64,000 nt of DNA, taken from NCBI GenBank assembly GCA_030447955.1, contig JAUJNY010000005.1, positions 23,333 through 87,332 on the forward strand, read 5' to 3'. The notes beneath the pieces were generated by a model, which saw only the letters and a list, made by a program, of their open reading frames with translations, was not told where the DNA came from and ran no database searches. Positions 1 to 64,000 of the stretch are shown one piece after another. A program made the position numbers and the translations under genes. This stretch comes from Jiangellales bacterium. GTDB taxonomy: Bacteria > Actinomycetota > Actinomycetes > Jiangellales > Jiangellaceae. Numbering within the stretch: position 1 is the first letter of the stretch; the number at the start of each line of letters is the position of its first letter.

Positions 1-73
1 CCCGCCATGATGCCCGACCCGCCATGACGACCCGACCCTCATGATGCCCCGACCCTCATGATGCCCGACACGG
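1..73. repeat. 17-bp tandem repeat over the first gene's start
   Basis: Four imperfect copies of a 17-bp unit start at 6, 23, 40 and 57, each opening CATGA(T/C)G followed by a C-rich CCCGAC core. Bases 1-5 look like the end of a further copy, so the array probably extends left of the window. The last copy contains the ATGs at 58 and 61 used by the following gene, so repeat number changes would alter the leader and the choice of start. Spacing and sequence are directly visible; any function is unknown. Confidence 0.85.
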
Positions 74-516
74 TGCTCGGCGTGCCGCTGCACCCGCTGG
101 TGGTCCACGCGGTCGTCGTGTTCGTGCCGCTGGCCGCTCTCGGGACGATCGCCGTGGCGGTCGTGCCGCGCTGGCGGAGCACGTACGGCTGGTTGGTCGT
201 GCTGGTCTCCACGCTCGCGCTGGCCAGCGTGCCGGTCGCCACCCGCAGCGGTGCCGACCTGCGGTCACAACTGACCTTGGGCGGCCCGGTACTCGAGCAG
301 GTGCGCCGGCACGCACAGCTCGGCGAGCGCCTCATCTACGCGGTCGCCCCGCTGTGGCTGCTCGGTGTGGCCCTGGTGCTGTTGCACCGCGACGGCCGTC
401 ACCCCCAGATCACCAGGACCGTCGCCGTGCTCGCCGCACTCGCGGCGCTGCCCGCGCTCGTCCTCGTCGTCCTGGTCGGCCACCTGGGCTCTGCGGCGGT
501 CTGGGGCGGCGGGTGA
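58..516 (+). CDS. Small integral membrane protein, DUF2231-like
   Basis: This 152-residue protein is almost entirely hydrophobic, with about four predicted membrane segments (near residues 14-36, 43-60, 92-112 and 117-145). The conserved-looking opening GVPLHPLVVH, a His-Pro in the first helix, is typical of DUF2231 membrane proteins, whose function is not established; some are linked to haem or redox partners. The ATG pair at 58/61 lies inside a 17-bp tandem repeat and has no clear ribosome-binding site, so the start could be a few codons further in. It is convergent with rsgA, leaving a 12-bp gap. The family assignment rests on fold pattern and the His-Pro motif only. Confidence 0.6.
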   Translation: MMPDTVLGVPLHPLVVHAVVVFVPLAALGTIAVAVVPRWRSTYGWLVVLVSTLALASVPVATRSGADLRSQLTLGGPVLEQVRRHAQLGERLIYAVAPLWLLGVALVLLHRDGRHPQITRTVAVLAALAALPALVLVVLVGHLGSAAVWGGG

Positions 517-528
517 GCCGGCGGCCGG

Positions 529-1533
529 TCAGTCGCCCTCCCGTCGCTCCCGCGCCTCGATCAGCCGGCGGTACGACGCCAGGCGTGCCGAGCTGACCTG
601 CCCCGTGGCGGCCGCCTGGTCGAGCGCGCACTCGGGCTCGGTGGCCGCGTGGGTGCACCCGCGCGGGCAGTGGTCGCTCACCGCCGCGAGGTCTGGGAAG
701 GCGTGGAGGAGACGGCGCGGGTCGACGTGGGCCAGCCCGAATGACCGGACCCCGGGGGTGTCGACGACCCAGCCTCCACCGGGCAGCGGCAGGGCCAGCG
801 CGCTCGTCGAGGTGTGCCGTCCCCGACCGGTCACGGCGTTGACCTTACCGACGGTGCGGTGAGCGCCCGGCACGAGCGAGTTCACCAGCGTCGACTTGCC
901 GACTCCGGAGCGCCCGACCAGGACGCTGACCCGTCCGCGCAACCAGCCGACCAGCTCCTCCAGGCCCGCACGCTCCCGGTCGCGGCGGGTGACGACGGCG
1001 GGGACGCCGAGCGGGGCGTACGTCTCCAGCAGCGGCGTCGGGTCGGCGAGGTCAGCCTTTGTCAGGCACAGCAGCGGCTGCAGGCCGGCGTCGTAGGCAG
1101 CGACCAGACAGCGGTCGACCAGCCGGTGACTCGGCTCAGGCTCGGCCAGCGCCGCCACGACGACGAGCTGCTCGGCGTTGGCGACGAGCACCCGCTCGAC
1201 AGGGTCGTCGTCGTCGGCGGTGCGGCGCAGCACCGTGCGCCGCGGCTCGACTCGTACGACGCGGGCGAGGGCGCCCTCGTCGCCGGACACGTCCCCGACG
1301 AGACCGACAGCGTCACCGACGACCACGCCCTGCCGGCCCAGCTCGCGCGCCTTCATGGCCGCGACGCTGCGATCCTCGACCAGGCACGTGTAGCGGCCGC
1401 GGTCCACGGTCAGGACGCGTCCCGGCACGGCGTCCGCGTGCGCAGGGCGCACCTTGGTGCGGGGTCGGGAGGCGGGGCCGGGGCGGACCCGCGCGTCGGA
1501 CTCGTCGTATGTACGCGCGCGGCGCGGGCTCAC
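529..1533 (-). CDS. rsgA: Ribosome small-subunit GTPase RsgA
   Basis: RsgA is a circularly permuted GTPase that acts late in 30S subunit maturation. The permuted order is visible: the G4 motif TKAD at residues 158-161 precedes the P-loop GRSGVGKST (207-215) and G3 DTPG (258-261). A C-terminal zinc knuckle follows, with Cys289, Cys293, His295 and Cys302. An OB-fold lies before the GTPase domain (about residues 36-100). The 334-residue length is normal, with a slightly extended basic N-terminus. The ATG overlaps the aroA stop (ATGA, 1530-1533), so the two are translationally coupled, as in the aroA-rsgA order of other actinobacteria. Confidence 0.95.
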   Translation of the reverse strand: MSPRRARTYDESDARVRPGPASRPRTKVRPAHADAVPGRVLTVDRGRYTCLVEDRSVAAMKARELGRQGVVVGDAVGLVGDVSGDEGALARVVRVEPRRTVLRRTADDDDPVERVLVANAEQLVVVAALAEPEPSHRLVDRCLVAAYDAGLQPLLCLTKADLADPTPLLETYAPLGVPAVVTRRDRERAGLEELVGWLRGRVSVLVGRSGVGKSTLVNSLVPGAHRTVGKVNAVTGRGRHTSTSALALPLPGGGWVVDTPGVRSFGLAHVDPRRLLHAFPDLAAVSDHCPRGCTHAATEPECALDQAAATGQVSSARLASYRRLIEARERREGD

Positions 1534-2843
1534 CCGGGCGCCCGGCCGGCGAGCATCCGCGTCCAGCGGCCGACGAAGTCGGGCAGCGTCTTGTCCGTGG
1601 CCGCGACGTCCCTGACGAGCAGGCCGGGCACCGCCAGGCCGAGCACGGCCCCGGCCTGCGCGATCCGGTGGTCACCGTGGCTGTGCAGGGTGCCCGCGCT
1701 CAGCGGCCGCGGTCGGATCGCCAGCCCGTCCGGTGTCTCGCGGACGTCCCCGCCCAAACTGTTGATCTCGCCGGCGAGCACAGCCAGCCGGTCGCTCTCG
1801 TGGCCGCGCAGGTGGGCGATCCCGCGCAGCCGCGACGGGCCGTCGGCAAGCGCAGCGAGCGCGGTGAGTATCGGGACGAGCTCTCCGGCGTCGCGCAGGT
1901 CGACGTCGATCCCGTGGACGGCGCCGCTCCCGCTGACGCTCACCCCCTCGCTCCCGAGCGCCACCGAGCCTCCCGCTGCGGTGAGCAGCTTCCGCAAGCG
2001 ATCCCCGGGCTGGTGGGTGCGCAGCGGCCATGCCGGAACGGCCACCCGCCCGTTGGTGACGAGCGCCGCGGCGACGAAGGGAGCGGCGTTGGAGAGGTCG
2101 GGTTCGACGCGGACGTCGCGTGCCGCAATCATCGACGGCGCGACCCGCCAGGCGCCCGGCCCCAGCTCCTCGGCGGCCACACCGCGTTCTCGCAACATGG
2201 CGATGGTCATGGCGACGTGCGGGCGGGAGGGGAGCGGCCCTCCGGTCGCGTCCGCGGTGTGGCGCACGGTGACGCCGGCCTGGTAGCGGGCGCCTGACAG
2301 CAGCAGAGCCGAGACGAACTGGCTGGAGGCGGACGCGTCGATGTCCACCGTGCCCCCGGCAACGCTGCCCCTCCCGTGGATCATCAGCGGCAGCCCGCCC
2401 CGGCCACCGTGGTCCACGCCCACGCCTAGCCGACACAGAGCGTCGAGCAGCGGGCTCAGCGGCCGCTCGCGGGCGCGCGGGTCACCGTCGAAGCGGACCT
2501 CCCCGTCCGCGAGCGCGGCCAGCGGCGGGACGAAACGCATGACGGTGCCGGCGAGGCCGCAGTCGATGTCCGCCGGCCCGCGCAGCGGCGCAGGTGTTAC
2601 CACCCAGTCGGTGACGTCGTCCGCGATGTCCACGCCGAGCGCCCGCAGGGCGTCCGCCATCAAGACGGTGTCCTGCGCCCGCAACGCCCCCCGCAGCCGT
2701 GAGGGTCCCGCGGCGAGGGCCGCAAGGACAAGTGCCCGGTTGGTGACCGACTTGGAGCCCGGCAGCGTGAGGACCGCGTCGACGGGACCGTCGGCGAAAG
2801 GCGCCGGCCAGGGGTCGCTGGGGACCGTGTTTCCGAGAGTCAG
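1530..2843 (-). CDS. aroA: 5-enolpyruvylshikimate-3-phosphate synthase, probable CTG start
   Basis: AroA condenses shikimate-3-phosphate with phosphoenolpyruvate in the shikimate pathway. The N-terminal signature LPGSKSVTNRALVLAAL and the later LRGHESDR and DHRIAQAGAVLG motifs are clear. The frame stays open with full family similarity upstream of the TTG at 2684, but it contains no ATG, GTG or TTG before it meets the DoxX gene. The best start is a CTG at 2841-2843 that overlaps the DoxX stop. An AAGGGA ribosome-binding sequence (2852-2857) lies 8 nt upstream, and this start places the conserved WPAP the usual dozen or so residues from the N-terminus. This gives 437 residues, a normal length. 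The CTG start is inferred. Confidence 0.93.
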   Translation of the reverse strand: MTLGNTVPSDPWPAPFADGPVDAVLTLPGSKSVTNRALVLAALAAGPSRLRGALRAQDTVLMADALRALGVDIADDVTDWVVTPAPLRGPADIDCGLAGTVMRFVPPLAALADGEVRFDGDPRARERPLSPLLDALCRLGVGVDHGGRGGLPLMIHGRGSVAGGTVDIDASASSQFVSALLLSGARYQAGVTVRHTADATGGPLPSRPHVAMTIAMLRERGVAAEELGPGAWRVAPSMIAARDVRVEPDLSNAAPFVAAALVTNGRVAVPAWPLRTHQPGDRLRKLLTAAGGSVALGSEGVSVSGSGAVHGIDVDLRDAGELVPILTALAALADGPSRLRGIAHLRGHESDRLAVLAGEINSLGGDVRETPDGLAIRPRPLSAGTLHSHGDHRIAQAGAVLGLAVPGLLVRDVAATDKTLPDFVGRWTRMLAGRAPG

Positions 2844-3388
2844 CGCACCAGTCCCTTGGTGCGCCGGCGCGCGTCGGCCCGGGCCAACCGGGACGCGAGG
2901 ACGGCTTCACGCTGAGCCGTACGCGCCCCGCGCTTGGCGTCCAGGGTGGCGCGCCGGGCCCGCCACGCCACACCCGGCTTGCCTGCGGTGTCGACGCCGG
3001 CGAGTAGCAACCCACCGGCGAGCCCGACGTCCTGCAGGAAGTGCTGGCGCTGGTGAACCCGCTCGACGGGGTCGGTCGCCTGCCAGAACGCGTTCTCGCT
3101 GAGTGTGGTGGGCACGAGCGAGGCGGCGAGCACCAGTGCGGACAGTCGCGGCAGCTTGCCGGTGGCCAGACCGAGGCCGGCCGCCGTCGTCACCGCGCCC
3201 TGGATGCGAATCAGGGTCGTGGGGTCGTCGGGCAGCTGCGGCACCGCCTTTTGTAGCGCCGGGCTCACGCGGTCGAGCAGGGGCTTGGCCTTGGGGACGA
3301 GGGGCTCCGGCTCACGCAGCGCCTTGGCTCCGCGGAGGACGAAGTGGGCAGCAAGCATGGGGCGGGCCAGGAGGCGTACCGGGTTCAT
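2840..3388 (-). CDS. DoxX-family membrane protein
   Basis: The 182-residue protein has an amphipathic N-terminus, a lysine-rich stretch (about residues 22-45), and hydrophobic segments near 60-95 and 118-132. It ends in a strongly basic tail with many Arg and Lys. The arrangement, including the DPTTLIRIQGAV start of the first long helix, matches the DoxX-like family of actinobacteria; the biochemical role is unknown. The ATG at 3388 is divergent from the SRAP gene. Its stop codon overlaps the proposed CTG start of aroA, so it is probably the first gene of a DoxX-aroA-rsgA transcript. Confidence 0.75.
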   Translation of the reverse strand: MNPVRLLARPMLAAHFVLRGAKALREPEPLVPKAKPLLDRVSPALQKAVPQLPDDPTTLIRIQGAVTTAAGLGLATGKLPRLSALVLAASLVPTTLSENAFWQATDPVERVHQRQHFLQDVGLAGGLLLAGVDTAGKPGVAWRARRATLDAKRGARTAQREAVLASRLARADARRRTKGLVR

Positions 3389-3439
3389 GGCGTCTGACTA
3401 CCACATCGAGGCAACCGGCGAAACTGGCAGGCTGGGCGC

Positions 3440-4210
3440 GTGTGCGGCAGATACGCAGCGAGTCGCAGCCCGGACGACCTCGTCGAGGAGTTCGACGTCG
3501 AGCGCGTCGACGTGCCCGAGCCGCTGCCGCCCGACTACAACGTGGCGCCGACGAAGCCCGTGTACGCCGTCCTCGCCCGCCCGCCACGCGACGAACAGGG
3601 CCGTCGCGTGGACGATGCGGAGCCGCAGCGCCGGCTCACTGTCCTGCGTTGGGGGCTCGTCCCGTCGTGGGCGAAGGACGCCTCGGTGGGGAATCGGCTG
3701 ATCAACGCCCGGATGGAGACAGTGCACGAGAAGCCGGCCTTCCGGCGCGCCTTCGCTGCCCGCCGCTGCCTGCTGCCGGCCGACGGGTACTTCGAGTGGT
3801 ACGGGGAACGCAAGGGCGCCAAGCAGCCTTTCTTCATCCGCCCGCACGACGGCGGGATCCTGGCCATGGCCGGTTTGTACGAGATCTGGCGTGACCCGCA
3901 GCGTCCCGAGGACGACCCGGACGCGCTGCTGTGGACGTGCACGGTCTTGACGACGAGCGCCGAGGACGAGGTGGGGCGGATCCACGACCGGATGCCGCTG
4001 CTGGTGGAGCAGGAGCGCTGGGAGTCCTGGCTCGACCCCCGGAGCGGCGACGATGCGGATGCGTTGCGGTCGCTGCTGGCCGCGGCCGTACCGGGGCGGC
4101 TGGAGGCGTACCCGGTCTCCACCGAGGTCAACGATGTGCGCAACAACGGCCCGCAGCTGGTGCAGCCGGTGCAACCGGAGGGTCCGACCGGTGAGGACCC
4201 GATGTTCTGA
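3440..4210 (+). CDS. SOS response-associated peptidase (SRAP/HMCES/YedK family)
   Basis: SRAP proteins bind abasic sites in single-stranded DNA and form a thiazolidine crosslink through Cys2, shielding the lesion during replication. The catalytic Cys is residue 2 in the opening CGRYA. Other signatures are YNVAPT (33-38), NARMET (89-94), GYFEWY with Glu119 (116-121) and IHDRMP with His182 (181-186). At 256 residues it is full length. The GTG at 3440 is fixed by the need for Cys2 to follow the initiator. A CAGGCT hexamer ends 6 nt before it with no Shine-Dalgarno sequence, suggesting a leaderless mRNA. Confidence 0.95.
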
Positions 4211-4243
4211 GTCCGGGTTCTGAGTCCGGGCCGGGCGAACGCG

Positions 4244-4270
4244 GGGAATGCCCGTATCAGCGGGGGCGTT
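4244..4270 (+). promoter_or_regulatory. SigR-type autoregulatory promoter
   Basis: GGGAAT at 4244-4249 and GTT at 4268-4270 are separated by exactly 18 bp, the consensus of SigR/SigH disulphide-stress promoters. It lies 45 bp before the GTG of the sigR gene, so the sigma factor probably transcribes its own operon. The match is visible in the sequence; activity is inferred from the known regulon. Confidence 0.85.
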
Positions 4271-4314
4271 CGGCTCGAACGAAGGGACGTATCCGCCGGA
4301 GGGAATCGCGCGTC

Positions 4315-5007
4315 GTGCTGGTCAGCGAGGTCCGCGAGACACGGGGCGACCCCGGCCTGGACGGCCTGTTGGGCGGCGCGAGCGTACGGCTGCCGATACC
4401 CTCGGCGACGATGACCGTCGAGAGCCCCGAGCGCCGCACCGCCCGGTTCGAGCGTGACGCCCTGCCCTTCCTCGATCAGCTGTACTCGGCTGCGCTGCGC
4501 ATGACGCGCAACCCCGCGGACGCCGAGGACCTCGTCCAGGAAACGTTCGCCAAGGCCTACGGCTCCTTCCACCAGTTCACCGAGGGGACGAACCTCAAAG
4601 CCTGGCTGTACCGCATCCTGACCAACACCTTCATCAACTCCTACCGCAAGCGTCAGCGGGAGCCGCAACAGGCGCAGCAGGAGGAGATCGAGGACTGGCA
4701 GCTGGCCCGGGCGGAGTCACACACCTCCCGCGGGTTGCGCTCGGCGGAGGGGGAGGCGCTCGAGCACCTGCCCGACTCCGACGTCAAGGACGCGCTGGCG
4801 CGGATCCCCGAGGACTTCCGGATCGCCGTTTACCTCGCCGACGTGGAGGGCTTCGCGTACAAGGAGATCGCCGACATCATGGGCACTCCGATCGGCACGG
4901 TGATGTCTCGCCTGCACCGCGGCCGCCGCCAGCTGCGCGAGCTGCTCCAGGACTACGCCCGTGAGCGGGGCCTGGTGCCTGCAGCCGCGGAGGATGGGGC
5001 GCGATGA
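4315..5007 (+). CDS. sigR: Redox-stress ECF sigma factor SigR/SigH
   Basis: Group IV sigma factor that directs RNA polymerase to thiol-stress genes once its anti-sigma partner RsrA is oxidised. Region 2 spans about residues 45-115 ([13 protein letters not shown] and [11 protein letters not shown]) and region 4 about 155-215 ([19 protein letters not shown]). Two starts are plausible: the GTG at 4315, preceded by GGAGGG at 4297-4302, and an internal ATG at 4411 that removes 32 residues not needed for the fold. The longer form would be made from the stress-induced promoter at 4244, as known for the unstable SigR' isoform in Streptomyces. The stop overlaps the rsrA start (ATGA). Confidence 0.95.
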
Positions 5008-5276
5008 GCTGCGGCAGGCCACACGACGTCGACTGCGCTGAGATCCTCGACCGGGTCTACGTGTTTATCGACGACGAGCTGCACGACCAGGTGGACGCGG
5101 CCGCCATCCGGCAGCACCTCATCGAGTGCGGTCCCTGCCTTCGCCAGTACAACCTCGAGCGGGCTGTCAAGGCATTGGTCGCGCGCTCGTGCGGCTGCGA
5201 CTGCGCACCGGAGGTGCTACGGGTCAAGGTGCTCGCCCGCATCCGCGAGGTGCGCCCGGACGTCGCCGAGCGCTAA
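5004..5276 (+). CDS. rsrA: Zinc-containing redox anti-sigma factor RsrA
   Basis: A 90-residue ZAS-family anti-sigma factor that sequesters SigR in the reduced, zinc-bound state and releases it when its thiols form a disulphide. The HxxxCxxC core is His38-Cys42-Cys45 and the trigger cysteine is Cys11. This spacing is almost the same as in the characterised Streptomyces protein. Three further cysteines (63, 65, 67) cluster near the C-terminus in the CGCDC run. It is translationally coupled to sigR by a 4-nt overlap and ends 3 bp from the convergent bL37 gene. Confidence 0.95.
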
Positions 5277-5279
5277 CGC

Positions 5280-5354
5280 TCAGGAGTTCGGCCGCTTGCC
5301 GTGGTTGGCGGCCTTGCGCTTGCGGGCCTTGCGCTTGCGCGACTTCTTAGCCAC
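5280..5354 (-). CDS. 50S ribosomal protein bL37 (24 residues)
   Basis: A tiny gene: GTG at 5354 to TGA at 5280, encoding 24 residues rich in Lys and Arg and ending ANHGKRPNS. This conserved tail and the alternating KRKARKRK body match the actinobacterial ribosomal protein bL37, first seen in mycobacterial 50S structures. A good AAGGA ribosome-binding site lies just upstream (complement of about 5360-5364). It is tail to tail with rsrA, 3 bp apart. A gene of this size is easily missed by automatic callers. Confidence 0.9.
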   Translation of the reverse strand: MAKKSRKRKARKRKAANHGKRPNS

Positions 5355-5434
5355 CTTGGTCCTTCGGTCGTACGGGCGGGTTCCCCACCATCCTCGCACG
5401 CCGTACCCGTACCCCTTCCGGGCTGGCGGCCGGC

Positions 5435-6175
5435 TCAGCCGTCGAGCCTGCGGTTGAGGGCGTCCAGCACCGCACGAGCGACAGCGTCCGGTTCGTCGAC
5501 CCGGACCACTGCGCTCCCGCTCATCAGCTGCTCACCGCAGCCCGGGGGGAGCAGCCGAAGTACGACGAGGGCTACCTGCGCCGTGGGCGAGTCGAGCACG
5601 CTCACCTGGTCGGTGACGCACAGCAAGCCGAGGTGCTCGCTCACCGCGTCCAAGGTGGCGTCGGCGACGAGCTTGAGCCGAGTGGTCGGGAGCGGTGGTC
5701 CTGTCGCCCGGCCCTCCAACATCTCCTCCCCGCGCAGGAGCGACACCGCCGCGTCGAAGCTGGAGGCGCGGGTGCTCACCACCACGTTGTCGAGCCTGGC
5801 TCGCTGCTGGGTCTCGGCGCGGTGCTTGCTGCGCCGCGGTGAAATGGGTTCGGAGACGGGCTCGGGTGCCGGCGCCGTGTCGACCTGCGTCGTCGGGATG
5901 GAGTCGGCGATTGGCGTAGGCACGTCGTTCACCGGAGGCACCGGCTCAGCGATCTGGACGACGCTGACGATGCGGTGGTCGAGGCCGATGCCGAACTCGG
6001 CGAGCGACAGCGACTGCACGTCGCGGACGATCTGCTTGGCCGGCTTGCCGGGCGTGGCAACGACGTGGACCTCGACTGGCGTCGCATCGGAGTCGGTCAC
6101 CACGCTGGAGGCCCGCACGCAGGGCAGCTCACGGATCGCGGACTCGAGCTCCGGGAGGAGGCGCAGCGGCGGCAC
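5435..6175 (-). CDS. Conserved hypothetical protein, two-part with acidic/proline linker
   Basis: I do not recognise the function. The 246-residue protein has a compact N-terminal domain (about 1-75) of alternating beta and helix, containing QIVRDVQSLSLAEFGIGLDH and a hydrophobic strand after it. A Pro/Thr/Glu-rich linker follows (80-125), then a C-terminal alpha/beta domain (130-246) with regular Val/Leu strands. There is no signal peptide, membrane segment or cysteine pair. The GTG at 6175 has no obvious ribosome-binding site. It is divergent from the HD-GYP operon, with a 440-bp intergenic region between them. Confidence 0.6.
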   Translation of the reverse strand: MPPLRLLPELESAIRELPCVRASSVVTDSDATPVEVHVVATPGKPAKQIVRDVQSLSLAEFGIGLDHRIVSVVQIAEPVPPVNDVPTPIADSIPTTQVDTAPAPEPVSEPISPRRSKHRAETQQRARLDNVVVSTRASSFDAAVSLLRGEEMLEGRATGPPLPTTRLKLVADATLDAVSEHLGLLCVTDQVSVLDSPTAQVALVVLRLLPPGCGEQLMSGSAVVRVDEPDAVARAVLDALNRRLDG

Positions 6176-6615
6176 GCGCTGAGTCTGTCAGTGGTACAGG
6201 CCCATGGGCGAGCCTCCGTCAGCGGATTCCCCCCTGCGCTTCGCTGTTTCGACCTCAACCGCACCTTGACATGCCGATACTGTGATCGTTCACTGAGGGA
6301 CGAGGCCGCGAGATCTCGTCTCCATGTATGGCGGCCTCTGGAATTTCTCCGGCGACCGGGACAACTGCAGAGGGCGGGACAGGGACCGACAGCGCTCACC
6401 TGGCAACTTCGACGATCCACCTGAGCGAAGCGGAGCGTGCACGGACCACTAGCGGGGTCCGCGACACCACTCCGATTGGGGGAATCCCCCTATGAAGATC
6501 ATCGCGTCCGCGATCGAGAGCTTCCTCCGCGCTGACGCCAACTGGCGCTGGCGGTAGCGCTGACCGCTGTCGGTCCCCGTCCCGCTCTCTGTCAAAGCTC
6601 CGGGGAGGAGGCCGG
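6176..6615. other. 440-bp intergenic leader before the HD-GYP genes
   Basis: This gap holds a good -35 element, TTGACA at 6266-6271, but only a weak -10 (TTCACT, 6289-6294, 17-bp spacer). An imperfect dyad GTGA-N4-TCAC (6282-6293) covers the -10 area and could be an operator. If transcription starts near 6300, the HD-GYP mRNA has a leader of about 300 nt. That leader includes a perfect GGGGG-AAT-CCCCC hairpin (6478-6490) and a 21-codon reading frame (6492-6557). I checked for known riboswitch motifs by eye and recognised none. Confidence 0.4.
6492..6557 (+). CDS. Possible 21-residue leader peptide
   Basis: ATG at 6492 to TAG at 6555-6557 encodes 21 residues beginning MKIIASAIESFLRAD and ending in an unusual Trp-Arg-Trp-Arg. 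The only purine-rich stretch that could serve as a ribosome-binding site (GGGGGA, 6478-6483) is locked in a perfect 5-bp hairpin directly before the start codon. It lies 58 bp upstream of the HD-GYP gene. It may be a regulatory leader peptide or a small amphipathic protein, or it may be chance. Confidence 0.35.
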   Translation: MKIIASAIESFLRADANWRWR

Positions 6616-7962
6616 ATGAGCGACGTTCCACGAGCCGTGCTCGCCTATGTCGCGGGCTTGGTCGTTGTCGCGCTCGGGGCTGTCGGTTGGGCGCTGAGTA
6701 ATCCTCCCTCCCTCTCCACTCTGGCCTGGCTGAGCCTGGCTTGTGTCGCGACTCACCTGCGGCGGGCGGAAATCGGGGGTCGATCCGTCGCCTTCACCCT
6801 GTCGTCGCTGATTGTGATGGCGGCGTTTCCGATCGCGGGTGCCGAAGCGGCGACGTTGCTGGCGCTATGGAGCGCGTTGGACTTCGGGGTGCGGGATCCC
6901 GTCAAGCTCAGCTACAACGGCGCCCAGGACGTGGTCTGTGCCGCCCTTGGGGGTCTCGCATACGAGCAGATGGGTGGCCCCGTGGGGCACCTGAATGCCG
7001 AGGATTTCCCGGCGGCGCTGGCGCCGTTCTCCACCGCCGTACTGGTGCACGCCGCGACGAACGTGGTTCTCCTCATGGTCGTCCTCCGACTCGCGCAGGG
7101 CGCAACGCTCCGGTCCCTGTGGCGATCCATTTTCGCGCGCACCGCACCGGCTTACATCGGTTATGGCATTGTCGGGCTCCTGCTGGCCTCCTTGTGGCTG
7201 GGCGTTGGGCTGGGGCCGCTCTCCCTGCCGTTGCTGCTGGTGCCGCTGTTCATCGCGCGCTGGGTGTTTGCGCAGTACGCAGCCGAGAAGGAGTCGTACG
7301 AGGCCACCGTCCGGACCCTGATCCAAGCGGTGGAGACCAAGGATCACTACACCCGTGGCCACAGTGAGCGTGTCTCCAAGGGCAGCGTGATGATCGCGCG
7401 CGAGCTGAAGATGGCTGACGACCGCGTCGAGTCGCTGCGCTATGCCGGGCTGCTGCACGACCTGGGCAAGCTCGGCGTACCTACCCGCATTCTCCAGAAG
7501 ACCGGACGGCTCACCTCGGACGAGTTCGCCGCGGTGCAGCAGCACCCCATGCGGGGGGTCGAGATCGTGCGCGACATCGAGTTCCTCGGCGAGGCCCGCG
7601 CCGGGATCCTGCACCACCACGAGCGCCTCGACGGTCTCGGGTACCCGATGGGCCTGCAAGGTGAGCAGATCCCGGAGTTCGCCCGCGTGATCGGGGTTGC
7701 GGACGCCTTCGATGCGATGACCACTGCCCGCTCCTACCGGGGCGCCCGCTCGGTCGAGGAGGCCGTGGGTGAGCTCCGGCGTGGGCGCGGCTCGCAGTTC
7801 GACCCCCGGATGGTCGACGCCTTCCTCGAGGCGCTGGCTCGCGACGGCTGGCAGACCGCCGCAGTCGGGGCTGAACGCGCCGCGGACGGCGCGCCGTCGT
7901 ACGTCCGCACGTCCGTCAGCGAGTCGGTCGGCGGAGGGGACGCCGGGCGGGAGAGTCGGTGA
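6616..7962 (+). CDS. Membrane-anchored HD-GYP domain protein (putative c-di-GMP phosphodiesterase)
   Basis: The 448-residue protein has an N-terminal membrane sensor of six to eight hydrophobic segments (residues 8-220), then a complete HD-GYP domain (about 228-415). Catalytic signatures are intact: His249, HD at 281-282 with Lys285, the HHH at 333-335, and DGLGYP (339-344). HD-GYP domains hydrolyse cyclic di-GMP or related dinucleotides, so a signal-controlled phosphodiesterase is likely, with substrate unproven. The ATG at 6616 follows GGAGGAGG at good spacing. Its stop overlaps the next gene (GTGA), which encodes a degenerate paralogue. Confidence 0.88.
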   Translation: MSDVPRAVLAYVAGLVVVALGAVGWALSNPPSLSTLAWLSLACVATHLRRAEIGGRSVAFTLSSLIVMAAFPIAGAEAATLLALWSALDFGVRDPVKLSYNGAQDVVCAALGGLAYEQMGGPVGHLNAEDFPAALAPFSTAVLVHAATNVVLLMVVLRLAQGATLRSLWRSIFARTAPAYIGYGIVGLLLASLWLGVGLGPLSLPLLLVPLFIARWVFAQYAAEKESYEATVRTLIQAVETKDHYTRGHSERVSKGSVMIARELKMADDRVESLRYAGLLHDLGKLGVPTRILQKTGRLTSDEFAAVQQHPMRGVEIVRDIEFLGEARAGILHHHERLDGLGYPMGLQGEQIPEFARVIGVADAFDAMTTARSYRGARSVEEAVGELRRGRGSQFDPRMVDAFLEALARDGWQTAAVGAERAADGAPSYVRTSVSESVGGGDAGRESR

Positions 7963-9242
7963 GCTCGACCGCGTCGCCGCAGACTGCTCGCTCGACGGTC
8001 AGCGGTTCCGGCATCGTCATCACCCTGGCGGGGCTGCTCGTGGTCGCCAGCGTGGCACTGGCTGCAGCGCAGGGGCTGGTCCAGCCTGGGACAGCACTGG
8101 CCTTTGGGATCTTCATCTGTATCGGCGAGCTGATCCGGGTCACGCTGCCCGGCGAGCGCACCGAGGCACCGCTGGGACTCGCCGGCGGCTTGGCGTACGC
8201 GGTGCTCCTGAATCGGTCCGGCGACGCCGCCACGCACGGCGCCCTCCAAGTGGTCGCGGTGACAGCGACCGGCATGCTGCTCGGCAGCCTTCCGCACGTG
8301 GCGGCCGGCCGGCTGCCCGCCATCGACGCGGTCGCCCGCCGAGTGCTAGTGGTCGCCTTCGCGGCTGTCACATTCCGCGGGTTGGCGAGCGCCCTCTACG
8401 CACAGGGGGGTGAGCGCGGGCGCACATCTCTCGTCGCCCTCATGGTCGCCGTCGCGATTGCCGCCTGGCTGCTCGACGGGGTCCTCGGTGCTCTGATCTC
8501 GACAGAGCGCACGCGGGCGCCGTTCCGTGCGCTGCTGCGCAACGAGCTCAGCGCGCTTGCGGGCATCGGCGCCGCCGTCGGCTCCACCGGCGTGCTCATC
8601 GCCTTGGCCTGCGAGGTCATGGGCCTGTCGGCGCTGCCGGTGCTGTCGGTGCCACTGCTGCTGACGCAGTTCTCCTTCCGCCGCTATGCCTCCATCCGCG
8701 CGACGTACCTGCAGACGATCCGCTCGCTGTCGCGGGTCACCGACCTCGGCGGCTACACCGAGTCAGGCCACGCTCGCCGGGTCAGCGAGCTCGCCGTCGC
8801 CGTCGGTCGCGACCTCGGGATGCGGGACGAGGAGCTGCGGGAGCTGGAGTATGCCGCGCTCATGCACGACGTCGGGCAGCTGTCGCTGTCCGAGCCCATC
8901 CCCGGTGGGGCCACGCTTATGGTCACCACGGCCGAGCAGCGGCGCATCGCCGCGCTGGGCGCCGACGTGATCCGCCAAACGGGGGTTCTCGACGGCGTCG
9001 CCGTCATCGTCGAGCGGCAGGCCGAGCCTTATCGGGCGCCCCAGCTGCTCGACGACGGCGATGTCCCCCTCGCCGCTCGGATCATCAAGGTGGCCAACGC
9101 CTACGACGACCTCGTCGGCGGCTCGCTGGAGATGGGCCGCACCCTGGATGCCCTGGAGCGGCTGCGCCTCGGGAGCGCCTACGAGTACGACCCCCGGGTC
9201 GTGGAGTCCCTCGCCACCGTGCTGACGCGCTCCGTCGGCTGA
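7959..9242 (+). CDS. Membrane protein with degenerate HD-GYP domain
   Basis: This 427-residue protein has the same architecture as its upstream neighbour: seven or so membrane segments (16-238) and a C-terminal HD domain (250-425). The first metal ligands survive (His271, HD at 303-304), but the HHE-DGxGYP block is replaced by VERQAEPYRA (351-360). It is therefore probably not a c-di-GMP hydrolase and may be a sensor or regulatory subunit of the upstream enzyme. The GTG start overlaps the upstream stop by 4 nt, implying coupled translation. The last 64 bp are overlapped by the convergent DUF5317-like gene. Confidence 0.85.
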   Translation: MSSTASPQTARSTVSGSGIVITLAGLLVVASVALAAAQGLVQPGTALAFGIFICIGELIRVTLPGERTEAPLGLAGGLAYAVLLNRSGDAATHGALQVVAVTATGMLLGSLPHVAAGRLPAIDAVARRVLVVAFAAVTFRGLASALYAQGGERGRTSLVALMVAVAIAAWLLDGVLGALISTERTRAPFRALLRNELSALAGIGAAVGSTGVLIALACEVMGLSALPVLSVPLLLTQFSFRRYASIRATYLQTIRSLSRVTDLGGYTESGHARRVSELAVAVGRDLGMRDEELRELEYAALMHDVGQLSLSEPIPGGATLMVTTAEQRRIAALGADVIRQTGVLDGVAVIVERQAEPYRAPQLLDDGDVPLAARIIKVANAYDDLVGGSLEMGRTLDALERLRLGSAYEYDPRVVESLATVLTRSVG

Positions 9243-9847
9243 GCCGCTCCGCGCCGGGCAGCCGGCCCGACCAACCCGACGTACACGAGCATGCCAGCGC
9301 CGACGGCGATCAGCACGTCACCGATGCTGACCACCTGCGCAAGCAGGGGTAAGGGAACGGGCAGCACGTCGCCCAGGACCGGCAGGTGCGTGCCGGCGTC
9401 GAGGGGTTCGTGCTGGCGATCACCGGCGAGTCCGAGGTCTCCGGCCTCGAGCCCGGCCCGTTCCGCGGCGCCCAGCGACACCGGCATCGCCCCGTTGAGG
9501 GCAACGACGCAGGCGTTGGCGAGCAGCCCCACGCCGATCAACAGCATGCCGGGCAGCCGGCGGTTGTGCCACACAAAGAGGCCGACGAAGAGGGCACTGA
9601 CCGCCAGTCCCAGGGCGTACGCCGGTGCCCACACCAGACCGCCGAGCAGACCGCCCACCTGAGCGACCGCCGCCGAGCCGAGCGCGCGGAGCCGGCGAAA
9701 GCGCAACCGCGGAATTCGGCCGGGGCGGCCGCCGCGGATGAGGGCAGCTCCACCGGCGAGCACCAGGACGACCAACGCGAGGACCACGCCCGCCATTCTC
9801 GCCGCCGGGGTTGCCCGGATGGCGGAGCGGCGCCCGCGTGGTTGCAT
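9179..9847 (-). CDS. DUF5317-like integral membrane protein
   Basis: A 222-residue protein with a basic N-terminal tail and five or so hydrophobic segments (18-37, 62-95, 98-118, 165-190). The NGAMPVSLGAAERAGLEAGD segment between helices resembles DUF5317 membrane proteins, which in actinobacteria often sit next to HD-domain genes; function is unknown. The ATG is at 9847. The C-terminal 21 codons run antisense into the end of the convergent HD gene. This overlap is unusual, but the reading frame stays open and the last hydrophobic helix lies before it, so the very end may be dispensable. Confidence 0.7.
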   Translation of the reverse strand: MQPRGRRSAIRATPAARMAGVVLALVVLVLAGGAALIRGGRPGRIPRLRFRRLRALGSAAVAQVGGLLGGLVWAPAYALGLAVSALFVGLFVWHNRRLPGMLLIGVGLLANACVVALNGAMPVSLGAAERAGLEAGDLGLAGDRQHEPLDAGTHLPVLGDVLPVPLPLLAQVVSIGDVLIAVGAGMLVYVGLVGPAARRGAAQPTERVSTVARDSTTRGSYS

Positions 9848-9897
9848 ACCGGTGACCGTCGGCGCGTCCGGCGGGACGGGAGGGGAGGGGAGCGTGA

Positions 9898-10113
9898 GTG
9901 GCCGAGCAGGTCCGCGCCGAGATGGTCGCCAACGTTTTCGAGGTCGACGTGGCGTCCGGAGACCGCGTCGACTCCGGTACCCCGCTGCTCGTCCTTGAGT
10001 CCATGAAGATGGAGATCCCCGTCCTGGCAGAGCGCGCCGGCGTCGTGCTCGACGTCAAGGTGCAGCCGGGCGACGTCGTGCAGGAAGGGGACGTCCTCGT
10101 CGTCCTCGAGTGA
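9898..10113 (+). CDS. Stand-alone biotinyl/lipoyl carrier protein
   Basis: This 71-residue protein consists of a single biotinyl/lipoyl attachment domain. The attachment lysine sits in ESMKMEIPV (Lys37 between two Met residues), the arrangement recognised by biotin ligase. It contains only the beta-hammerhead, with no carboxylase domains, like the small biotinylated protein TB7.3 found near sigH and whiB1 in mycobacteria. The GTG at 9898 has a purine-rich ribosome-binding region just upstream. Its carboxylase partner is not in this window. Confidence 0.9.
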   Translation: MAEQVRAEMVANVFEVDVASGDRVDSGTPLLVLESMKMEIPVLAERAGVVLDVKVQPGDVVQEGDVLVVLE

Positions 10114-10127
10114 ACGCGCCGCAACGC

Positions 10128-10286
10128 TCAGCCGCACCGCAGCGGGAGCGCGTACGCGACCAGGTCGACGCTCGGGCGCGGGGACCAGTCGCGTCCGGGC
10201 GTCCGGACAAAGCCCATCTGCTCATACAACCGCTGCGCGGCGAGCAGCTCCTTGGGTGTGCACAGGACCAGCGCGCGCCAGCGCTC
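10128..10286 (-). pseudogene. C-terminal remnant of a GNAT acetyltransferase
   Basis: Only the last part of a GNAT fold is present: a strand (ALVLCTPKE), then AAQRLYEQMGFVRTPGRDW, the usual final helix and strand of an N-acetyltransferase. The acetyl-CoA-binding Q/RxxGxG/A motif and the N-terminal half are missing. Upstream, the open frame continues to 10376, but the sequence there is not GNAT-like. It is most likely a decayed gene. Confidence 0.65.
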
Positions 10287-10396
10287 CCTGCCAGTGTCGC
10301 TTCGTTGCGGCCGGGCTGCCGTGGGGACGGCCGCTGCCATACTGAGCCGGTGCTGGAGACGCCGGTGCCACGTCACGCGATTCCGCGTCGCCGCGG

Positions 10397-11494
10397 ATGA
10401 GCGGTCCGGTCCGCGCTGACCTGCGCGGGCTCGGCCGCGAGACGGTGGCAGCGCTGCGTCACCACGACTTGTTGCTGTTCGGCGCCGGCGTGACGTTCTA
10501 CGGGGCGGTCTCGCTCATCCCTGGACTGCTGGTCTCGGTATGGCTGGCTGCCCGGCTGGTGGGTGAGCAGCGGGTGCGCTCCCTGGCCAGTGAGCTGTCC
10601 GGTGCCCTGCCCACGACGCTCGGGGCTCCTGAGGTGGCCGAGTCCTTTGTCCTGCGGGGCCTGCACCTGACGCCGTTGACCGCCCTCGTCGCGGTGTTCC
10701 CCGCGAGCCTGTACGGGGAGGGGTTGCGCCGAGCCTACACCGCGCTCGCCGGCGTCGACGACACGATGGTCGGATGGAGGGGCAGGCTGACGGCGCTGCC
10801 GCTCCTCGCGGCCGCGCCCTTCTTGCTGCTGGCGGTCCTGACCATGACCCCACTGCTGAACGACCTGCTCGGCACGGGCACCGGACCCACCCTGCTGGGC
10901 GTCTACCTCTCGCTGAACGTGGTGTGGCTGGCGGTGTCGCCGCCGCTGGCCTGTACCTACCGGGTCGTCGCCCCCGACCCCCCACCGTGGAGGGTGGCGA
11001 TCGTCGGCGGCTTCTTTACCGGCGCCTTCGTGTCGGGCTTCCTGCAGGGGTTCGTCCTCTTCCTCTGGCTGCCGATCGACCTCGCGACGCCGTTCGGAGG
11101 ATCGGTGGCGACGGGCGCCGTCGTTGCCGTCCTGCTGTGGCTGTGGCTGCTGCACCTGGTGGTGCTGGTCGGCTACGTCGCGACCGTCGTCTCGCCGCGC
11201 GGGGTGCATCGCCGGGGCTCGGGCAGTGGTGAGAGCAGCTGGTGGCCTTTACGCCGGGCCGGCCTTGAGCAAACCGGGAATGCTGGCGCGCAGCTCAGCT
11301 TGCAGGGCGATGAGCAGGTCGGAGCGCACCTGCGGGGCGGCCGGTGCTCGTTCAGCACTACCGCCGACCCCCAACAGCAGCTGCAGGTGCAGGGCGCGCA
11401 GGAACGCAGCGGTGTTGGTCCGCACCGCCATCGGGCGATGCGCCGGTCGCTGCCCGCCGCCCACCGGTGCGACGAACTCCTTGACCCCCGGTGA
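10397..11494 (+). CDS. YihY/BrkB-family membrane protein
   Basis: Residues 20-270 form a six-helix YihY/BrkB-like membrane domain with the family's first-helix pattern FGAGVTFYGAVSLIP and long hydrophobic segments near 95-110, 130-150, 160-180, 200-225 and 235-260. Transport function has been suggested for the family but not settled. The last 90 residues (from about 276) are polar, look unlike the family and lie opposite the C-terminal coding region of the convergent DUF2785-like gene. The native stop may have been lost by a frameshift near 11230. ATG at 10397; no strong ribosome-binding site. Confidence 0.75.
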   Translation: MSGPVRADLRGLGRETVAALRHHDLLLFGAGVTFYGAVSLIPGLLVSVWLAARLVGEQRVRSLASELSGALPTTLGAPEVAESFVLRGLHLTPLTALVAVFPASLYGEGLRRAYTALAGVDDTMVGWRGRLTALPLLAAAPFLLLAVLTMTPLLNDLLGTGTGPTLLGVYLSLNVVWLAVSPPLACTYRVVAPDPPPWRVAIVGGFFTGAFVSGFLQGFVLFLWLPIDLATPFGGSVATGAVVAVLLWLWLLHLVVLVGYVATVVSPRGVHRRGSGSGESSWWPLRRAGLEQTGNAGAQLSLQGDEQVGAHLRGGRCSFSTTADPQQQLQVQGAQERSGVGPHRHRAMRRSLPAAHRCDELLDPR

Positions 11495-12163
11495 CTCCTC
11501 GGTCCGGGCGGTGGCGAGCCGCTCCAGCCACGTCTCGAGGACGTCGATGCCCACCAGGTCGCGCTGCAGCACCGACATCACCGCGGAGGCCAGCCGGTCG
11601 TCCTCTCCGTCGGTGAACCGGTAGGCCGTACCAGCGAGCAGCCGGCCGCCGACGACGTCGAGGACGACCGAGAGCTCCGCGCTGCCCAAGTGCCGGGAAG
11701 CCGCGAGGTGGGCGAGCAGGTCAGCACCGTTGCCGACGGCGTCCGCCCAGCCGGCTGCGGGCAGCCAGGCGCGCAGGTCACGCTCCTCGAGGTACCACGC
11801 GAAGGCGTGGTCGGCCCAGCTGAAGACCTGCTGGGGATGCAGGGCGCGGACGGCGTTGTCCCGGGCCACGACCGCGGCAAGCGCGCGGGCTGAGTACGAC
11901 CGGCGCAGCACCGTGGACCCCGCCTCGTCACCGAGGGAGGTGCGCAGCCCGACCGCCAGGCCGTCGCCCAGCCCGACCAGCAGCTCGTCATAGACCCCGT
12001 CGGCGATCCAGCGCGCGAGCGTTGAGAAGCCGAGCTCGTCGCGCACGTGCGAGTCAGCGTCGCCCAGCATCGCGACCAGCTCGGCGGTCAGGTCGTCGAG
12101 AGCTGCGCCGCTGGGTACTCCTCCACCGACCGCGACGAGTCGCTCCCAGTACGACGTCCGCAC
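11249..12163 (-). CDS. DUF2785 domain protein
   Basis: A 304-residue, largely helical protein that resembles DUF2785. Markers are the ELGFSTLARWIADGVYDELL segment near the N-terminus, WADHAFAWYLEERDLRAW in the middle, and the C-terminal repeat-like helices ending in IPGLLKAGPA. The role is unknown. I chose the GTG at 12163 (VRTSYWERL) because the longer open frame upstream is low-complexity and runs over whiB1. The 3' end overlaps the convergent YihY-like frame by 246 bp. The helical periodicity continues through this overlap, so this gene, not the other, is probably the conserved one there. Confidence 0.75.
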   Translation of the reverse strand: MRTSYWERLVAVGGGVPSGAALDDLTAELVAMLGDADSHVRDELGFSTLARWIADGVYDELLVGLGDGLAVGLRTSLGDEAGSTVLRRSYSARALAAVVARDNAVRALHPQQVFSWADHAFAWYLEERDLRAWLPAAGWADAVGNGADLLAHLAASRHLGSAELSVVLDVVGGRLLAGTAYRFTDGEDDRLASAVMSVLQRDLVGIDVLETWLERLATARTEESPGVKEFVAPVGGGQRPAHRPMAVRTNTAAFLRALHLQLLLGVGGSAERAPAAPQVRSDLLIALQAELRASIPGLLKAGPA

Positions 12164-12264
12164 GAGCGGGCATCCTGACAGACCGGCGGACCGGCTTTGG
12201 GCGAGAGCGCGGCTGCGCCCCGCCGCGGAGCGCGGACGGGGCGCCGGTACCGAGCCTTGAGAGG

Positions 12265-12516
12265 TCAGGCCAGGCGGGCCCTCGCACGCGCGTTGCGCCG
12301 CTTGAGCGCCCTCCGCTCGTCCTCGCTGAGACCGCCCCAGACTCCCGCGTCCTGGCCGGATTCGAGGGCCCACGCCAAGCACACCTCCCGCACGTCGCAG
12401 CGGCGGCAGACGGCCTTGGCCTCCTCGATCTGGAGGAGAGCGGGGCCGGTGTTGCCGATCGGGAAGAAGAGCTCGGGGTCCTCGTCACGGCAGGCGGCGC
12501 GGTGTCGCCAGTCCAT
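12265..12516 (-). CDS. whiB1: Fe-S transcription factor WhiB1
   Basis: This 83-residue Wbl protein carries a [4Fe-4S] cluster on Cys9, Cys37, Cys40 and Cys46, the same positions as mycobacterial WhiB1. It also has the MDWRH start, the GVWGG turn (58-62) and the basic LKRRNARARAR C-terminus used for DNA contact. WhiB1 binds the principal sigma factor and is nitric-oxide sensitive and essential in mycobacteria. The ATG at 12516 is fixed by homology and by a GAGAGGA site just upstream, although the frame is open further. It lies downstream of the SigR locus as in mycobacteria. Confidence 0.97.
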   Translation of the reverse strand: MDWRHRAACRDEDPELFFPIGNTGPALLQIEEAKAVCRRCDVREVCLAWALESGQDAGVWGGLSEDERRALKRRNARARARLA

Positions 12517-12751
12517 GAGTTCCTCTCTCGCGCGTGAAATGCGTACGACGTCGTCCGGGACGGTGGTACGGCGCCCTGTGCCAGTGAATGAGCCTGCGGG
12601 GAATGCTGCCGAGAGCGCCCGCCCGTGGCACTGCACGGCAGCAGTGAGCAGCCTCGCAAAGACACAGGCACCTGGCAAGCGATCCTGGGCGCGGATCGCC
12701 GCTGGCCGGTGTTGCTTCTGTCACGTCGTCGCGGCGTCCTACGCTGGCGCC

Positions 12752-13177
12752 GTGCCCCTCCCGCCCGAGCGACTCACCGAGGGCCGACGCGAGCCGGGAC
12801 GGCCCGCTGTGGTTACCGCCGCCGCGGTCGGTGTCGCTTTCGAGGCGGTCATCGCGCTGGCTTACGCGCTCGCCCTTGCGGGGCGAGCCGTGCTGGACGG
12901 AGCGGCCAGCGTCGGCCTGGCGTGGAGCCTGGTGATCTGCATGCTCGTGTTCGCGCTGGGGCTCGGCTATGTGGCCAAGGGGCTGACACGTACGGCTTTG
13001 TGGGCGCGCTCCCCGGCCTTGGTGGCGCAGGCCCTGCTGCTCGTCGTCGGCGTTCCCATGGTGCGCGGCGGGCAGCTCGCGGTCGGACTGCCGCTGTCGG
13101 TGCTGGCCGCGAGTGTCGTGGTGCTGCTGTTCACACCGAGCGCGCGCCTCGTGCTTGACCGCGCGCTCGACCGCTGA
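12752..13177 (+). CDS. Small integral membrane protein beside whiB1
   Basis: A 141-residue protein with four predicted membrane helices (about 25-48, 52-74, 85-105, 108-128), a short charged N-terminus and a DRALDR C-terminus. I do not recognise a named family, though similar four-helix proteins occur beside whiB1 in other actinobacteria as far as I recall. The GTG at 12752 is preceded by TACGCT (12740-12745) at 6 nt and no Shine-Dalgarno, so a leaderless mRNA is likely. It ends 6 bp from the convergent sigma-factor gene. Confidence 0.65.
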   Translation: MPLPPERLTEGRREPGRPAVVTAAAVGVAFEAVIALAYALALAGRAVLDGAASVGLAWSLVICMLVFALGLGYVAKGLTRTALWARSPALVAQALLLVVGVPMVRGGQLAVGLPLSVLAASVVVLLFTPSARLVLDRALDR

Positions 13178-13183
13178 GGGCGC

Positions 13184-14125
13184 TCACTCCTCGGTGAGCA
13201 GGCCCTCACGCAGCTGGGCGAGCGTGCGGGCCAGCAGCCGGGACACGTGCATCTGCGAGATGCCGACTTGTTCGGCGATCTGCGACTGCGTCATGCCGCC
13301 GAAGAAACGCAGCAGCAAGATCCTCTTCTCCCGCTCGGGCAGCTGTGCGAGCAGCGGCTTGAGCGACTCTCGGTACTCCACGCCCTCGAGCGCCTCGTCC
13401 AGTCGGCCGAGGGTGTCGGCCACGGCCGGTCTTTCGTCGTCGCCGAGGTCGGGCGCGTCGAGGGACAGGGTGCTGTAGGCGTTGGCCGACTCCAGCCCCT
13501 CGAGCACTTCCTCGGAGGAGATCTTCAGGTGGATCGCCAGCTCGGCGACGGTGGGGGAGCGGCCGAGCTCTTGGGAGAGCGTCGCGGTGGCGGCAGTCAG
13601 CTGCAACCGCAGCTCCTGCAGCCGGCGCGGCACCCGGACCGCCCAGCCCTTGTCGCGGAAGTGCCGCTTGATCTCCCCGACGATGGTGGGGGTGGCGTAC
13701 GTCGAGAACTCCACGCCCCGGTCGGGGTCGTAGCGCTCGATCGACTTGAGCAGGCCGATCGTCGCCACCTGGACCAGGTCGTCGAGCGGCTCGCCCCGGT
13801 TGCGGAAGCGGCGGGCCAGGTGCTCGACCAGTGGCATGTGCAAGGTCACCAGCCGTCCGCGCAAGGCGGTGCGGCGCTCGTCGCCGGGTCCTAGTGACGC
13901 GTACGTGCGCAGCAGCGCCCGGGACTCCGTCCGGTCGACGCCCACCCCGGTGGACGGAGGGCCGCTCGCGCTAGCGTCACCCTCAACCCCTGCGGCCGGC
14001 TCGGACTCAACGACGCCGGCCACCGTGGCCGTGCTCTCGGCGACGCTGGAGTTGTCGGCGCCCGGGTCGCTGCTGGCGTCTCCAAGCTCCGCGGGACTCG
14101 TCGGCGCGGCGGAAGCGTGGGTCAT
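13184..14125 (-). CDS. SigB/SigF-type alternative sigma factor
   Basis: A group III stress/sporulation sigma factor of 313 residues. After a 65-residue low-complexity N-terminal extension come region 2 (LVTLHMPLVEHLARRFRNRG, DDLVQVATIGLLKSIERYD, FSTYATPTIVGEIKRHFRD), region 3 (VRVPRRLQELRLQL) and region 4 (LPEREKRILLLRFFGG, then SQIAEQVGISQMHVSRLL). This pattern matches actinobacterial SigB/SigF. It is translationally coupled to the upstream anti-sigma kinase (ATGA overlap at 14122-14125), the usual partner-switch arrangement. No anti-anti-sigma (RsbV-like) gene is present in the window. Confidence 0.92.
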   Translation of the reverse strand: MTHASAAPTSPAELGDASSDPGADNSSVAESTATVAGVVESEPAAGVEGDASASGPPSTGVGVDRTESRALLRTYASLGPGDERRTALRGRLVTLHMPLVEHLARRFRNRGEPLDDLVQVATIGLLKSIERYDPDRGVEFSTYATPTIVGEIKRHFRDKGWAVRVPRRLQELRLQLTAATATLSQELGRSPTVAELAIHLKISSEEVLEGLESANAYSTLSLDAPDLGDDERPAVADTLGRLDEALEGVEYRESLKPLLAQLPEREKRILLLRFFGGMTQSQIAEQVGISQMHVSRLLARTLAQLREGLLTEE

Positions 14126-14592
14126 GCTGGTGCTCCGCCGAACTTGCGCAGGATCACGCTGATCCGGCCACCGTCCAGCTGGGCGTCGACCTCGTCGACC
14201 AGAGCTGTGAGGACGGTCCAGGCGAAGGTGTCCCGGCGTGGGGTCCGCGCGTCCTCAGCGGTCCCCGAGACCACCACCGCGATGGCGTCGCTGCTCAGGG
14301 TGACGGCGCACTCGAGCTGGTCGTCGGCGCTGAGCTGCGTCAGCACCAGCGCCGACGCCTCGTCGACGGCGATCCGTAGGTCGTCGATGTCGTCGAGGGT
14401 GAAGTCGAGGCGTGCGGCCAGACCGGCTACCGCCGTCCGGAGCAGCGCGAGGTACGCGCCGGCAGCCGGGACCCGGATCTCGATCCGGTCCGCGGCCCCC
14501 GCGGCCGCGCGCGCCGCTGGTGCGGCCGAAGCGGTGCCCGTGTCGGTGGCGGGAGGATCGGCCTCACTCGGCGCGGTGATGCGTTCGGTCAC
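14122..14592 (-). CDS. Anti-sigma factor, RsbW-like serine kinase
   Basis: This 156-residue protein has the GHKL ATPase fold of RsbW/UsfX anti-sigma factors. After a disordered Ala/Thr-rich start (1-35) comes the domain with the N-box DDLRIAVDEAS (about 69-79), where the Glu and Ala-Ser fit the ATP-Mg site. The glycine-rich lid is poorly conserved, so kinase activity is uncertain. It should bind the sigma factor encoded immediately downstream, whose start it overlaps by 4 nt. The ATG at 14592 is the first in frame; the 63-bp upstream gap separates it from the GNAT gene. Confidence 0.88.
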   Translation of the reverse strand: MTERITAPSEADPPATDTGTASAAPAARAAAGAADRIEIRVPAAGAYLALLRTAVAGLAARLDFTLDDIDDLRIAVDEASALVLTQLSADDQLECAVTLSSDAIAVVVSGTAEDARTPRRDTFAWTVLTALVDEVDAQLDGGRISVILRKFGGAPA

Positions 14593-14655
14593 GCCCGGGC
14601 CGTCCCCTCGATGTCCTTCGAAAGCTGAGCCCTCACGCTACCCGACCGGGCGCGC

Positions 14656-15159
14656 TCACCCCGACGGATCGTTCGCCGCCCGAGCCAAGGCGAGCCGTTG
14701 CACGCCGGCCTGGTCGAGACGCCACACGGTCCAGCCCTCCTGGGGGTGGGCACCGACGGAGCGGTAGAAGTGCTGTGCCGGCTCGTTCCAGTCGAGTACC
14801 CACCACTCGAGCCGGTGGTAGCCCCGCTCGACGCAGATGCCGGCCAGGGCGCTGAGCAGGTCGCGCCCGAGGCCACGACCGCGCGCCTCGGGCGCCACGA
14901 ACAGGTCTTCCAGCCAGATGCCGTGGCGGCCCAGCCAGGTCGAGAAGGTGACGTACCAGAGGGCGAAGCCGACCAGCTGGCCGTCCTCCTCGGCGACGTG
15001 GCAGTACACCAGTGGATCCGCGCCGAAGAGCGCGACGCTGAAGTCGGCTTCGACCGCGCGCACCTCTCCCGGCGCTCGCTCGTACGCAGCCAGCTCGCGT
15101 ACCAGGCGCAGGATCTCGGCGACGTCGCCGGGCTGCGCGGGGCGTACCTCTGCCACCAC
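14656..15159 (-). CDS. GNAT N-acetyltransferase, diamine/spermidine acetyltransferase-like
   Basis: A complete GNAT domain of about 167 residues. The acetyl-CoA loop is visible as ARGRGLGRDLLSALAG, preceded by WLEDLFVAPE and followed by LEWWVLDWNEPAQHFYRSVG, an arrangement typical of SAT1-like diamine acetyltransferases. The substrate is not proven. Two consecutive GTG codons (15159 and 15156) could start it, 6-9 bp after the sodN stop, so it is likely cotranscribed with sodN. The pairing with NiSOD may be incidental. Confidence 0.85.
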   Translation of the reverse strand: MVAEVRPAQPGDVAEILRLVRELAAYERAPGEVRAVEADFSVALFGADPLVYCHVAEEDGQLVGFALWYVTFSTWLGRHGIWLEDLFVAPEARGRGLGRDLLSALAGICVERGYHRLEWWVLDWNEPAQHFYRSVGAHPQEGWTVWRLDQAGVQRLALARAANDPSG

Positions 15160-15164
15160 CGCAG

Positions 15165-15569
15165 TCAGGCCGCCTGCTTGGTCTCCCAGAAGATCGCGGC
15201 GATCTCGTCGATCTTGGCAAGGAGCTGGTCGGCGATCGCCGGGTCGAGGGATCCCTTGGCGCCACTGGCCCCGGACAGCTTGGTCGCCTCGTTGAAAAGC
15301 TCGTGCAGCTGCGGGTACTTCTCGAAGTGGGGCGGCTTGAAGTAGTCGGTCCACAGCACCCAGAGGTGGTGCTTGACCAGGTCGGCGCGCTCCTCCTTGA
15401 TCAGCACCGCGCGCTGGCGGAAGACCTCGTCCTCGGTCCCGTGGTACTTGTCGATGATGGCCCGGACGGACTGCGCCTCGATGCGCGCCTGGGCAGGGTC
15501 GTAGACGCCGCACGGCAGGTCACAGTGCGCGGACACCTGGATCGTTGCGGCGGTCCAACGCGACAGCAT
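15165..15569 (-). CDS. sodN: Nickel superoxide dismutase
   Basis: NiSOD dismutates superoxide to peroxide and oxygen. The 134-residue precursor has a 14-residue propeptide and then the mature N-terminus HCDLPCGVYDPAQ. His1, Cys2 and Cys6 of that hook bind nickel, and Tyr9 gates the site. KHHLWVLWTDYFKPPHFEKY and the C-terminal IFWETK are conserved in Streptomyces enzymes. The ATG at 15569 is preceded by AGGAG. The hook must be freed by a protease, and the divergent sodX supplies it. Confidence 0.97.
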   Translation of the reverse strand: MLSRWTAATIQVSAHCDLPCGVYDPAQARIEAQSVRAIIDKYHGTEDEVFRQRAVLIKEERADLVKHHLWVLWTDYFKPPHFEKYPQLHELFNEATKLSGASGAKGSLDPAIADQLLAKIDEIAAIFWETKQAA

Positions 15570-15660
15570 GGGCGCTCCTTCGCTCGGGCTGTAAGGGTGC
15601 TGGTCGACGTTGGCGACACTACCGCGCAACGTGGATGCGAAGCCGGGGAGGAGCGGTGCG

Positions 15661-16032
15661 GTGCGGGTGGGGCTGGCCCGGGTGCGCGGTCGCTCGATGG
15701 AGCCGACCTTGCGCGCCGGGGACCGGCTGGTGCTGCGCTACGGCGCACCCGTACGTCCTGGTGCCCTCGTCGTGGTACGGCTGCCTGACCGGGGGATAGC
15801 AGTCAAGCGGGCCTGGCGGAGCGACGGTCGAGGGCCGGACGCTTCGGCGTCCGATGGTTCGGCATCCGAGGGTCCGGCATCCGAGGGTCCGGCATGGTGG
15901 GTGGAGCGGGACAACCCGGTGGCGGGCGTCGACTCGTGGCTGCTCGGGGCGGTGCCCGAGCGCGACGTCCTGGCGGTGGTCGTCGGACGCTGGTGGCCGC
16001 GCCCGTCCCTGCTCCGCGGGCGTGCTCGCTGA
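15661..16032 (+). CDS. sodX: NiSOD maturation protease SodX
   Basis: A signal-peptidase-like (S26) serine protease of 123 residues that removes the NiSOD propeptide. The catalytic Ser is in GRSMEPTLRAGDRL and the Lys in AVKRAW. There is no membrane anchor, as expected for cytosolic SodX. The GTG at 15661 follows GGGGAGGAG at good spacing. Between the Lys box and the last strand is an unusual insertion of five-residue repeats (S/P-A-S-D/E-G), encoded by a 15-bp tandem repeat. Divergent from sodN, 91 bp apart. A decayed pglY gene begins 1 bp after its stop. Confidence 0.92.
   Translation: MRVGLARVRGRSMEPTLRAGDRLVLRYGAPVRPGALVVVRLPDRGIAVKRAWRSDGRGPDASASDGSASEGPASEGPAWWVERDNPVAGVDSWLLGAVPERDVLAVVVGRWWPRPSLLRGRAR
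15844..15888 (+). repeat. Three 15-bp tandem repeats inside sodX
   Basis: Units at 15844-15858, 15859-15873 and 15874-15888 differ by a few bases and encode S-A-S-D-G, S-A-S-E-G and P-A-S-E-G. The length is a multiple of three, so copy-number change would keep the frame. The insertion lies in a surface loop by its position between catalytic Lys and the C-terminal strand. Confidence 0.9.
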
Positions 16033-17219
16033 CTCACCAGCGTCACGGCTCCCGCCGACGAGCAGCTGCTGCATATCTTGAGCGCGGTGCGGTCGCGTTG
16101 CAGCATCCCGGACAGTGCGACGAGCACATCGACGAGTGCGGGGGAGAAGGGATAGATACGCCGGAAGGCCATTTGGTCGGCGCCTCCTCGCCCGTCGGTG
16201 TCGAGGCCTTGCAGGAGCACGTTCCACATCTCGCCGCGGTGGCGACCTTGTCGAACGCCGCGTCGATGGTCTGCTTGCCGCCGGGTTTCGGCTTGAGCAG
16301 CCGCCGCTCGACGATGACCGGGAGGCTGCGGTCCTCGAGTGTGATCTTGTTGAAGCGGTCCTCCCACCAGCGGAACGTCTCGCCGAAGGCCAGCCGCTCC
16401 GCGCCGGGCACGTGCTCGCCGGGGAAGTCCTTGAGGGCGCTGGCGGGCGATGAGGGAGACCAGTGGGATGGGCCGGCGGGCGTCGGCCGCCTCGACCGGC
16501 TTGGCGACCTTCGCCCTCGCTGGAGACGAAGTCGGTGTCGCGATGCGGCTGGCGAGCCAGAGCACGAGCTCGTCGAGGCAGAGCACGACCGCGTCGTAGC
16601 CGAGGCTTTGCGCGTGCCGCGCCACCGCCGCGAGCCCCCGCTAAAGGTCGAGATAGCCGGCTCCTGTGGTGAAGGCCCGGAAGTACGCCGCCGTCAGGTC
16701 GCTGACCAGCCGGGCGCGGGCCTCGTCGCCGACCGGGGCGTACCTGGCCGCGGCGTAGGACGCAGCGTCCCAGCCACCGCTGCCCCACCCCTCCGCGTCA
16801 CCTCTGCCCAGCCCGGCGAAGAACTTCTCGTCGGCGAGGCGTGGCCCGCATGCGGCCGCCGTCATCCAGCAGCGCGTCGGTGACGTGCACCTCGGGCAGC
16901 GGCGCCTGCGTGTGCTGGCGGCGTGCTTGGTGCACGTAGCCGCCGACATCGCCGACTCCAGGTTCGCCGCGCCACTGAGGTGGTAGGTCAGGCGTAGCAG
17001 CTTGCGATCCCGTAGCCAACCGTCGTGTCTGGCGACGACACCGGCCAGCCCTTCGATGGACCGGGCCACCGGGTCGTGGCCGAGCAGCTGGTGCAGCACG
17101 GCCATGAAGGCGGCGAGCTCCGTGGTGACGACCTAGTCGGCGAGCGTGCCGCTCGCATGCGCCGCGTCCTGCACGCCCTCGGTCAGCCTGAGGACGTAAT
17201 CGCCAACGCTGACCCGCTC

Positions 17220-17227
17220 CGGTATCC
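17220..17227. repeat. Left target-site duplication of the first ISL3 element
   Basis: CGGTATCC directly precedes the element and is repeated exactly at 18655-18662. ISL3-family elements make 8-bp duplications. Confidence 0.95.
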
Positions 17228-18654
17228 GGCTCTACGCAGCCAACCTTGGTAACCGGCCTCTTAGTGGTGTCGGTCGGTGAGTGTGCCAGTCGACGCCGCA
17301 GTGCAGCAGGAGGCGGAGGCGGTAGTTGTCGAAGTTGCGGAACCCGTGACCGATCCGCTTGATCTTCTTGATGAGTAGGTTGACCGCTTCGGTGCGTGCG
17401 TTGGAGACCCCGCCGGTGTCGAAGTAGGCGAGCAGCTCGGTGCGCCAGGAGTCGATGGTGCGGGCGAGGCGGTGCAGCTCGGGGACGTTGCTGTCGGCGC
17501 AGTGGACCAGCCAGTGGTGCAGCCGGCGTTGGGCCTCAGCGCGAGACTTCGCCCGGTAGAGCAGCCGGAGGTCTTGGGCGGCGATCCAGGTTGCGGCGAT
17601 CTGCCCGTCCTGGTCGCCGGCGTCCAGACCGGCCAGCAGCCGTGTCCAGGCTGGCTGGGACAGGTGATCGGCCCCGCGGCGCAGTACCCGCCGGATCCGG
17701 TACAGCGGGTCGTCACGTCGGCCGCGGTGCCCGGTGGTGTCTTGTTGGACCCGGCGGCGCACGTCGTCCACGGCGGTGAACCCCAGCCGGGTGACGTGGA
17801 AGGCGTCCAGCACCCGGATGGCGTGCGGGAGGCTGGTGCTCAGCGCGGTGGCGTAACCACGGAAGGGGTCCAGCGCCGTCACCTGCACCGCTTGGCGCCA
17901 CTGTTCGGGCTGGGTGTTCACCCAGCTGGTGAGTGCTTTGCCGCTGCGACCTGGGACGACGTCGAGCAGCCGGGAGGTGCCCACGTCGACCACTCCGGTG
18001 ACGAACTGCGTGTTCCGAGTGGCGTTCGCGGCCAGGAATGCGGTCTCGTCCACCCCGAGCGCCTCCACTCCGACCAGCCGGGCCGGGCCGTCGACCAGCG
18101 GAGTGCCGTACTCGCGGACCGCGGCCATCGCGGTGGCCCACCCGACCCCGAAGTCCGCCGCGACTTGGGCGACGCAATGGCCGTCTTGACCGACCCGGCG
18201 GCACGCCTCGGCCCGGGCCCGTTCGGTCCACGACGCCCGCGCCCGGATCGCCGGCGACGTCTCAGTCCAGGTGGAGACCGAACACAGGTGCTCCCTGCAC
18301 CGCCACACCCGCTTGACCCACACCAACGTCACTGGTCGACCGCCCGCTGGAAGGTCACGCACCCACGTCGGACGCCGATCATGAAGCCGCGCTTGAACGC
18401 CACAGCCACGACAGAACGCCTCGTTCTGGGTGGTCTCAATCGCCTGCTCAACCTCACCGGCGTACTCCGACACAGCGAGTAGAACGAACCCGTCCAACCC
18501 GAGCATCGCCGTCGCCGCGCTACCGTCTCCCTGCACCTGGGGCCTCCCTCGACTCGTGTCCAGACACCACGAATCGTGAGGCCCCAGGCCCGTTCCCAAG
18601 CTCAGGTCGAAGCTCGTGTCACCCCGCCGCTACCACGCTTAATTGCGAAGAGCC
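17228..18654 (-). mobile_element. ISL3-family insertion sequence, intact (1427 bp)
   Basis: The element is bounded by 24-bp imperfect inverted repeats: GGCTCTACGCAG at 17228 and the complement of TGCGAAGAGCC ending at 18654, both with TGGTA at their inner end. It is flanked by an 8-bp direct repeat, CGGTATCC. It carries one full-length transposase gene on the minus strand whose stop codon lies inside the left inverted repeat. The perfect duplication and intact gene suggest a recent insertion. Removing the IS and one duplication restores the pglY frame across the junction. Confidence 0.95.
17232..18536 (-). CDS. ISL3-family transposase
   Basis: A 434-residue DDE transposase. The N-terminus has a zinc-finger-like CRGCGVQ near residue 43 and a second CREHLC, then a helix-turn-helix region (ARAEACRRVGQDGHCVAQVA). 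Next comes the catalytic core with GVDETAF (first Asp), [13 protein letters not shown] (second Asp) and a final Glu in [20 protein letters not shown]. The GTG at 18536 is preceded by GGGAGG; the frame is open a little further upstream, but that part is the IS leader. It shares extensive similarity with the frameshifted copy at 29.9-31.3 kb, but the two are clearly diverged. Confidence 0.93.
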   Translation of the reverse strand: MQGDGSAATAMLGLDGFVLLAVSEYAGEVEQAIETTQNEAFCRGCGVQARLHDRRPTWVRDLPAGGRPVTLVWVKRVWRCREHLCSVSTWTETSPAIRARASWTERARAEACRRVGQDGHCVAQVAADFGVGWATAMAAVREYGTPLVDGPARLVGVEALGVDETAFLAANATRNTQFVTGVVDVGTSRLLDVVPGRSGKALTSWVNTQPEQWRQAVQVTALDPFRGYATALSTSLPHAIRVLDAFHVTRLGFTAVDDVRRRVQQDTTGHRGRRDDPLYRIRRVLRRGADHLSQPAWTRLLAGLDAGDQDGQIAATWIAAQDLRLLYRAKSRAEAQRRLHHWLVHCADSNVPELHRLARTIDSWRTELLAYFDTGGVSNARTEAVNLLIKKIKRIGHGFRNFDNYRLRLLLHCGVDWHTHRPTPLRGRLPRLAA

Positions 18655-18662
18655 CGGTATCC
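18655..18662. repeat. Right target-site duplication of the first ISL3 element
   Basis: CGGTATCC, identical to 17220-17227 on the other side of the element. Confidence 0.95.
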
Positions 18663-18705
18663 CTACGCCGGGTTCGTCTTGCGCGCCGGCGGCAAGGTGC
18701 GCCAA

Positions 18706-19068
18706 CGCGTCACTCGCGAACGGGTGCTCATGGCACAGCCGGCGCAGCCGACTAGCGCGCGCAACTCCTCTTTCATGACCCAGGCGGCGAGCACGTGTCT
18801 AGTCGAGCAGGGCGCTCTCTCCCGGGTGCGGGACGGATGCATCGACCCGCCGGGCGCGCCAAGCGATGTCCCCGAGTGACCGGCCTGGCCGAAACCGTCG
18901 ACCAGTGGTGGCCGCAGATCCTCGCCCTACCTTTGAGCTAGGCGCCACAGACGCGAGCACCGAGGGCACGAACCGGCCGACCAAAATCGTGAATCGCGGG
19001 GCAGCGGATCCGACGAGCAACGCTTCCGGGACCGCGTACGGTCGCACTAACGCGCCTCGGGCGTGGGA
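18706..19068. other. Unassigned stretch between pglY remnant and the NTPase gene
   Basis: About 360 bp with only short open frames on either strand and no recognisable protein. The minus-strand frame that leads into the pglY remnant stays open upstream to about 18765, so part of this may be pglY 5' sequence or a fused neighbour. I saw no promoter of quality, tRNA or repeat. Confidence 0.4.
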
Positions 19069-21510
19069 TTAAGCAAGTACAGACGCGCTCGGCCTCAAAG
19101 ACGGAAAGCTTCTAAACAGCAGCATGCAAGCGCGAGCGATAACAAAGGAGTCGCCTATGGCATGGCGGCCCGGTTCTATTTGCAGGAAGTCATGGAACGC
19201 GGGGTGTATTTCGTATCGGCACGAGTCGGCAGTGGGCTGATGGCGCTTTGCCAGCTCGAGTGCCCGCCCGAGATCCGACCCAACCTCGGGATAAGCGAAC
19301 TGATCTGCGTTGGTCTCCAAACCCAAAAAGGACATTTCGAACAGGCGGTTCAACGTCGACTCATGTTTGTCCGGCGCTACTCCAGCACCCGTGAAGACCT
19401 CGAATACTCTTCTACGCGAAACCGTGGACGACTCACCGAGAAACCCGTACAGGACGGCCTCCAGCTCGGGTATCGTGATCCCATTCTCCACCAGGAGCGC
19501 CTCGTATGCATACTGTGAGTATGCGGAAAGTGCGCTCAGCACCTCGGCCTCTGTGACCTGATCCTTTCGCCGATCGATCGCTCGAGCGATTGCGGCATTA
19601 GCCCAATACACGATGTCCCGCGGCCGAGGAAGGACGCGCTGCATAACGAAGTCTCTGGTCGACTGCCCTCCCGTAACAGCAGTAAAGATGCCACCCCACA
19701 TGTCGGGTGCCTTTCCTGGCCGAGTCCAACCAGACTGAAGCCGCTCCTCAAGGACTGCCTCCAGCGTCTCAGTATCACGCCAGACAATGGTCGAGATGCT
19801 CAACTTGTCTGGTTCTCGTGCGGTGTTCTTCACGTAAGTGAAGATGTCGCTTCGCAAAAAGATCGCCATGGTCAGCCTCACTTTGTCCCGCCACCAGTCT
19901 TGTTTCTGGAAGTCGGTCACAAGGTGCCCGCGAGCAGACAACAGTCCCAGAATCAGGCGCGCAAGAACGTCCAGCCTCGCCTCACGCTGCCACCCCTTAT
20001 CGAGGTTGTCGATCAGGACGGCGACACGTTTGTGATCCTTCAGGATTGGGCCCAGAAAATGGCGTAGTTGGGCAAGCGCCTCATGATGGAAGGCCTCGTT
20101 GATCAGCACCCTGCCTGTCTCGACGGATGACTCACTTGCCGTGCCACGGGTTAGGTGAGTTAGGGCTTGGTCGAGCCGCACAGACATGTCCGCACGTACA
20201 TCAAATGGTGTTCGATCAATGTAAGATAGGAAGTCGTCTTCGCCCGACGAGCGCGGGACATAGCCTGGACGGGACTCTATGCGATCGACCACTAAGGCAG
20301 CGAGTTCGGTCTGGATCAAGAAACGCCACATCGTGTCAAAGAGATAATCGTGTGTATGCGGGGGGAGTCGATTCACGGATGCGAGCAGCCCGGGGAATTC
20401 GAAACTCGCGGGCTTGATCAGAAGTACGAGGTTCTCCTTGTTGTCGGCGATTTCCTCGTACGCGCGTAGCGCGTTTGCCGTCTTCCCTGTTCCCCTGTGA
20501 CCAACGAACAGGGTGTCACGAGCACGCAACACGTCCTCAAACGCTGCGGTGCGAACAAAGTAGTCTTCAAGGTCTGCTAGCTCATTTTCCGCGACGTGTT
20601 CGCCGAACCTAAGCCCGGCTAAACGGCTACTCGTAATCACAGGTCTGGCGGTGATTCGAGGCGCCCGCATACCAAGGCCCGCGAGCCATGGTCGAGCGCT
20701 GCCAAGGCAACGCGCTGCTGTGTCGTACACCTTGAGTAAGTGCTCGTAGTCAAACGGCGCCGCGTAATCATCTTCGGCGAGCATCAGCAAAGGTATCTCG
20801 AGCCCAACAGTCATCCCGGCCACAAACGCATTCCTTCGGTTGTGAACCGTAGCCAGGTTGCGCAGCTGGCCAGCAAAGTTGATCAACACACCGCCCGCGT
20901 TGCCTAGTTTCTCCGCATACCAGGTAAGCGGTTCCAGACTCGACTCGGTCGGGTCAGCAGACACGACCTGTAGTCCACGGCGGCGATGGCTTTCGACGAG
21001 CGAGGTAAGTCGGTTCGCAGCTTCGAACGGCTCGAAGGGTGGGCCGTACAGCAATGTTGCACTCGACGTGACGTCCGGCATTGCTGGCTCGATCAGTGAA
21101 TCATAGAGCGGCGGGACCCTAGCCGCGGGGTCTTCGTATCTAATCCTATCTCGCAGCTCTTCGCTGTTTCGATACGTCTCGTACCCGATAAGCTTCAGCA
21201 GCCCTAGATCATTCCAGTCCTTCTTGGCGGATGATACGGTCGAGTCAAGCGTTAGCCAAATCGGCTTCGCTCTCGCTAGCGCGTAGCCTGCCTCAAAGAG
21301 GACGTTTTCACTCGGTCGGGTCATGTCGAATATGCCGAGATCGGAGTCATCAATAGCCTGGAGCACTCTTCGGATGACGACTCGACCGCCTACAGCCAGA
21401 CTTTCCCAAGTGATGCAGTCATGCTCGCCCCGTAGTGCCAGTGCGGTGGTCCTCATCACCTCGGCAATTGGGCGCGGGAGCTGCGGATAGCCCAGAAAAA
21501 TCGAAGCCAA
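19069..21510 (-). CDS. Candidate defence NTPase: TIR/NDT-like domain + second Rossmann-like domain + STAND-like P-loop
   Basis: An intact 813-residue protein. Residues 1-130 form a TIR-like or nucleoside-deoxyribosyltransferase-like Rossmann domain: ASIFLGYPQLP, then GIFDMTRPSENVLFEAGYAL with Asn69 and candidate catalytic Glu73, and IWLTLD. Residues 150-270 look like a second related domain (ATLLYGPPFEPFEAANRL, IPLLMLAEDDYAAPFDY). Residues 310-640 are a P-loop NTPase of the Sll1717/STAND type: YFVRTAAFEDVLRARDTLFV, Walker A GHRGTGKTA (337-345), Walker B VAVLIDNLDKGW (496-507). The C-terminus (640-813) is helical and winged-helix-like. A TTG at 21510 with AGGAGG 8 nt upstream fixes the start. 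GC is visibly lower than the neighbours (28 of 60 bases in 19801-19860). It lies between pglW and pglY remnants. Defence function is inferred. Confidence 0.75.
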   Translation of the reverse strand: MASIFLGYPQLPRPIAEVMRTTALALRGEHDCITWESLAVGGRVVIRRVLQAIDDSDLGIFDMTRPSENVLFEAGYALARAKPIWLTLDSTVSSAKKDWNDLGLLKLIGYETYRNSEELRDRIRYEDPAARVPPLYDSLIEPAMPDVTSSATLLYGPPFEPFEAANRLTSLVESHRRRGLQVVSADPTESSLEPLTWYAEKLGNAGGVLINFAGQLRNLATVHNRRNAFVAGMTVGLEIPLLMLAEDDYAAPFDYEHLLKVYDTAARCLGSARPWLAGLGMRAPRITARPVITSSRLAGLRFGEHVAENELADLEDYFVRTAAFEDVLRARDTLFVGHRGTGKTANALRAYEEIADNKENLVLLIKPASFEFPGLLASVNRLPPHTHDYLFDTMWRFLIQTELAALVVDRIESRPGYVPRSSGEDDFLSYIDRTPFDVRADMSVRLDQALTHLTRGTASESSVETGRVLINEAFHHEALAQLRHFLGPILKDHKRVAVLIDNLDKGWQREARLDVLARLILGLLSARGHLVTDFQKQDWWRDKVRLTMAIFLRSDIFTYVKNTAREPDKLSISTIVWRDTETLEAVLEERLQSGWTRPGKAPDMWGGIFTAVTGGQSTRDFVMQRVLPRPRDIVYWANAAIARAIDRRKDQVTEAEVLSALSAYSQYAYEALLVENGITIPELEAVLYGFLGESSTVSRRRVFEVFTGAGVAPDKHESTLNRLFEMSFLGLETNADQFAYPEVGSDLGRALELAKRHQPTADSCRYEIHPAFHDFLQIEPGRHAIGDSFVIARACMLLFRSFPSLRPSASVLA

Positions 21511-21639
21511 AGCGGATACCTCCTGCTTCCGGGGCCACACCTAACTCGAGCGTACCGGGTAGCTGGTCGATGCTCAGTGACCTGTCGCTTCCACGGACGC
21601 GGCGTACGACGCCCTCCAGGACGGTGTGCCGGCGATCCT

Positions 21640-21841
21640 GGCGCCAATGCTTGAGCTCATCAGATGCAGGCCGTGGCGGGCGAGGACGAGGAAGGTCGAC
21701 CTCGTTGCTCGAGCCGTCGTCGGGAACGAATTCAAGGTTCCCCCACGCCCGGTAGGGGTCGGCGTCGGCGAGGAGGTCTCGAACGGCGAGCAGGCCGGCG
21801 CGCTCGTGCGCGAACTGCGACGGGGTGACCTTCACCCAGCG
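21640..21841 (-). pseudogene. pglW: N-terminal remnant of BREX type 2 pglW
   Basis: The frame reads RWVKVTPSQFAHERAGLL, then VRDLLADADPYRAWGNLEF and DDGSSNEVDL. These are the opening residues of the NERD-like nuclease domain of the PglW kinase as I recall it. After VDL the frame slips: VLARHGLHL appears in one frame and ELKHW in another, so at least two indels are present, and similarity then stops. The kinase domain is absent. The remnant lies 130 bp upstream of the intact NTPase gene and in the same orientation as the pglY remnant. Confidence 0.72.
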
Positions 21842-21910
21842 TGGGCTGTCAGGTCGGACGCCGTCTTTGCACCTCCGTGCTGGAACGATGCAAATCGTGC
21901 CAGACTGAAC

Positions 21911-23590
21911 TCATGCGAGGGGGACGGTCCGCACCCGGCGCAGCACCTGCTCCCCGTTGCGCACCACCGCACTGTCTATCTCGACCTGAGCTCGCCGACC
22001 CTTGACGTGCAAGGTCATGACGCCGTTGTCGAAGATCGGACCGTGGCCGACCCGCCACTTGATCGGGGGGTCACTGACCCCCGCGCGGTGGGCCAGCGCC
22101 TTGAACATCCGGTCGGCGACCCCGGTGTCGAAGAGCTTGTTCGCCCAGCGCAGCGGTAGCTCCATCGGGTTGCGGAACGGCGACTGCACGAGCTGGTGGA
22201 TGCGCGTGGCCGACGCGTCGACGCCCTCGACCCGCGCCTCGGCGACGTAGGAGCAGTGGACGTCACCCGACAGCACCAGCACGCTGGCCGGGGCCTCCGC
22301 TGTCGGGGGGATTGGTGCGGCGGCACCCTCCTGCGGCCGGCTGACCGACTGGATGAGGTCCACCATGCCGTCGAAGGAGTCGCGGAACGCCGCCCAGTGC
22401 TCGAGGTCGACCCCGCGGCGTACCCGCTCTGCGATCCAGCTGTAGCCCTTACCCCAGGCCCCTTGCGCGGTCGACTCGTTCCAGCCCTCCAGGTCGTGGA
22501 TACCGTGAAGCAGGAGGAAGGGCAGCGACGTCCCGATGAGCAGGTGGTCGACGTCGTGATGCGCCTGGTCGACGACCCAGCGCCACTCGACCTCGTCGAC
22601 CATCGCCCTATGTTCGGGGTCCAGCACGCGCGCACAGCGGGAGTCGATGACGATCAGCCGTACCCGGCCGAAGTCGCGGGAGAAGCTCCACCGGGTGCTG
22701 TCCGGCTCCGCGTCGGCGCGCCAGGCGAAGTCGTCGAGCAGCCGCCCGCGCTCCTCGTCGTCGGCGGTCTCGCGGATCTTGCGGTAGAGGTCGTCCTCGG
22801 CCAGCTCGGCAGGGGAGAGGTTGCCCAGGTGCTGGTAGACCCAGTACGAGCCGAAGGCGCCGCGCACCCGGTCGGGCCACCACGGCTTTGCGGTCACCTC
22901 CTCCCGCCACGCGCGTGAGGTGTTCCAGTCGTCGCGCAGGTCGTGGTCGTCGAGGATCATGCAGGACGGCACCGTCGAGAGCAGCCAGCGCACCTCCGGC
23001 ACCATCCACGACTCGGTGTAGAGCCAGGTGTACTCCTCGAAGTTCTGGATCTCCGTCCGCACCTCCCCGTCGGCGGCGCCGTGGATCTCCTTCAACCGGG
23101 CGGTCAGCTCGTCGGAGGGGTTGTCGGCGTAGATCTGGTCGCCCAGCATCAGCAGCGCGTCCGGCCAGCGGTCGTACGGCGTCGCGGCCATCCCGCGGGC
23201 CATCGCAACGAGGGCGTCCGCACCGAACTTGCGCAGCGCGGCGGGGTCGAACGGCGCGGAACGGCGGCAGGAGCCAAAGGCCAGCCGGAACGAGTCGTCC
23301 TCCCGGGGCGTGCGGATCACGCTGGGCGGGTGTGGCGAGTCGGGCGCCGGCCACACCGTGACGCCGTCCAGCCGCACCTCGTACGCGGTCTCGGTGCTCG
23401 GCTGCAGGTTCTCGATAACGATGATCGCGTAGTGGTGGCCGTGGACCGTCCAGGTGCGTTCGCGGTGCTCGAGGACCTCCACCTCGCACGGGCGGTCGGT
23501 CTCCACCCAGATCGTGGCGCGGGTCTCATCGACGTAACGCAGCAAGGGTCCGACGACAAGACCAGCGGACGCTTCACCTGTGTGGGCCAT
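21911..23590 (-). CDS. PhoD-like alkaline phosphatase/phosphodiesterase
   Basis: A 559-residue metallophosphoesterase of the PhoD family. After an N-terminal fibronectin-like beta domain (1-105) come FGSCRR, LMLGDQIYAD (metal-binding Asp), ILDDHDLRDDWN and, near the C-terminus, VLSGDVHCSY. No twin-arginine signal peptide is visible, so unlike secreted PhoD it may be cytoplasmic. I chose the ATG at 23590, with AGGAG six bases upstream, over an in-frame start eight codons earlier. Divergent from the dehydrogenase gene, 66 bp apart; it forms the right border of the accessory island. Confidence 0.87.
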   Translation of the reverse strand: MAHTGEASAGLVVGPLLRYVDETRATIWVETDRPCEVEVLEHRERTWTVHGHHYAIIVIENLQPSTETAYEVRLDGVTVWPAPDSPHPPSVIRTPREDDSFRLAFGSCRRSAPFDPAALRKFGADALVAMARGMAATPYDRWPDALLMLGDQIYADNPSDELTARLKEIHGAADGEVRTEIQNFEEYTWLYTESWMVPEVRWLLSTVPSCMILDDHDLRDDWNTSRAWREEVTAKPWWPDRVRGAFGSYWVYQHLGNLSPAELAEDDLYRKIRETADDEERGRLLDDFAWRADAEPDSTRWSFSRDFGRVRLIVIDSRCARVLDPEHRAMVDEVEWRWVVDQAHHDVDHLLIGTSLPFLLLHGIHDLEGWNESTAQGAWGKGYSWIAERVRRGVDLEHWAAFRDSFDGMVDLIQSVSRPQEGAAAPIPPTAEAPASVLVLSGDVHCSYVAEARVEGVDASATRIHQLVQSPFRNPMELPLRWANKLFDTGVADRMFKALAHRAGVSDPPIKWRVGHGPIFDNGVMTLHVKGRRAQVEIDSAVVRNGEQVLRRVRTVPLA

Positions 23591-23656
23591 GCGGTACTCC
23601 TCAAGACTGGGCACTCGACGCTAGGGCACCGGCGGAGCGCTCGCTAGCGTTGTGGC

Positions 23657-24622
23657 GTGTTCGCCGCCTACGCCGCCCGGCTCGACCCCGAGGACCCGGT
23701 GGCGGCGCTCGCCACGGGCGACCTGGCGGAGCGCGACGTGCCCCCCGGCTGGACGAGCGTCGAGGTCCGGGCCAGCGCGCTCAACCACCACGACCTCTGG
23801 GCGCTGCGCGGGGTGGGGTTGCGCGCCGAGCAGCTGCCGATGATCCTCGGCTGCGACGCGGCCGGCGTCGCCGAGGACGGCAGCGAGGTCGTGGTGCACG
23901 CGGTCGTGTCCGACCCCGACTGGCGCGGCGACGAGACGCTGGACCCACGCCGGTCGCTGCTCTCCGAGCGCCACCCAGGGACGTTCGCCGAGCGGGTCGC
24001 CGTCCCGCGGCGCAACCTTGTACCCAAACCGCCCGGGCTGTCCTTCGCGGAGGCGGCGTGCCTGCCGACGGCCTGGCTGACCGCCTACCGGATGCTGTTC
24101 TCCCAGTCCGGGGTTACCCCCGGAGGGACGGTCCTCGTGCAGGGCGCCGGCGGAGGAGTGTCGACCGCTCTCGTCGTCCTCGGCCGGGCCGCCGGCTACC
24201 GGATGTGGGTGACAAGCCGTGACCCCGTCAAGCGGGAGCGGGTCGGCGAGCTCGGCGCAGACGCGGCGTACGAGAGCGGCGCCCGGCTGCCGGAGCGGGT
24301 CGACGCGGTCATGGAAACCGTGGGCGCCGCCACCTGGGAGCACTCGTTGCGCTCGCTGCGGCCGGGCGGCACGGTCGTCCTGTCCGGCGCGACCAGCGGG
24401 ATGCAGGCGGTGACGGAGCTCAACCGGGTCTTCTTCCTCCAGCTGCGCGTCGTCGGCTCGACTATGGGCACCCGCGACGAGCTCGCTTCACTGCTGCGCT
24501 TCTGCGAGGTGAGCGGCGTACGCCCGGTCGTCGACCGGACGCTGGCGCTCAGCGAAGCGCGGGACGGCTTCGCCGCCATGGCCCGGGGGGACGTCTTCGG
24601 CAAGGTCGTCTTCACGGTGTAG
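23657..24622 (+). CDS. Zinc-type MDR alcohol dehydrogenase / quinone oxidoreductase
   Basis: A 321-residue medium-chain dehydrogenase. The N-terminal GroES-like domain has ALNHHDLWALRG and ILGCDAAG. The NADPH-binding Rossmann fold has VLVQGAGGGVSTALVVLGRA, and FGKVVFTV closes the protein. The zinc-ligand Cys/His positions of true alcohol dehydrogenases are not clear, so it is probably a zinc-independent quinone-reductase-like member. The GTG at 23657 is preceded by TAGCGT (23645-23650) at 6 nt with no Shine-Dalgarno, suggesting a leaderless mRNA. Substrate unknown. Confidence 0.88.
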   Translation: MFAAYAARLDPEDPVAALATGDLAERDVPPGWTSVEVRASALNHHDLWALRGVGLRAEQLPMILGCDAAGVAEDGSEVVVHAVVSDPDWRGDETLDPRRSLLSERHPGTFAERVAVPRRNLVPKPPGLSFAEAACLPTAWLTAYRMLFSQSGVTPGGTVLVQGAGGGVSTALVVLGRAAGYRMWVTSRDPVKRERVGELGADAAYESGARLPERVDAVMETVGAATWEHSLRSLRPGGTVVLSGATSGMQAVTELNRVFFLQLRVVGSTMGTRDELASLLRFCEVSGVRPVVDRTLALSEARDGFAAMARGDVFGKVVFTV

Positions 24623-24649
24623 CGCGGGGCTCCCTGCGACGATGAGGGT

Positions 24650-25456
24650 GTGGAGGAAGGCGACCGGCTCCGGCTGCGCGGGGTCTTCGACGAGGTGGCG
24701 CAGGCGTACGACCTTGCTCGTCCGGACTACCCCGAGCAGCTGTTCGACGACCTCGTCCGGCTGAGCGCCCTGGCCCCAGGTGCCGACCTGCTCGAAGTGG
24801 GGTGCGGCACCGGGAAGGCCACTCGTCAACTGGGCCGGCGCGGCTATCCGGTGACCTGCCTGGAGCCTGGTCCCAACCTGGCCGCCGTGGCCCGGGCGAA
24901 GCTCGCTGGCTTCCCCGACGTCAACGTGGTCCCCACGTCATTCGAGACGTGGGACGCCGGCGGCGCGCGGTTCGGCCTCGTGTTCGCGGCGACGTCCTGG
25001 CACTGGGTGGATCCCGAGCTTCGCTATCTCAAGGCAGCCGACCTGCTCGAGCCGGGCGGGTCGCTGGCCGTGTGGGGCTCCACCCTCGCCTTCCCCGCCG
25101 GCTTCGACCCCATCTTCACCGAGATCCAGCAGGTCTACGACGAGATCGGCGAGCCGTGGGAGGGGGAGTGGCCGCCACCGACCCCCGATCAGGTCCCTGA
25201 CCTGACTGGTGAGATCGGGGCCAGTGGACGGTTTGAGGACGCTCACGTCCGCCGCTACGTCTGGGAGCAGCAGTACGACGCCGGGCAGTACGTCGCTCTC
25301 CTCGACACCTTCTCGGGACATCGCGACATGGACCCGGCCAGTCGCGAGCGGCTGTATCGGGAGCTCCGCCGGCTGATTTCGCGGCGGGCGGGCGGTCGGC
25401 TGACGCGTCACTGGCTCTCGATCCTGCACGTGGCCCGAGTGCGCGGCGTCGACTAG
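24650..25456 (+). CDS. Class I SAM-dependent methyltransferase
   Basis: A 268-residue methyltransferase with motif [16 protein letters not shown] (47-61), an acidic ribose-binding residue in [10 protein letters not shown], motif II in [16 protein letters not shown] and a C-terminal helical cap. The ATSWHWVDP block is typical of the SmtA/UbiE-like subgroup that acts on small molecules; the substrate is unknown. The GTG at 24650 lies 27 bp after the dehydrogenase. Its TAG overlaps the opposite-strand TAG of kgd in a single CTAG (25453-25456). Confidence 0.87.
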
Positions 25457-28400
25457 CCGAAGGCCCCGTCCATGAGCTCGCTCTGCTCCTCCTGGTGGCG
25501 GGCATGCGACCCCACGGACGGGGCCGAGCTCGCCCGGCGCGTCACCGGGTGGAGTGGCCAACTGTCCAGTTGCGGTGCCAGGTGCAGCGCCATCGAGGGC
25601 CACGGCCCCATGTTGGACGGCTCGTCCTGCACCCAGCGGACCTGCCGCAGGTTGGGGTAGCGGTGCAGCTCGGTGAGCACCTGCTCGGTCGGCAGCGGGT
25701 AGAGCTGCTCGACGCGCACGATGGCGGTCGCCGTGTCCTTGCGGTTGGCGCGCTCCTTGGCGAGGTCCCAGGCGATCTTTCCTGAGCACAACAGCACCCG
25801 GCGCACCGCGGCCGGGTCGGCGTCCGCGTCGCCGAGCACCGGGTGGAAGGCGGAGCCGTCGGTGAAGTCGGCCTGGTCACTGGCCGCCATCTTGTTGCGC
25901 AGCATGGATTTAGGGGTGAAGACGACAAGTGGCTTGTGCTGGGCCGAGAACGCGTGGCGGCGCAGCAGGTGGAAGTACGACGCCGGGGTCGAGGGCTGTG
26001 CCACCCGGAACGCGTCCTCGGCGGCGAGAGTGAGGAATCGCTCGATCCGCGCCGATGAGTGGTCGGGGCCCTGACCCTCGTACCCGTGCGGCAGCAGCAG
26101 GACCAGCCCGGTGCGCTGTCCCCACTTCGTCTCACCGGCGACGACGAACTCATCGATGATGACCTGCGCGCCGTTGATGAAGTCGCCGAACTGCGCCTCC
26201 CACAACACCACAGCCTCGGGGCGGGCCACCGAGTAGCCGTACTCAAAGCCCACCGCGGCGAACTCGGAGAGCAGTGAGTCGTAGAAGTGGACCTTGGCCT
26301 GCCGCTCGTCGAGCGTCGCCAGCGGCGTCCACTCCGCACCGGTGACCCGGTCGATGAGGACGGCGAAGCGTTGTACGAAGGTGCCGCGGCGACTGTCCTG
26401 GCCGGTGAGCCGGATGGGTCGCCCGTCGAGAGCCAGCGAGCCGAACGCCAGGATCTCCGCGGTGCCCCAGTCGACCGCACCCTCGGTGATCATGGCCGCC
26501 CGGCGTTGCAGCTGGGGCAGCACCTTGGGGTGCACGGTGAAGCCGTCCGGCACGTTGACGTGCGCGTCGGCGATGCGCTTGAGCGTCTCCATGCTCACCG
26601 CGGTGTCGGCCCCGTCCGGCTCCGGCTTCGCGGGGTAGGACGGCACCGTGACGTAGTCCTGTGGCTTGCGGGCAGCGACGTCGCGGGTCTCGGCGAACAC
26701 CCGCTCCAGCTCCGCCGAGTAGTCGCGCAGCGCCTGCTCCGCCTCCTCCACGGTGATGTCGCCACGGCCGATGAGCGACTCGGTGTAGAGCTTGCGGACG
26801 CTGCGCTTCTGCTCGATGAGGTCGTACATGAGGGGCTGGGTGTACGACGGGTCGTCGCCCTCGTTGTGGCCGCGCCGCCGGTAACAGATGAGGTCGATCA
26901 CGACGTCCTTGTTGAACGCCTGCCGGAAGTCAAAGGCCAGCCGGGCCACGACGGCGCACGCCTCGGGGTCGTCGCCGTTCACGTGGAAGATCGGTGCCTG
27001 GATCATCCGGGCCACGTCGGTGCAGTACAGCGAGGAACGGGACGCCGACGGCGAGGTCGTGAACCCCACCTGATTGTTGACGACGACATGGATCGTCCCG
27101 CCGGTGCGGTAGCCGCGCAGCTGGGAGAGGTTGAGCGTCTCGGCGACCACGCCCTGGCCGGCGAAGGCGGCGTCGCCGTGCAGGAGCACGGGTAGTACCG
27201 GGAACTCTTCGCCCCGGTCGAGCACGTCCTGCTTGGCGCGCACGATGCCCTCGAGGACCGGGTTGACCGCCTCCAGGTGGGAGGGGTTGGCGGTCAGCGA
27301 CACCTTGATGGTGTCGCCGGAGTCCGCGGTGAACTCACCCTCGGCCCCCAGGTGGTACTTGACGTCGCCGGAGCCCTGAACGGTCCGCGGGTCGATGTTG
27401 CCCTGGAACTCCCGGAAGATCTGTGCGTACGACTTGCCGGCGATGTTGGCCAGCACATTGAGCCGGCCCCGGTGCGGCATCCCGATGACGGCCTCGACGA
27501 GCCCGGCCTCCGCGGCCGCCTCGATGACCTGGTCGAGCAGCGGGATCATGCTCTCCCCGCCCTCGAGGCTGAAGCGCTTTTGCCCCACGTACTTGGTCTG
27601 CAGGAAGGTCTCGAACGCCTCAGCCTGGTTGAGCTTGTGCAGGATGCGCAGCTGGTCCTCGCGCTTGACCGGCTGACCGACCGCTTCGACCCGCTGCTGG
27701 ATCCAGCGTCGCTGCTCCGGCTCCTGGATGTGCATGTACTCCAGGCCGACCGTGCGGCAGTACGCGTTGCGCAGCACACCGAGGATGTCGCGCAGCAGCA
27801 TGAACCGCTTGCCGTCGCCGAAGGATCCGGTGGCGAACTCGCGGTCGAGGTCCCACAGCGTGAGGCCGTGCGTGGTGATGTCGAGGTCGGGGTGGCTGCG
27901 CTGGCGGTACTCCAGCGGGTCGGTGTCGGCCATCAGGTGCCCGCGCACCCGGTAGGCGTGGATCAGCTCGAGGACCCGCGCCTGCTTGCCGACCTCGTCC
28001 TCGTGGCTGACCGCGATGTCGGGGACCCAGCGAATCGGCTCGTACGGGATCCGCAACGCCCGGAAGACGTCGTCGTAGAACTCCTCGTCGCCGAGCAGCA
28101 ACTGGTGGATCGCGCGCAGGAACTCCCCCGACTGCGCTCCCTGGATGACCCGGTGGTCGTACGTGCTCGTCAGCGTCAGCGTCCGTGACACGGCCAGCTT
28201 GGCCAGGGTCTCCGGTGCGGCGCCCTGGTACTCGGCGGGGTACTCCATCGCGCCCACGCCGAGGATGCAGCCCTGGCCCTTCATCAGCCGCGGCACCGAG
28301 TGGACGGTGCCGATGGTCCCGGGATTGGTGAGGGTGACGGTGGTGCCGGCGAAGTCCTCGACGGTGAGCTTGCCCGCCCGGGCACGGCGGATGACGTCCT

Positions 28401-29346
28401 CGTACGCGCCCCAGAACTGCGCGAAGTCGAGGGTGTCGGCGGCCTTGATGGACGGGACGAGCAGCTGCCGCGAACCGTCGGGCTTCTGCAGGTCGATGGC
28501 CAGCCCGAGGTTGACGTGCTCGGGCTGGAACAGCGCCGGCTTGCCGTCCGCCTCGGTGTACGAGGCGTTGAGCTCGGGCAGCTTGCCGAGGGCCTTGACC
28601 AGCGCGTAGCCGATGAGGTGGGTGAACGACACCTTGCCGCCGCGTGAGCGGGCCAGGTGGTTGTTGACGACGATGCGGTTGTCGATCAGCAGCTTGGCCG
28701 GTACCGCGCGCACGCTGGTCGCGGTCGGCACCTCGAGGCTCGCCGCCATGTTGGCGACCACCCGGGCCGCCGGGCCGCGCAGCGGCACTCGCCGTCCGCC
28801 CTCGCCGTTGCCCTGCCCGCCATCCGTCGTGCCCGCGGTCGCCGCCGCGGCGGCCGGGGCCGGAGCTGCGGCGCTCGTGTCCCCCTGCCGGGCGTGCTTG
28901 GCCGACGGCGGGCTCGCCGCCGGGAGTCGTACGGACTCGGGCGTACGGGCGCCGCTGGCGCGGGCGGCCGGACCGGGGCGGGCCTGTGCCTCGGCCGGTG
29001 GGCGCAGGCTCTCGTCGGGGATGCCCGCCTGCTCGCGGGTGGCCGTGGGGGAGGCGCCGTCCGCCGGGGCGGTGCGCGGCTCGCTCACCTGCGCCGGTGC
29101 CGCCGCGTCCGCGGGGACCTCCCCACGGTCGCTCCCGGCGTCGGGGGACTGGCCGCTGGACTGCGCGGGCTCAGCCGCCCGCGACTCGCCGTTGCCCTCG
29201 AGCGGCTGGTAGTCGCGGAAGAAGTCCCACCAGGCGCGGTCGACGGAGTCGGGGTCCTTGGACCACTGCTCGTACATCTCGTCCACGAGCCACTCGTTCG
29301 GCCCGAAGCTCGCCAGGGGGCTGGGATGCGGTGTCTGCGAGGACAC
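25453..29346 (-). CDS. kgd: Multifunctional 2-oxoglutarate metabolism enzyme (Kgd/OdhA type)
   Basis: A 1297-residue TCA-cycle protein that fuses an E2-like acyltransferase core to a thiamine-diphosphate E1 of 2-oxoglutarate dehydrogenase. The first 40 residues ([19 protein letters not shown]) are the E1 N-terminal helix, followed by an Ala/Pro linker to about 180. The E2 domain follows (about 185-430), with TYDHRVIQG near 397. The rest is E1, with [32 protein letters not shown] and [10 protein letters not shown]. The linker carries no lipoyl domain, as in mycobacterial Kgd. The GTG at 29346 ([10 protein letters not shown]) has an AGAGG site upstream. A candidate promoter lies at 29426-29453. 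Confidence 0.96.
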
Positions 29347-29425
29347 GGATCGCCTCTTCCGCTCGGTGGTGCCGCCGGTTTGCGGCAAGGTTACGCGCCG
29401 CACCCCGCCAGCGGCAGCCGGTCAA

Positions 29426-29453
29426 CCGATACCCGTCCACCCCTGGCGGTCAA
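29426..29453 (-). promoter_or_regulatory. Candidate promoter for kgd
   Basis: On the minus strand TTGACC (complement of 29448-29453) is followed after 16 bp by TATCGG (complement of 29426-29431), about 80 bp before the kgd GTG. Recognised by eye only. Confidence 0.4.
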
Positions 29454-29511
29454 GGGTGTCGGCCAGAGTGTTCTCGCTTGTGACCGACTTCGCCGCTTGA
29501 CTTGAACGGTG

Positions 29512-29539
29512 TTGACCCTTTCGAATCCGCGCGTAGCCT
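29512..29539 (+). promoter_or_regulatory. Candidate promoter for the secreted-protein gene
   Basis: TTGACC (29512-29517) and TAGCCT (29534-29539) are separated by 16 bp and lie 51 bp before the ATG at 29590, which has AGGAGG at proper spacing. This is a convincing housekeeping-type promoter for a gene now split by an IS. Confidence 0.55.
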
Positions 29540-29850
29540 GAAGGTCAGCAGGGGCGCGATGGGCGACCTGGGCAACAGGAGGTCGATTATGGGGCACCGG
29601 GTAAGGACGCCGGGTCTTACTTCCTTGGCCGTTGTGGCGCTGATCGGCTTCCTCGGACTCGCCGCCGCCGCGGACATTGCCCGGACGCCGGACGGCAACG
29701 ACACTCCGGGCCGGCTTGACGCGAAACTGTCGACGCACCGACACGACTACCTCTCGGGAGTACCACAATGGCTCATCCGTCATACGTTGACGACGAGGTC
29801 GACGTGGCAGCCGAGGATGCTCGGGAACGGTTCCAGCTACCTGACCCTGT

Positions 29851-29858
29851 ACTTTGAC
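29851..29858. repeat. Left target-site duplication of the second ISL3 element
   Basis: ACTTTGAC, repeated exactly at 31288-31295. Confidence 0.95.
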
Positions 29859-31287
29859 GGCTCTTCTCAATGAAGCGTGGTGAGCCGGCCGCGACACGGC
29901 TGCCGGGCTGAGCCCTGAAAGCAGACCTGGGACCCCAGGATCGAGGTGTCTGACGCCATCGATCCAAGGAGGTCCCAGGTGCGGGATGACGCTACCGCGA
30001 GTGCGGCCATGCTCGGTCTGCCCGGTTTTCGGGTGCTGGCCGTGGCGGCGTACGCCGGCGAGGTTGAGCAGGCGGTGGAAACCGTCGAGGAGGTGACCGG
30101 CTGCCCCTCGTGTGGGGTGGTGGCTCAGCTGCATGACCGGCGGCCGAGCTGGGTGCGGGACCTGCCCGCCGGCGGCCGCCCGGTCACCTTGGTGTGGGTC
30201 AAGCGGGTGTGGCGCTGCCGCGAGCCGTGGTGTCCGAAGGTGACCTGGACGGAGACCTCGGCGGCGATCCGGCCGCGGGCGTCGCTGACCGAGCGGGCCC
30301 GGCGGGAGGCGTGCCGGCGGGTCGGACAGGACGGGCACACCGTGGCCGGGGTGGCCGCCGACTTCGGGGTCGGCTGGGCGACGGTGATGGCCGCGGTCCG
30401 CGAGTACGGCACCCGCTGGTCGATGACCCCCACCGGCTTCACGCAGTAGCCGCGCTGGGAGTAGACGAGACCGCGTTCCTGGCCGCCACCCCCACCAGGA
30501 GCACTACCTACGCGACCGGCATCGTGGCCCTCAACGGGCGGCCGCGGCTGCTCGACGTGGTCCATGGACGGTCCGGAAACGCCTTGTCCAGCTGGGTTTG
30601 CGCCCAGGATCAGCGGTGGCGGGACGGCATCGGCGTCGCCGCGCTGGATCCCTTTCGCGGCTACGCCACCGCGCTGCGCACCACCTTGCCGGGCGCGAGG
30701 CGGGTGCTGGATGCCTTCCACGTCACCCGGCTCGGCTTCGACGCCCTGGACCAAGTGCGCCGCCGGGTCCAGCAGCACACCCTGGGCCACCGCGGGCACC
30801 GAAACGATCCGCTGTTCCGCATCCGGCGGGTGCTGCGCCGCGGGGCCGAGCACCACAGCCAGCGGTCCTGGGCCCGGCTGATCGCCGGGCTCGAGGCCGG
30901 CGATCACGACCAGCAGGTCGCCCTGGCCTGGATCGCCGCCCAGGACCTACGGCGGATCTACCGGTGCAGAACCCGAGCCCAGGCCGAACGCCACCTGCTT
31001 GCCTGGTTCACCGCAGTGGCCGAACACGAGATCCCCGAACTCCTGCGGCTGGCCCGAACGCTGGACTCCTGGCGCAGCGAACTACTGGCCTACTTCGACA
31101 CCGGCGGGGTCTCCAACGGACCCACCGAGGCCATCAACGGGCTCATCAAGAAGATCAAGCGGATCGGGCACGGCTTCCGCAACTTCGCCAACTACCGGCT
31201 CCGGCTACTCCTGTACTGCGGCGTCGACTGGCACACTCCCCGTCACCCCGATCCGAGGGCGGCTACCACGCTTAGCTGCGTAGAGCC
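29859..31287 (+). mobile_element. ISL3-family insertion sequence, inactive (1429 bp)
   Basis: Ends are GGCTCTTCTCAATGAAGCGT at 29859 and the complement of GCTGCGTAGAGCC ending at 31287, inverted repeats like those of the first element. It is flanked by the perfect 8-bp duplication ACTTTGAC. The transposase gene, on the plus strand, is frameshifted, so the copy could move only if a transposase acts in trans. It is a diverged relative of the element at 17.2 kb, not a recent copy of it. Confidence 0.95.
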
Positions 31288-31294
31288 ACTTTGA
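29979..31294 (+). pseudogene. Frameshifted ISL3 transposase
   Basis: The GTG at 29979 (AGGAGG upstream) begins a normal ISL3 N-terminus with CPSCGVV and ARREACRRVGQDGHTVAGVA, but the frame ends at 30447-30449 (TAG) after AAVREYGTR. The rest ([41 protein letters not shown]) continues in another frame. Compared with the intact copy (REYGTPLVDGP), one C is missing near 30412. The C-terminal end is also shifted relative to the intact copy and runs past the IS end. ISL3 elements are not known to need frameshifting, so this is decay. Confidence 0.88.
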
Positions 31295-31295
31295 C
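31288..31295. repeat. Right target-site duplication of the second ISL3 element
   Basis: ACTTTGAC, identical to 29851-29858. Confidence 0.95.
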
Positions 31296-31771
31296 GTGGA
31301 CGACGACAACAACTACGACAGGCGCATGACAGTCGACATCCGCCGCGGCAGCCTTTACGCGCAGATCGACGACCCCTTCTCTGGGCGCATTCACGGCTTC
31401 GCCCGCGTATGGGAGGCGAAATCGCAGAAGATCGTTGTGCAGTTCCCGCGCGCGCTCCTTGGTGAAGGAGTTGACGACTACAGGTACTACTGGGAAACCA
31501 CATACAACTCAGCATCGCCGGACGTCACCTGTGGGAGCCCCAGCGACGTTGTCGTCCTCTGCAGCGATCGTGTCCCTGACAGGGGGTGGATCTGGCACCG
31601 GCGAGACAGCGAGACTCAGCAAGCTCCCTCGACGTCGGCCAGGCGGCAGGGGCGGGAGACGCCCACCGCGAGCCCTTCTTCTTCCCGAGACCCTGCTTAC
31701 GGAAATATGGGGGCCAGCTGCCACCAGCTGTAGCTGCCCCCCGGAGTCCGCGGCAACGGCACGGCGGCGCC

Positions 31772-32938
31772 TCAGCCGAGGGCTTCACCGCTGTAGCCGC
31801 GGGCCACCATCGTCACGAACTGGTGGACGGCATCCTCGTTCGGCGCCAGCGGACCGGGCCGGAAGTGCGGCGAGGCCAGCCCGCGCTGCACCGACTCGCA
31901 CGCCGCCCAGTCCTGGGCGTTGGTGCGGTCCCAGAACTCCACCGCGTACGACGGGTCGACGTCGGCGGGGAAGTACCAGGCGCACTCCACCGACGTGCGC
32001 TGCGGCGCCACCGGTCGTAGCCGGTGGGTCATCACGTAGTCGGGGTGCAGGGACAGCAGCAGGTCGGGGAAGAGACCGAGGTAGTGCACGCGGCGCGGGT
32101 CGGCCCCCTCGATGGGGACGCCGCTGCCGCGCCCGTCCAGGGACATCGTCTCGGCGTGCTCGCGCAGGTCCAACGAGCCGCCGACCCAGGCACCGGGCAG
32201 GTCGTAGTTGGCGCCGCTGGTCGGCGGGCTCACCTGGCACAGCTCCGGGTGGATCAGCGGGCAGTGGTAGCACTCGTGGTAGTTCTCGGTGAGCACCTTC
32301 CAGTTGGCGGCGACGTCGTACTCGTGCACGGCGCGGCGCACCAGCCGCTCCGGCGCATAGGGCGCGACCAGGTCGGCGAGCGCGCCGAGATGCGCGGCGA
32401 AGGACGGCGCATCCGCGCTGGCGTTGACGAACAGCCAGCCGTGCCACACCTGCAGCGGCAGCGCTGCCAGGCCGTGCCGTGCCGGTTCGAGAGCCGGCCC
32501 GTCGCGGAACCCGGGGGCCGCCAGCAGCCGCCCACACAGGTCGTACCGCCAGGCGTGGTACGGGCACACCACCGCCCGCCGCGTCGAGCTCGCACCGTCG
32601 ACGAGCAGCTCGTGACCGCGATGGCGGCAGGTGTTGGCGAACGCCCGTACGTCCTCGTCCGCCCAGGTCAGCAGCACCGGGACGTCGCCGACGAGGACGG
32701 CGCGCTGGGTGGCGCCGGGGTGCCGTAGCTCTGCCTCCCGACCCAGGCAGCTCCAGCTGCCGGCGAAGAAGTGGCGCTGCTCCCAGGCAAAGACCTCGGG
32801 GGAGGTGTAGCACTCGGCGGGCAACATGGTGGCCTCACCGAGGGCGCGGCGAGCAGGCTCCAGCGCGCTGGCGCCGAGCGGGGCACGTGCCACCGCCCGC
32901 TTGCGCGGGCCGAGCGCCACCCGCCGCCGCTCATCCAT
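31772..32938 (-). CDS. Rieske-type aromatic-ring/amine oxygenase, alpha subunit
   Basis: A 388-residue non-haem iron oxygenase. The Rieske [2Fe-2S] ligands are Cys104-His106 and Cys125-His128 (CRHRGH and CPYHAW). The mononuclear iron site is in NWKVLTENYHECYHCPLIHP, with His225 and His230 as likely ligands. Such proteins include ring-hydroxylating dioxygenases and the demethylases of choline- and betaine-like compounds; the substrate here is not clear. Its start overlaps the end of the upstream flavoprotein gene by 8 bp, so they form an operon. A ferredoxin/reductase partner is not next to it. Confidence 0.9.
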   Translation of the reverse strand: MDERRRVALGPRKRAVARAPLGASALEPARRALGEATMLPAECYTSPEVFAWEQRHFFAGSWSCLGREAELRHPGATQRAVLVGDVPVLLTWADEDVRAFANTCRHRGHELLVDGASSTRRAVVCPYHAWRYDLCGRLLAAPGFRDGPALEPARHGLAALPLQVWHGWLFVNASADAPSFAAHLGALADLVAPYAPERLVRRAVHEYDVAANWKVLTENYHECYHCPLIHPELCQVSPPTSGANYDLPGAWVGGSLDLREHAETMSLDGRGSGVPIEGADPRRVHYLGLFPDLLLSLHPDYVMTHRLRPVAPQRTSVECAWYFPADVDPSYAVEFWDRTNAQDWAACESVQRGLASPHFRPGPLAPNEDAVHQFVTMVARGYSGEALG

Positions 32939-34580
32939 CGCTGGCCGGAGAGCGGGTCAGCGGTGCGCGCAGCCGCCGGCGCCGCTGGTCACGCTGGCGG
33001 TCGTGCAGCACCTGGCGGACGACGTTGCGCCCGGGGATGCCGGTCACCCCACCGCCGCCGTGGGTGGCCGACCCGGCCTGGTAGAGGCCGCGGACGGGGG
33101 TGCGCAGGTCGGCGTAGCCCGCAGCCGGTCGGGCGTGGAAGACCTGGGCGGCGGACAGCTCGCCGTGGAAGATGTTGCCGCCGATGAGGTGATACTCGTG
33201 CTCCATCTCGTACGGCCCGATGACCTGGCGGTGCAGCACCGAGTCGGTGAAGCCGGGCGCGACCTGCTCCACCCGAGCCAGGACCCGATCGGCGTAGGCG
33301 TCGAGCTCGCCACGGTCGGGCCGGCTCGCCCACTCGTGCGGAACCCACTGGGTGAACAGCGACATCACGTGCTTGCCTGCCGGGGCCAGCGAGTCGTCGA
33401 ACACGCTGGGGATGCAGATGTCGGCGAACGGCTTCGCCGACGCCCGCCCGCCGACCGCGTCCTGGTACGCCTGCTCGATCCCGTTCATCGACTCGGCGAG
33501 CACGATCGTGCCGCCGTGCACCTCAGGGTCGAAGCCCGGTCTGGCGGTGAACTCAGGCAGCCGGTCCAGCGCCAGGTTGATCTTGACGGTGCCGCTGCGG
33601 GACCTCCACCGCTCGATGTCGGCGACGAAGTCGGCGGGCAGCTCGGCCCGGTCGAGCAACCGTAGGAACGAGATCTGCGGGTGCGCCGTGGTGACCACGA
33701 CGTCCGCGCTGAGCTCCTCACCGCCGGCGAGCACCACGCCGGTGGCCGCACCGGCGCGGGTGGTGATGCGTTCGACCGGTGCGGCAGTCCGGACCTCGGC
33801 CCCGAAGGAACGTGCAGCCGCGGCCATGGCCTGGGAGACCGCGCCCATGCCGCCGCGGGGGAAGCCCCACGCGCCGACCTTGCCGTCCCCGAGGTCGCCG
33901 ATGTGGTGGTGGGCGAGCACGTACGCGGTGCCGGCACTGCGCGGTCCCGCCCAGGTGCCGATCACCCCGCTCACCGACAGCGCGCCCATCACCGCGTCGG
34001 AGGTGAAGAAGTCCTCCAGCAGGTCGGCGATGCTCATCGTGAACAGCCGGGTGGCCTCCACCGCGCGCCGGGTGTCCAGTCCGCGCAGGTGGCGCAGCAG
34101 CCGCGCCTGGGCGACCAGGTCGGCGGGGTGGCGGGAGCCGAGCCGGGGCGGGATCTCCTCGAGCAGCGGGGCGAGCACCGGCACCAGCTCGGCGAACCAG
34201 GCGTCCCAGCGGTCCAGCGCTGCGGCGTCCTGGGGAGAGAAGCGCGCCACCTGTTCCCGCCGCCGGGTGGGGTCGGCGGGGAGCTGGAGGAAGCGACCGT
34301 CCGGGTGCGGCGCGAAGTAGGGGCCTTGCGGGTAGACGTGGTAGCCGTGGCGGGGCAGTTGCAGCTCGCGCACGATCGCCGGTGGCAGCAGGCTCACGAC
34401 GTACGACAGCGACGTGAGCTTGAAGTCGGGCCCGAACGGCTGCTCGGTGACGGCGGCACCCCCGACCACCGGTCGGGCCTCGCAGACGACCGTACGCAGC
34501 CCCGCCCGAGCCAGGTAGGCGGCGGCGACAAGCCCGTTGTGTCCGCCACCGACGACCACAGCGTCGTACTCGTTGCGCAC
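32931..34580 (-). CDS. Phytoene-dehydrogenase-like FAD oxidoreductase
   Basis: A 549-residue flavoprotein of the CrtI/amine-oxidase-like group. The dinucleotide fold VVVGGGHNGLVAAAYLARAG opens the protein (8-27), with an acidic residue ending the second strand (CEAR). GGMGAVSQAMAAAA and the C-terminal GLYQAGSATHGGGGVTGIPG are the typical FAD-binding end. It probably desaturates or oxidises a hydrophobic substrate; no carotenoid genes are nearby, so a carotenoid role is only a family possibility. The ATG is at 34580. It overlaps the Rieske gene downstream by 8 bp. Confidence 0.9.
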   Translation of the reverse strand: MRNEYDAVVVGGGHNGLVAAAYLARAGLRTVVCEARPVVGGAAVTEQPFGPDFKLTSLSYVVSLLPPAIVRELQLPRHGYHVYPQGPYFAPHPDGRFLQLPADPTRRREQVARFSPQDAAALDRWDAWFAELVPVLAPLLEEIPPRLGSRHPADLVAQARLLRHLRGLDTRRAVEATRLFTMSIADLLEDFFTSDAVMGALSVSGVIGTWAGPRSAGTAYVLAHHHIGDLGDGKVGAWGFPRGGMGAVSQAMAAAARSFGAEVRTAAPVERITTRAGAATGVVLAGGEELSADVVVTTAHPQISFLRLLDRAELPADFVADIERWRSRSGTVKINLALDRLPEFTARPGFDPEVHGGTIVLAESMNGIEQAYQDAVGGRASAKPFADICIPSVFDDSLAPAGKHVMSLFTQWVPHEWASRPDRGELDAYADRVLARVEQVAPGFTDSVLHRQVIGPYEMEHEYHLIGGNIFHGELSAAQVFHARPAAGYADLRTPVRGLYQAGSATHGGGGVTGIPGRNVVRQVLHDRQRDQRRRRLRAPLTRSPASDG

Positions 34581-34684
34581 GCCGACCCGCCCTCTCAGCT
34601 GCTGACTCGCCGGTCAGCACCAGCATGCCGGACGCCGGCTGAGGCGAGCAGCCCGCGGACCGGTCACGCGCTAGCGTCGCGCCG

Positions 34685-36856
34685 GTGGATCCGGTGGAGG
34701 GCACGGAAACCGCGCGGTCGGCGGAAGCGTCGCCCGGGCAGCCTCCGGTAGCGCCCGTACGAAGAACCGTCCGCGACCTCCACGGCGACCGGGTGGTCGA
34801 CGACTACGCCTGGCTGAGTGATCGGGAGGCGGCGCAGACGCGCGCCTACCTGGAAGCCGAGCGGGCCTACTACGACGCCCAGACGGTGGCTGCCCGGCCG
34901 CTGCAGCGCCAGCTCTTCGCCGAGATGTCCCGGCGCACCCCTGCGGCTGAGCGGTCGGTCAGCTGGCGCCGAGGCACCTTCTCCTACTTCACGCTGACCG
35001 CGAAAGGCATGGAGTACGAGCGGTTCTGCCGCTCCGCGGGCGAGGGCCCCCCCGAGACCCTGCTCGACCTCAACGACTGCGCTGCTCCCGGCGGGTTCGT
35101 CGGCCTGGGTGTGCGCGAGGTCAGCCCCGACGGGCGGCTGCTCGCCTACTCCGTGGATAGCGCGGGGGACGAGGTCTACACCCTGCGCTTCCGCGACCTG
35201 ACCACCGGGGTCGACCGCGTCGACGAGCTGCCCCGCACCTACTACGGCGGTGCGTGGAGCGCCGACTCGTCCACCTTCTTCTACGTGGTGCACGACGCAG
35301 CGCACCGGCCGCACCAGCTGTGGCGGCACCGGCTGGGCAGCCCGCCGGACGCCGATGTGCTGGTGCTCCAGGAGGACGACCTCCGATTCGGGTTGTCGGT
35401 GCGGGCGAGCCGCAGCGGTGAGCTGGTCCTGATCCAGCTGCGCAGCAGGGACACCTCCGAGGTGTGGCTGGTCCCGACCGAGCGGCCCGACGCGCCGGCG
35501 GTGCTCGTCGAGGCCCGCCGCTCGGGCGTCGAGTACGCGGTCGACCACGTCCGCGGCCCTGCTGGCGGGCACCTGGTCATCGTGACCAACGACGGCGCCG
35601 CGGAGTTCCGGCTGGTTCAGGCTCCGGTCGCCGCACCGGAGCGGCGGAGCTGGGTTGGGCTCGGTACGCCGGCGCCGGGGGAGCGGATCCTGCAGGTCGA
35701 CGCGTTCGCCGCCGGGCTGGTCCTCAGCCTGCGGCGGAGCGGCGCGCCGTTGCTCCAGGTGCTGGACCACGACGGCACCCTGCGCCACGAGCTGCACCCG
35801 CCCTCACCGGCGGCCTCCCTGCACCTCGCCCGCAACGAGGAGTACGACGCCCCGGCGGTGACCGTGGCCGTCGAGTCGCTCGTCGAGCCCGCGGTCTGGT
35901 CCGATGTCGACCTGGTCACCGGTCGCTGGACGCGGCGGCACCACCGCGAGGTCCCGGCACACGAACCCGCGGAGTACCTGACGGAGCGCCGCTGGGCGCA
36001 GGCACCCGACGGGGTCCCGGTGCCGGTGACGCTGACCCGACGCGCGGACGTCGCGCTGGACGGCACCGCGCCGTGCCTGCTTCACGGCTATGGCGCGTAC
36101 GAGGTCTCCCTGGACCCCGAGTTCGACCCGGCGCTGCCGAGCCTGCTCGATCGCGGCGCGGTCTACGCGGTGGCCCACGTCCGCGGCGGCGGGGAGTGCG
36201 GGCGCCGCTGGTGGCTGCACGGCCGGCTGGCCCACAAGCGCAACACGTTCAGCGACTACCTCGCGGTGGCGCGGTGGCTGGGGGCGGCCGAGCTGGTGGA
36301 CCCCACCCGCATCGCAACCCGTGGGCTCTCGGCCGGCGGCCTGCTCCAAGGCGCGGTCTTCTCGATGGAGCCGTCCCACTGGTGTGGTGTCGTTGCGGAG
36401 GTGCCGTTCGTCGACGTCGTCAACACCATGCTCGACCCGTCGGTCCCGCTCACGGTGGCGGAGTGGGACGAGTGGGGCGACCCCCACCAGCCCGAGCAGT
36501 ACGGGTGGCTGCGCGGCTACGCGCCGTACGAGAACGTGCCGGAGGGCCCCCGCCCCCCGCTGCTGGTCACCGGAGCCGTCCACGACCCGCGGGTGCTCGT
36601 GCACGAGCCGGCGAAGTGGGTGGCCAAGCTGCGCGCCACCGATACCACCTCCTCCCGCTTGCTGTTCCGCGTCGAGCTCGGCAGCGGCGCCCACGCCAGC
36701 GCCGGCGGCCGGTATGCGAACCAGCGTTACGAAGCCGAGGTGTACGCGTTCATCCTCGACGTCCTCGGGCGTACCGCCGATCCTCCGGCCGACTCGAGCG
36801 CCGCGGATCGCGATGGCCGTACAACGATCCGGTTGCAGTCCGGTCGCGACCTCTGA
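34685..36856 (+). CDS. S9A prolyl oligopeptidase family peptidase (oligopeptidase B-like)
   Basis: A 723-residue serine peptidase with an N-terminal seven-bladed propeller (about 75-430) and a C-terminal alpha/beta-hydrolase domain. The catalytic triad is visible: Ser549 in RGLSAGGLLQG, Asp634 in TGAVHDPRV and His670 in GSGAHASAGGR. The conserved HVRGGGECGRRWW stretch near residue 500 supports oligopeptidase B rather than dipeptidyl peptidase. There is no signal peptide. The GTG at 34685 has TAGCGT 7 nt before it and no Shine-Dalgarno, so it is likely leaderless. Divergent from the flavoprotein. Confidence 0.92.
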   Translation: MDPVEGTETARSAEASPGQPPVAPVRRTVRDLHGDRVVDDYAWLSDREAAQTRAYLEAERAYYDAQTVAARPLQRQLFAEMSRRTPAAERSVSWRRGTFSYFTLTAKGMEYERFCRSAGEGPPETLLDLNDCAAPGGFVGLGVREVSPDGRLLAYSVDSAGDEVYTLRFRDLTTGVDRVDELPRTYYGGAWSADSSTFFYVVHDAAHRPHQLWRHRLGSPPDADVLVLQEDDLRFGLSVRASRSGELVLIQLRSRDTSEVWLVPTERPDAPAVLVEARRSGVEYAVDHVRGPAGGHLVIVTNDGAAEFRLVQAPVAAPERRSWVGLGTPAPGERILQVDAFAAGLVLSLRRSGAPLLQVLDHDGTLRHELHPPSPAASLHLARNEEYDAPAVTVAVESLVEPAVWSDVDLVTGRWTRRHHREVPAHEPAEYLTERRWAQAPDGVPVPVTLTRRADVALDGTAPCLLHGYGAYEVSLDPEFDPALPSLLDRGAVYAVAHVRGGGECGRRWWLHGRLAHKRNTFSDYLAVARWLGAAELVDPTRIATRGLSAGGLLQGAVFSMEPSHWCGVVAEVPFVDVVNTMLDPSVPLTVAEWDEWGDPHQPEQYGWLRGYAPYENVPEGPRPPLLVTGAVHDPRVLVHEPAKWVAKLRATDTTSSRLLFRVELGSGAHASAGGRYANQRYEAEVYAFILDVLGRTADPPADSSAADRDGRTTIRLQSGRDL

Positions 36857-36926
36857 CCCGGCGGCTGAGCCGCTGTAGCGTCCGAGCCCGGGAGCGGCGC
36901 GCCGTGGCGGAGAGGGGACGGCGGCG

Positions 36927-39900
36927 GTGGAGAGGGTACGGCGGATCGCCTGGTGGCTGAGCGCCGTCGCCACCAGAGCGACCGCGACGCGGGCGGTGAC
37001 CGGCACTGCCGCCCTGGTCATCCTCATCGCGACGACTGCGCTGCTCGCGCTCGTCCGCTACGACGCCGAGGTCACCGCCGCAGGACTGCGTCGCGGCTTG
37101 GCCGCGCTGCCCGCCGCCGAGCGCTCAGCGCAGATCAGCGTCGACTTCGAGCGCGGCACCCGCGAATGCGCCGGCCTGGACGCCTCGACCGCCAGGGTCA
37201 GCGAGGTCGTGCCGGCTCTCGACCTGCCCCTGGAGACCCACCGGAGCCTGCTGTCGGCGACGTACGGGCTGACCGCTCCGCGGGCTCAGGGCGCAGGCGC
37301 TCCCACCGGTCCCGAGGTACTGGTGGCCGTGGCCTACGACGACCTGGCGGACCATGCCCGGCTGCGCGCCGGACGCTGGCCTGACGACGGCACCGGCGAC
37401 GGCACCGGCGACGGCACCGGCGACGGCAGCGACGGTGAGCCGGCCGCGGTCGAGGCGGCCGTGCACGAGCGCACCGCACAAGCCCTCGACCTGGCCCCCG
37501 GCTCGTTGCTGCACCTGGCCGACCGGCTCAACGCACGACCCCTCACGGTGCGGGTCAGCGGGGTCTATGTCCCGAACGCCGCCGATGACCCGTTCTGGTT
37601 CGGCGAGCCCGTCGAGTCGGCCGGCAGGGATGCCAGCGGGTCGAGCGGCCTCATCTCGTACGGCCCCTTGGCCCTGACCTCGGCCGGCTGGTGCTCCGCG
37701 GTTGTTCCTGACTCCGCACGCTGGCGGGTCGTGCCCCTTGTCACGTCGCTGCGCGCTGGCGACCTCGAGCGGCTGGGCGACGTACCCGCCCGGCTCACCG
37801 CGGAGCTCAGTGAGCCGGACTCAAGCGGCGGGACCGGCACGTTCGTGACTTCCGAACTCGACGCGTCGGTCCCCGTGCTCAGCGCCACCCTGAGCGTCAC
37901 CCGAGCCGTCACGGGGGTGCCGAGCGTCCTGCTCGCAGCGCTGGCCGCCACCTGCCTGCTCCTGGTGTCGGGACTGTTGGCCGCGGTCCGCCGCCGTGAC
38001 GAGGGACTGCTCGTCGCCCGAGGGGCCTCGCGGCGGCTCACCGCCGGGATCGGGCTACTGGAGGCGCTGCTGCTCGCGCTCCCCGCGGCGGTGCTGGCTC
38101 CCGCGTTGTCGGGTCCGGTGCTTGTCGCCGCGGCCCGTGTCACCGGCGCGCGGTTGGAGCCGCTGCCGCTGCTCCCCGGCACTCGCGTGTGGTTGCTCGG
38201 CGCACTGCTCGCGAGCCTCGGCGCCCTGCTCGTGACCCTGCCAGGGCTCCGGCTGCGGCGCGCGAACGCCGACGGGACAGCCGCACCGCGGGCTCCGTGG
38301 TCCCGCGGCGGCGCGCTGCAACAGGGTGGCATCGACCTCGCGCTGACGGCCGTGGCTGGGCTGCTGCTGTGGCAGCTCAGCCAGTACGGCGCCCAAGGCG
38401 CGTCCCGGCTCGCCGGCGTCGAGGTCGACCCGGTGGTGGTGCTCGCACCCACCGCGCTCCTGGTTGCCGGTGCCCTGCTCGCCGCGCGGCTGCTGGTCCC
38501 TTTCGCCGCGGCCGCCGAGCGACTGATGCGTCGCCGCCGCGGCCTCGCCGTCCCGCTGGCGCTCGTACAGGTGGGCCGCGACAGTCATCGCCACGCGGCC
38601 ACGGTCGTCCTGCTCGGGTTGGCGTGTGCGTCGGCGACGTACGCGGTGGCGTTTGACCAGACCTGGGGCCGCTCGCAGCTCGACCAGGCCGACCACGAAG
38701 TCGGCACCGACCTGCGGGTGGCACCCCCGCTCACCGGGGCCGCTGCAACCGGCACGCTCGGGCTGGCCGCTGCCTACGCCGCGTTGCCCGAGGTCGAGCA
38801 GCTGTCCGCGGTGCTGGAGCAGCCGGAGACGTTGCCGGACGGGACCGCGTTCGAGCTCGTCGCGCTCGATGCGGCGGCCGGCGCCGACGTGCTGCGGGGC
38901 CGCTACGGCGAGGCGGGTGAGACCGCCGCGGCGCTGGCCAGGCTCGCCGATCGGCGCCCGCCGCCCGCCGGACCGGTACTGCCGCCGGGGAGCAGGACGC
39001 TACGGGTGACGGTGACCCTCGACGCGCAGGCGTTCTCGGTGACGCAGGACGGCGAGGAGGTGTCCCTCTCCCCGCCGGGGGTCGTGACCGTGTTGGTCAG
39101 CGACGGGAGTGGAGTGGTGTCGTCGCTCTCCCTGGGCGAGGTCCCCCGCGACGGCGAGCCGCACGCGCTGACCGCCCCGTTGCCACCGTCGGCTGCGGGC
39201 GAACCCAGGCTGGTCGGCTTCACCCTGGCGGCCGAGCACCGGGTGTTCCCCCGGCGCACGATCGGCTGGACGATCGGCGCGGTCGAGGCCCTCGACGCCG
39301 GCGGGTCGATCGCCGCGGTCGCTCACGACCGGTCGCAGTGGAGCTCGACCGTGACGCCGTACCCCGAGTACGGGTCCCGCGACGCGGCCCTCCTGGGGAC
39401 CCGCGCCGGCACGGACCGTTGGGCGGCGCGGGTCAAAACCGGCAGGCCCTCCTCAAGGGCGCGCGTGGCGCTGACCACGCTGGTCGCGATGACGGGGCCG
39501 CTAGCGTCCGGACCGGTGCCGATGGTGGCTACCAGCGCGCTGCTCGACAGTGGGGCCGCCCGCCTCGGCAAGACCGTCGCATTGCCGACGCTCCACGTCC
39601 AGGGGAAGGTGATGGCAGCGCTGCCCGGCCTGCCCACCGTGAACCCGCGGACCCCGGCGGTGCTCGTGGACCTGCCGAGCCTCCAGGCCGCGGTGTTGAG
39701 CACGGGGCGGGTGGTCCCGGCGCCGACGTCGTGGTGGCTCTCGGCGCCCGCCGGCGGGGAGCAGGCGGCGCGTGAGCTCTCCGCCGACCCCGCCCTCGCG
39801 GCGACGGTCGTCGACCGGCTGGCCGTCCGTGCGGACCGGCTCGCGGACCCGCTGGGAGCCGTTCTGCTCGGAGCGCTCGTGCTCGGTCTGGCCGGTTCCC

Positions 39901-40289
39901 TCCTGCTGGCGGCCACCGGCTATGCGGCGAGCGTGTCCGAGCTGCTCGCCCAGCGGCGGGGACAGACGGCCGTGCTCAGGGCGCTCGGGCTCTCCCCCCG
40001 CGGCCTGGTGACTCTGGTCGGCGGGGAGCAGGCGGTCCTGGCGGCCTTCGCCACCGTGGCCGGCGTCGGTCTAGGTGCCCTGGTCGCCAGGCTCACGCTG
40101 CCTGACGTGCTGCTCGCCTCGGACGGTTCCCCGCCGGTGCCCACGGTCCTGGTCCAGCTGCCCTGGGGATATGTGGCGGCCGCGATCGGGGCCTTGTTCG
40201 CGGTGCTGTTCGTGTCCTCTGCGCTCGCGGTGCTCGCCGCCCGCCGGGCCCGCATCGGGTCGATCCTGCGCTGGGGGGCGGAGGGGTGA
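36927..40289 (+). CDS. FtsX/MacB-type ABC transporter permease (1)
   Basis: A 1120-residue permease. A first helix (20-45) precedes a large extracytoplasmic region (50-320), then four or so helices (330-560), a second large extracytoplasmic region and three terminal helices (980-1110) with the FtsX-like EQAVLAAFATVAGVGLGALV. This double-FtsX layout is typical of actinobacterial lipoprotein/peptide exporters. The substrate is unknown. A 12-bp repeat in the first external region encodes D-G-T-G units. GTG at 36927 after GAGAGGGG. Its stop overlaps the next permease gene (GTGA), starting a four-gene operon. Confidence 0.87.
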   Translation: MERVRRIAWWLSAVATRATATRAVTGTAALVILIATTALLALVRYDAEVTAAGLRRGLAALPAAERSAQISVDFERGTRECAGLDASTARVSEVVPALDLPLETHRSLLSATYGLTAPRAQGAGAPTGPEVLVAVAYDDLADHARLRAGRWPDDGTGDGTGDGTGDGSDGEPAAVEAAVHERTAQALDLAPGSLLHLADRLNARPLTVRVSGVYVPNAADDPFWFGEPVESAGRDASGSSGLISYGPLALTSAGWCSAVVPDSARWRVVPLVTSLRAGDLERLGDVPARLTAELSEPDSSGGTGTFVTSELDASVPVLSATLSVTRAVTGVPSVLLAALAATCLLLVSGLLAAVRRRDEGLLVARGASRRLTAGIGLLEALLLALPAAVLAPALSGPVLVAAARVTGARLEPLPLLPGTRVWLLGALLASLGALLVTLPGLRLRRANADGTAAPRAPWSRGGALQQGGIDLALTAVAGLLLWQLSQYGAQGASRLAGVEVDPVVVLAPTALLVAGALLAARLLVPFAAAAERLMRRRRGLAVPLALVQVGRDSHRHAATVVLLGLACASATYAVAFDQTWGRSQLDQADHEVGTDLRVAPPLTGAAATGTLGLAAAYAALPEVEQLSAVLEQPETLPDGTAFELVALDAAAGADVLRGRYGEAGETAAALARLADRRPPPAGPVLPPGSRTLRVTVTLDAQAFSVTQDGEEVSLSPPGVVTVLVSDGSGVVSSLSLGEVPRDGEPHALTAPLPPSAAGEPRLVGFTLAAEHRVFPRRTIGWTIGAVEALDAGGSIAAVAHDRSQWSSTVTPYPEYGSRDAALLGTRAGTDRWAARVKTGRPSSRARVALTTLVAMTGPLASGPVPMVATSALLDSGAARLGKTVALPTLHVQGKVMAALPGLPTVNPRTPAVLVDLPSLQAAVLSTGRVVPAPTSWWLSAPAGGEQAARELSADPALAATVVDRLAVRADRLADPLGAVLLGALVLGLAGSLLLAATGYAASVSELLAQRRGQTAVLRALGLSPRGLVTLVGGEQAVLAAFATVAGVGLGALVARLTLPDVLLASDGSPPVPTVLVQLPWGYVAAAIGALFAVLFVSSALAVLAARRARIGSILRWGAEG
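37386..37433 (+). repeat. 12-bp tandem repeat encoding Asp-Gly-Thr-Gly
   Basis: Three exact units GACGGCACCGGC at 37386, 37398 and 37410, then a variant (GACGGCAGCGAC). They add a Gly/Asp-rich loop to the external domain of the first permease and keep frame if the copy number changes. Confidence 0.93.
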
Positions 40290-43018
40290 GCCTGGCGCGT
40301 GTGGTCAGGCGCCGGGCGGTCGCTGACCGGCTTCCGCTGGCCGCGGCGGCGCTGCTGCTGACGGTGTCCGCCACGCTCGCCGTCGCGCTGCCACAGCAGC
40401 TGGCCAGCACCGAGAGCGCTGCGTTCCGCGACATGTTCCGCGACGTCGGACCGATCGCGGGTTCCATCGAGATCGCCGCGGACGGGATCCCGTTCCGCTC
40501 CGGACTGCCTGGCACGACCTCCGACCTCGTTGCTGCCGGCCGCACCCTCGCCGCGGCCGTCCCGCGCCGGCTGGCACACGTCCTGGAACGCCCCGCCGCG
40601 CAGGCCTCCGCCGGCACGTACACGATCCTGCCCCGCGCCGCGGAGCCGCAGCTCGTCTCCGTCGACGTCGATCCGGCCATCCGATCCGTCGTCCGGGTGG
40701 TCGAGCGGGCGAGAGGTCCGCAGACCGCCGGGGTCGTCGACGTCATGGTCAGCCGCACGGTGGCCGAGCAGCTCGGCCTCGCCGCGGGGGACGTGCACCG
40801 GCTCCGACCCACGGGGGACACCCGCAACTTCACCGTGCAGGGCCTGCGGGTGCGGGTGCGCCAGGTGGTTGAGCCGCTCGAGCTGACAGACCCGCGCTGG
40901 GTTGACGGCCAGCGGTTCCTCCAGGCCAACACCAAGGTGGTAGGACTCAGCCAAACCCTCGAGGCCGCGGTCATCGCGCTGCCCGCCGACGTGCCGCAGC
41001 TGGCCAGGACGGCCCGCTGGTTCAGCTACCAGTGGCGGCTCCCCCTGCAGCCGGCCGAGCTGGAGGTGTCACAGGCCGCCACGCTGGCCGACGCAGTGCG
41101 CCAGTACCAGCTGCGCCCACCGGCGCTCGGTGCGCCCGGTCAGCCGGCTCAGCCGTACGTCACCAGCGGGATCATCGACGCCATCACCGACTACCTCACC
41201 CAGCGGCAAGCCAACCGCTCACTCGTCACCCTCGGACTGGCCTGCCTGGTGACGGTCAGCGTGCTCACCTTGGGGCTGGCGGCGCGTCTGCTGGTCGACG
41301 CGCGCCGCGACCACATCCGGCTGCTGCGGGCGCGCGGCGCGGGGCTAGGTCAACTTCTCGCCGCCACCACGGCCGAGGCGGTCCCGCTGGCGGGGATCTG
41401 CGCCGCCGTCGGCGCTGTCGCTGGGCTGTGGGTGGCCGGTGCGCCGGCGGACGGCGTCACCCGCACCGGGCCCTTGTCTTTGGCGCTGTTGTTGGCAGCT
41501 GCTTTCGTGGTGGTGACGCTCGGTCTGGTCGTCCTCGCGTGCCGCTCGGATGCTCGGTCTGGGCGCCAGCGGTCGACGGCGGCGCGGTGGCGGTCGGCGC
41601 GGAGGATCACAGCAGAGCTGGCGCTGGTCGGGCTGGCCGTCGCCGCGGTGGTGCTGCTGCGTCGGCGCGGGTTGAGTGAAGGCCCAACCACCGATCCGTT
41701 GCTGGCAGCCGCCCCTGTGCTGTGCGCGGTCGCGGTAGCCGTGCTGGTGCTGCGGCTGCTTCCGCTCGTCGGGTGGCTGGGCATGGCGCTCACCCGGCAG
41801 CGCGGGATCGTCGGACTCGTCGGCCTCGGCCGGGCCGCCCGGGAACCGACGGCCCAGGCGGGGGTGCTGCTCGTGCTGCTGGTGGCGCTGTCGACCGCGG
41901 TCTTCGGCGGCACGGTGCGGCACACCCTGCGGGAGGCACAGGCGGCCGAGGCGTTCAACGTCGTCGGAGCCGACGCGCGCATCGGTCCCGCGCCGGCTCC
42001 GCTGCCGGCGGACGTCGCGTCCCGGGCGGCGCAACTGCCGGGCGTCAGCGCGGTGGCGACCCTCGCCGAGGAGGACACCAACACGGCGTTCGCGAGCGAG
42101 GGTGACCTGCTTGCCGTGGCCGCCGACACCGAGGCGCTGGCGGCGGTCTGGCAGGACACTCCAGCCGAGGCCTGGGTGGGACGGCTGTCCGGCCTGGGCG
42201 AAGGCGCGAGCTACCGACTGCTCCCCGGGTTGCTGGTGCTGCCCGAAGCCACCGACGCGCGGCCTGGGGACGAGCTGTCCGTGCCCATCCGCGGGCCAAG
42301 AGTGAGCGTCGCGCCGCGGGTCGCCTTCGGTGTTGTCCCCGGGATCCAGTGGAACGGTCCGGTCCTGATCCTCGATGCGACCGCGTTGGAGACGGCCCTG
42401 GACGGCACGCAGCTGGCGCCTACGAGGGTGCTGATCCGGGGGACGGCTGAGCCGGAAGCCCTAGCAGCGCTTGCCGCGGGAGCGGCGGAAGCGGCGGGTG
42501 CGGCTGCGGGTGCGGCAGCGGGCGAGCAGCCCACCCTGGTGTACGAGCGTGAGGAGTGGTTGGCCGCCGTCAGGGCTCAACCGTTCGTGGGAGCCACCAC
42601 ACGCACCCTCGGCATCGCCGCCGCCGCCGCGTGGGGCCTCGCCGTGGCCGGGCTCGTCCTGGGTCTCGCGGTCAGCACCCGCCGACGGCTCACGACGTTG
42701 GCCAGGCTGCGCACACTGGGGTTGGCCGCGCGCCAGTCCGTAGGGACAATGGCCGTCGAGCTGGCGCCGATGACATTGCTGGCTGCGCTGGCCGGCAGCG
42801 CCCTCGGCCTCGGGCTGGCCGACCTCATCGTCCCGGAGATAGAGCTGGCCCCCTATGCCGGCGGCGACACGCAACCCCCTGTGGTGGTCGATGTGCTCAC
42901 AACGGCCGCGCTGGCCGGGTCGCTGATCGGCCTGGTGGCGATCGCCGTCCTCGTCGCGGGTGTCGCCGTCCGCCGACTCGACCTTGCCCGCCACCTACGC
43001 GCCGCGGAGGAACGATGA
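40286..43018 (+). CDS. FtsX/MacB-type ABC transporter permease (2)
   Basis: A 910-residue partner permease, with a helix near the N-terminus (15-38) and a large external domain (40-290). Helices then alternate around 310-510, followed by a second external domain and three C-terminal helices (770-900) ending RHLRAAEER. It has the same double-FtsX plan as the upstream gene but a diverged sequence, consistent with a heterodimer. An Ala/Gly-rich stretch near 735-750 is a flexible linker. Start overlaps the previous stop by 4 nt; its own stop overlaps the first ATPase gene (ATGA). Confidence 0.87.
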   Translation: MSLARVVRRRAVADRLPLAAAALLLTVSATLAVALPQQLASTESAAFRDMFRDVGPIAGSIEIAADGIPFRSGLPGTTSDLVAAGRTLAAAVPRRLAHVLERPAAQASAGTYTILPRAAEPQLVSVDVDPAIRSVVRVVERARGPQTAGVVDVMVSRTVAEQLGLAAGDVHRLRPTGDTRNFTVQGLRVRVRQVVEPLELTDPRWVDGQRFLQANTKVVGLSQTLEAAVIALPADVPQLARTARWFSYQWRLPLQPAELEVSQAATLADAVRQYQLRPPALGAPGQPAQPYVTSGIIDAITDYLTQRQANRSLVTLGLACLVTVSVLTLGLAARLLVDARRDHIRLLRARGAGLGQLLAATTAEAVPLAGICAAVGAVAGLWVAGAPADGVTRTGPLSLALLLAAAFVVVTLGLVVLACRSDARSGRQRSTAARWRSARRITAELALVGLAVAAVVLLRRRGLSEGPTTDPLLAAAPVLCAVAVAVLVLRLLPLVGWLGMALTRQRGIVGLVGLGRAAREPTAQAGVLLVLLVALSTAVFGGTVRHTLREAQAAEAFNVVGADARIGPAPAPLPADVASRAAQLPGVSAVATLAEEDTNTAFASEGDLLAVAADTEALAAVWQDTPAEAWVGRLSGLGEGASYRLLPGLLVLPEATDARPGDELSVPIRGPRVSVAPRVAFGVVPGIQWNGPVLILDATALETALDGTQLAPTRVLIRGTAEPEALAALAAGAAEAAGAAAGAAAGEQPTLVYEREEWLAAVRAQPFVGATTRTLGIAAAAAWGLAVAGLVLGLAVSTRRRLTTLARLRTLGLAARQSVGTMAVELAPMTLLAALAGSALGLGLADLIVPEIELAPYAGGDTQPPVVVDVLTTAALAGSLIGLVAIAVLVAGVAVRRLDLARHLRAAEER

Positions 43019-43959
43019 CGACCCCGAGTCTTGCCGAGCTGATGGCTCGGTCCTACCGCGAGGATGGGACGGCGCCGGAGGGCCACGTGGTCGCCGTCGG
43101 GCTCGTCCGCATCTTTAAGCGTGAGGGCGTCGAAGTCGTGGCGCTGCAGGGCCTGGACCTCGATGTCGAGCGCGGAGAGCATGTCGCGATCGTCGGGGCG
43201 TCCGGCAGCGGCAAGTCGACGCTGCTCAACATCCTCTCCGGCCTCGATGTGCCCACCGCTGGCGACGTCAACGTCGCCGGAGTCGACCTGGTCACCATGG
43301 ACACCAAGGCCCGGCGCCGTTACCGCCGTGACGTCGTCGGCTTCGTGTGGCAGGAGACCGGGCGCAACCTGTTCCCGTTCCTCACCGCCGCCGACAACGT
43401 GGCGCTGCCGCTGGCGCTCAGCCGCCGGTCGCGCTCGGCGCGCCGCCACCGCTCCGGCGAGCTGCTCGACCTGCTCGGGGTCGGCCACTGCCGCGACCGG
43501 CGACCCGCGCAGATGTCCGGCGGGGAGCTGCAACGGGTGGCAATCGCCGTGGCCATCGCCAACGAGCCGAGCGTCGTGCTCGCCGACGAGCCGACCGGTG
43601 AGCTGGACAGCCACAGCGCCGGTGAGGTGCACACCGCGCTCCGTGCGGTCAACCGTGAGCTCGGCACCACCGTCGTCGTAGTGACCCACGACCCGCTGGT
43701 GGCCGAGCACGTCGACCGGACGGTGGCGATTCGGGACGGCCGCACCGCCAGCGAGGTGGTGCGCCGCACGTCCACCGACGTGCACGGCGAGGAGCAGGTC
43801 GTCGCCGAGGAGTGGGCCGTACTCGACCGGGTGGGACGCCTGCAGCTGCCGCACGACTTCACCGCGGCGTTGGGGTTGGAGCGGCGGGTCCGGCTGGCGC
43901 TCGAACTGGACCACATCGGGGTGTGGCCGGACCGATCCCGGCGTGACGAGCAGCGATGA
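43015..43959 (+). CDS. ABC transporter ATPase (1), MacB/LolD-like
   Basis: A 314-residue ABC ATPase with Walker A GASGSGKST (61-69), the Q-loop WQETGRNLFPF, signature MSGGELQR, Walker B VVLADEPTGELD and the switch His in VVVVTHD. A 60-residue C-terminal extension (about 255-314) is not part of the ATPase core and may contact the permeases or a regulator. The ATG at 43015 overlaps the permease stop, and the frame is open far upstream only because it runs antisense of nothing conserved. Its stop overlaps the second ATPase gene (ATGA). Confidence 0.92.
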   Translation: MTTPSLAELMARSYREDGTAPEGHVVAVGLVRIFKREGVEVVALQGLDLDVERGEHVAIVGASGSGKSTLLNILSGLDVPTAGDVNVAGVDLVTMDTKARRRYRRDVVGFVWQETGRNLFPFLTAADNVALPLALSRRSRSARRHRSGELLDLLGVGHCRDRRPAQMSGGELQRVAIAVAIANEPSVVLADEPTGELDSHSAGEVHTALRAVNRELGTTVVVVTHDPLVAEHVDRTVAIRDGRTASEVVRRTSTDVHGEEQVVAEEWAVLDRVGRLQLPHDFTAALGLERRVRLALELDHIGVWPDRSRRDEQR

Positions 43960-44675
43960 GCCTCCCCGCGCACGACGGCCCCGCCGACACAGTGGCCACC
44001 CGGTCGGGCCGGGTGCTCGAGGTCGAGGAGCTGCGGCGCAGCTACGGCAGCGGCGAACGGACGGTGACTGCCCTGCGGGGCGTCACCCTGCACGTTGACG
44101 CGGGCGAGCTGATCGTGGTGCGCGGCCGGTCGGGGTCGGGCAAGACCACGCTCCTCAACTGCATCGGCGGTCTCGACCGGACCGACAGCGGCCGGGTGCT
44201 GGTCGCCGGGGTAGACGTCACGACCGCGAGTGAGCGCAGGTTGCTGGCGCTGCGCCGCACGGTGCTCGGCTTCGTGTTCCAGTCCTTCGGGCTCGTGCCG
44301 ATCCTCACCGCCCGCGAAAACGTGAGCGTCCCGCTGCGCCTGCTCGGCGTGGACCGGCGCGCGCGCGAGCAGCGGGTGGACGCGGCGCTCGCGCTCGTCG
44401 GGCTGCTCGACCACGCCGAGCAGCGGCCGGGGGAGCTCTCCGGTGGGCAGCAGCAGCGCGTGTCGGTTGCCCGCGCCGTGGTGCATCGGCCCCAGCTGCT
44501 CATCGCCGACGAACCCACCGGGCAGCTCGACTCGCAGACCGGTCGCTCGATCATGGAGCTGCTCGTCGCCCTGGTGCGTGAGCAACAGATGGCCGCGATC
44601 GTCGCCACTCACGACGCGGCGCTCGTCGCCCTCGCTGACCACGTGATCGAGCTGCGTGACGGGGCGGTCGTCTGA
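43956..44675 (+). CDS. ABC transporter ATPase (2), MacB/LolD-like
   Basis: A 239-residue ABC ATPase of the LolD/MacB type: Walker A GRSGSGKT (57-64), Q-loop [18 protein letters not shown], signature [14 protein letters not shown], Walker [13 protein letters not shown] and [11 protein letters not shown]. Two different ATPases and two different permeases in one overlapping operon suggest a heterodimeric exporter, as seen for lantibiotic- and lipoprotein-related MacB-like systems. No periplasmic adaptor (MacA-like) is encoded, as is usual in Gram-positives. Confidence 0.93.
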
Positions 44676-44728
44676 CTGCGGACGCTCCACCCGGCGGTCG
44701 GGCGCCGGAGGGCTGCCAGGCTGGCCCG

Positions 44729-46381
44729 ATGACCTCGACGCACCCGCGCGCTGGCAAGCCGGCCGAACCCGCCGACCTCGTGGACGTCCCACGGCTAGTG
44801 ACGGCCTACTACGCCGAGCACCCCGACCCCGAGGCGCCCGAGCAGCGCGTCACCTTCGGCACCTCCGGTCACCGCGGCTCTTCGCTGCTCGGCGCGTTCA
44901 ACGAGGACCACATCCTCGCCACCAGCCAGGCCATCTGCGACTACCGCAGCTCGGTCGGAATCGACGGTCCGCTGTTCCTCGGAGCGGACACCCACGCGCT
45001 GTCCGCTCCGGCCGCGGTCACAGCGCTGGAGGTCTTCGCCGCCAACGAGGTCATCGTGCTTGTCGATACGGGCGGTGGCTACGTTCCGACCCCGGCGCTC
45101 TCCCACGCGATCCTGCGGCACAACAGTGGACGGGGCAGCGGCGGGCGGGCGGACGGCGTCGTCGTGTCGCCCTCCCACAACCCGCCCGCCGACGGGGGGT
45201 TCAAGTACAACCCGCCGGACGGCGGTCCAGCGGGTACCGACGTGACGCGGTGGGTGCAGGACCGTGCCAACGAGCTGCTCACCGCTGGGCTGGGCGACGT
45301 CCGCCGGATGCCGTACGCCCGTGCCCGGGCGGCCGAGACGACCGGGTCGTACCCCTTCCTGGACGCCTATGTCGAGGACCTCCCATCGGTCGTCGACCTG
45401 GACGCGATCCGGACCGCCGGCGTACGGATCGGGGCAGACCCGCTCGGTGGCGCCAGTGTGGACTACTGGGGCGCGATCGCCGAGCGGCACGGCCTCAGCC
45501 TGACCGTGGTCAACCCGCTGGTGGACCCGACGTTCCGGTTCATGACCCTGGACCGGGACGGCCAGATCCGCATGGACTGCTCCTCCCCGTACGCGATGGC
45601 CTCGCTCATTGCGGCGCGCGACTCCTACCAGGTGGCGACCGGCAACGACGCCGACGCCGACCGGCACGGCATCGTCACCCCGGACGCGGGACTGATGAAC
45701 CCCAACCACTTTCTCGCCGTGGCCGTCGACTACCTCTTTGGCTCGCGGGACGGGTGGCGGGCCGACGCGGCGGTCGGCAAGACGCTGGTGTCCTCGGCAG
45801 TCATCGACCGGGTCGCGGCGGCGCTGGGGCGCCAGCTCGTCGAGGTGCCGGTCGGGTTCAAGTGGTTCGTGCCCGGACTGCTTGACGGCTCCCTCGGGTT
45901 CTGCGGTGAGGAGAGCGCGGGCGCCTCGTTGTTGCGCCGCGACGGGAGCGTGTGGACCACCGACAAGGACGGCATCGCGCTGTGCCTACTCGCCGCGGAG
46001 ATCACCGCGGTCACCGGCAGCACCCCCAGCGAGCACTACGCCCGGCTGGTCGAACGCTTCGGCGAGGCGACGTACGCCCGGGTCGACGCCCCGGCGACCC
46101 GCGAGCAGAAGGCGGCGCTCAGCCGGCTCTCGGCCGCGGACGTCGGCACCGCGGACCTGGCGGGTGAGCCCGTCACCGCGGCCCTGACCGCCGCTCCCGG
46201 CAACGGCGCGGCCATCGGTGGGTTAAAGGTGACCGCGCAGTCAGGGTGGTTCGCGGCCCGCCCCTCGGGGACCGAAGACGTGTACAAGATCTACGCCGAG
46301 AGCTTCGCCGGCCCCGAGCACCTCGAGCGCATCCTGGTCGACGCCCGCCGCATCGTTGACGCGGCCCTTGACGGCGCCTGA
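44729..46381 (+). CDS. pgm: Phosphoglucomutase (alpha-D-glucose-phosphate specific)
   Basis: A 550-residue phosphohexomutase that interconverts glucose-1- and glucose-6-phosphate, linking glycogen/trehalose synthesis to glycolysis. The phosphoserine loop is [10 protein letters not shown] with Ser149, the metal loop [12 protein letters not shown] and the sugar-binding loop GEESAGAS; a C-terminal [15 protein letters not shown] binds phosphate. Full length. The ATG at 44729 follows CAGGCT at 6 nt with no Shine-Dalgarno. It ends just before a strong hairpin terminator. Confidence 0.96.
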
Positions 46382-46412
46382 GGGCGCGCCCCCACTCTGA
46401 CGAAGCGCCTCT

Positions 46413-46464
46413 CGACTTGTCAGACCCAGACCGGGTCGGGGCCCGGCGTGGGTCTGACAAGTCG
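46413..46464. terminator. Bidirectional hairpin terminator between pgm and the GST-like gene
   Basis: A perfect 16-bp inverted repeat, CGACTTGTCAGACCCA (46413-46428) and its complement (46449-46464), with a 20-nt loop that contains its own CCGGG/CCCGG stem. It sits between two convergent genes and has no U-run on either side. It is probably a strong factor-independent-like or Rho-assisted terminator serving both strands. Confidence 0.8.
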
Positions 46465-46498
46465 GACGATGCCGATGGGGCCCGACCCGGCTCGGCGG

Positions 46499-47536
46499 TC
46501 AGTCGGCCGGCTGGCCTCGCACCGTGTGGTCGGGCGGGACCACCTCGTCCGCTGGTGGAGGACCGGGGGGCGTCCCGTCACCGAACGGCCGCCCGCCGAG
46601 CGTCTCCCGTCCGTGCGGGATGAGCCAGCCACTCAGGTCGGGTCCCGCCGGCACGATCCGCGTCGGATTGATGTCGGTGTGGACCTCGTAGTAGTGGCGC
46701 TTGATGTGGTCGAAGTCGATCGTGTCACCGAAGCCTGGGGTGGCGAACAGGTCGCGGGCGTAGGCCCACAGCACCGGCATCTCGGTGAGCTTGTGCCGGT
46801 TGCACTTGAAGTGGCCGTGGTAGACGGCGTCGAAGCGGACCAACGTCGTGAACAGTCGTACGTCCGCCTCGGTGATCGTGTCGCCGACCAGGTAGCGCTG
46901 GCGCTCCAGCCGCTCGGACAGCCAGTCCAGCCGGTCGAACAACCGTCGGTAGGCAGCCTCATAGGCCTCCTGGCTGCCGGCGAATCCGCAGCGGTAGACG
47001 CCGTTGTTGACGTCCTTGAAGACCAGCTCGGCGACCTCGTCGATCTCGTCGCGCAGCTCGACGGGGTACAGGTCGGGCGCGCCGGGGCGGTGGTGCTCAC
47101 CCCACTGGGTCGAGAGGTCCAGCGTGATCTGGGGGTAGTTGTTGGTCACGACCTGGCCGCTGGGGATGTCCACAATCGCCGGCACGGTGATCCCGCGCTC
47201 GTAGTCGGGGACCCGCGCGAAGAACGCCTCCTGCAGCCGCTCGATGCCCAGCACCGGATCGCGACCGCCCGGATCGAGGTCGAACGTCCAGCTGCGCTCG
47301 TCGTGCGTCGGACCCGCCACGCCCATCGACAGGGCGTCCTCCAGGCCGAGCAGGCGACGCACGATGATCGCCCGGTTGGCCCACGGGCAGGCGCGCGCGA
47401 CCACCAACCGGTAGCGCCCCGGCTCCACCGGATAGCCGTCGCGGCCGTCGGCGGTGATCCGGGTGTCGATGTAGTCCGAGTCGCGGGTGAACTCGCCTTC
47501 GGGGGCGACGTACGTACCTCCGGTGCTGGCTGCCAT
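46499..47536 (-). CDS. Glutathionyl-hydroquinone reductase-like GST (YqjG/Xi class)
   Basis: A 345-residue Xi-class glutathione S-transferase. The catalytic Cys is in VVARACPWANRA (Cys50), followed by TVPAIVDIPSGQVVTNNYPQ. The C-terminal helical domain has LYPVELRDEIDE, NNGVYRCGFA, ITEADVRLF and the Xi-type HIKRHYYEVHTDINPTRIVP. The family removes glutathione from glutathionyl-hydroquinones, but actinobacteria use mycothiol, so the in vivo thiol is open. The ATG at 47536 is preceded by TACGCT at 6 nt (complement of 47543-47548), again leaderless-like. Confidence 0.92.
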   Translation of the reverse strand: MAASTGGTYVAPEGEFTRDSDYIDTRITADGRDGYPVEPGRYRLVVARACPWANRAIIVRRLLGLEDALSMGVAGPTHDERSWTFDLDPGGRDPVLGIERLQEAFFARVPDYERGITVPAIVDIPSGQVVTNNYPQITLDLSTQWGEHHRPGAPDLYPVELRDEIDEVAELVFKDVNNGVYRCGFAGSQEAYEAAYRRLFDRLDWLSERLERQRYLVGDTITEADVRLFTTLVRFDAVYHGHFKCNRHKLTEMPVLWAYARDLFATPGFGDTIDFDHIKRHYYEVHTDINPTRIVPAGPDLSGWLIPHGRETLGGRPFGDGTPPGPPPADEVVPPDHTVRGQPAD

Positions 47537-47632
47537 CGAGCCAGCGTACGGCTGCGCCCCCGCGAACCGACTCCAGAGTGCAGCCGGGCTCCGGCGTGCT
47601 CTCCGGCTGACAGATCGGCCCCGTAAGGCGCC

Positions 47633-48550
47633 TCAGGCGTTTTCGGCGACCCAGCGCATCGGATCGCCGGCGCCAAGGTCAGTGATGCCGGCGTCGGCGA
47701 GCGCGCCGCAGACCAGGGTGCGGCGGTGGGCAGCGAAGGTGAGGACGTGGGCGATCATCCCGCCGTAGGTGAAGACCTCGGGCGGTTCGCAGATCGCGTC
47801 GACGAACGTCTCGTCGAGCCGACGCTCGTCGACGATGGCGTGGACCTGGGTAAGGAAGGAGGGGCCGACCTCGGCGAGCTTGGCGCGCATGTCGGCGATG
47901 GTTTCGGTGCTCTCGGAGTCCATGTCGTAGGGCTGGTCGTGGGTGGCGGCGTCCCACATCGCAAGCTGGCCAACCAGCCGGGCCAGCAGCGAACGAACTG
48001 TTGGGTCGCAGTCGATGCCGTCGACAGAGATCTCGACGCGGGCGTCGAGCTGCTCAGCAGTCAGGCTCTCGGCGTGAGTGAGCATCTCGCCGACGAGCCA
48101 GACGTGGTGCTCGACCATGCGGGTCAGCAGATCCATGGCAGTGACCTTCCCGTGGGCGGGGACGCGCAGGCCCCCTGGCGGGTTGAAGTGCACCTGACTG
48201 GTCGACTCGAGTCGAAAGCCCGTCGGCTGGTGCCGCCACTGCGACGGCGCCCGCCCAAAGGCCCTGGCGAAGGCCCGGGTGAAGGCCTCGTTGCTCCCAT
48301 AACCAGCCTCGATGGCGACGCGCAGCACGTCGTGGTCGCTGGTGATGAGCCGGTATGCGGCCCGCTCGAGCAGTACGCGCCGGCGCAGGGTCGCTGGTGG
48401 CTCGCCGGCCGCGGCGGAGACGAGCCGGTCGAAGTGAAATCGGGAGAGGTGCACGCGCGACGCCAGCGCCTCAGCCGATGTCTCGTGGTCGTCCATCGTT
48501 TCGGCAAGGGCGTCCACGAAGGCAGCGAAGGTGTCGGTCGGCGTCCTCAT
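47633..48550 (-). CDS. AraC-type regulator fused to a DinB-like domain
   Basis: A 305-residue protein. Residues 10-110 are an AraC/XylS double helix-turn-helix: SAEALASRVHLSRFHFDRLV and VAIEAGYGSNEAFTRAFARA, then FGRAPSQWR. From about 138 (TAMDLLTRMVEHHVWLVGEM) the protein continues as a DinB/YfiT-like four-helix metalloenzyme-fold domain with His in VEHHVWL and IAHVLTFAAHRRTL, fitting the two- or three-His metal site. This order, DNA-binding domain first, suggests a thiol- or ligand-sensing regulator. The ligand is unknown. ATG at 48550. Confidence 0.82.
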   Translation of the reverse strand: MRTPTDTFAAFVDALAETMDDHETSAEALASRVHLSRFHFDRLVSAAAGEPPATLRRRVLLERAAYRLITSDHDVLRVAIEAGYGSNEAFTRAFARAFGRAPSQWRHQPTGFRLESTSQVHFNPPGGLRVPAHGKVTAMDLLTRMVEHHVWLVGEMLTHAESLTAEQLDARVEISVDGIDCDPTVRSLLARLVGQLAMWDAATHDQPYDMDSESTETIADMRAKLAEVGPSFLTQVHAIVDERRLDETFVDAICEPPEVFTYGGMIAHVLTFAAHRRTLVCGALADAGITDLGAGDPMRWVAENA

Positions 48551-48648
48551 ACAAAGGATCCTGTCGGCGCCACCGGCTGCCCGCTTGACTGTCCTTGCTC
48601 ATTTGCCTGGCGCGCTGCCCGTTGCCGATGTCTTGAGACATCACACGG

Positions 48649-48720
48649 CGCCCCCGGCAGGATTCGAACCTGCGCACCCGCCTCCGGAGGGCGGTGCTCT
48701 ATCCCCTGAGCTACGGGGGC
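48649..48720 (-). tRNA. tRNA-Arg (anticodon CCG)
   Basis: On the minus strand a full cloverleaf can be drawn: acceptor GCCCCCG pairing with CGGGGGC, D stem GCTC/GAGC, anticodon stem CCGCC/GGCGG around loop CTCCGGA (anticodon CCG, reading CGG) and T stem CAGG/CCTG with TTCGAAT. The 3' CCA is not encoded (CCG follows the discriminator G). It is divergent from argS, whose product charges it. The -10-like TATCGT (complement of about 48733-48738) could drive it. Confidence 0.95.
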
Positions 48721-48757
48721 CAGGAATCCAACGACGATAGCAGCGGCGTTGCGTCGA

Positions 48758-48763
48758 TACGCT
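48758..48763 (+). promoter_or_regulatory. Likely -10 element of a leaderless argS transcript
   Basis: TACGCT ends 7 nt before the argS GTG at 48771, and there is no Shine-Dalgarno sequence in between. No good -35 is visible. Confidence 0.5.
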
Positions 48764-48770
48764 TGACCAG

Positions 48771-50435
48771 GTGACGCCCGAGCAGCTCTCCACCGTCGTC
48801 CGCGACGCGCTCGCGTCCGCGGTGGACGCCGGTGAGGTGGCGCTGGCGGACGGTCTGCCTGACGAGGTGCGCATCGAACGGCCGCGGGCGCGGGCGCACG
48901 GCGACTACGCCACCAACGTGGCGCTCCAACTGGCCGGACGCGCCGGCACCAACCCCCGGGTTCTCGCCGAGACGCTGGCCAGCCGGTTGCGCGGTGTGGA
49001 CGGGATCGACGCGGTCGACGTCGCCGGCCCCGGCTTCCTCAACCTGAGCCTCGCCGCCTCCGCGCAGGGCCGGCTGGCCCGTGCGGTGGTCGACGCGGGG
49101 CCGGCGTACGGCCTCAGCGGGGCGCTGAGCGGGCAACGCCTCAACCTCGAGTTCGTCAGCGCCAACCCGACCGGCCCGGTGCACATCGGTCACGTCAGGT
49201 GGGCCGCCGTCGGCGATGCGCTGGGGCGCCTGCTGGAGGCCAGCGGCGCGCGTGTCACCCGGGAGTACTACTTCAACGACGCGGGCGGACAGATCGACAG
49301 GTTCGCCGCGACCGTGTACGCCGTCGCGCGCGGCGAGCCGGTTCCGGCGGGCGGCTACACCGGCGCGTACATCAACGACATCGCCAGGCAGGTCGTGGAG
49401 CGTGTGCCGGACGTCCTCGACAAGCCACCGGACGAGGCACTCGAGGTCTTTCGGGACGAGGGCGTCGAGCTGATGTTCGTCGAGATCAGGTCCAGCCTTG
49501 CCGGGTTCGGCGTGGTCTTCGACGTCTACTTCAACGAGCGGGACCTGCACGCTCGGGGCGAGGTCGACGAGGCGATCGGTCGGCTGAGCGGCCAGGGACA
49601 CACGTACGAGTCCGACGGCGCCCTGTGGCTGCGCACCACCGACTTCGGCGACGACAAGGACCGGGTGCTGATCAAGAGCGACGGCACCCCTACGTACATC
49701 AGCGTCGACGCCGCCTACTACCTCGACAAGCGGGGTCGCGGCTTCGACCGCGTGGTGATCATGCTGGGCTCTGACCACCACGGATACATCGGGCGGTACC
49801 GCGCGCTGGCCGCGGCGTTCGGCGACAACCCGGATGAGACGCTTGAGATCCTCATCGGCCAGCTGGTGAGGCTCGTCCGCGATGGCCAGCCGGTGCGGCT
49901 GGGCAAGCGCAGCGGCAACCTCATCACGCTGGCCGACCTGGTCGACGCGGTCGGTGTGGACGCCGGGCGGTACGCGCTCGCGCGCTACTCCGTCGACTCC
50001 GCCATCGATCTCGACCTCGGCCTGTGGGCGCGGCGCACGAACGACAACCCGGTCTTCTACGTGCAGTACGCGCACGCGCGGACCTGCAACGTCACCCGAA
50101 ACGCCGCGGACGTGGGTATCACGCTCGACGCGACCGGCTTCGCCCCCCAGCTGCTGGACCATCCGCGCGAGTCGGACCTGCTCGGCGTGCTGGGCGAGTT
50201 CCCCCGGGTGGTGACTACGGCGGCCGAGCTGCGGGAGGTGCACCGAGTCGCCCGCTACCTCGAGGACCTCGCCGGCACCTACCACCGGTGGTACGACACC
50301 TGCCGGGTCGTCCCGCCCGGGGACGAGGCCGTCAGCGACCTCAACCGGACTCGGCTGTGGCTGAACGAGGCGACCCGCACGGTCCTCGCCAACGGCCTCG
50401 GCCTGCTCGGGGTGTCCGCGCCGGCCCGGATGTAG
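48771..50435 (+). CDS. argS: Arginyl-tRNA synthetase
   Basis: A 554-residue class I synthetase that charges tRNA-Arg. The N-terminal Add-1 domain binds the tRNA D loop (1-100). The HIGH-like motif is [14 protein letters not shown], and [18 protein letters not shown] and [12 protein letters not shown] follow. The C-terminal helical anticodon-binding domain ends at LGVSAPARM. The KMSKS loop is in the divergent KRSGN form common in ArgRS. The GTG at 48771 is leaderless-like. In many actinobacteria lysA, hom, thrC and thrB follow; here the next gene is rho. Confidence 0.97.
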
Positions 50436-50821
50436 CCCCGCTCGGATGTCGTCCCGGCTCAGATGTCGTGAGGCCAGCCGCGAGCCGCGAGCTGCTGCCG
50501 AACGGGAAGCAACCCGCGGCTCTCGGTGTTGTGCTGGCGTAGCGGGCCGGGAGTGTTACGCTCGGCGCGCACCGACGTCCCGCGGGCGGCTCGCCGCCAG
50601 ACTTCCGGGAGCCCACTCCCTGTCCCCGTGACGTCCGGTTCCTGCGGCACCCGCCAGTGCAGTTCCCATGGCGCGTGTCGGAGTTTCCGTGCGGCGCGCG
50701 GTGCGCGCACCACCGTCACCCGGTGCCAATCGGCCCGGGGTCCGGGGGCACGACGCCCCCGGCTACTCACCTGAAGCGTCGTGCCCGGTCAGGGGCGACG
50801 CCGGTCCCGGAAGGACCCTTA
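50436..50821 (+). promoter_or_regulatory. rho leader region, 386 bp
   Basis: The gap before rho holds an extended -10 (TGTTACGCT, 50554-50562) with a weak -35, giving a leader of about 250 nt. It contains a perfect 8-bp hairpin, CCGGGGGC-ACGAC-GCCCCCGG (50742-50762), 59 bp before the start. An attenuation-type leader is known for rho in some bacteria; whether this one regulates rho is inference. No open frame of note. Confidence 0.45.
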
Positions 50822-52741
50822 GTGAGCGATACCACCACCGACGTCTTCGCCCGCCCAGCTGCGGACGAAGGCGCCCCCTCCACCGCTCCAGCGTCCAGCG
50901 CACCGGCTGAGGTCCCCTCGCCTGCGGTGGAACCTCCCCCGCCGAGCGGCAACGGCCAGCCTCCCGCGGCGGCCCGCAGACGCGCCGGTGGGCTGAACGG
51001 CATGGTCCTGCCGGAGCTTCAGCAGCTGGCCTCGTCCCTGGGGGTCAAGGGCACCGCCCGGATGCGCAAGAGCCAGCTGGTCGAGGCGATCCAGGCCGCG
51101 CAGAGCGCGACGGTTGTCCCGGCCAGGAGCAACGGATCAGCCGGCGCCGCGCCGGCGACGTCCGTCCAGCCAACGTCCGTCCAGCCAACGTCCGTCCAGC
51201 CGGCTCCCGCCGAACCGGCTCCCGCCGAGCCGGCTCCCGCCGAGCCGGCCGAGCGCTCGGGCCCGGAGCGGCAGCTGAGTGGCCAGCAGCCCACCTCGTC
51301 CCGAGGGCAGCACGACAGCTCGGCCCCGCGGGACCGTTCGCCGCAAGGTCACCAGGACAGGCCGCCCGCGCCGGAGCGGGCGCCGCAGCAGAACCACCAG
51401 GACCGTTCCGCCGAGCCCGGCGAGCGCGGGGATCGCCGCGACGAGGACGAGGAGGGCAGCAGCCGGAGCCGGCGGCGCCGGCGTGCCCGCGACCGCTACC
51501 GCGACCGTGATCGCGACCGGGAGCGCGACCGCGACCGGCGCAGCAGTGGTCGGCCGGGCGAGCGCTACGACGAGCCGGCGGTCAACGAGGAGGACGTGCT
51601 CATCCCCGTGGCCGGCATCGTCGACATCCTCGACAGCTACGCCTTCGTACGGACGTCGGGTTACCTCCCCGGTCCTGACGACGTCTACGTCTCGCTCTCC
51701 ATGGTCAAGCGATACGGCCTGCGCAAGGGCGACGCGGTGACCGGTGCGGTACGGCAGCCGCGCGAGGGTGACAAGCAGCAGAAGTTCAACGCGCTGGCCC
51801 GGATCGACACGCTCAACGGCACCGACCCCGACGCTGCGCGCCAGCGCGTGGAGTTCAGCCGGCTCACCCCGCTCTATCCGCAGGACCGGTTGCGCCTCGA
51901 GACGGAGCCGGGCGTGATCACTACGCGGATCATCGATCTGTTCGCGCCGATCGGCAAGGGTCAGCGTGGGCTGATCGTGTCGCCGTCCAAGGCCGGCAAG
52001 ACGATGGTGCTGCAGGCGATCGCCAACGCGATCACCACTAACAACCCCGAGTGTCACCTGATGGTCGTGCTCGTCGACGAGCGGCCGGAGGAAGTCACCG
52101 ACATGCAGCGCGCGGTCAAGGGCGAGGTCATCTCCTCGACCTTCGACCGCCCTGCTGCTGACCACACCACGGCGGCCGAGCTGGCGATTGAGCGCGCCAA
52201 GCGGCTGGTCGAGCTTGGCCACGACGTCGTCGTCCTGCTCGACTCGATCACCCGCCTGGGACGGGCCTACAACCTGGCCGCTCCAGCGAGCGGTCGGATC
52301 CTCTCCGGTGGCGTGGACTCCAGCGCCCTCTACCCGCCCAAGCGCTTCTTCGGCGCTGCCCGCAACATCGAGCACGGGGGCTCGCTGACGATCCTCGCCA
52401 CCGCGCTCGTCGAGACGGGGTCCAAGATGGACGAGGTGATCTTCGAGGAGTTCAAGGGCACCGGAAACATGGAGCTGCGACTCTCCCGGAGCCTCGCCGA
52501 CAAGCGGATCTTCCCGGCGGTCGACGTCGACGCCTCCGGCACCCGCAAGGAGGAGCTGCTCATGGGCAAGGAGGAGCTCGCGATCGCGTGGAAGCTGCGC
52601 CGCGTGCTCTCCGGGCTGGAGAGCCAGCAGGCCATCGAGCTGCTGCTCGACAAGCTCAAGTCCACCCGCAGCAACATCGAGTTCCTCATGCAGGTGCAAA
52701 AGACCATGCCGTTGCCCGCCGGGAGCGGCGGGGAGGACTGA
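50822..52741 (+). CDS. rho: Transcription termination factor Rho with long N-terminal insert
   Basis: A hexameric RNA-dependent ATPase that ends transcription. At 639 residues it is longer than E. coli Rho (419) owing to an actinobacterial insert. After a Pro/Ala start (1-60), the SAP-like segment (60-100: [20 protein letters not shown]) is followed by a low-complexity basic arm (105-255) containing 15-bp-repeat-encoded blocks and a run of Arg-Asp dipeptides. The OB RNA-binding domain (255-350) and the ATPase (Walker A SPSKAGKT near 387, then [15 protein letters not shown]) follow. The GTG at 50822 has AAGGA 8 nt upstream. Confidence 0.96.
51158..51247 (+). repeat. Two 15-bp tandem repeat blocks in rho
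   Basis: Three copies of ACGTCCGTCCAGCCA (51158-51202, last base varied) are followed by three of GCTCCCGCCGAGCCG (51203-51247, one base varied). They encode T-S-V-Q-P and A-P-A-E-P units in the disordered N-terminal insert. Confidence 0.93.
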
Positions 52742-52817
52742 TCCCGAAGCCCGGAATACTCTCCGGTCGGCGCAGGTTCAGCGCGACCGAGGCCGGGACG
52801 AGCAAGGAGACGGACAC

Positions 52818-53039
52818 GTGAAGCGCGACATCCATCCCGACTACGTGGCTACCGAAGTGACCTGCACCTGCGGCAACACGTTCACGACCCGCAGCACCGC
52901 GCGCAGCGGCGCAATCCACGCCGACGTGTGCAGCAACTGCCACCCGTTCTACACGGGGAAGCAGAAGATCCTCGACGCCGGTGGACGCGTCGCCCGCTTC
53001 GAGGCCCGCTTCGGCAAGCAGGCCGGCGCCCGCAAGTAG
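52818..53039 (+). CDS. rpmE: Ribosomal protein bL31, zinc-binding form
   Basis: A 73-residue ribosomal protein with all four zinc-binding cysteines: Cys16, Cys18, Cys38 and Cys41 (CTC and CSNC), the zinc-dependent C+ form. HPFYTGKQK and the basic tail are conserved. GTG at 52818 with AAGGAG upstream. It lies between rho and prfA, as in other actinobacteria. Confidence 0.97.
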
Positions 53040-53128
53040 CGACAGCCGACGGCGTCGACCCGAGAGCACCGCCCGGGGTCGGCGCCGTCGTCTCGTCAGT
53101 GCGAAGTCGGTGGGGAGGGAGCGCAGCC

Positions 53129-54220
53129 GTGTTCGAGGCCGTCGAGGATCTCGTCGCCGAGCATGCAGCGCTCGAACGGCAGCTGGCCGACCCCGCCCTG
53201 CACGCCGACCCCGCCGCGGCGCGCCGACTCGGGCGCCGGTACGCCGCGCTCGGTGCGGTGGTGACGACGTACGACGCGTGGCTGCGCGCGGGGGAGGACG
53301 CGGGGGCCGCCCACGAGCTCGCTGCCGAGGATCCCGCCTTCGCGGTCGAGGCGCTCGCGCTCGAGCAACGCCGCGAGGAGCTCGCGGCAAGGTTGCGCAC
53401 GCTGCTGGTGCCGCGCGATCCGGACGACGAGCGCGACGCGATCCTCCAGATCAAGGCCGGCGAGGGCGGTGAGGAGTCCGCGCTCTTCGCCGGCGACCTG
53501 CTGCGGATGTACCTGCGTTACGCCGAGCGGGTCGGCTGGCGCACCGAGGTGCTCGACGCCGAACCCTCCGACCTCGGCGGTTACCGCGACGTCTCCGTGG
53601 CGGTCAAGGCGCGCAGCTCAGCTGAGCCCGGCGCGGCACCGTACGGCAGGCTGAAGTACGAGGGTGGCGTGCATCGGGTCCAGCGCGTCCCAGTGACCGA
53701 GTCCCAAGGGCGCATTCACACCTCCGCGGCCGGAGTGCTCGTGCTCCCCGAGGCTGAGGATGCCGCCGAGGTGAGTCTCGAGGACAAGGACCTGCGGGTC
53801 GACGTCTACCGCTCCTCCGGTCCGGGCGGGCAGAGTGTCAACACGACGGACTCCGCGGTGCGGATCACCCACCTGCCCACCGGCATCGTGGCCTCCTGTC
53901 AGAACGAGAAGAGCCAGCTGCAAAACCGCGAGCAGGCGATGCGCATCTTGCGGGCGCGGCTGCTCGCGCTGGCCCAGCAGGAGGCGGCGGCCGCGGCCAG
54001 CGAGGAACGACGCAGCCAGGTGCGCACCGTCGACCGCTCCGAGCGCATCCGCACCTACAACTTCCCGGAGAACCGGATCTCCGACCACCGCGTGTCCTAC
54101 AAGGCGTACAACCTCGACGCCGTCCTCGACGGTGACCTCGACGCCGTCGTTGCCGCGTGCGCGGCGGCCGACACCGACGCCCGGGTGGCCGCCGCGGGGT
54201 CAAAGGCAGGGGCCGCGTGA
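53129..54220 (+). CDS. prfA: Peptide chain release factor 1
   Basis: RF1 recognises UAA and UAG and triggers peptidyl-tRNA hydrolysis. At 363 residues it is full length. The catalytic GGQ is at 233-235 in [29 protein letters not shown] and the C-terminal [14 protein letters not shown] are diagnostic. The GTG at 53129 follows GGAGG; the frame is open upstream, but that part is not conserved. The GGQ glutamine is the substrate of PrmC, encoded next with the stop and start overlapping (TGATG). Confidence 0.97.
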
Positions 54221-55125
54221 TGACGGCGGCCGGGTCGGCCGTGCAGCGGGAGCCGACACGGGAGCCGGTGCCGGAGCCGGTACGGGAGCTTTTGGAGCGC
54301 TGGGAACGGCAGCTGGCCAGCGCCGGTGTGGCCGCGCCCCGCCACGACGCGGCGGCGCTCGCGGCTCACGTGCTCGGCGTCCCCCGGCTGCGGGTACCCC
54401 TGCTCGACACCCTCCAGCCGGGGATGACGCGCCGGGTCGAGGCGCTCGTGGAGCAGCGCGCCCGGCGGGTGCCGCTGCAGCACCTGACCGGCACCACGAG
54501 CTTCCGCGGCCTGCAGATCGCCGTGGGTCCTGGAGTCTTCGTGCCCCGCCCCGAGACCGAGGTGCTCGCCGGCTGGGCGGTCCAGGAGCTGCTCGCCCTG
54601 CGCGCGAGCGGCGTCGACGCGCCGGTGGCGGTCGACCTGTGCACCGGGTCGGGGGCCATCGCCCTGGCGCTGGCCGCGGAGGTCCCGCCGACGCACGTCC
54701 ATGCCGTCGAGCTCGACGAGAGCGCTTACGGCTATGCCTTGCGCAACACCCGCGGCGCCGCGGTCACAGTCCATCACGGCGACGTCACTACCGCCCTGCC
54801 CTGGCTCGACGGGCGGGCGGACCTGGTCGTTGCCAACCCCCCGTACGTTCCGAGCGGACAACAGCTCGAGCCGGAGGTGGCCGAGCACGACCCCGGCGTT
54901 GCGGTGTGGGGCGGCACCGACGGCCTGGACGTGGTCCGCCTGGTGGTCGCGGCCGCGGCCCGGCTGCTGCGACCCGGTGGCCGGCTAGGTGTCGAGCACG
55001 CCGAGGCGCATGCGTCGACCGCACCGGCGTTGCTGCGCTCCGCCGGCCGGTGGTCTGAGATTCGTGGGTGGCCCGACCTCACCGGACGGCCCCGGTTCGT
55101 CACCGCCCGGCGCGAGGCGGAATGA
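54220..55125 (+). CDS. prmC: Release-factor glutamine methyltransferase
   Basis: PrmC (HemK) N5-methylates the GGQ glutamine of release factors. The 301-residue protein has an N-terminal helical recognition domain (1-95) and a class I methyltransferase fold with VDLCTGSGAIALALA and the catalytic VVANPPYVPSG (near 205). The ATG at 54220 shares its A with the prfA TGA; a GTG one codon earlier (54217) is an alternative. The next gene overlaps its stop by 4 nt. Confidence 0.95.
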   Translation: MTAAGSAVQREPTREPVPEPVRELLERWERQLASAGVAAPRHDAAALAAHVLGVPRLRVPLLDTLQPGMTRRVEALVEQRARRVPLQHLTGTTSFRGLQIAVGPGVFVPRPETEVLAGWAVQELLALRASGVDAPVAVDLCTGSGAIALALAAEVPPTHVHAVELDESAYGYALRNTRGAAVTVHHGDVTTALPWLDGRADLVVANPPYVPSGQQLEPEVAEHDPGVAVWGGTDGLDVVRLVVAAAARLLRPGGRLGVEHAEAHASTAPALLRSAGRWSEIRGWPDLTGRPRFVTARREAE

Positions 55126-55769
55126 CCCGCAGATTCGACTGCAGCGTGCCCGCAGAGCGCGCGGCCGGCATCCGGGAGGCGGTGAATGCGCTGCGCCGCG
55201 GCGCTCTGGTGGTGCTGCCCACCGACACCGTGTACGGGCTCGCCGCCGACGCCTTCCGTCCCGAGTCCGTGGCGGCACTGCTGCAGCTCAAGGGCCGGGG
55301 CAGGGACATGCCCGTCCCCGTCCTCGTCGGGTCTGTGCGCACGCTTGACGGCGTGGCCGCCGCTGTCCCAGAGGTGGGCCGCCGGCTGGTCGAAGCCTTT
55401 TGGCCGGGAGGCCTCACCCTCGTCTGCCATGAGCAACCCTCGCTGCAGTGGGACCTCGGCGAGACGCACGGCACGGTCGCGGTGCGCATGCCGCTGCACC
55501 CGGTGGCCATCGAAGTGCTCCGCGAGACCGGACCCCTGGCGGTGAGCAGCGCCAACCGCAGCGGGGATCCACCGGCCCGCCGTGCGGCCGACGCCCAGGC
55601 GCAGCTGGGGGGCGACGTTGCGGTCTACCTGGAGGCCGGCGCAACCGAGGACGACACGCCCTCGACGATCGTGGACCTGACCGGCGACGTCCCGCGGGTC
55701 CTGCGCGCCGGCGCCTTTGCGACCGCCACCCTCCGCGAGGTCGTACCGGAGCTGCTGGACGCGACCTGA
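55122..55769 (+). CDS. L-threonylcarbamoyladenylate synthase (Sua5/YwlC/TsaC family)
   Basis: Makes the threonylcarbamoyl-AMP needed for t6A37 of ANN-decoding tRNAs. The 215-residue YrdC domain has LVVLPTDTVYGLAADAF, KGRGRDMPVPVLVG, and SSANRSGDPPARRA with the C-terminal STIVDLTGD. It lacks the extra Sua5 C-terminal domain, so it is the short TsaC form. ATG at 55122 overlaps the prmC stop (ATGA). A 112-bp gap follows, with no terminator. Confidence 0.95.
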   Translation: MTRRFDCSVPAERAAGIREAVNALRRGALVVLPTDTVYGLAADAFRPESVAALLQLKGRGRDMPVPVLVGSVRTLDGVAAAVPEVGRRLVEAFWPGGLTLVCHEQPSLQWDLGETHGTVAVRMPLHPVAIEVLRETGPLAVSSANRSGDPPARRAADAQAQLGGDVAVYLEAGATEDDTPSTIVDLTGDVPRVLRAGAFATATLREVVPELLDAT

Positions 55770-55880
55770 CGGAGCCCGGCGCGGAGACAACCGCTGGGAC
55801 AAACGCTCGGCAGGCGGGCGACGACCCGTACATTGGTCGGAACAGCCCCGGCCGCGCCAGACCGTCTGCGAGGAGCGCCT

Positions 55881-57152
55881 GTGACCACGCCCACCGACGC
55901 GACCTTCTGGGGCCCCGACTTCACCGCCCTGCAGGACCAGGACCCCGAGATCGCCGCCGTCGTCACCGGAGAGCTCGACCGGCTGCGCACCGGGCTCCAG
56001 CTCATCGCCAGCGAGAACTTCACCTCACCGGCAGTACTGGCCGCGCTCGGGTCGACGCTGTCCAACAAGTACGCCGAGGGCTACCCCGGCCGGCGCTACT
56101 ACGGCGGCTGTCAGGAGGTCGACAAGGCCGAGGAGATCGGCATCGCGCGGGCCAAGGAGCTCTTCGCTGCCGAGCATGCCAACCTGCAACCGCACTCCGG
56201 CGCCAACGCCAACCTCGCTGCCTACGCGGCCTTTTGTGCGCCGGGCGACACGGTCCTGGCGATGTCACTACCGCACGGGGGCCACCTCACGCACGGCTCC
56301 AAGGTCAACTTCTCCGGCAAGTGGTTCCGGACGGTGTCGTACGGCGTGCGCTCCGACACCGAGCTCATCGACCACGACGAGGTCCGTGACCTCGCCCGTG
56401 AGCACCGGCCCAAGATGATCATCTGCGGGGCCACCGCCTACCCGCGGCTCATCGACTTCGCCACGTTCCGCGCGATCGCCGACGAGGTGGGCGCGGTGCT
56501 GATGGTCGACGCCGCGCATTTCATCGGGCTCGTCGCCGGGCAGGCCATCCCCAGCCCCGTGCCGTACGCCGACGTCGTCACCTTCACGACACACAAGGTG
56601 CTGCGCGGCCCGCGCGGGGGCATGGTCGTGTGCCGGGCCGAGCACGCCAAGCGCATCGACAAGGCGGTGTTCCCCTTCAGCCAGGGTGGCCCGCTGATGC
56701 ACGCGGTGGCCGCCAAGGCGGTGGCGCTGCGCGAGTGCCAGCAGCCGTCGTTCCAGGCCTACGCCCGACAGGTGGTGACGAACGCCCAGGCGCTCGCCGA
56801 CGGCCTGGCGGCTGACGGGATGCGCCCGGTCTCGGGAGGCACCGACACCCATCTTGCGCTCATCGACCTGCGCGGTCTGGATGTCACCGGCGCGCAGGCC
56901 GAGCAGCGCTGTGACGCCGCCCTGATCACCCTGAACAAGAACGCCGTTCCCTTCGACCCGCAGCCCCCCATGACCGCCTCCGGCATCCGCGTCGGCACCC
57001 CCGCGGTGACGACGCAGGGCATGACCGAGGTGGACATGAAGGAGGTCGCGGCGCTCATCGGCCGTGCGGTTCGCGGCCAGGACCCGCCAGCCGACGTCGC
57101 GGCGGCCGTGGACGCGCTGGTGTCACGCCACCCGGCTTACCCGCGCGGCTGA
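55881..57152 (+). CDS. glyA: Serine hydroxymethyltransferase
   Basis: A PLP enzyme of 423 residues that converts serine and tetrahydrofolate to glycine and methylene-tetrahydrofolate. [40 protein letters not shown] and the PLP lysine in [14 protein letters not shown] are clear. GTG at 55881, with GAGGAG upstream. A weak TACATT -10 (55829-55834) suggests its own promoter in addition to read-through. Confidence 0.97.
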
Positions 57153-57161
57153 CCGGCGCGC

Positions 57162-58274
57162 GTGCGCGAGTACCTGCTCGTCCTCGTCGTCGCCGCCGCG
57201 ACGACGTACCTCCTTGTCGGCCTCGCCGGCCTGGTCGCCCGCCTGGTCGGCGCGGTGCCGGTCGTCCGGGCGCGGGACGTCCACGTCACGCCGATACCTC
57301 GGCTCGGGGGGATCGCGATGCTGGGCGGGTTCCTGGCGGCCATGCTCGTCGCCAGCCAGCTGCCGCGCCTGCAGGGGGTCTTCGTCGAGTACACCGACGC
57401 CCAGGCCCTGATGACCGGCGCGATCGTCATCTGCCTCATCGGTGCCGCTGACGACGTATGGGGCCTCGACTCGCTCACCAAGTTCGCCGGGCAGGTGCTC
57501 GCGGCAGGCCTGGTCACTGCCCAGGGGGTGCAGCTGTACTGGCTGCCGCTGGGTGGCGGCACGCTCTCCTTCGGTCCTGCCCAGGGAGTGCTGCTGACCG
57601 TCTTTCTCATCGTGCTCACGGTCAATGCGGTCAACTTCGTGGACGGCCTGGACGGCCTGGCGGCGGGCACGGTGGGCATCGGGGCAGCCGCCTTCTTCTC
57701 CTACTCCTACTTCCTCTCGGTCGAGCAGGGTCTTTCCCGCATGACGACCCCCACGTTGATCTCCGCGGTGCTTGCCGGCCTGTGCCTGGGATTCCTGCCG
57801 CACAACGCGCACCCGGCGCGAATATTCATGGGTGACTCCGGCTCCATGCTCATCGGGCTGCTGCTCGCGACCGGGTCGATCAGCCTGACCGCCCGCTTCC
57901 CTCCCGGGGCGATCCCCAGCTCCAGCGGGCTCGGCATCCTGCTGCCGTTGCTGCTGCCGTTCACGGTGCTCGCCGTCCCCTTCCTCGACCTGCTCGCTGC
58001 GATCGTCCGCCGCACCCGCGCCGGGCGCTCACCTTTTGCGCCCGACAAGCAGCACCTGCACCATCAGCTGCTCGAGATCGGCCACTCCCACCGGCGCGCT
58101 GTCGTGGTCATGTGGGTCTGGTCCGGGCTGGTGGCCTTCGGGGTCGTGGTGGCCGCGCTGCGCGGCAGCTGGCCGACGTACGCCGCGCTCGGGGCGGTCC
58201 TGCTTGTCGCTGTGGCCGCCACGCTGCGCCGGCCGGCGTTCCTCACCCGCCGGGCCCGCTCGGCCGGTGCGTGA
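57162..58274 (+). CDS. WecA/MraY-like polyprenyl-phosphate sugar-1-phosphate transferase
   Basis: A 370-residue membrane enzyme with ten or eleven helices that transfers a sugar-1-phosphate (probably GlcNAc) from its UDP donor to decaprenyl phosphate, starting cell-wall arabinogalactan or teichoic-acid linkage units. The Mg2+-binding AADDVWGLDS, the NFVDGLDGLA stretch, HPARIFMGDSGS and the HLHHQLL His motif are intact. The GTG at 57162 is 9 bp after glyA. In actinobacteria this gene commonly precedes the ATP synthase operon. Confidence 0.92.
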   Translation: MREYLLVLVVAAATTYLLVGLAGLVARLVGAVPVVRARDVHVTPIPRLGGIAMLGGFLAAMLVASQLPRLQGVFVEYTDAQALMTGAIVICLIGAADDVWGLDSLTKFAGQVLAAGLVTAQGVQLYWLPLGGGTLSFGPAQGVLLTVFLIVLTVNAVNFVDGLDGLAAGTVGIGAAAFFSYSYFLSVEQGLSRMTTPTLISAVLAGLCLGFLPHNAHPARIFMGDSGSMLIGLLLATGSISLTARFPPGAIPSSSGLGILLPLLLPFTVLAVPFLDLLAAIVRRTRAGRSPFAPDKQHLHHQLLEIGHSHRRAVVVMWVWSGLVAFGVVVAALRGSWPTYAALGAVLLVAVAATLRRPAFLTRRARSAGA

Positions 58275-58280
58275 GGGCCA

Positions 58281-58697
58281 ATGCGTGACGAGCATGCAGC
58301 GCTGGTCCGTGGCTGCGCCCTGCCCGCAGCCGTCACCGCCGTTGCCTGCTGCCTCGTCGGCGCCCTGGCAGCGGGCACCCGCGGGCTCGCGGGCGCAGCC
58401 TTCGGGGCACTGACCGTCGTGGCGTTTCTCGGGCTCAGCCTGGTCGCGATGGTCCTGACCGACCGGCTGGACCCCGCGGTCACGACGGTGATCGCGCTCG
58501 CCAGCTACGCGGCCAAGGTGGTGCTCCTCGTTGTGGTGCTGGCCGGCGTCGTGGACGCGCAGGGGATGTCCCGGCCGGTCCTCGTCCTCAGCGTGGTCGC
58601 GGTGTCGACCGTCTGGCTGGGGGGTGCGATGAGGGGGCATGCCGCCCAGGTCCGGCGTTCCGCGCTCGAGCGCGGGGAGGCGGCGGGGCGGATGTGA
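58281..58697 (+). CDS. AtpI-like membrane protein
   Basis: A 138-residue protein with four membrane helices (about 10-30, 35-57, 66-88, 95-117) and a polar basic C-terminus. The position directly before the ATP synthase genes and the layout fit the AtpI family (ATP synthase protein I), thought to help assemble the c-ring. Sequence conservation in this family is low, so the call rests mainly on location. ATG at 58281, 6 bp after the WecA-like gene; the stop overlaps the next gene (GTGA). Confidence 0.65.
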   Translation: MRDEHAALVRGCALPAAVTAVACCLVGALAAGTRGLAGAAFGALTVVAFLGLSLVAMVLTDRLDPAVTTVIALASYAAKVVLLVVVLAGVVDAQGMSRPVLVLSVVAVSTVWLGGAMRGHAAQVRRSALERGEAAGRM

Positions 58698-59014
58698 CCG
58701 TCCGTGCGGGCCGTTGGTACGCTCCCGGCGCGATGGGTCAGCAGGACCGCCCGACCGTGTCGGGGGGCCACGGTGACCCGTGGGTCGCTTTCTCTTACCT
58801 CTTCGGAGGTATGGCAGCCTACGGCGGGATCGGCTGGCTCCTCGATTGGTGGTTGGGCACCGGGTTCTTCGTCCCGATCGGCTTGCTGGCGGGCACGGGT
58901 GGTGCGCTCTACCTCGTCTACGCCCGGTTCTGGCGGTTCCCGGGCAACGACGCCAGCAGCAGTGAGCCGGACGGAGGCCACGACCGAGACGAGCGGAGAG
59001 GAGACGCTGGATGA
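58694..59014 (+). CDS. AtpZ/AtpI-like protein
   Basis: A short protein with two membrane helices (about 30-53 and 59-80, GMAAYGGIGWLLDWWLGTGF) and an acidic, His/Asp-rich C-terminal tail. The two-helix plan is typical of AtpZ proteins in F-ATPase operons. The GTG at 58694 overlaps the previous stop; an internal ATG at 58733 would remove 13 nonconserved residues and has a TACGCT hexamer 10 nt upstream, so the exact start is uncertain. Its stop overlaps atpB. Confidence 0.7.
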   Translation: MTVRAGRWYAPGAMGQQDRPTVSGGHGDPWVAFSYLFGGMAAYGGIGWLLDWWLGTGFFVPIGLLAGTGGALYLVYARFWRFPGNDASSSEPDGGHDRDERRGDAG

Positions 59015-59802
59015 GCCCTCATCCCCTCGTCGTCCGCTCCGAGGAGTTCGTCGCCCCGGGCTCTCACGACTTCGACCTGCCGCCCATTCTGGGAAACAGC
59101 GAGTTCTTCACCAAGCCGATGCTGCTCCTCCTGCTGTCGGTCGTCATCGTCGCCACCTTCTTCTGGCTCGCGGCGCGCAAGGCGACGATCGTGCCGGGCA
59201 AGCTGCAGTTCGCCGGCGAGGGCGCCTACACCTTCGTCCGCAACGGCGTCGCCCGCGACGTCATCGGCTCGCGCGACTTCATGCGCTTCGTCCCGTGGTT
59301 GTTCGCGCTCTTCTACTTCGTCCTCGTCAACAACCTCTTCGGCATCGTCCCGCTCATCCAGTTCCCGACCATGTCCAAGGTCGGCGTGGCCTACGCGCTG
59401 GCCGGCGTCACCTGGCTGATCTTCAACGGGATCGGGATCCGCAAGCACGGCTTCCTGGGCTATTTGCGGCATACGACGGTGCCTGCGGGAGTACCGGCGT
59501 ACATCCTGCCGCTGCTCATACCGATCGAGTTCATCTCCAACATCCTCGTCCGGCCGTTGACGCTGTCGCTGCGGCTGTTCGCCAACATGTTCGCCGGCCA
59601 CCTGCTGCTGCTGGTGTTCATCCTGGGCGGGGAGTACCTGCTGCTGCACGCCGAGGGTCTGACCCGGCTCGCCGGCATCCCGGCGTTGCTGCTCGCCCTC
59701 GTCTTCACGTTCTTCGAGGCGCTGGTCCAAGTCCTGCAGGCGTACATCTTCGTGCTGCTGTCCGCCCTCTATGTCGCCGGCTCACTGGCCGAAGAGCACT
59801 GA
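59011..59802 (+). CDS. atpB: F0F1 ATP synthase subunit a
   Basis: Subunit a forms the two proton half-channels. Five or six helices are present, and the essential arginine lies in PLTLSLRLFANMFAGHLLLL. The 263-residue length is normal. ATG at 59011 overlaps the upstream stop. A 54-bp gap with AAAGGA precedes atpE. Confidence 0.96.
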   Translation: MSPHPLVVRSEEFVAPGSHDFDLPPILGNSEFFTKPMLLLLLSVVIVATFFWLAARKATIVPGKLQFAGEGAYTFVRNGVARDVIGSRDFMRFVPWLFALFYFVLVNNLFGIVPLIQFPTMSKVGVAYALAGVTWLIFNGIGIRKHGFLGYLRHTTVPAGVPAYILPLLIPIEFISNILVRPLTLSLRLFANMFAGHLLLLVFILGGEYLLLHAEGLTRLAGIPALLLALVFTFFEALVQVLQAYIFVLLSALYVAGSLAEEH

Positions 59803-60060
<258 letters not shown>

Positions 60061-60071
60061 CCGGAGCCGCC

Positions 60072-60797
60072 ATGCGCCAGATCGCAGTGCTCACCGCCGA
60101 GGCCGCCGCGGCCGAGGAGGAGCTCAACCCCCTCGTCCCCCACGTCGCGGAGATCATCGTCGGGCTCGTCGCCTTCGGGCTTCTCCTCCTCGTGCTGGGG
60201 CGTGCCGTCGTACCGCGTTTCGAGAAGGCATTCGACCAGCGCAGGGCCGCCATCGAGGGAGGCATGCAGCGCGCCGAGCAGGCCCAGGCCGAGGCGCAGG
60301 CAGCGCTGGAGGAGTACCGCAGCCAGCTCGCCAACGCCCGCCATGAGTCCGCCCGCATGCGTGAGGAGGCCCGCGAGCAGGGCGCTGCCATCCTCGCCGA
60401 GATGCGCGAGGAGGCGCAGGCCCGGGCCAACGGCATCATCACCGCCGCGCACGAGCAGATCGCCGCGGATCGCCAGCGTGCCGCCACCCATCTGCGTACC
60501 GAGGTCGGCGGCATCGCGGCGCAGCTGGCGGAGCGCATCGTGGGCGAGTCGCTCGAAGACGATGGGCGCCAGCAGCGGGTCATCGACCGTTTCCTCGACG
60601 AGCTCGAGACGACCGGTGGCGACCTCGCGAGCGGTGACGGGGGCCGGACGGCCCGCGGTGGCAGGCACCAGGCGGGTACCTCCGGCCCGACCGCGGAGAG
60701 CGGCGAGCCGGCCGTCGTCGCCGGCGAAGCGGCCGCCGGTGCACCCCGTGGGGCAACCGCACTCGGCACCCCACCGAAGACGAGAGGCGGCAGGTGA
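60072..60797 (+). CDS. atpF: F0F1 ATP synthase subunit b, with C-terminal extension
   Basis: One N-terminal helix (26-46) followed by a long coiled-coil stalk rich in Glu/Ala/Arg (50-160) that connects F0 with F1. The usual b subunit ends near residue 175. Here a further 60 residues of low-complexity Gly/Ala/Glu/Arg-rich sequence follow (180-241), which is unusual. ATG at 60072, 11 bp after atpE; the atpH start overlaps its stop. Confidence 0.94.
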   Translation: MRQIAVLTAEAAAAEEELNPLVPHVAEIIVGLVAFGLLLLVLGRAVVPRFEKAFDQRRAAIEGGMQRAEQAQAEAQAALEEYRSQLANARHESARMREEAREQGAAILAEMREEAQARANGIITAAHEQIAADRQRAATHLRTEVGGIAAQLAERIVGESLEDDGRQQRVIDRFLDELETTGGDLASGDGGRTARGGRHQAGTSGPTAESGEPAVVAGEAAAGAPRGATALGTPPKTRGGR

Positions 60798-61603
60798 GAG
60801 GCGTCAGCCGCGCCTCGCTGGGCACCGCCCGGGACAACCTGCGGGCCGTCGAGCGCGACGCCGATCTCTCGACGCTCGCCGGCGAGCTGTTCGGCATCGT
60901 CGCGCTGGTCGACGCCGAGCCCGGACTGCGCCGATCACTTTCCGACCCGGCGCGCTCCGGTGAGGACCGGGCGGCACTGGTCGACGCGGTCCTCGCCGAC
61001 CGTCTCTCCGGGCTCACGCTCGACGTCGTCCGGGGACTGGCGCGCTCGCACTGGTCAAACGCCCGTGACCTCGCCGACGCCACCGAGCTGCTCGCCGTGG
61101 AAGCGGCGGTCGCCGCGGCGGAGCAGGGTGGGCGACTGGAGGCGCTCGAGGACGAGCTCTTCCGCGCCGGCCGGGTCATCACTGGCAGCCCGCAGCTGAG
61201 GTCCGCGCTCGCCGACCGGACGATTCCGCCCGAGCGCAAGCGTGGGCTGGTCGAGGCGCTGCTCGCCGCCAAGGTCCAGCCCGAGACGCTGCTGCTGGTC
61301 GACCAGGCCGTCACCCACCCGCGGGGACGCGCCCTCGAGCGTGTCCTCGACGAGTACGGCACAGTGGTGGCACAGCGCCGGGAACGTCTCGTCGCCCGGG
61401 TGAGCGCCGCTGTGCCGCTCACCGAGCAGCAACGGGCGCGGCTGGGCGCCACGCTCGCCCGCGTCTACGGTCATGAGGTGCAGCTCGAGGTCGAGGTCGA
61501 TCCCGACGTCGTCGGCGGGATCCGGGTGGTCGTCGGCGAGGAGGTCGTCGACGGCACGATCGCCAGCCGGCTGGACGACGCCCGGCGCCGGCTCGCCGGC
61601 TGA
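60794..61603 (+). CDS. atpH: F0F1 ATP synthase subunit delta
   Basis: The stalk subunit linking the b-dimer to the alpha crown. The 269-residue length is the longer actinobacterial form. The C-terminal part (ATLARVYGHEVQLEVEVDPD, VVGGIRVVVGEEVVDGTIAS) is the diagnostic OSCP-like domain, and the N-terminal helical bundle is residues 10-175. GTG at 60794 overlaps atpF (GTGA). In mycobacteria b and delta are fused; here they are separate. Confidence 0.95.
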   Translation: MRGVSRASLGTARDNLRAVERDADLSTLAGELFGIVALVDAEPGLRRSLSDPARSGEDRAALVDAVLADRLSGLTLDVVRGLARSHWSNARDLADATELLAVEAAVAAAEQGGRLEALEDELFRAGRVITGSPQLRSALADRTIPPERKRGLVEALLAAKVQPETLLLVDQAVTHPRGRALERVLDEYGTVVAQRRERLVARVSAAVPLTEQQRARLGATLARVYGHEVQLEVEVDPDVVGGIRVVVGEEVVDGTIASRLDDARRRLAG

Positions 61604-61660
61604 AACGCACCACGCAGGAACGACACCAGGCAGCACTACGCAGAGAGCAGAGGACACGAG

Positions 61661-63319
61661 ATGGCGGAGCTCACCATCCGGCCGGAGGAGATCCGGGACG
61701 CGCTGGCGCAGTTCGCCCAGTCGTACGAGCCGGGGGTGGCGGCGCGCGAGGAGGTCGGGCGGGTCACCGAGGCCGGTGACGGCATCGCCCGGGTCGAGGG
61801 CATGCCCTCGACCATGACCAACGAGCTGCTGCGCTTCGAGGACGGCACCCTCGGGTTGGCGCTCAACCTCGACGTGCGCGAGATCGGTGTCGTGGTGCTC
61901 GGGAACTTCGCCGGTATCGAGGAGGGCCAGGAGGTGCGCCGGACCGGCGACATCCTCTCGGTGCCTGTCGGCGACGGCTACCTCGGCCGGGTCGTCGACC
62001 CACTCGGGGAGCCGCTCGACGGGAAGGGCCCGGTCGAAGGGCTGGAGGGCCGCCGCGCCCTCGAGCTGCAGGCGCCCAGCGTCGTTCAGCGCCAGGGTGT
62101 CAGCGAGCCGCTGCAGACGGGGATCAAGGCCATCGACGCGATGACCGCGATCGGGCGCGGACAGCGCCAGCTCATCATCGGTGACCGGCAGACCGGCAAG
62201 ACCGCCGTGGTCCTCGACACCATCATCAACCAGCGCGACAACTGGCTCTCCGGCGACCCGCGGATCCAGGTCAAGTGCATCTACGTCGCGATCGGCCAGA
62301 AGGGCTCCACGATCGCGCAGATCCGCGGCGCGCTGGAGGAGAACGGCGCGATGGACTACACGACCATCATCGCCGCGCCTGCGTCCGACCCTGCGGGCTA
62401 CAAGTACCTCGCGCCCTACACCGGCTCGGCGATCGGCCAGCACTGGATGTACCAGGGCCAGCACGTGCTCATCGTCTTCGACGACCTGTCCAAGCAGGCA
62501 GAGGCCTACCGCGCCGTCTCGCTGCTGCTGCGCCGCCCACCGGGACGCGAGGCCTACCCCGGTGACGTCTTCTACCTGCACTCCCGGCTGCTGGAACGCT
62601 GCGCCAAGCTCTCCGACGAGCTCGGCGCGGGATCCATGACCGGCCTGCCGCTGATCGAGACCAAGGCCAACGACGTGTCGGCGTACATCCCCACCAACGT
62701 CATCTCCATCACCGACGGCCAGTGCTTCCTCGAGACCGACCTGTTCAACCAGGGCGTCCGCCCGGCCATCAACGTCGGCGTCTCGGTCTCGCGCGTGGGT
62801 GGCGCCGCCCAGGTCAAGGGCATGAAGAAGGTGGCCGGGCAGCTGCGGCTGGAGCTCGCCCAGTACCGCGAGCTGGAGGCGTTCGCCGCCTTCGGCACCG
62901 AGTCGCTGGACGCGGCCTCCAAGCGTCAGCTCGAGCGGGGGGCGCGGCTGGTCGAGATGCTCAAACAGCCGCAGTTCACACCCTTCCCGGTGCATGAGCA
63001 GATCGTGTCGATCTGGGCGGGCACGACCGGGCAGCTGGACGAGGTGCCGGTGGAGGACGTGCGCCGCTTCGAGCGAGAGTTCCTCGACTACCTCCAGCGC
63101 CAACACTCCGGCCTGTACACCTCCATCGCCGAGACCAAGGAGCTGCCGGACGAGGCCGCGCAGGCCCTGCGCGAGGCGATCGACGACTTCAAGCGGGGCT
63201 TCGAGACGAGTTCTGGGCAGCTGCTGGTCAACGACGAGCCGGTGGAGGCGCTAGAGGCCGCCGAGGTCGACCAAGAGAAGATCACCCGGCACGTCCGCCG
63301 GCCGGCCCCCCAGCAGTAG
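61661..63319 (+). CDS. atpA: F0F1 ATP synthase subunit alpha
   Basis: The non-catalytic nucleotide-binding subunit of F1, 552 residues. The P-loop GDRQTGKT is at 174-181, and [20 protein letters not shown] and the [15 protein letters not shown] stretch are conserved. A C-terminal extension (about 515-552) is typical of actinobacteria, where it affects ATP hydrolysis in mycobacteria. ATG at 61661. Confidence 0.98.
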
Positions 63320-63365
63320 TCGGCGACGGAAGCCAGCAGGCAGGCCGAGGGGAGGGCGGGCAGAA

Positions 63366-64000
63366 GTGGCAGGGCAGCTGCGGGTCTACCGGCGGCGTAT
63401 CCGCTCGATCCAGGCGACGAAGAAGATCATGCGGGCCATGGAGCTCATCGCCGCATCCCGCATCATCAAGGCCCAGCAGCGGGTCGCGCAGTCCACCCCG
63501 TACGCCGAGGAGATCACTCGCGCCGTGTCAGCGGTCGCGAGCTACTCCGACGTCGACCACCCGCTCACCCGGGAGAAGGAGCAGCGCGAGCACGCCGCCA
63601 TGCTGCTGGTGACCAGCGACCGTGGCTTCGCCGGCGCGTACAACTCCAGCGCCATCCGGGAGGCCGAGCGCCTGTCCGAGCTGCTGCGCTCGGAGGGCAA
63701 GCAGGTGTCCCCCTACCTGGTGGGGCGCAAGGCCATCGCCTTCTACCGCTTCCGCGGCCGGGAGGTGGCGGGGGAGTGGACCGGCTTCTCGGACAGCCCC
63801 GCGTACCAGGACGCCAAGGAGGTCGCGGACGCGCTGATGCAGGCGTTCACCCGCGCCCCCGAGGAGGGCGGGGTCGACGAGATCCACATCGTCTACACGC
63901 AGTTCGTCAACATGGCGGTGCAGCGGCCCACGGTGCGCCGGCTGCTCCCGCTGGAGGTGGAGGAGACCGAGGAGGAGCCCGCCGGTGGCACCTTCCCGTT
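63366..64000 (+). CDS. atpG: F0F1 ATP synthase subunit gamma (partial)
   Basis: The central rotor shaft. The GTG at 63366 (GGAGGG upstream) begins VYRRRIRSIQATKKIMRAME and continues with MLLVTSDRGFAGAYNSS. The frame is open to the last base of the window, giving about 211 of the expected 300 or so residues. It should be followed by atpD and atpC beyond the window. Confidence 0.97.
   Translation, partial: MAGQLRVYRRRIRSIQATKKIMRAMELIAASRIIKAQQRVAQSTPYAEEITRAVSAVASYSDVDHPLTREKEQREHAAMLLVTSDRGFAGAYNSSAIREAERLSELLRSEGKQVSPYLVGRKAIAFYRFRGREVAGEWTGFSDSPAYQDAKEVADALMQAFTRAPEEGGVDEIHIVYTQFVNMAVQRPTVRRLLPLEVEETEEEPAGGTFP

Follow-up and report, generated by a model that had tools for sequence, protein, structure and literature searches.

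The window, a stretch of 64,000 nucleotides from a Jiangellales bacterium (GCA_030447955.1, contig JAUJNY010000005.1, positions 23,333 to 87,332), carries on its minus strand a gene of 813 codons (813 amino acids plus stop) that runs from 21510 to 19069, based on sequence and translation. This is where an earlier note had placed the open reading frame, and the elements listed there (E73, NVLFEAGYA, GHRGTGKTA and VAVLIDNLDKGW) are all present. Translation starts with a TTG codon at 21510, a start point shared with the homologues placed in alignments, and a ribosome-binding site AGGAGGT (21518..21524, minus strand) is located 7 nucleotides upstream. The gene occurs as a single copy within its genome and has a GC content of 57.2%, compared to a mean of 71.8% (sd 1.8, minimum 67.9) in 2.4-kb slices outside the surrounding island. 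The deviant base composition described before is thus confirmed and, in combination with a patchy distribution, it supports the proposed acquisition by transfer. A chance open reading frame is excluded, since full-length homologues are found in many phyla and dN/dS amounts to approximately 0.03–0.23 in all three domains for those homologue pairs with unsaturated dS. The full-length AlphaFold2 model (pLDDT 89.6, pTM 0.85) depicts a three-part protein. Its last part, a tail of about 33 amino acids (residues 781–813; 19072..19170, minus strand), has a counterpart in almost no homologue and is modeled poorly. The ancestral stop codon may therefore have been lost, with the tail as read-through product; the gene had been called undamaged, which is correct for its frame but doubtful for its 3′ end.

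The gene lies in place of a decayed BREX type 2 system, as indicated by the remnants on both sides. Directly upstream, a pglW stub (21419-21835, minus strand; PADLOC PglW, E-value 1.1e-16, profile positions 8-54 of 1403; remnant proper at 21692..21832) retains only about 50 N-terminal residues out of 1403. Downstream, beyond an ISL3-family transposase gene, pieces of pglY/brxC (15738..17105, minus strand; PADLOC BrxC, E-values 7e-30 and 4e-43) are frameshifted, truncated and interrupted by in-frame stops, and in a whole-genome search they cover only residues ~10-438 of 1240. PglZ was not found in a search of this genome, which is 82% complete. The decayed defence island recognized earlier can thus be given a name, yet the gene is not its only undamaged member: the ISL3 transposase gene (17232..18599, minus strand; PF01610, E-value 1.5e-58, complete domain) is apparently complete as well. 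A second ISL3-family element is located at 29946-31294 on the plus strand, inverted relative to the first, and the two bracket about 13.5 kb that include the gene and a 2-oxoglutarate dehydrogenase-like gene (25453-29403). Their inverted orientation and a mutual likeness of only 75–83% rule them out as the ends of a young composite transposon. Outside the island ordinary genes are found, with a PhoD-like phosphatase on one side and a nickel superoxide dismutase on the other. The latter gene abuts the island and is divergent from a signal-peptidase-like gene, the two forming the usual sodN/sodX pair (15165-16032).

The N-terminal domain (residues 1–130; 21121..21510, minus strand) is of the NDT/DNPH1 type. 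In isolation it is matched by the nucleoside 2-deoxyribosyltransferase model PF05014 with an E-value of 1.4e-5, although the score of the window copy (25.6 bits) stays slightly below the Pfam cut-off of 28.8 bits; across the family 48 of 54 members are matched. The CAP12/Pycsar TIR model recognizes 25 of these 54 members and, below its cut-off, the window domain (E-value 5e-4). Classical TIR and DUF4062 models match two members each, and weakly (about 0.002 for DUF4062), and neither PF01582/PF13676 nor DUF4062 (PF13271) matches the window protein, so that its TIR likeness is situated at the level of the fold. A single-sequence phmmer search of the PDB with the window protein gave no match, while the family profile of domain 1 retrieved DNPH1/Rcl (E-value 1e-5), NDT and CMP N-glycosidase as closest solved structures. 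Both the TIR-like/deoxyribosyltransferase-like N-terminus expected from the earlier reading and the fold that structure prediction and search had to reveal are thus present. Residues W35, N69, E73 and G75 are invariant in all 73 homologues. Glu73 (21292..21294, minus strand) aligns with the glutamate of the YELG motif in DNPH1/Rcl and is the predicted catalytic nucleophile. Beyond this Asn/Glu pair, conservation of the residues used by DNPH1 is not evident in domain 1, and the substrate can consequently not be read from the sequence. The safest designation is that of an NDT/DNPH1-like, TIR-related N-glycosidase, with catalysis as a prediction from sequence and model.

Domain 2 (residues 148–282; 20665..21069, minus strand), proposed before as a second Rossmann-like domain, appears to adopt the same NDT/TIR-like fold. 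Its separate AlphaFold2 model (pLDDT 92.0, pTM 0.87) follows the strand-helix order of domain 1, and Foldseek ranks NDT first (E-value 1.3e-3), followed by DNPH1, TIR-APAZ, TIR-STING and plant TIRs; the leading matches have probabilities of 0.96–1.00, with none at an E-value below 1e-3 and with other Rossmann-like folds also among them. A profile search of the PDB gave only weak and unconvincing matches, and the identity of the domain therefore rests on the model. Profile comparison aligns domains 1 and 2 co-linearly, but weakly, in a register where E73-x-G75 corresponds to 230-x-G232 and N69 to position 226. The window copy has V230 in place of the glutamate and R226 in place of the asparagine. 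Position 230 is hydrophobic (V/I/L/F/M/A) in 73 of 73 homologues and 69 of them have R or K at position 226, which argues that domain 2 is catalytically dead. As judged from alignment and model, it is a pseudoenzyme copy of the N-glycosidase fold. At the same time D254 and G232 are invariant and dN/dS is 0.03–0.13 (pairs with unsaturated dS), indicating that the domain is constrained. This predicted dead twin, which is the unusual feature of the family, perhaps serves as nucleotide sensor or as structural part.

The C-terminal domain (residues 302–776; 19183..20607, minus strand) is a P-loop ATPase of the Sll1717 family. The full NF047389 model (1–454) is matched with an E-value of 3.4e-75 and 253.9 bits, compared to a cut-off of 75 bits, and the Sll1717/STAND-like NTPase announced before is hereby substantiated. 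Walker A (GHRGTGKTA, residues 337–345; 20476..20502, minus strand) and Walker B (VAVLIDNLDKGW, residues 496–507; 19990..20025, minus strand) contain the invariant residues K343 and D501, D504 and W507, respectively, K343 and D501 being retained in 73 of 73 homologues. In addition, R553, R590 and P630-R631 are invariant, the last two as part of an RPR motif (residues 629–631; 19618..19626, minus strand) that may represent the sensor-2 arginine region. At its end the AlphaFold2 model has lid elements and a winged-helix-like element with the order H-H-H-E-E (residues 683–740; 19291..19464, minus strand), which looks like the winged helix of Orc/Cdc6; a repeat-rich sensor C-terminus is absent from the model. 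Using the whole model, Foldseek retrieves Cdc6/Orc1, the plant TIR-NLR RPP1, the archaeal STAND-like Sso1545 and, further down, TIR-STING, with modest TM-scores because the alignments span flexible domains.

A scan of genomes with the single sequence returned no relatives. An alignment of 10 full-length relatives was made first and served as basis for a pattern-based scan covering 84,980 species genomes, which gave at least 275 confirmed relatives (80 kept) and eight more in viral contigs. The three-domain architecture, encoded by one stand-alone gene, recurs very patchily across at least 19 phyla, among them actinobacteria, Bacteroidota, cyanobacteria, spirochaetes and archaea. Besides the window gene, two full-length copies were present in 147 near genomes, and among 397 genomes of the phylum the window gene is the only one. 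In the tree, 22 phylum changes are needed for 19 phyla, with a minimum of 18, pointing to an old family that is mostly inherited or exchanged within phyla; some jumps between phyla are nevertheless visible, e.g., Cyanobacteriota and Thermodesulfobacteriota inside Bacteroidota. Plasmid copies occur in Rhodococcus, Leptolyngbya, Leptospira, Paraburkholderia, Ochrobactrum, Mesorhizobium, Rhizobium and Ensifer, and prophage copies adjoin tail, integrase, repressor and primase genes. In the phage collection no match to the window protein was found; with a prophage homologue as query only relatives of the ATPase appeared, in two Klebsiella phages, and a Foldseek comparison with viral structures did not bring up any full-length relative.

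Several homologues are damaged. A Planococcus homologue is broken by a frameshift, and Rhodococcus and Rhizobium homologues carry nonsense codons within domain 1 with the ATPase left open. The effector-domain nonsense codons recorded at codon 101 of locus L009 and at position 11959 of locus L015 are independent and belong to two phyla. Such codons may be a sign that a toxic effector is selected against, a suggestion based on two cases. The first of these loci (L009, 10918-26310, a Rhodococcus qingshengii plasmid) places its interrupted homologue amid a dense island of NADase-type candidates, where the flanking genes code for TIR-domain proteins, for a DUF4062 protein and for a WD40 protein.

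The neighborhood of the homologues, proposed earlier as a check, gives a mixed picture. Among the 150 nearest neighbors, from about fifty loci, PADLOC (E ≤ 1e-10) recognizes at least twelve distinct genes that belong to defence or are candidates for it. In a set of 124 genes around the actinobacterial homologues PADLOC (E ≤ 1e-15) names eight, among them restriction enzymes of types IV and I as well as SAVED-TIR, PbeA and DolB; SoFic and Hhe are also present among the defence genes next to homologues. In a control of 134 genes of the same genomes, two generic kinases dominate among the PADLOC matches listed. The contrast between neighbors and control, based on the matches listed, is suggestive only, and the PADLOC tally is a poor statistic since one kinase matches about 25 models. 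Enrichment of defence genes is thus moderate, while many neighbors are ordinary genes and the control is imperfect. The 150 neighbors fall into unrelated families and no conserved partner gene is found among them, ruling out a two-gene system for most members. The commonest family, the octameric membrane protein 8xMP, accounts for four of the 150 and is a possible recurrent neighbor.

We propose, with a probability of roughly 0.6, that the gene encodes a single-gene, horizontally spread antiphage protein of the abortive-infection type, in which infection would be sensed by the ATPase and an essential nucleotide hydrolyzed by the N-glycosidase through Glu73. The carriage by plasmids and prophages, the patchy distribution, the BREX type 2 remnant around the window copy, the defence genes near some homologues, the nonsense codons in domain 1 of two homologues and the validated relative DS-41 favor such a defence role, which we infer together with sensing, oligomerisation, substrate, trigger and cell death. 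In the proposed mechanism, the C-terminal ATPase of Orc/Cdc6-STAND type would detect infection through some cue and alter its nucleotide or oligomeric state. This change would activate the NDT/DNPH1-like domain with its putative nucleophile Glu73, and the subsequent breakdown of an essential nucleotide would halt growth ahead of phage release. NAD+ is the most likely target, as the NDT-like effector of Retron-Eco1 and the TIR/NDT-like DUF4062 are antiphage NADases; (d)NMP or (d)NTP come next, nucleoside monophosphates being retained as candidates on account of the similarity to DNPH1. Domain 2, devoid of the catalytic residues, would be a module that either has a structural task or regulates by binding nucleotides. 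A sensor domain is not recognizable in the protein. A bolder version, which we hold to be rather unlikely, considers the family an undescribed cross-domain class of single-gene immunity in which the dead paralogue gates the N-glycosidase, serving as receptor for infection-altered nucleotide pools or an infection signal and informing the ATPase switch.

The same enzymatic logic could be directed against plasmids or competing mobile elements instead of phages. Many homologues reside on plasmids near relaxase or conjugation genes (Leptolyngbya) or in prophages, and the Orc/Cdc6-like ATPase with its winged helix is reminiscent of replication initiators; yet members are also chromosomal near restriction genes and further antiphage genes, the window copy sits in a BREX remnant and the related DS-41 is antiphage, making this target unlikely. 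It is likewise unlikely that the window copy is itself decaying and has ceased to function. Such decay would be in line with the broken BREX type 2 genes next to it, the non-homologous 33-residue tail and a P-loop (GHRGTGKT) that differs at two non-catalytic positions from the family consensus GRKGTGKT, but the frame of 813 codons is open, all invariant residues are kept, and start and ribosome-binding site are good.

Depletion is not the only conceivable outcome of the predicted activity. TIR enzymes both signal and deplete, and the TIR protein ThsB makes a cADPR-like product. Given a fold shared with TIRs, domain 1 might produce a signal nucleotide, e.g., cADPR-like, for another effector; we regard this as quite improbable, as no conserved partner gene exists and a single-gene layout better suits self-contained depletion. 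The closest solved enzymes, DNPH1 and NDT, are metabolic, and the protein might accordingly be a non-immune nucleotide N-glycosidase of metabolism or regulation, involved in pool sanitation like DNPH1 and combined with a regulatory ATPase. The extreme patchiness, plasmid and prophage carriage, foreign GC content, repeated inactivation in homologues and fusion to a STAND/Orc-type ATPase make this reading very unlikely, and a housekeeping role is rejected on patchiness.

The antiphage reading can be placed among known systems as follows. DNPH1/Rcl and nucleoside 2-deoxyribosyltransferases are single-domain metabolic enzymes; they have the glutamate motif and fold of domain 1 and the fold of domain 2. 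In the case of the Sll1717 family (NF047389), the window protein matches the full model and has kept both the lysine of Walker A and the aspartate of Walker B, but that model covers the ATPase only and many members are stand-alone proteins of about 500 amino acids, whereas here the ATPase is fused to two NDT/TIR-like domains. A literature search, covering main texts available without subscription, found no papers on Sll1717 and no experiments on any full-length member, and the family thus apparently constitutes a genuine, widespread and undescribed subfamily. It is missed by PADLOC, while NCBIfam names it only 'P-loop ATPase'. The layout had been compared with Avs and TIR-STAND proteins. This analogy holds for the logic of an effector combined with a STAND-like ATPase, shared with Avs and TIR-NLR proteins (RPP1 is among the top Foldseek matches), but not for membership: no PADLOC family, Avs models included, matches the window protein at E ≤ 1, and Avs proteins have a large C-terminal repeat sensor that binds phage terminase or portal, whereas the window protein has an Orc/Cdc6-like C-terminus without repeats. 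In the absence of any match to Avs models or classical TIR families, and with DS41_1 below cut-off, identity with Avs, classical TIR-NLR or DS-41 is ruled out.

DS-41 (DefensePredictor; NCBIfam NF053860, DS41_1_antiphage), which PMC13092281 gives as experimentally validated against phages, has an ATPase homologous to domain 3 (E-value 1e-10), but with 40.8 bits for the window protein compared to a cut-off of 370 it is a different protein and a distant cousin. Retron-Eco1 (Ec86) has, like domain 1, a toxic NDT-like effector domain, which assembles into NAD+-hydrolyzing filaments according to PMC12548924 (citing Carabias 2024); there the effector is under RT/msDNA control, whereas the window protein has a fused ATPase and no RT. 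The antiphage NADase Swarozyc (DUF4062) is a TIR/NDT-like N-glycosidase with a conserved glutamate that in eukaryotes is fused to NACHT ATPases (PMC13174449); the ATPase of the window protein is different, and no portal-binding auxiliary domain is seen in it. If the family is antiphage, it would represent a broad single-gene system in which a nucleotide-destroying enzyme is placed under an Orc/Cdc6-type ATPase rather than a repeat-sensor NLR, and its tandem of enzyme and putative pseudoenzyme provides a testable idea of how such effectors may be kept silent.
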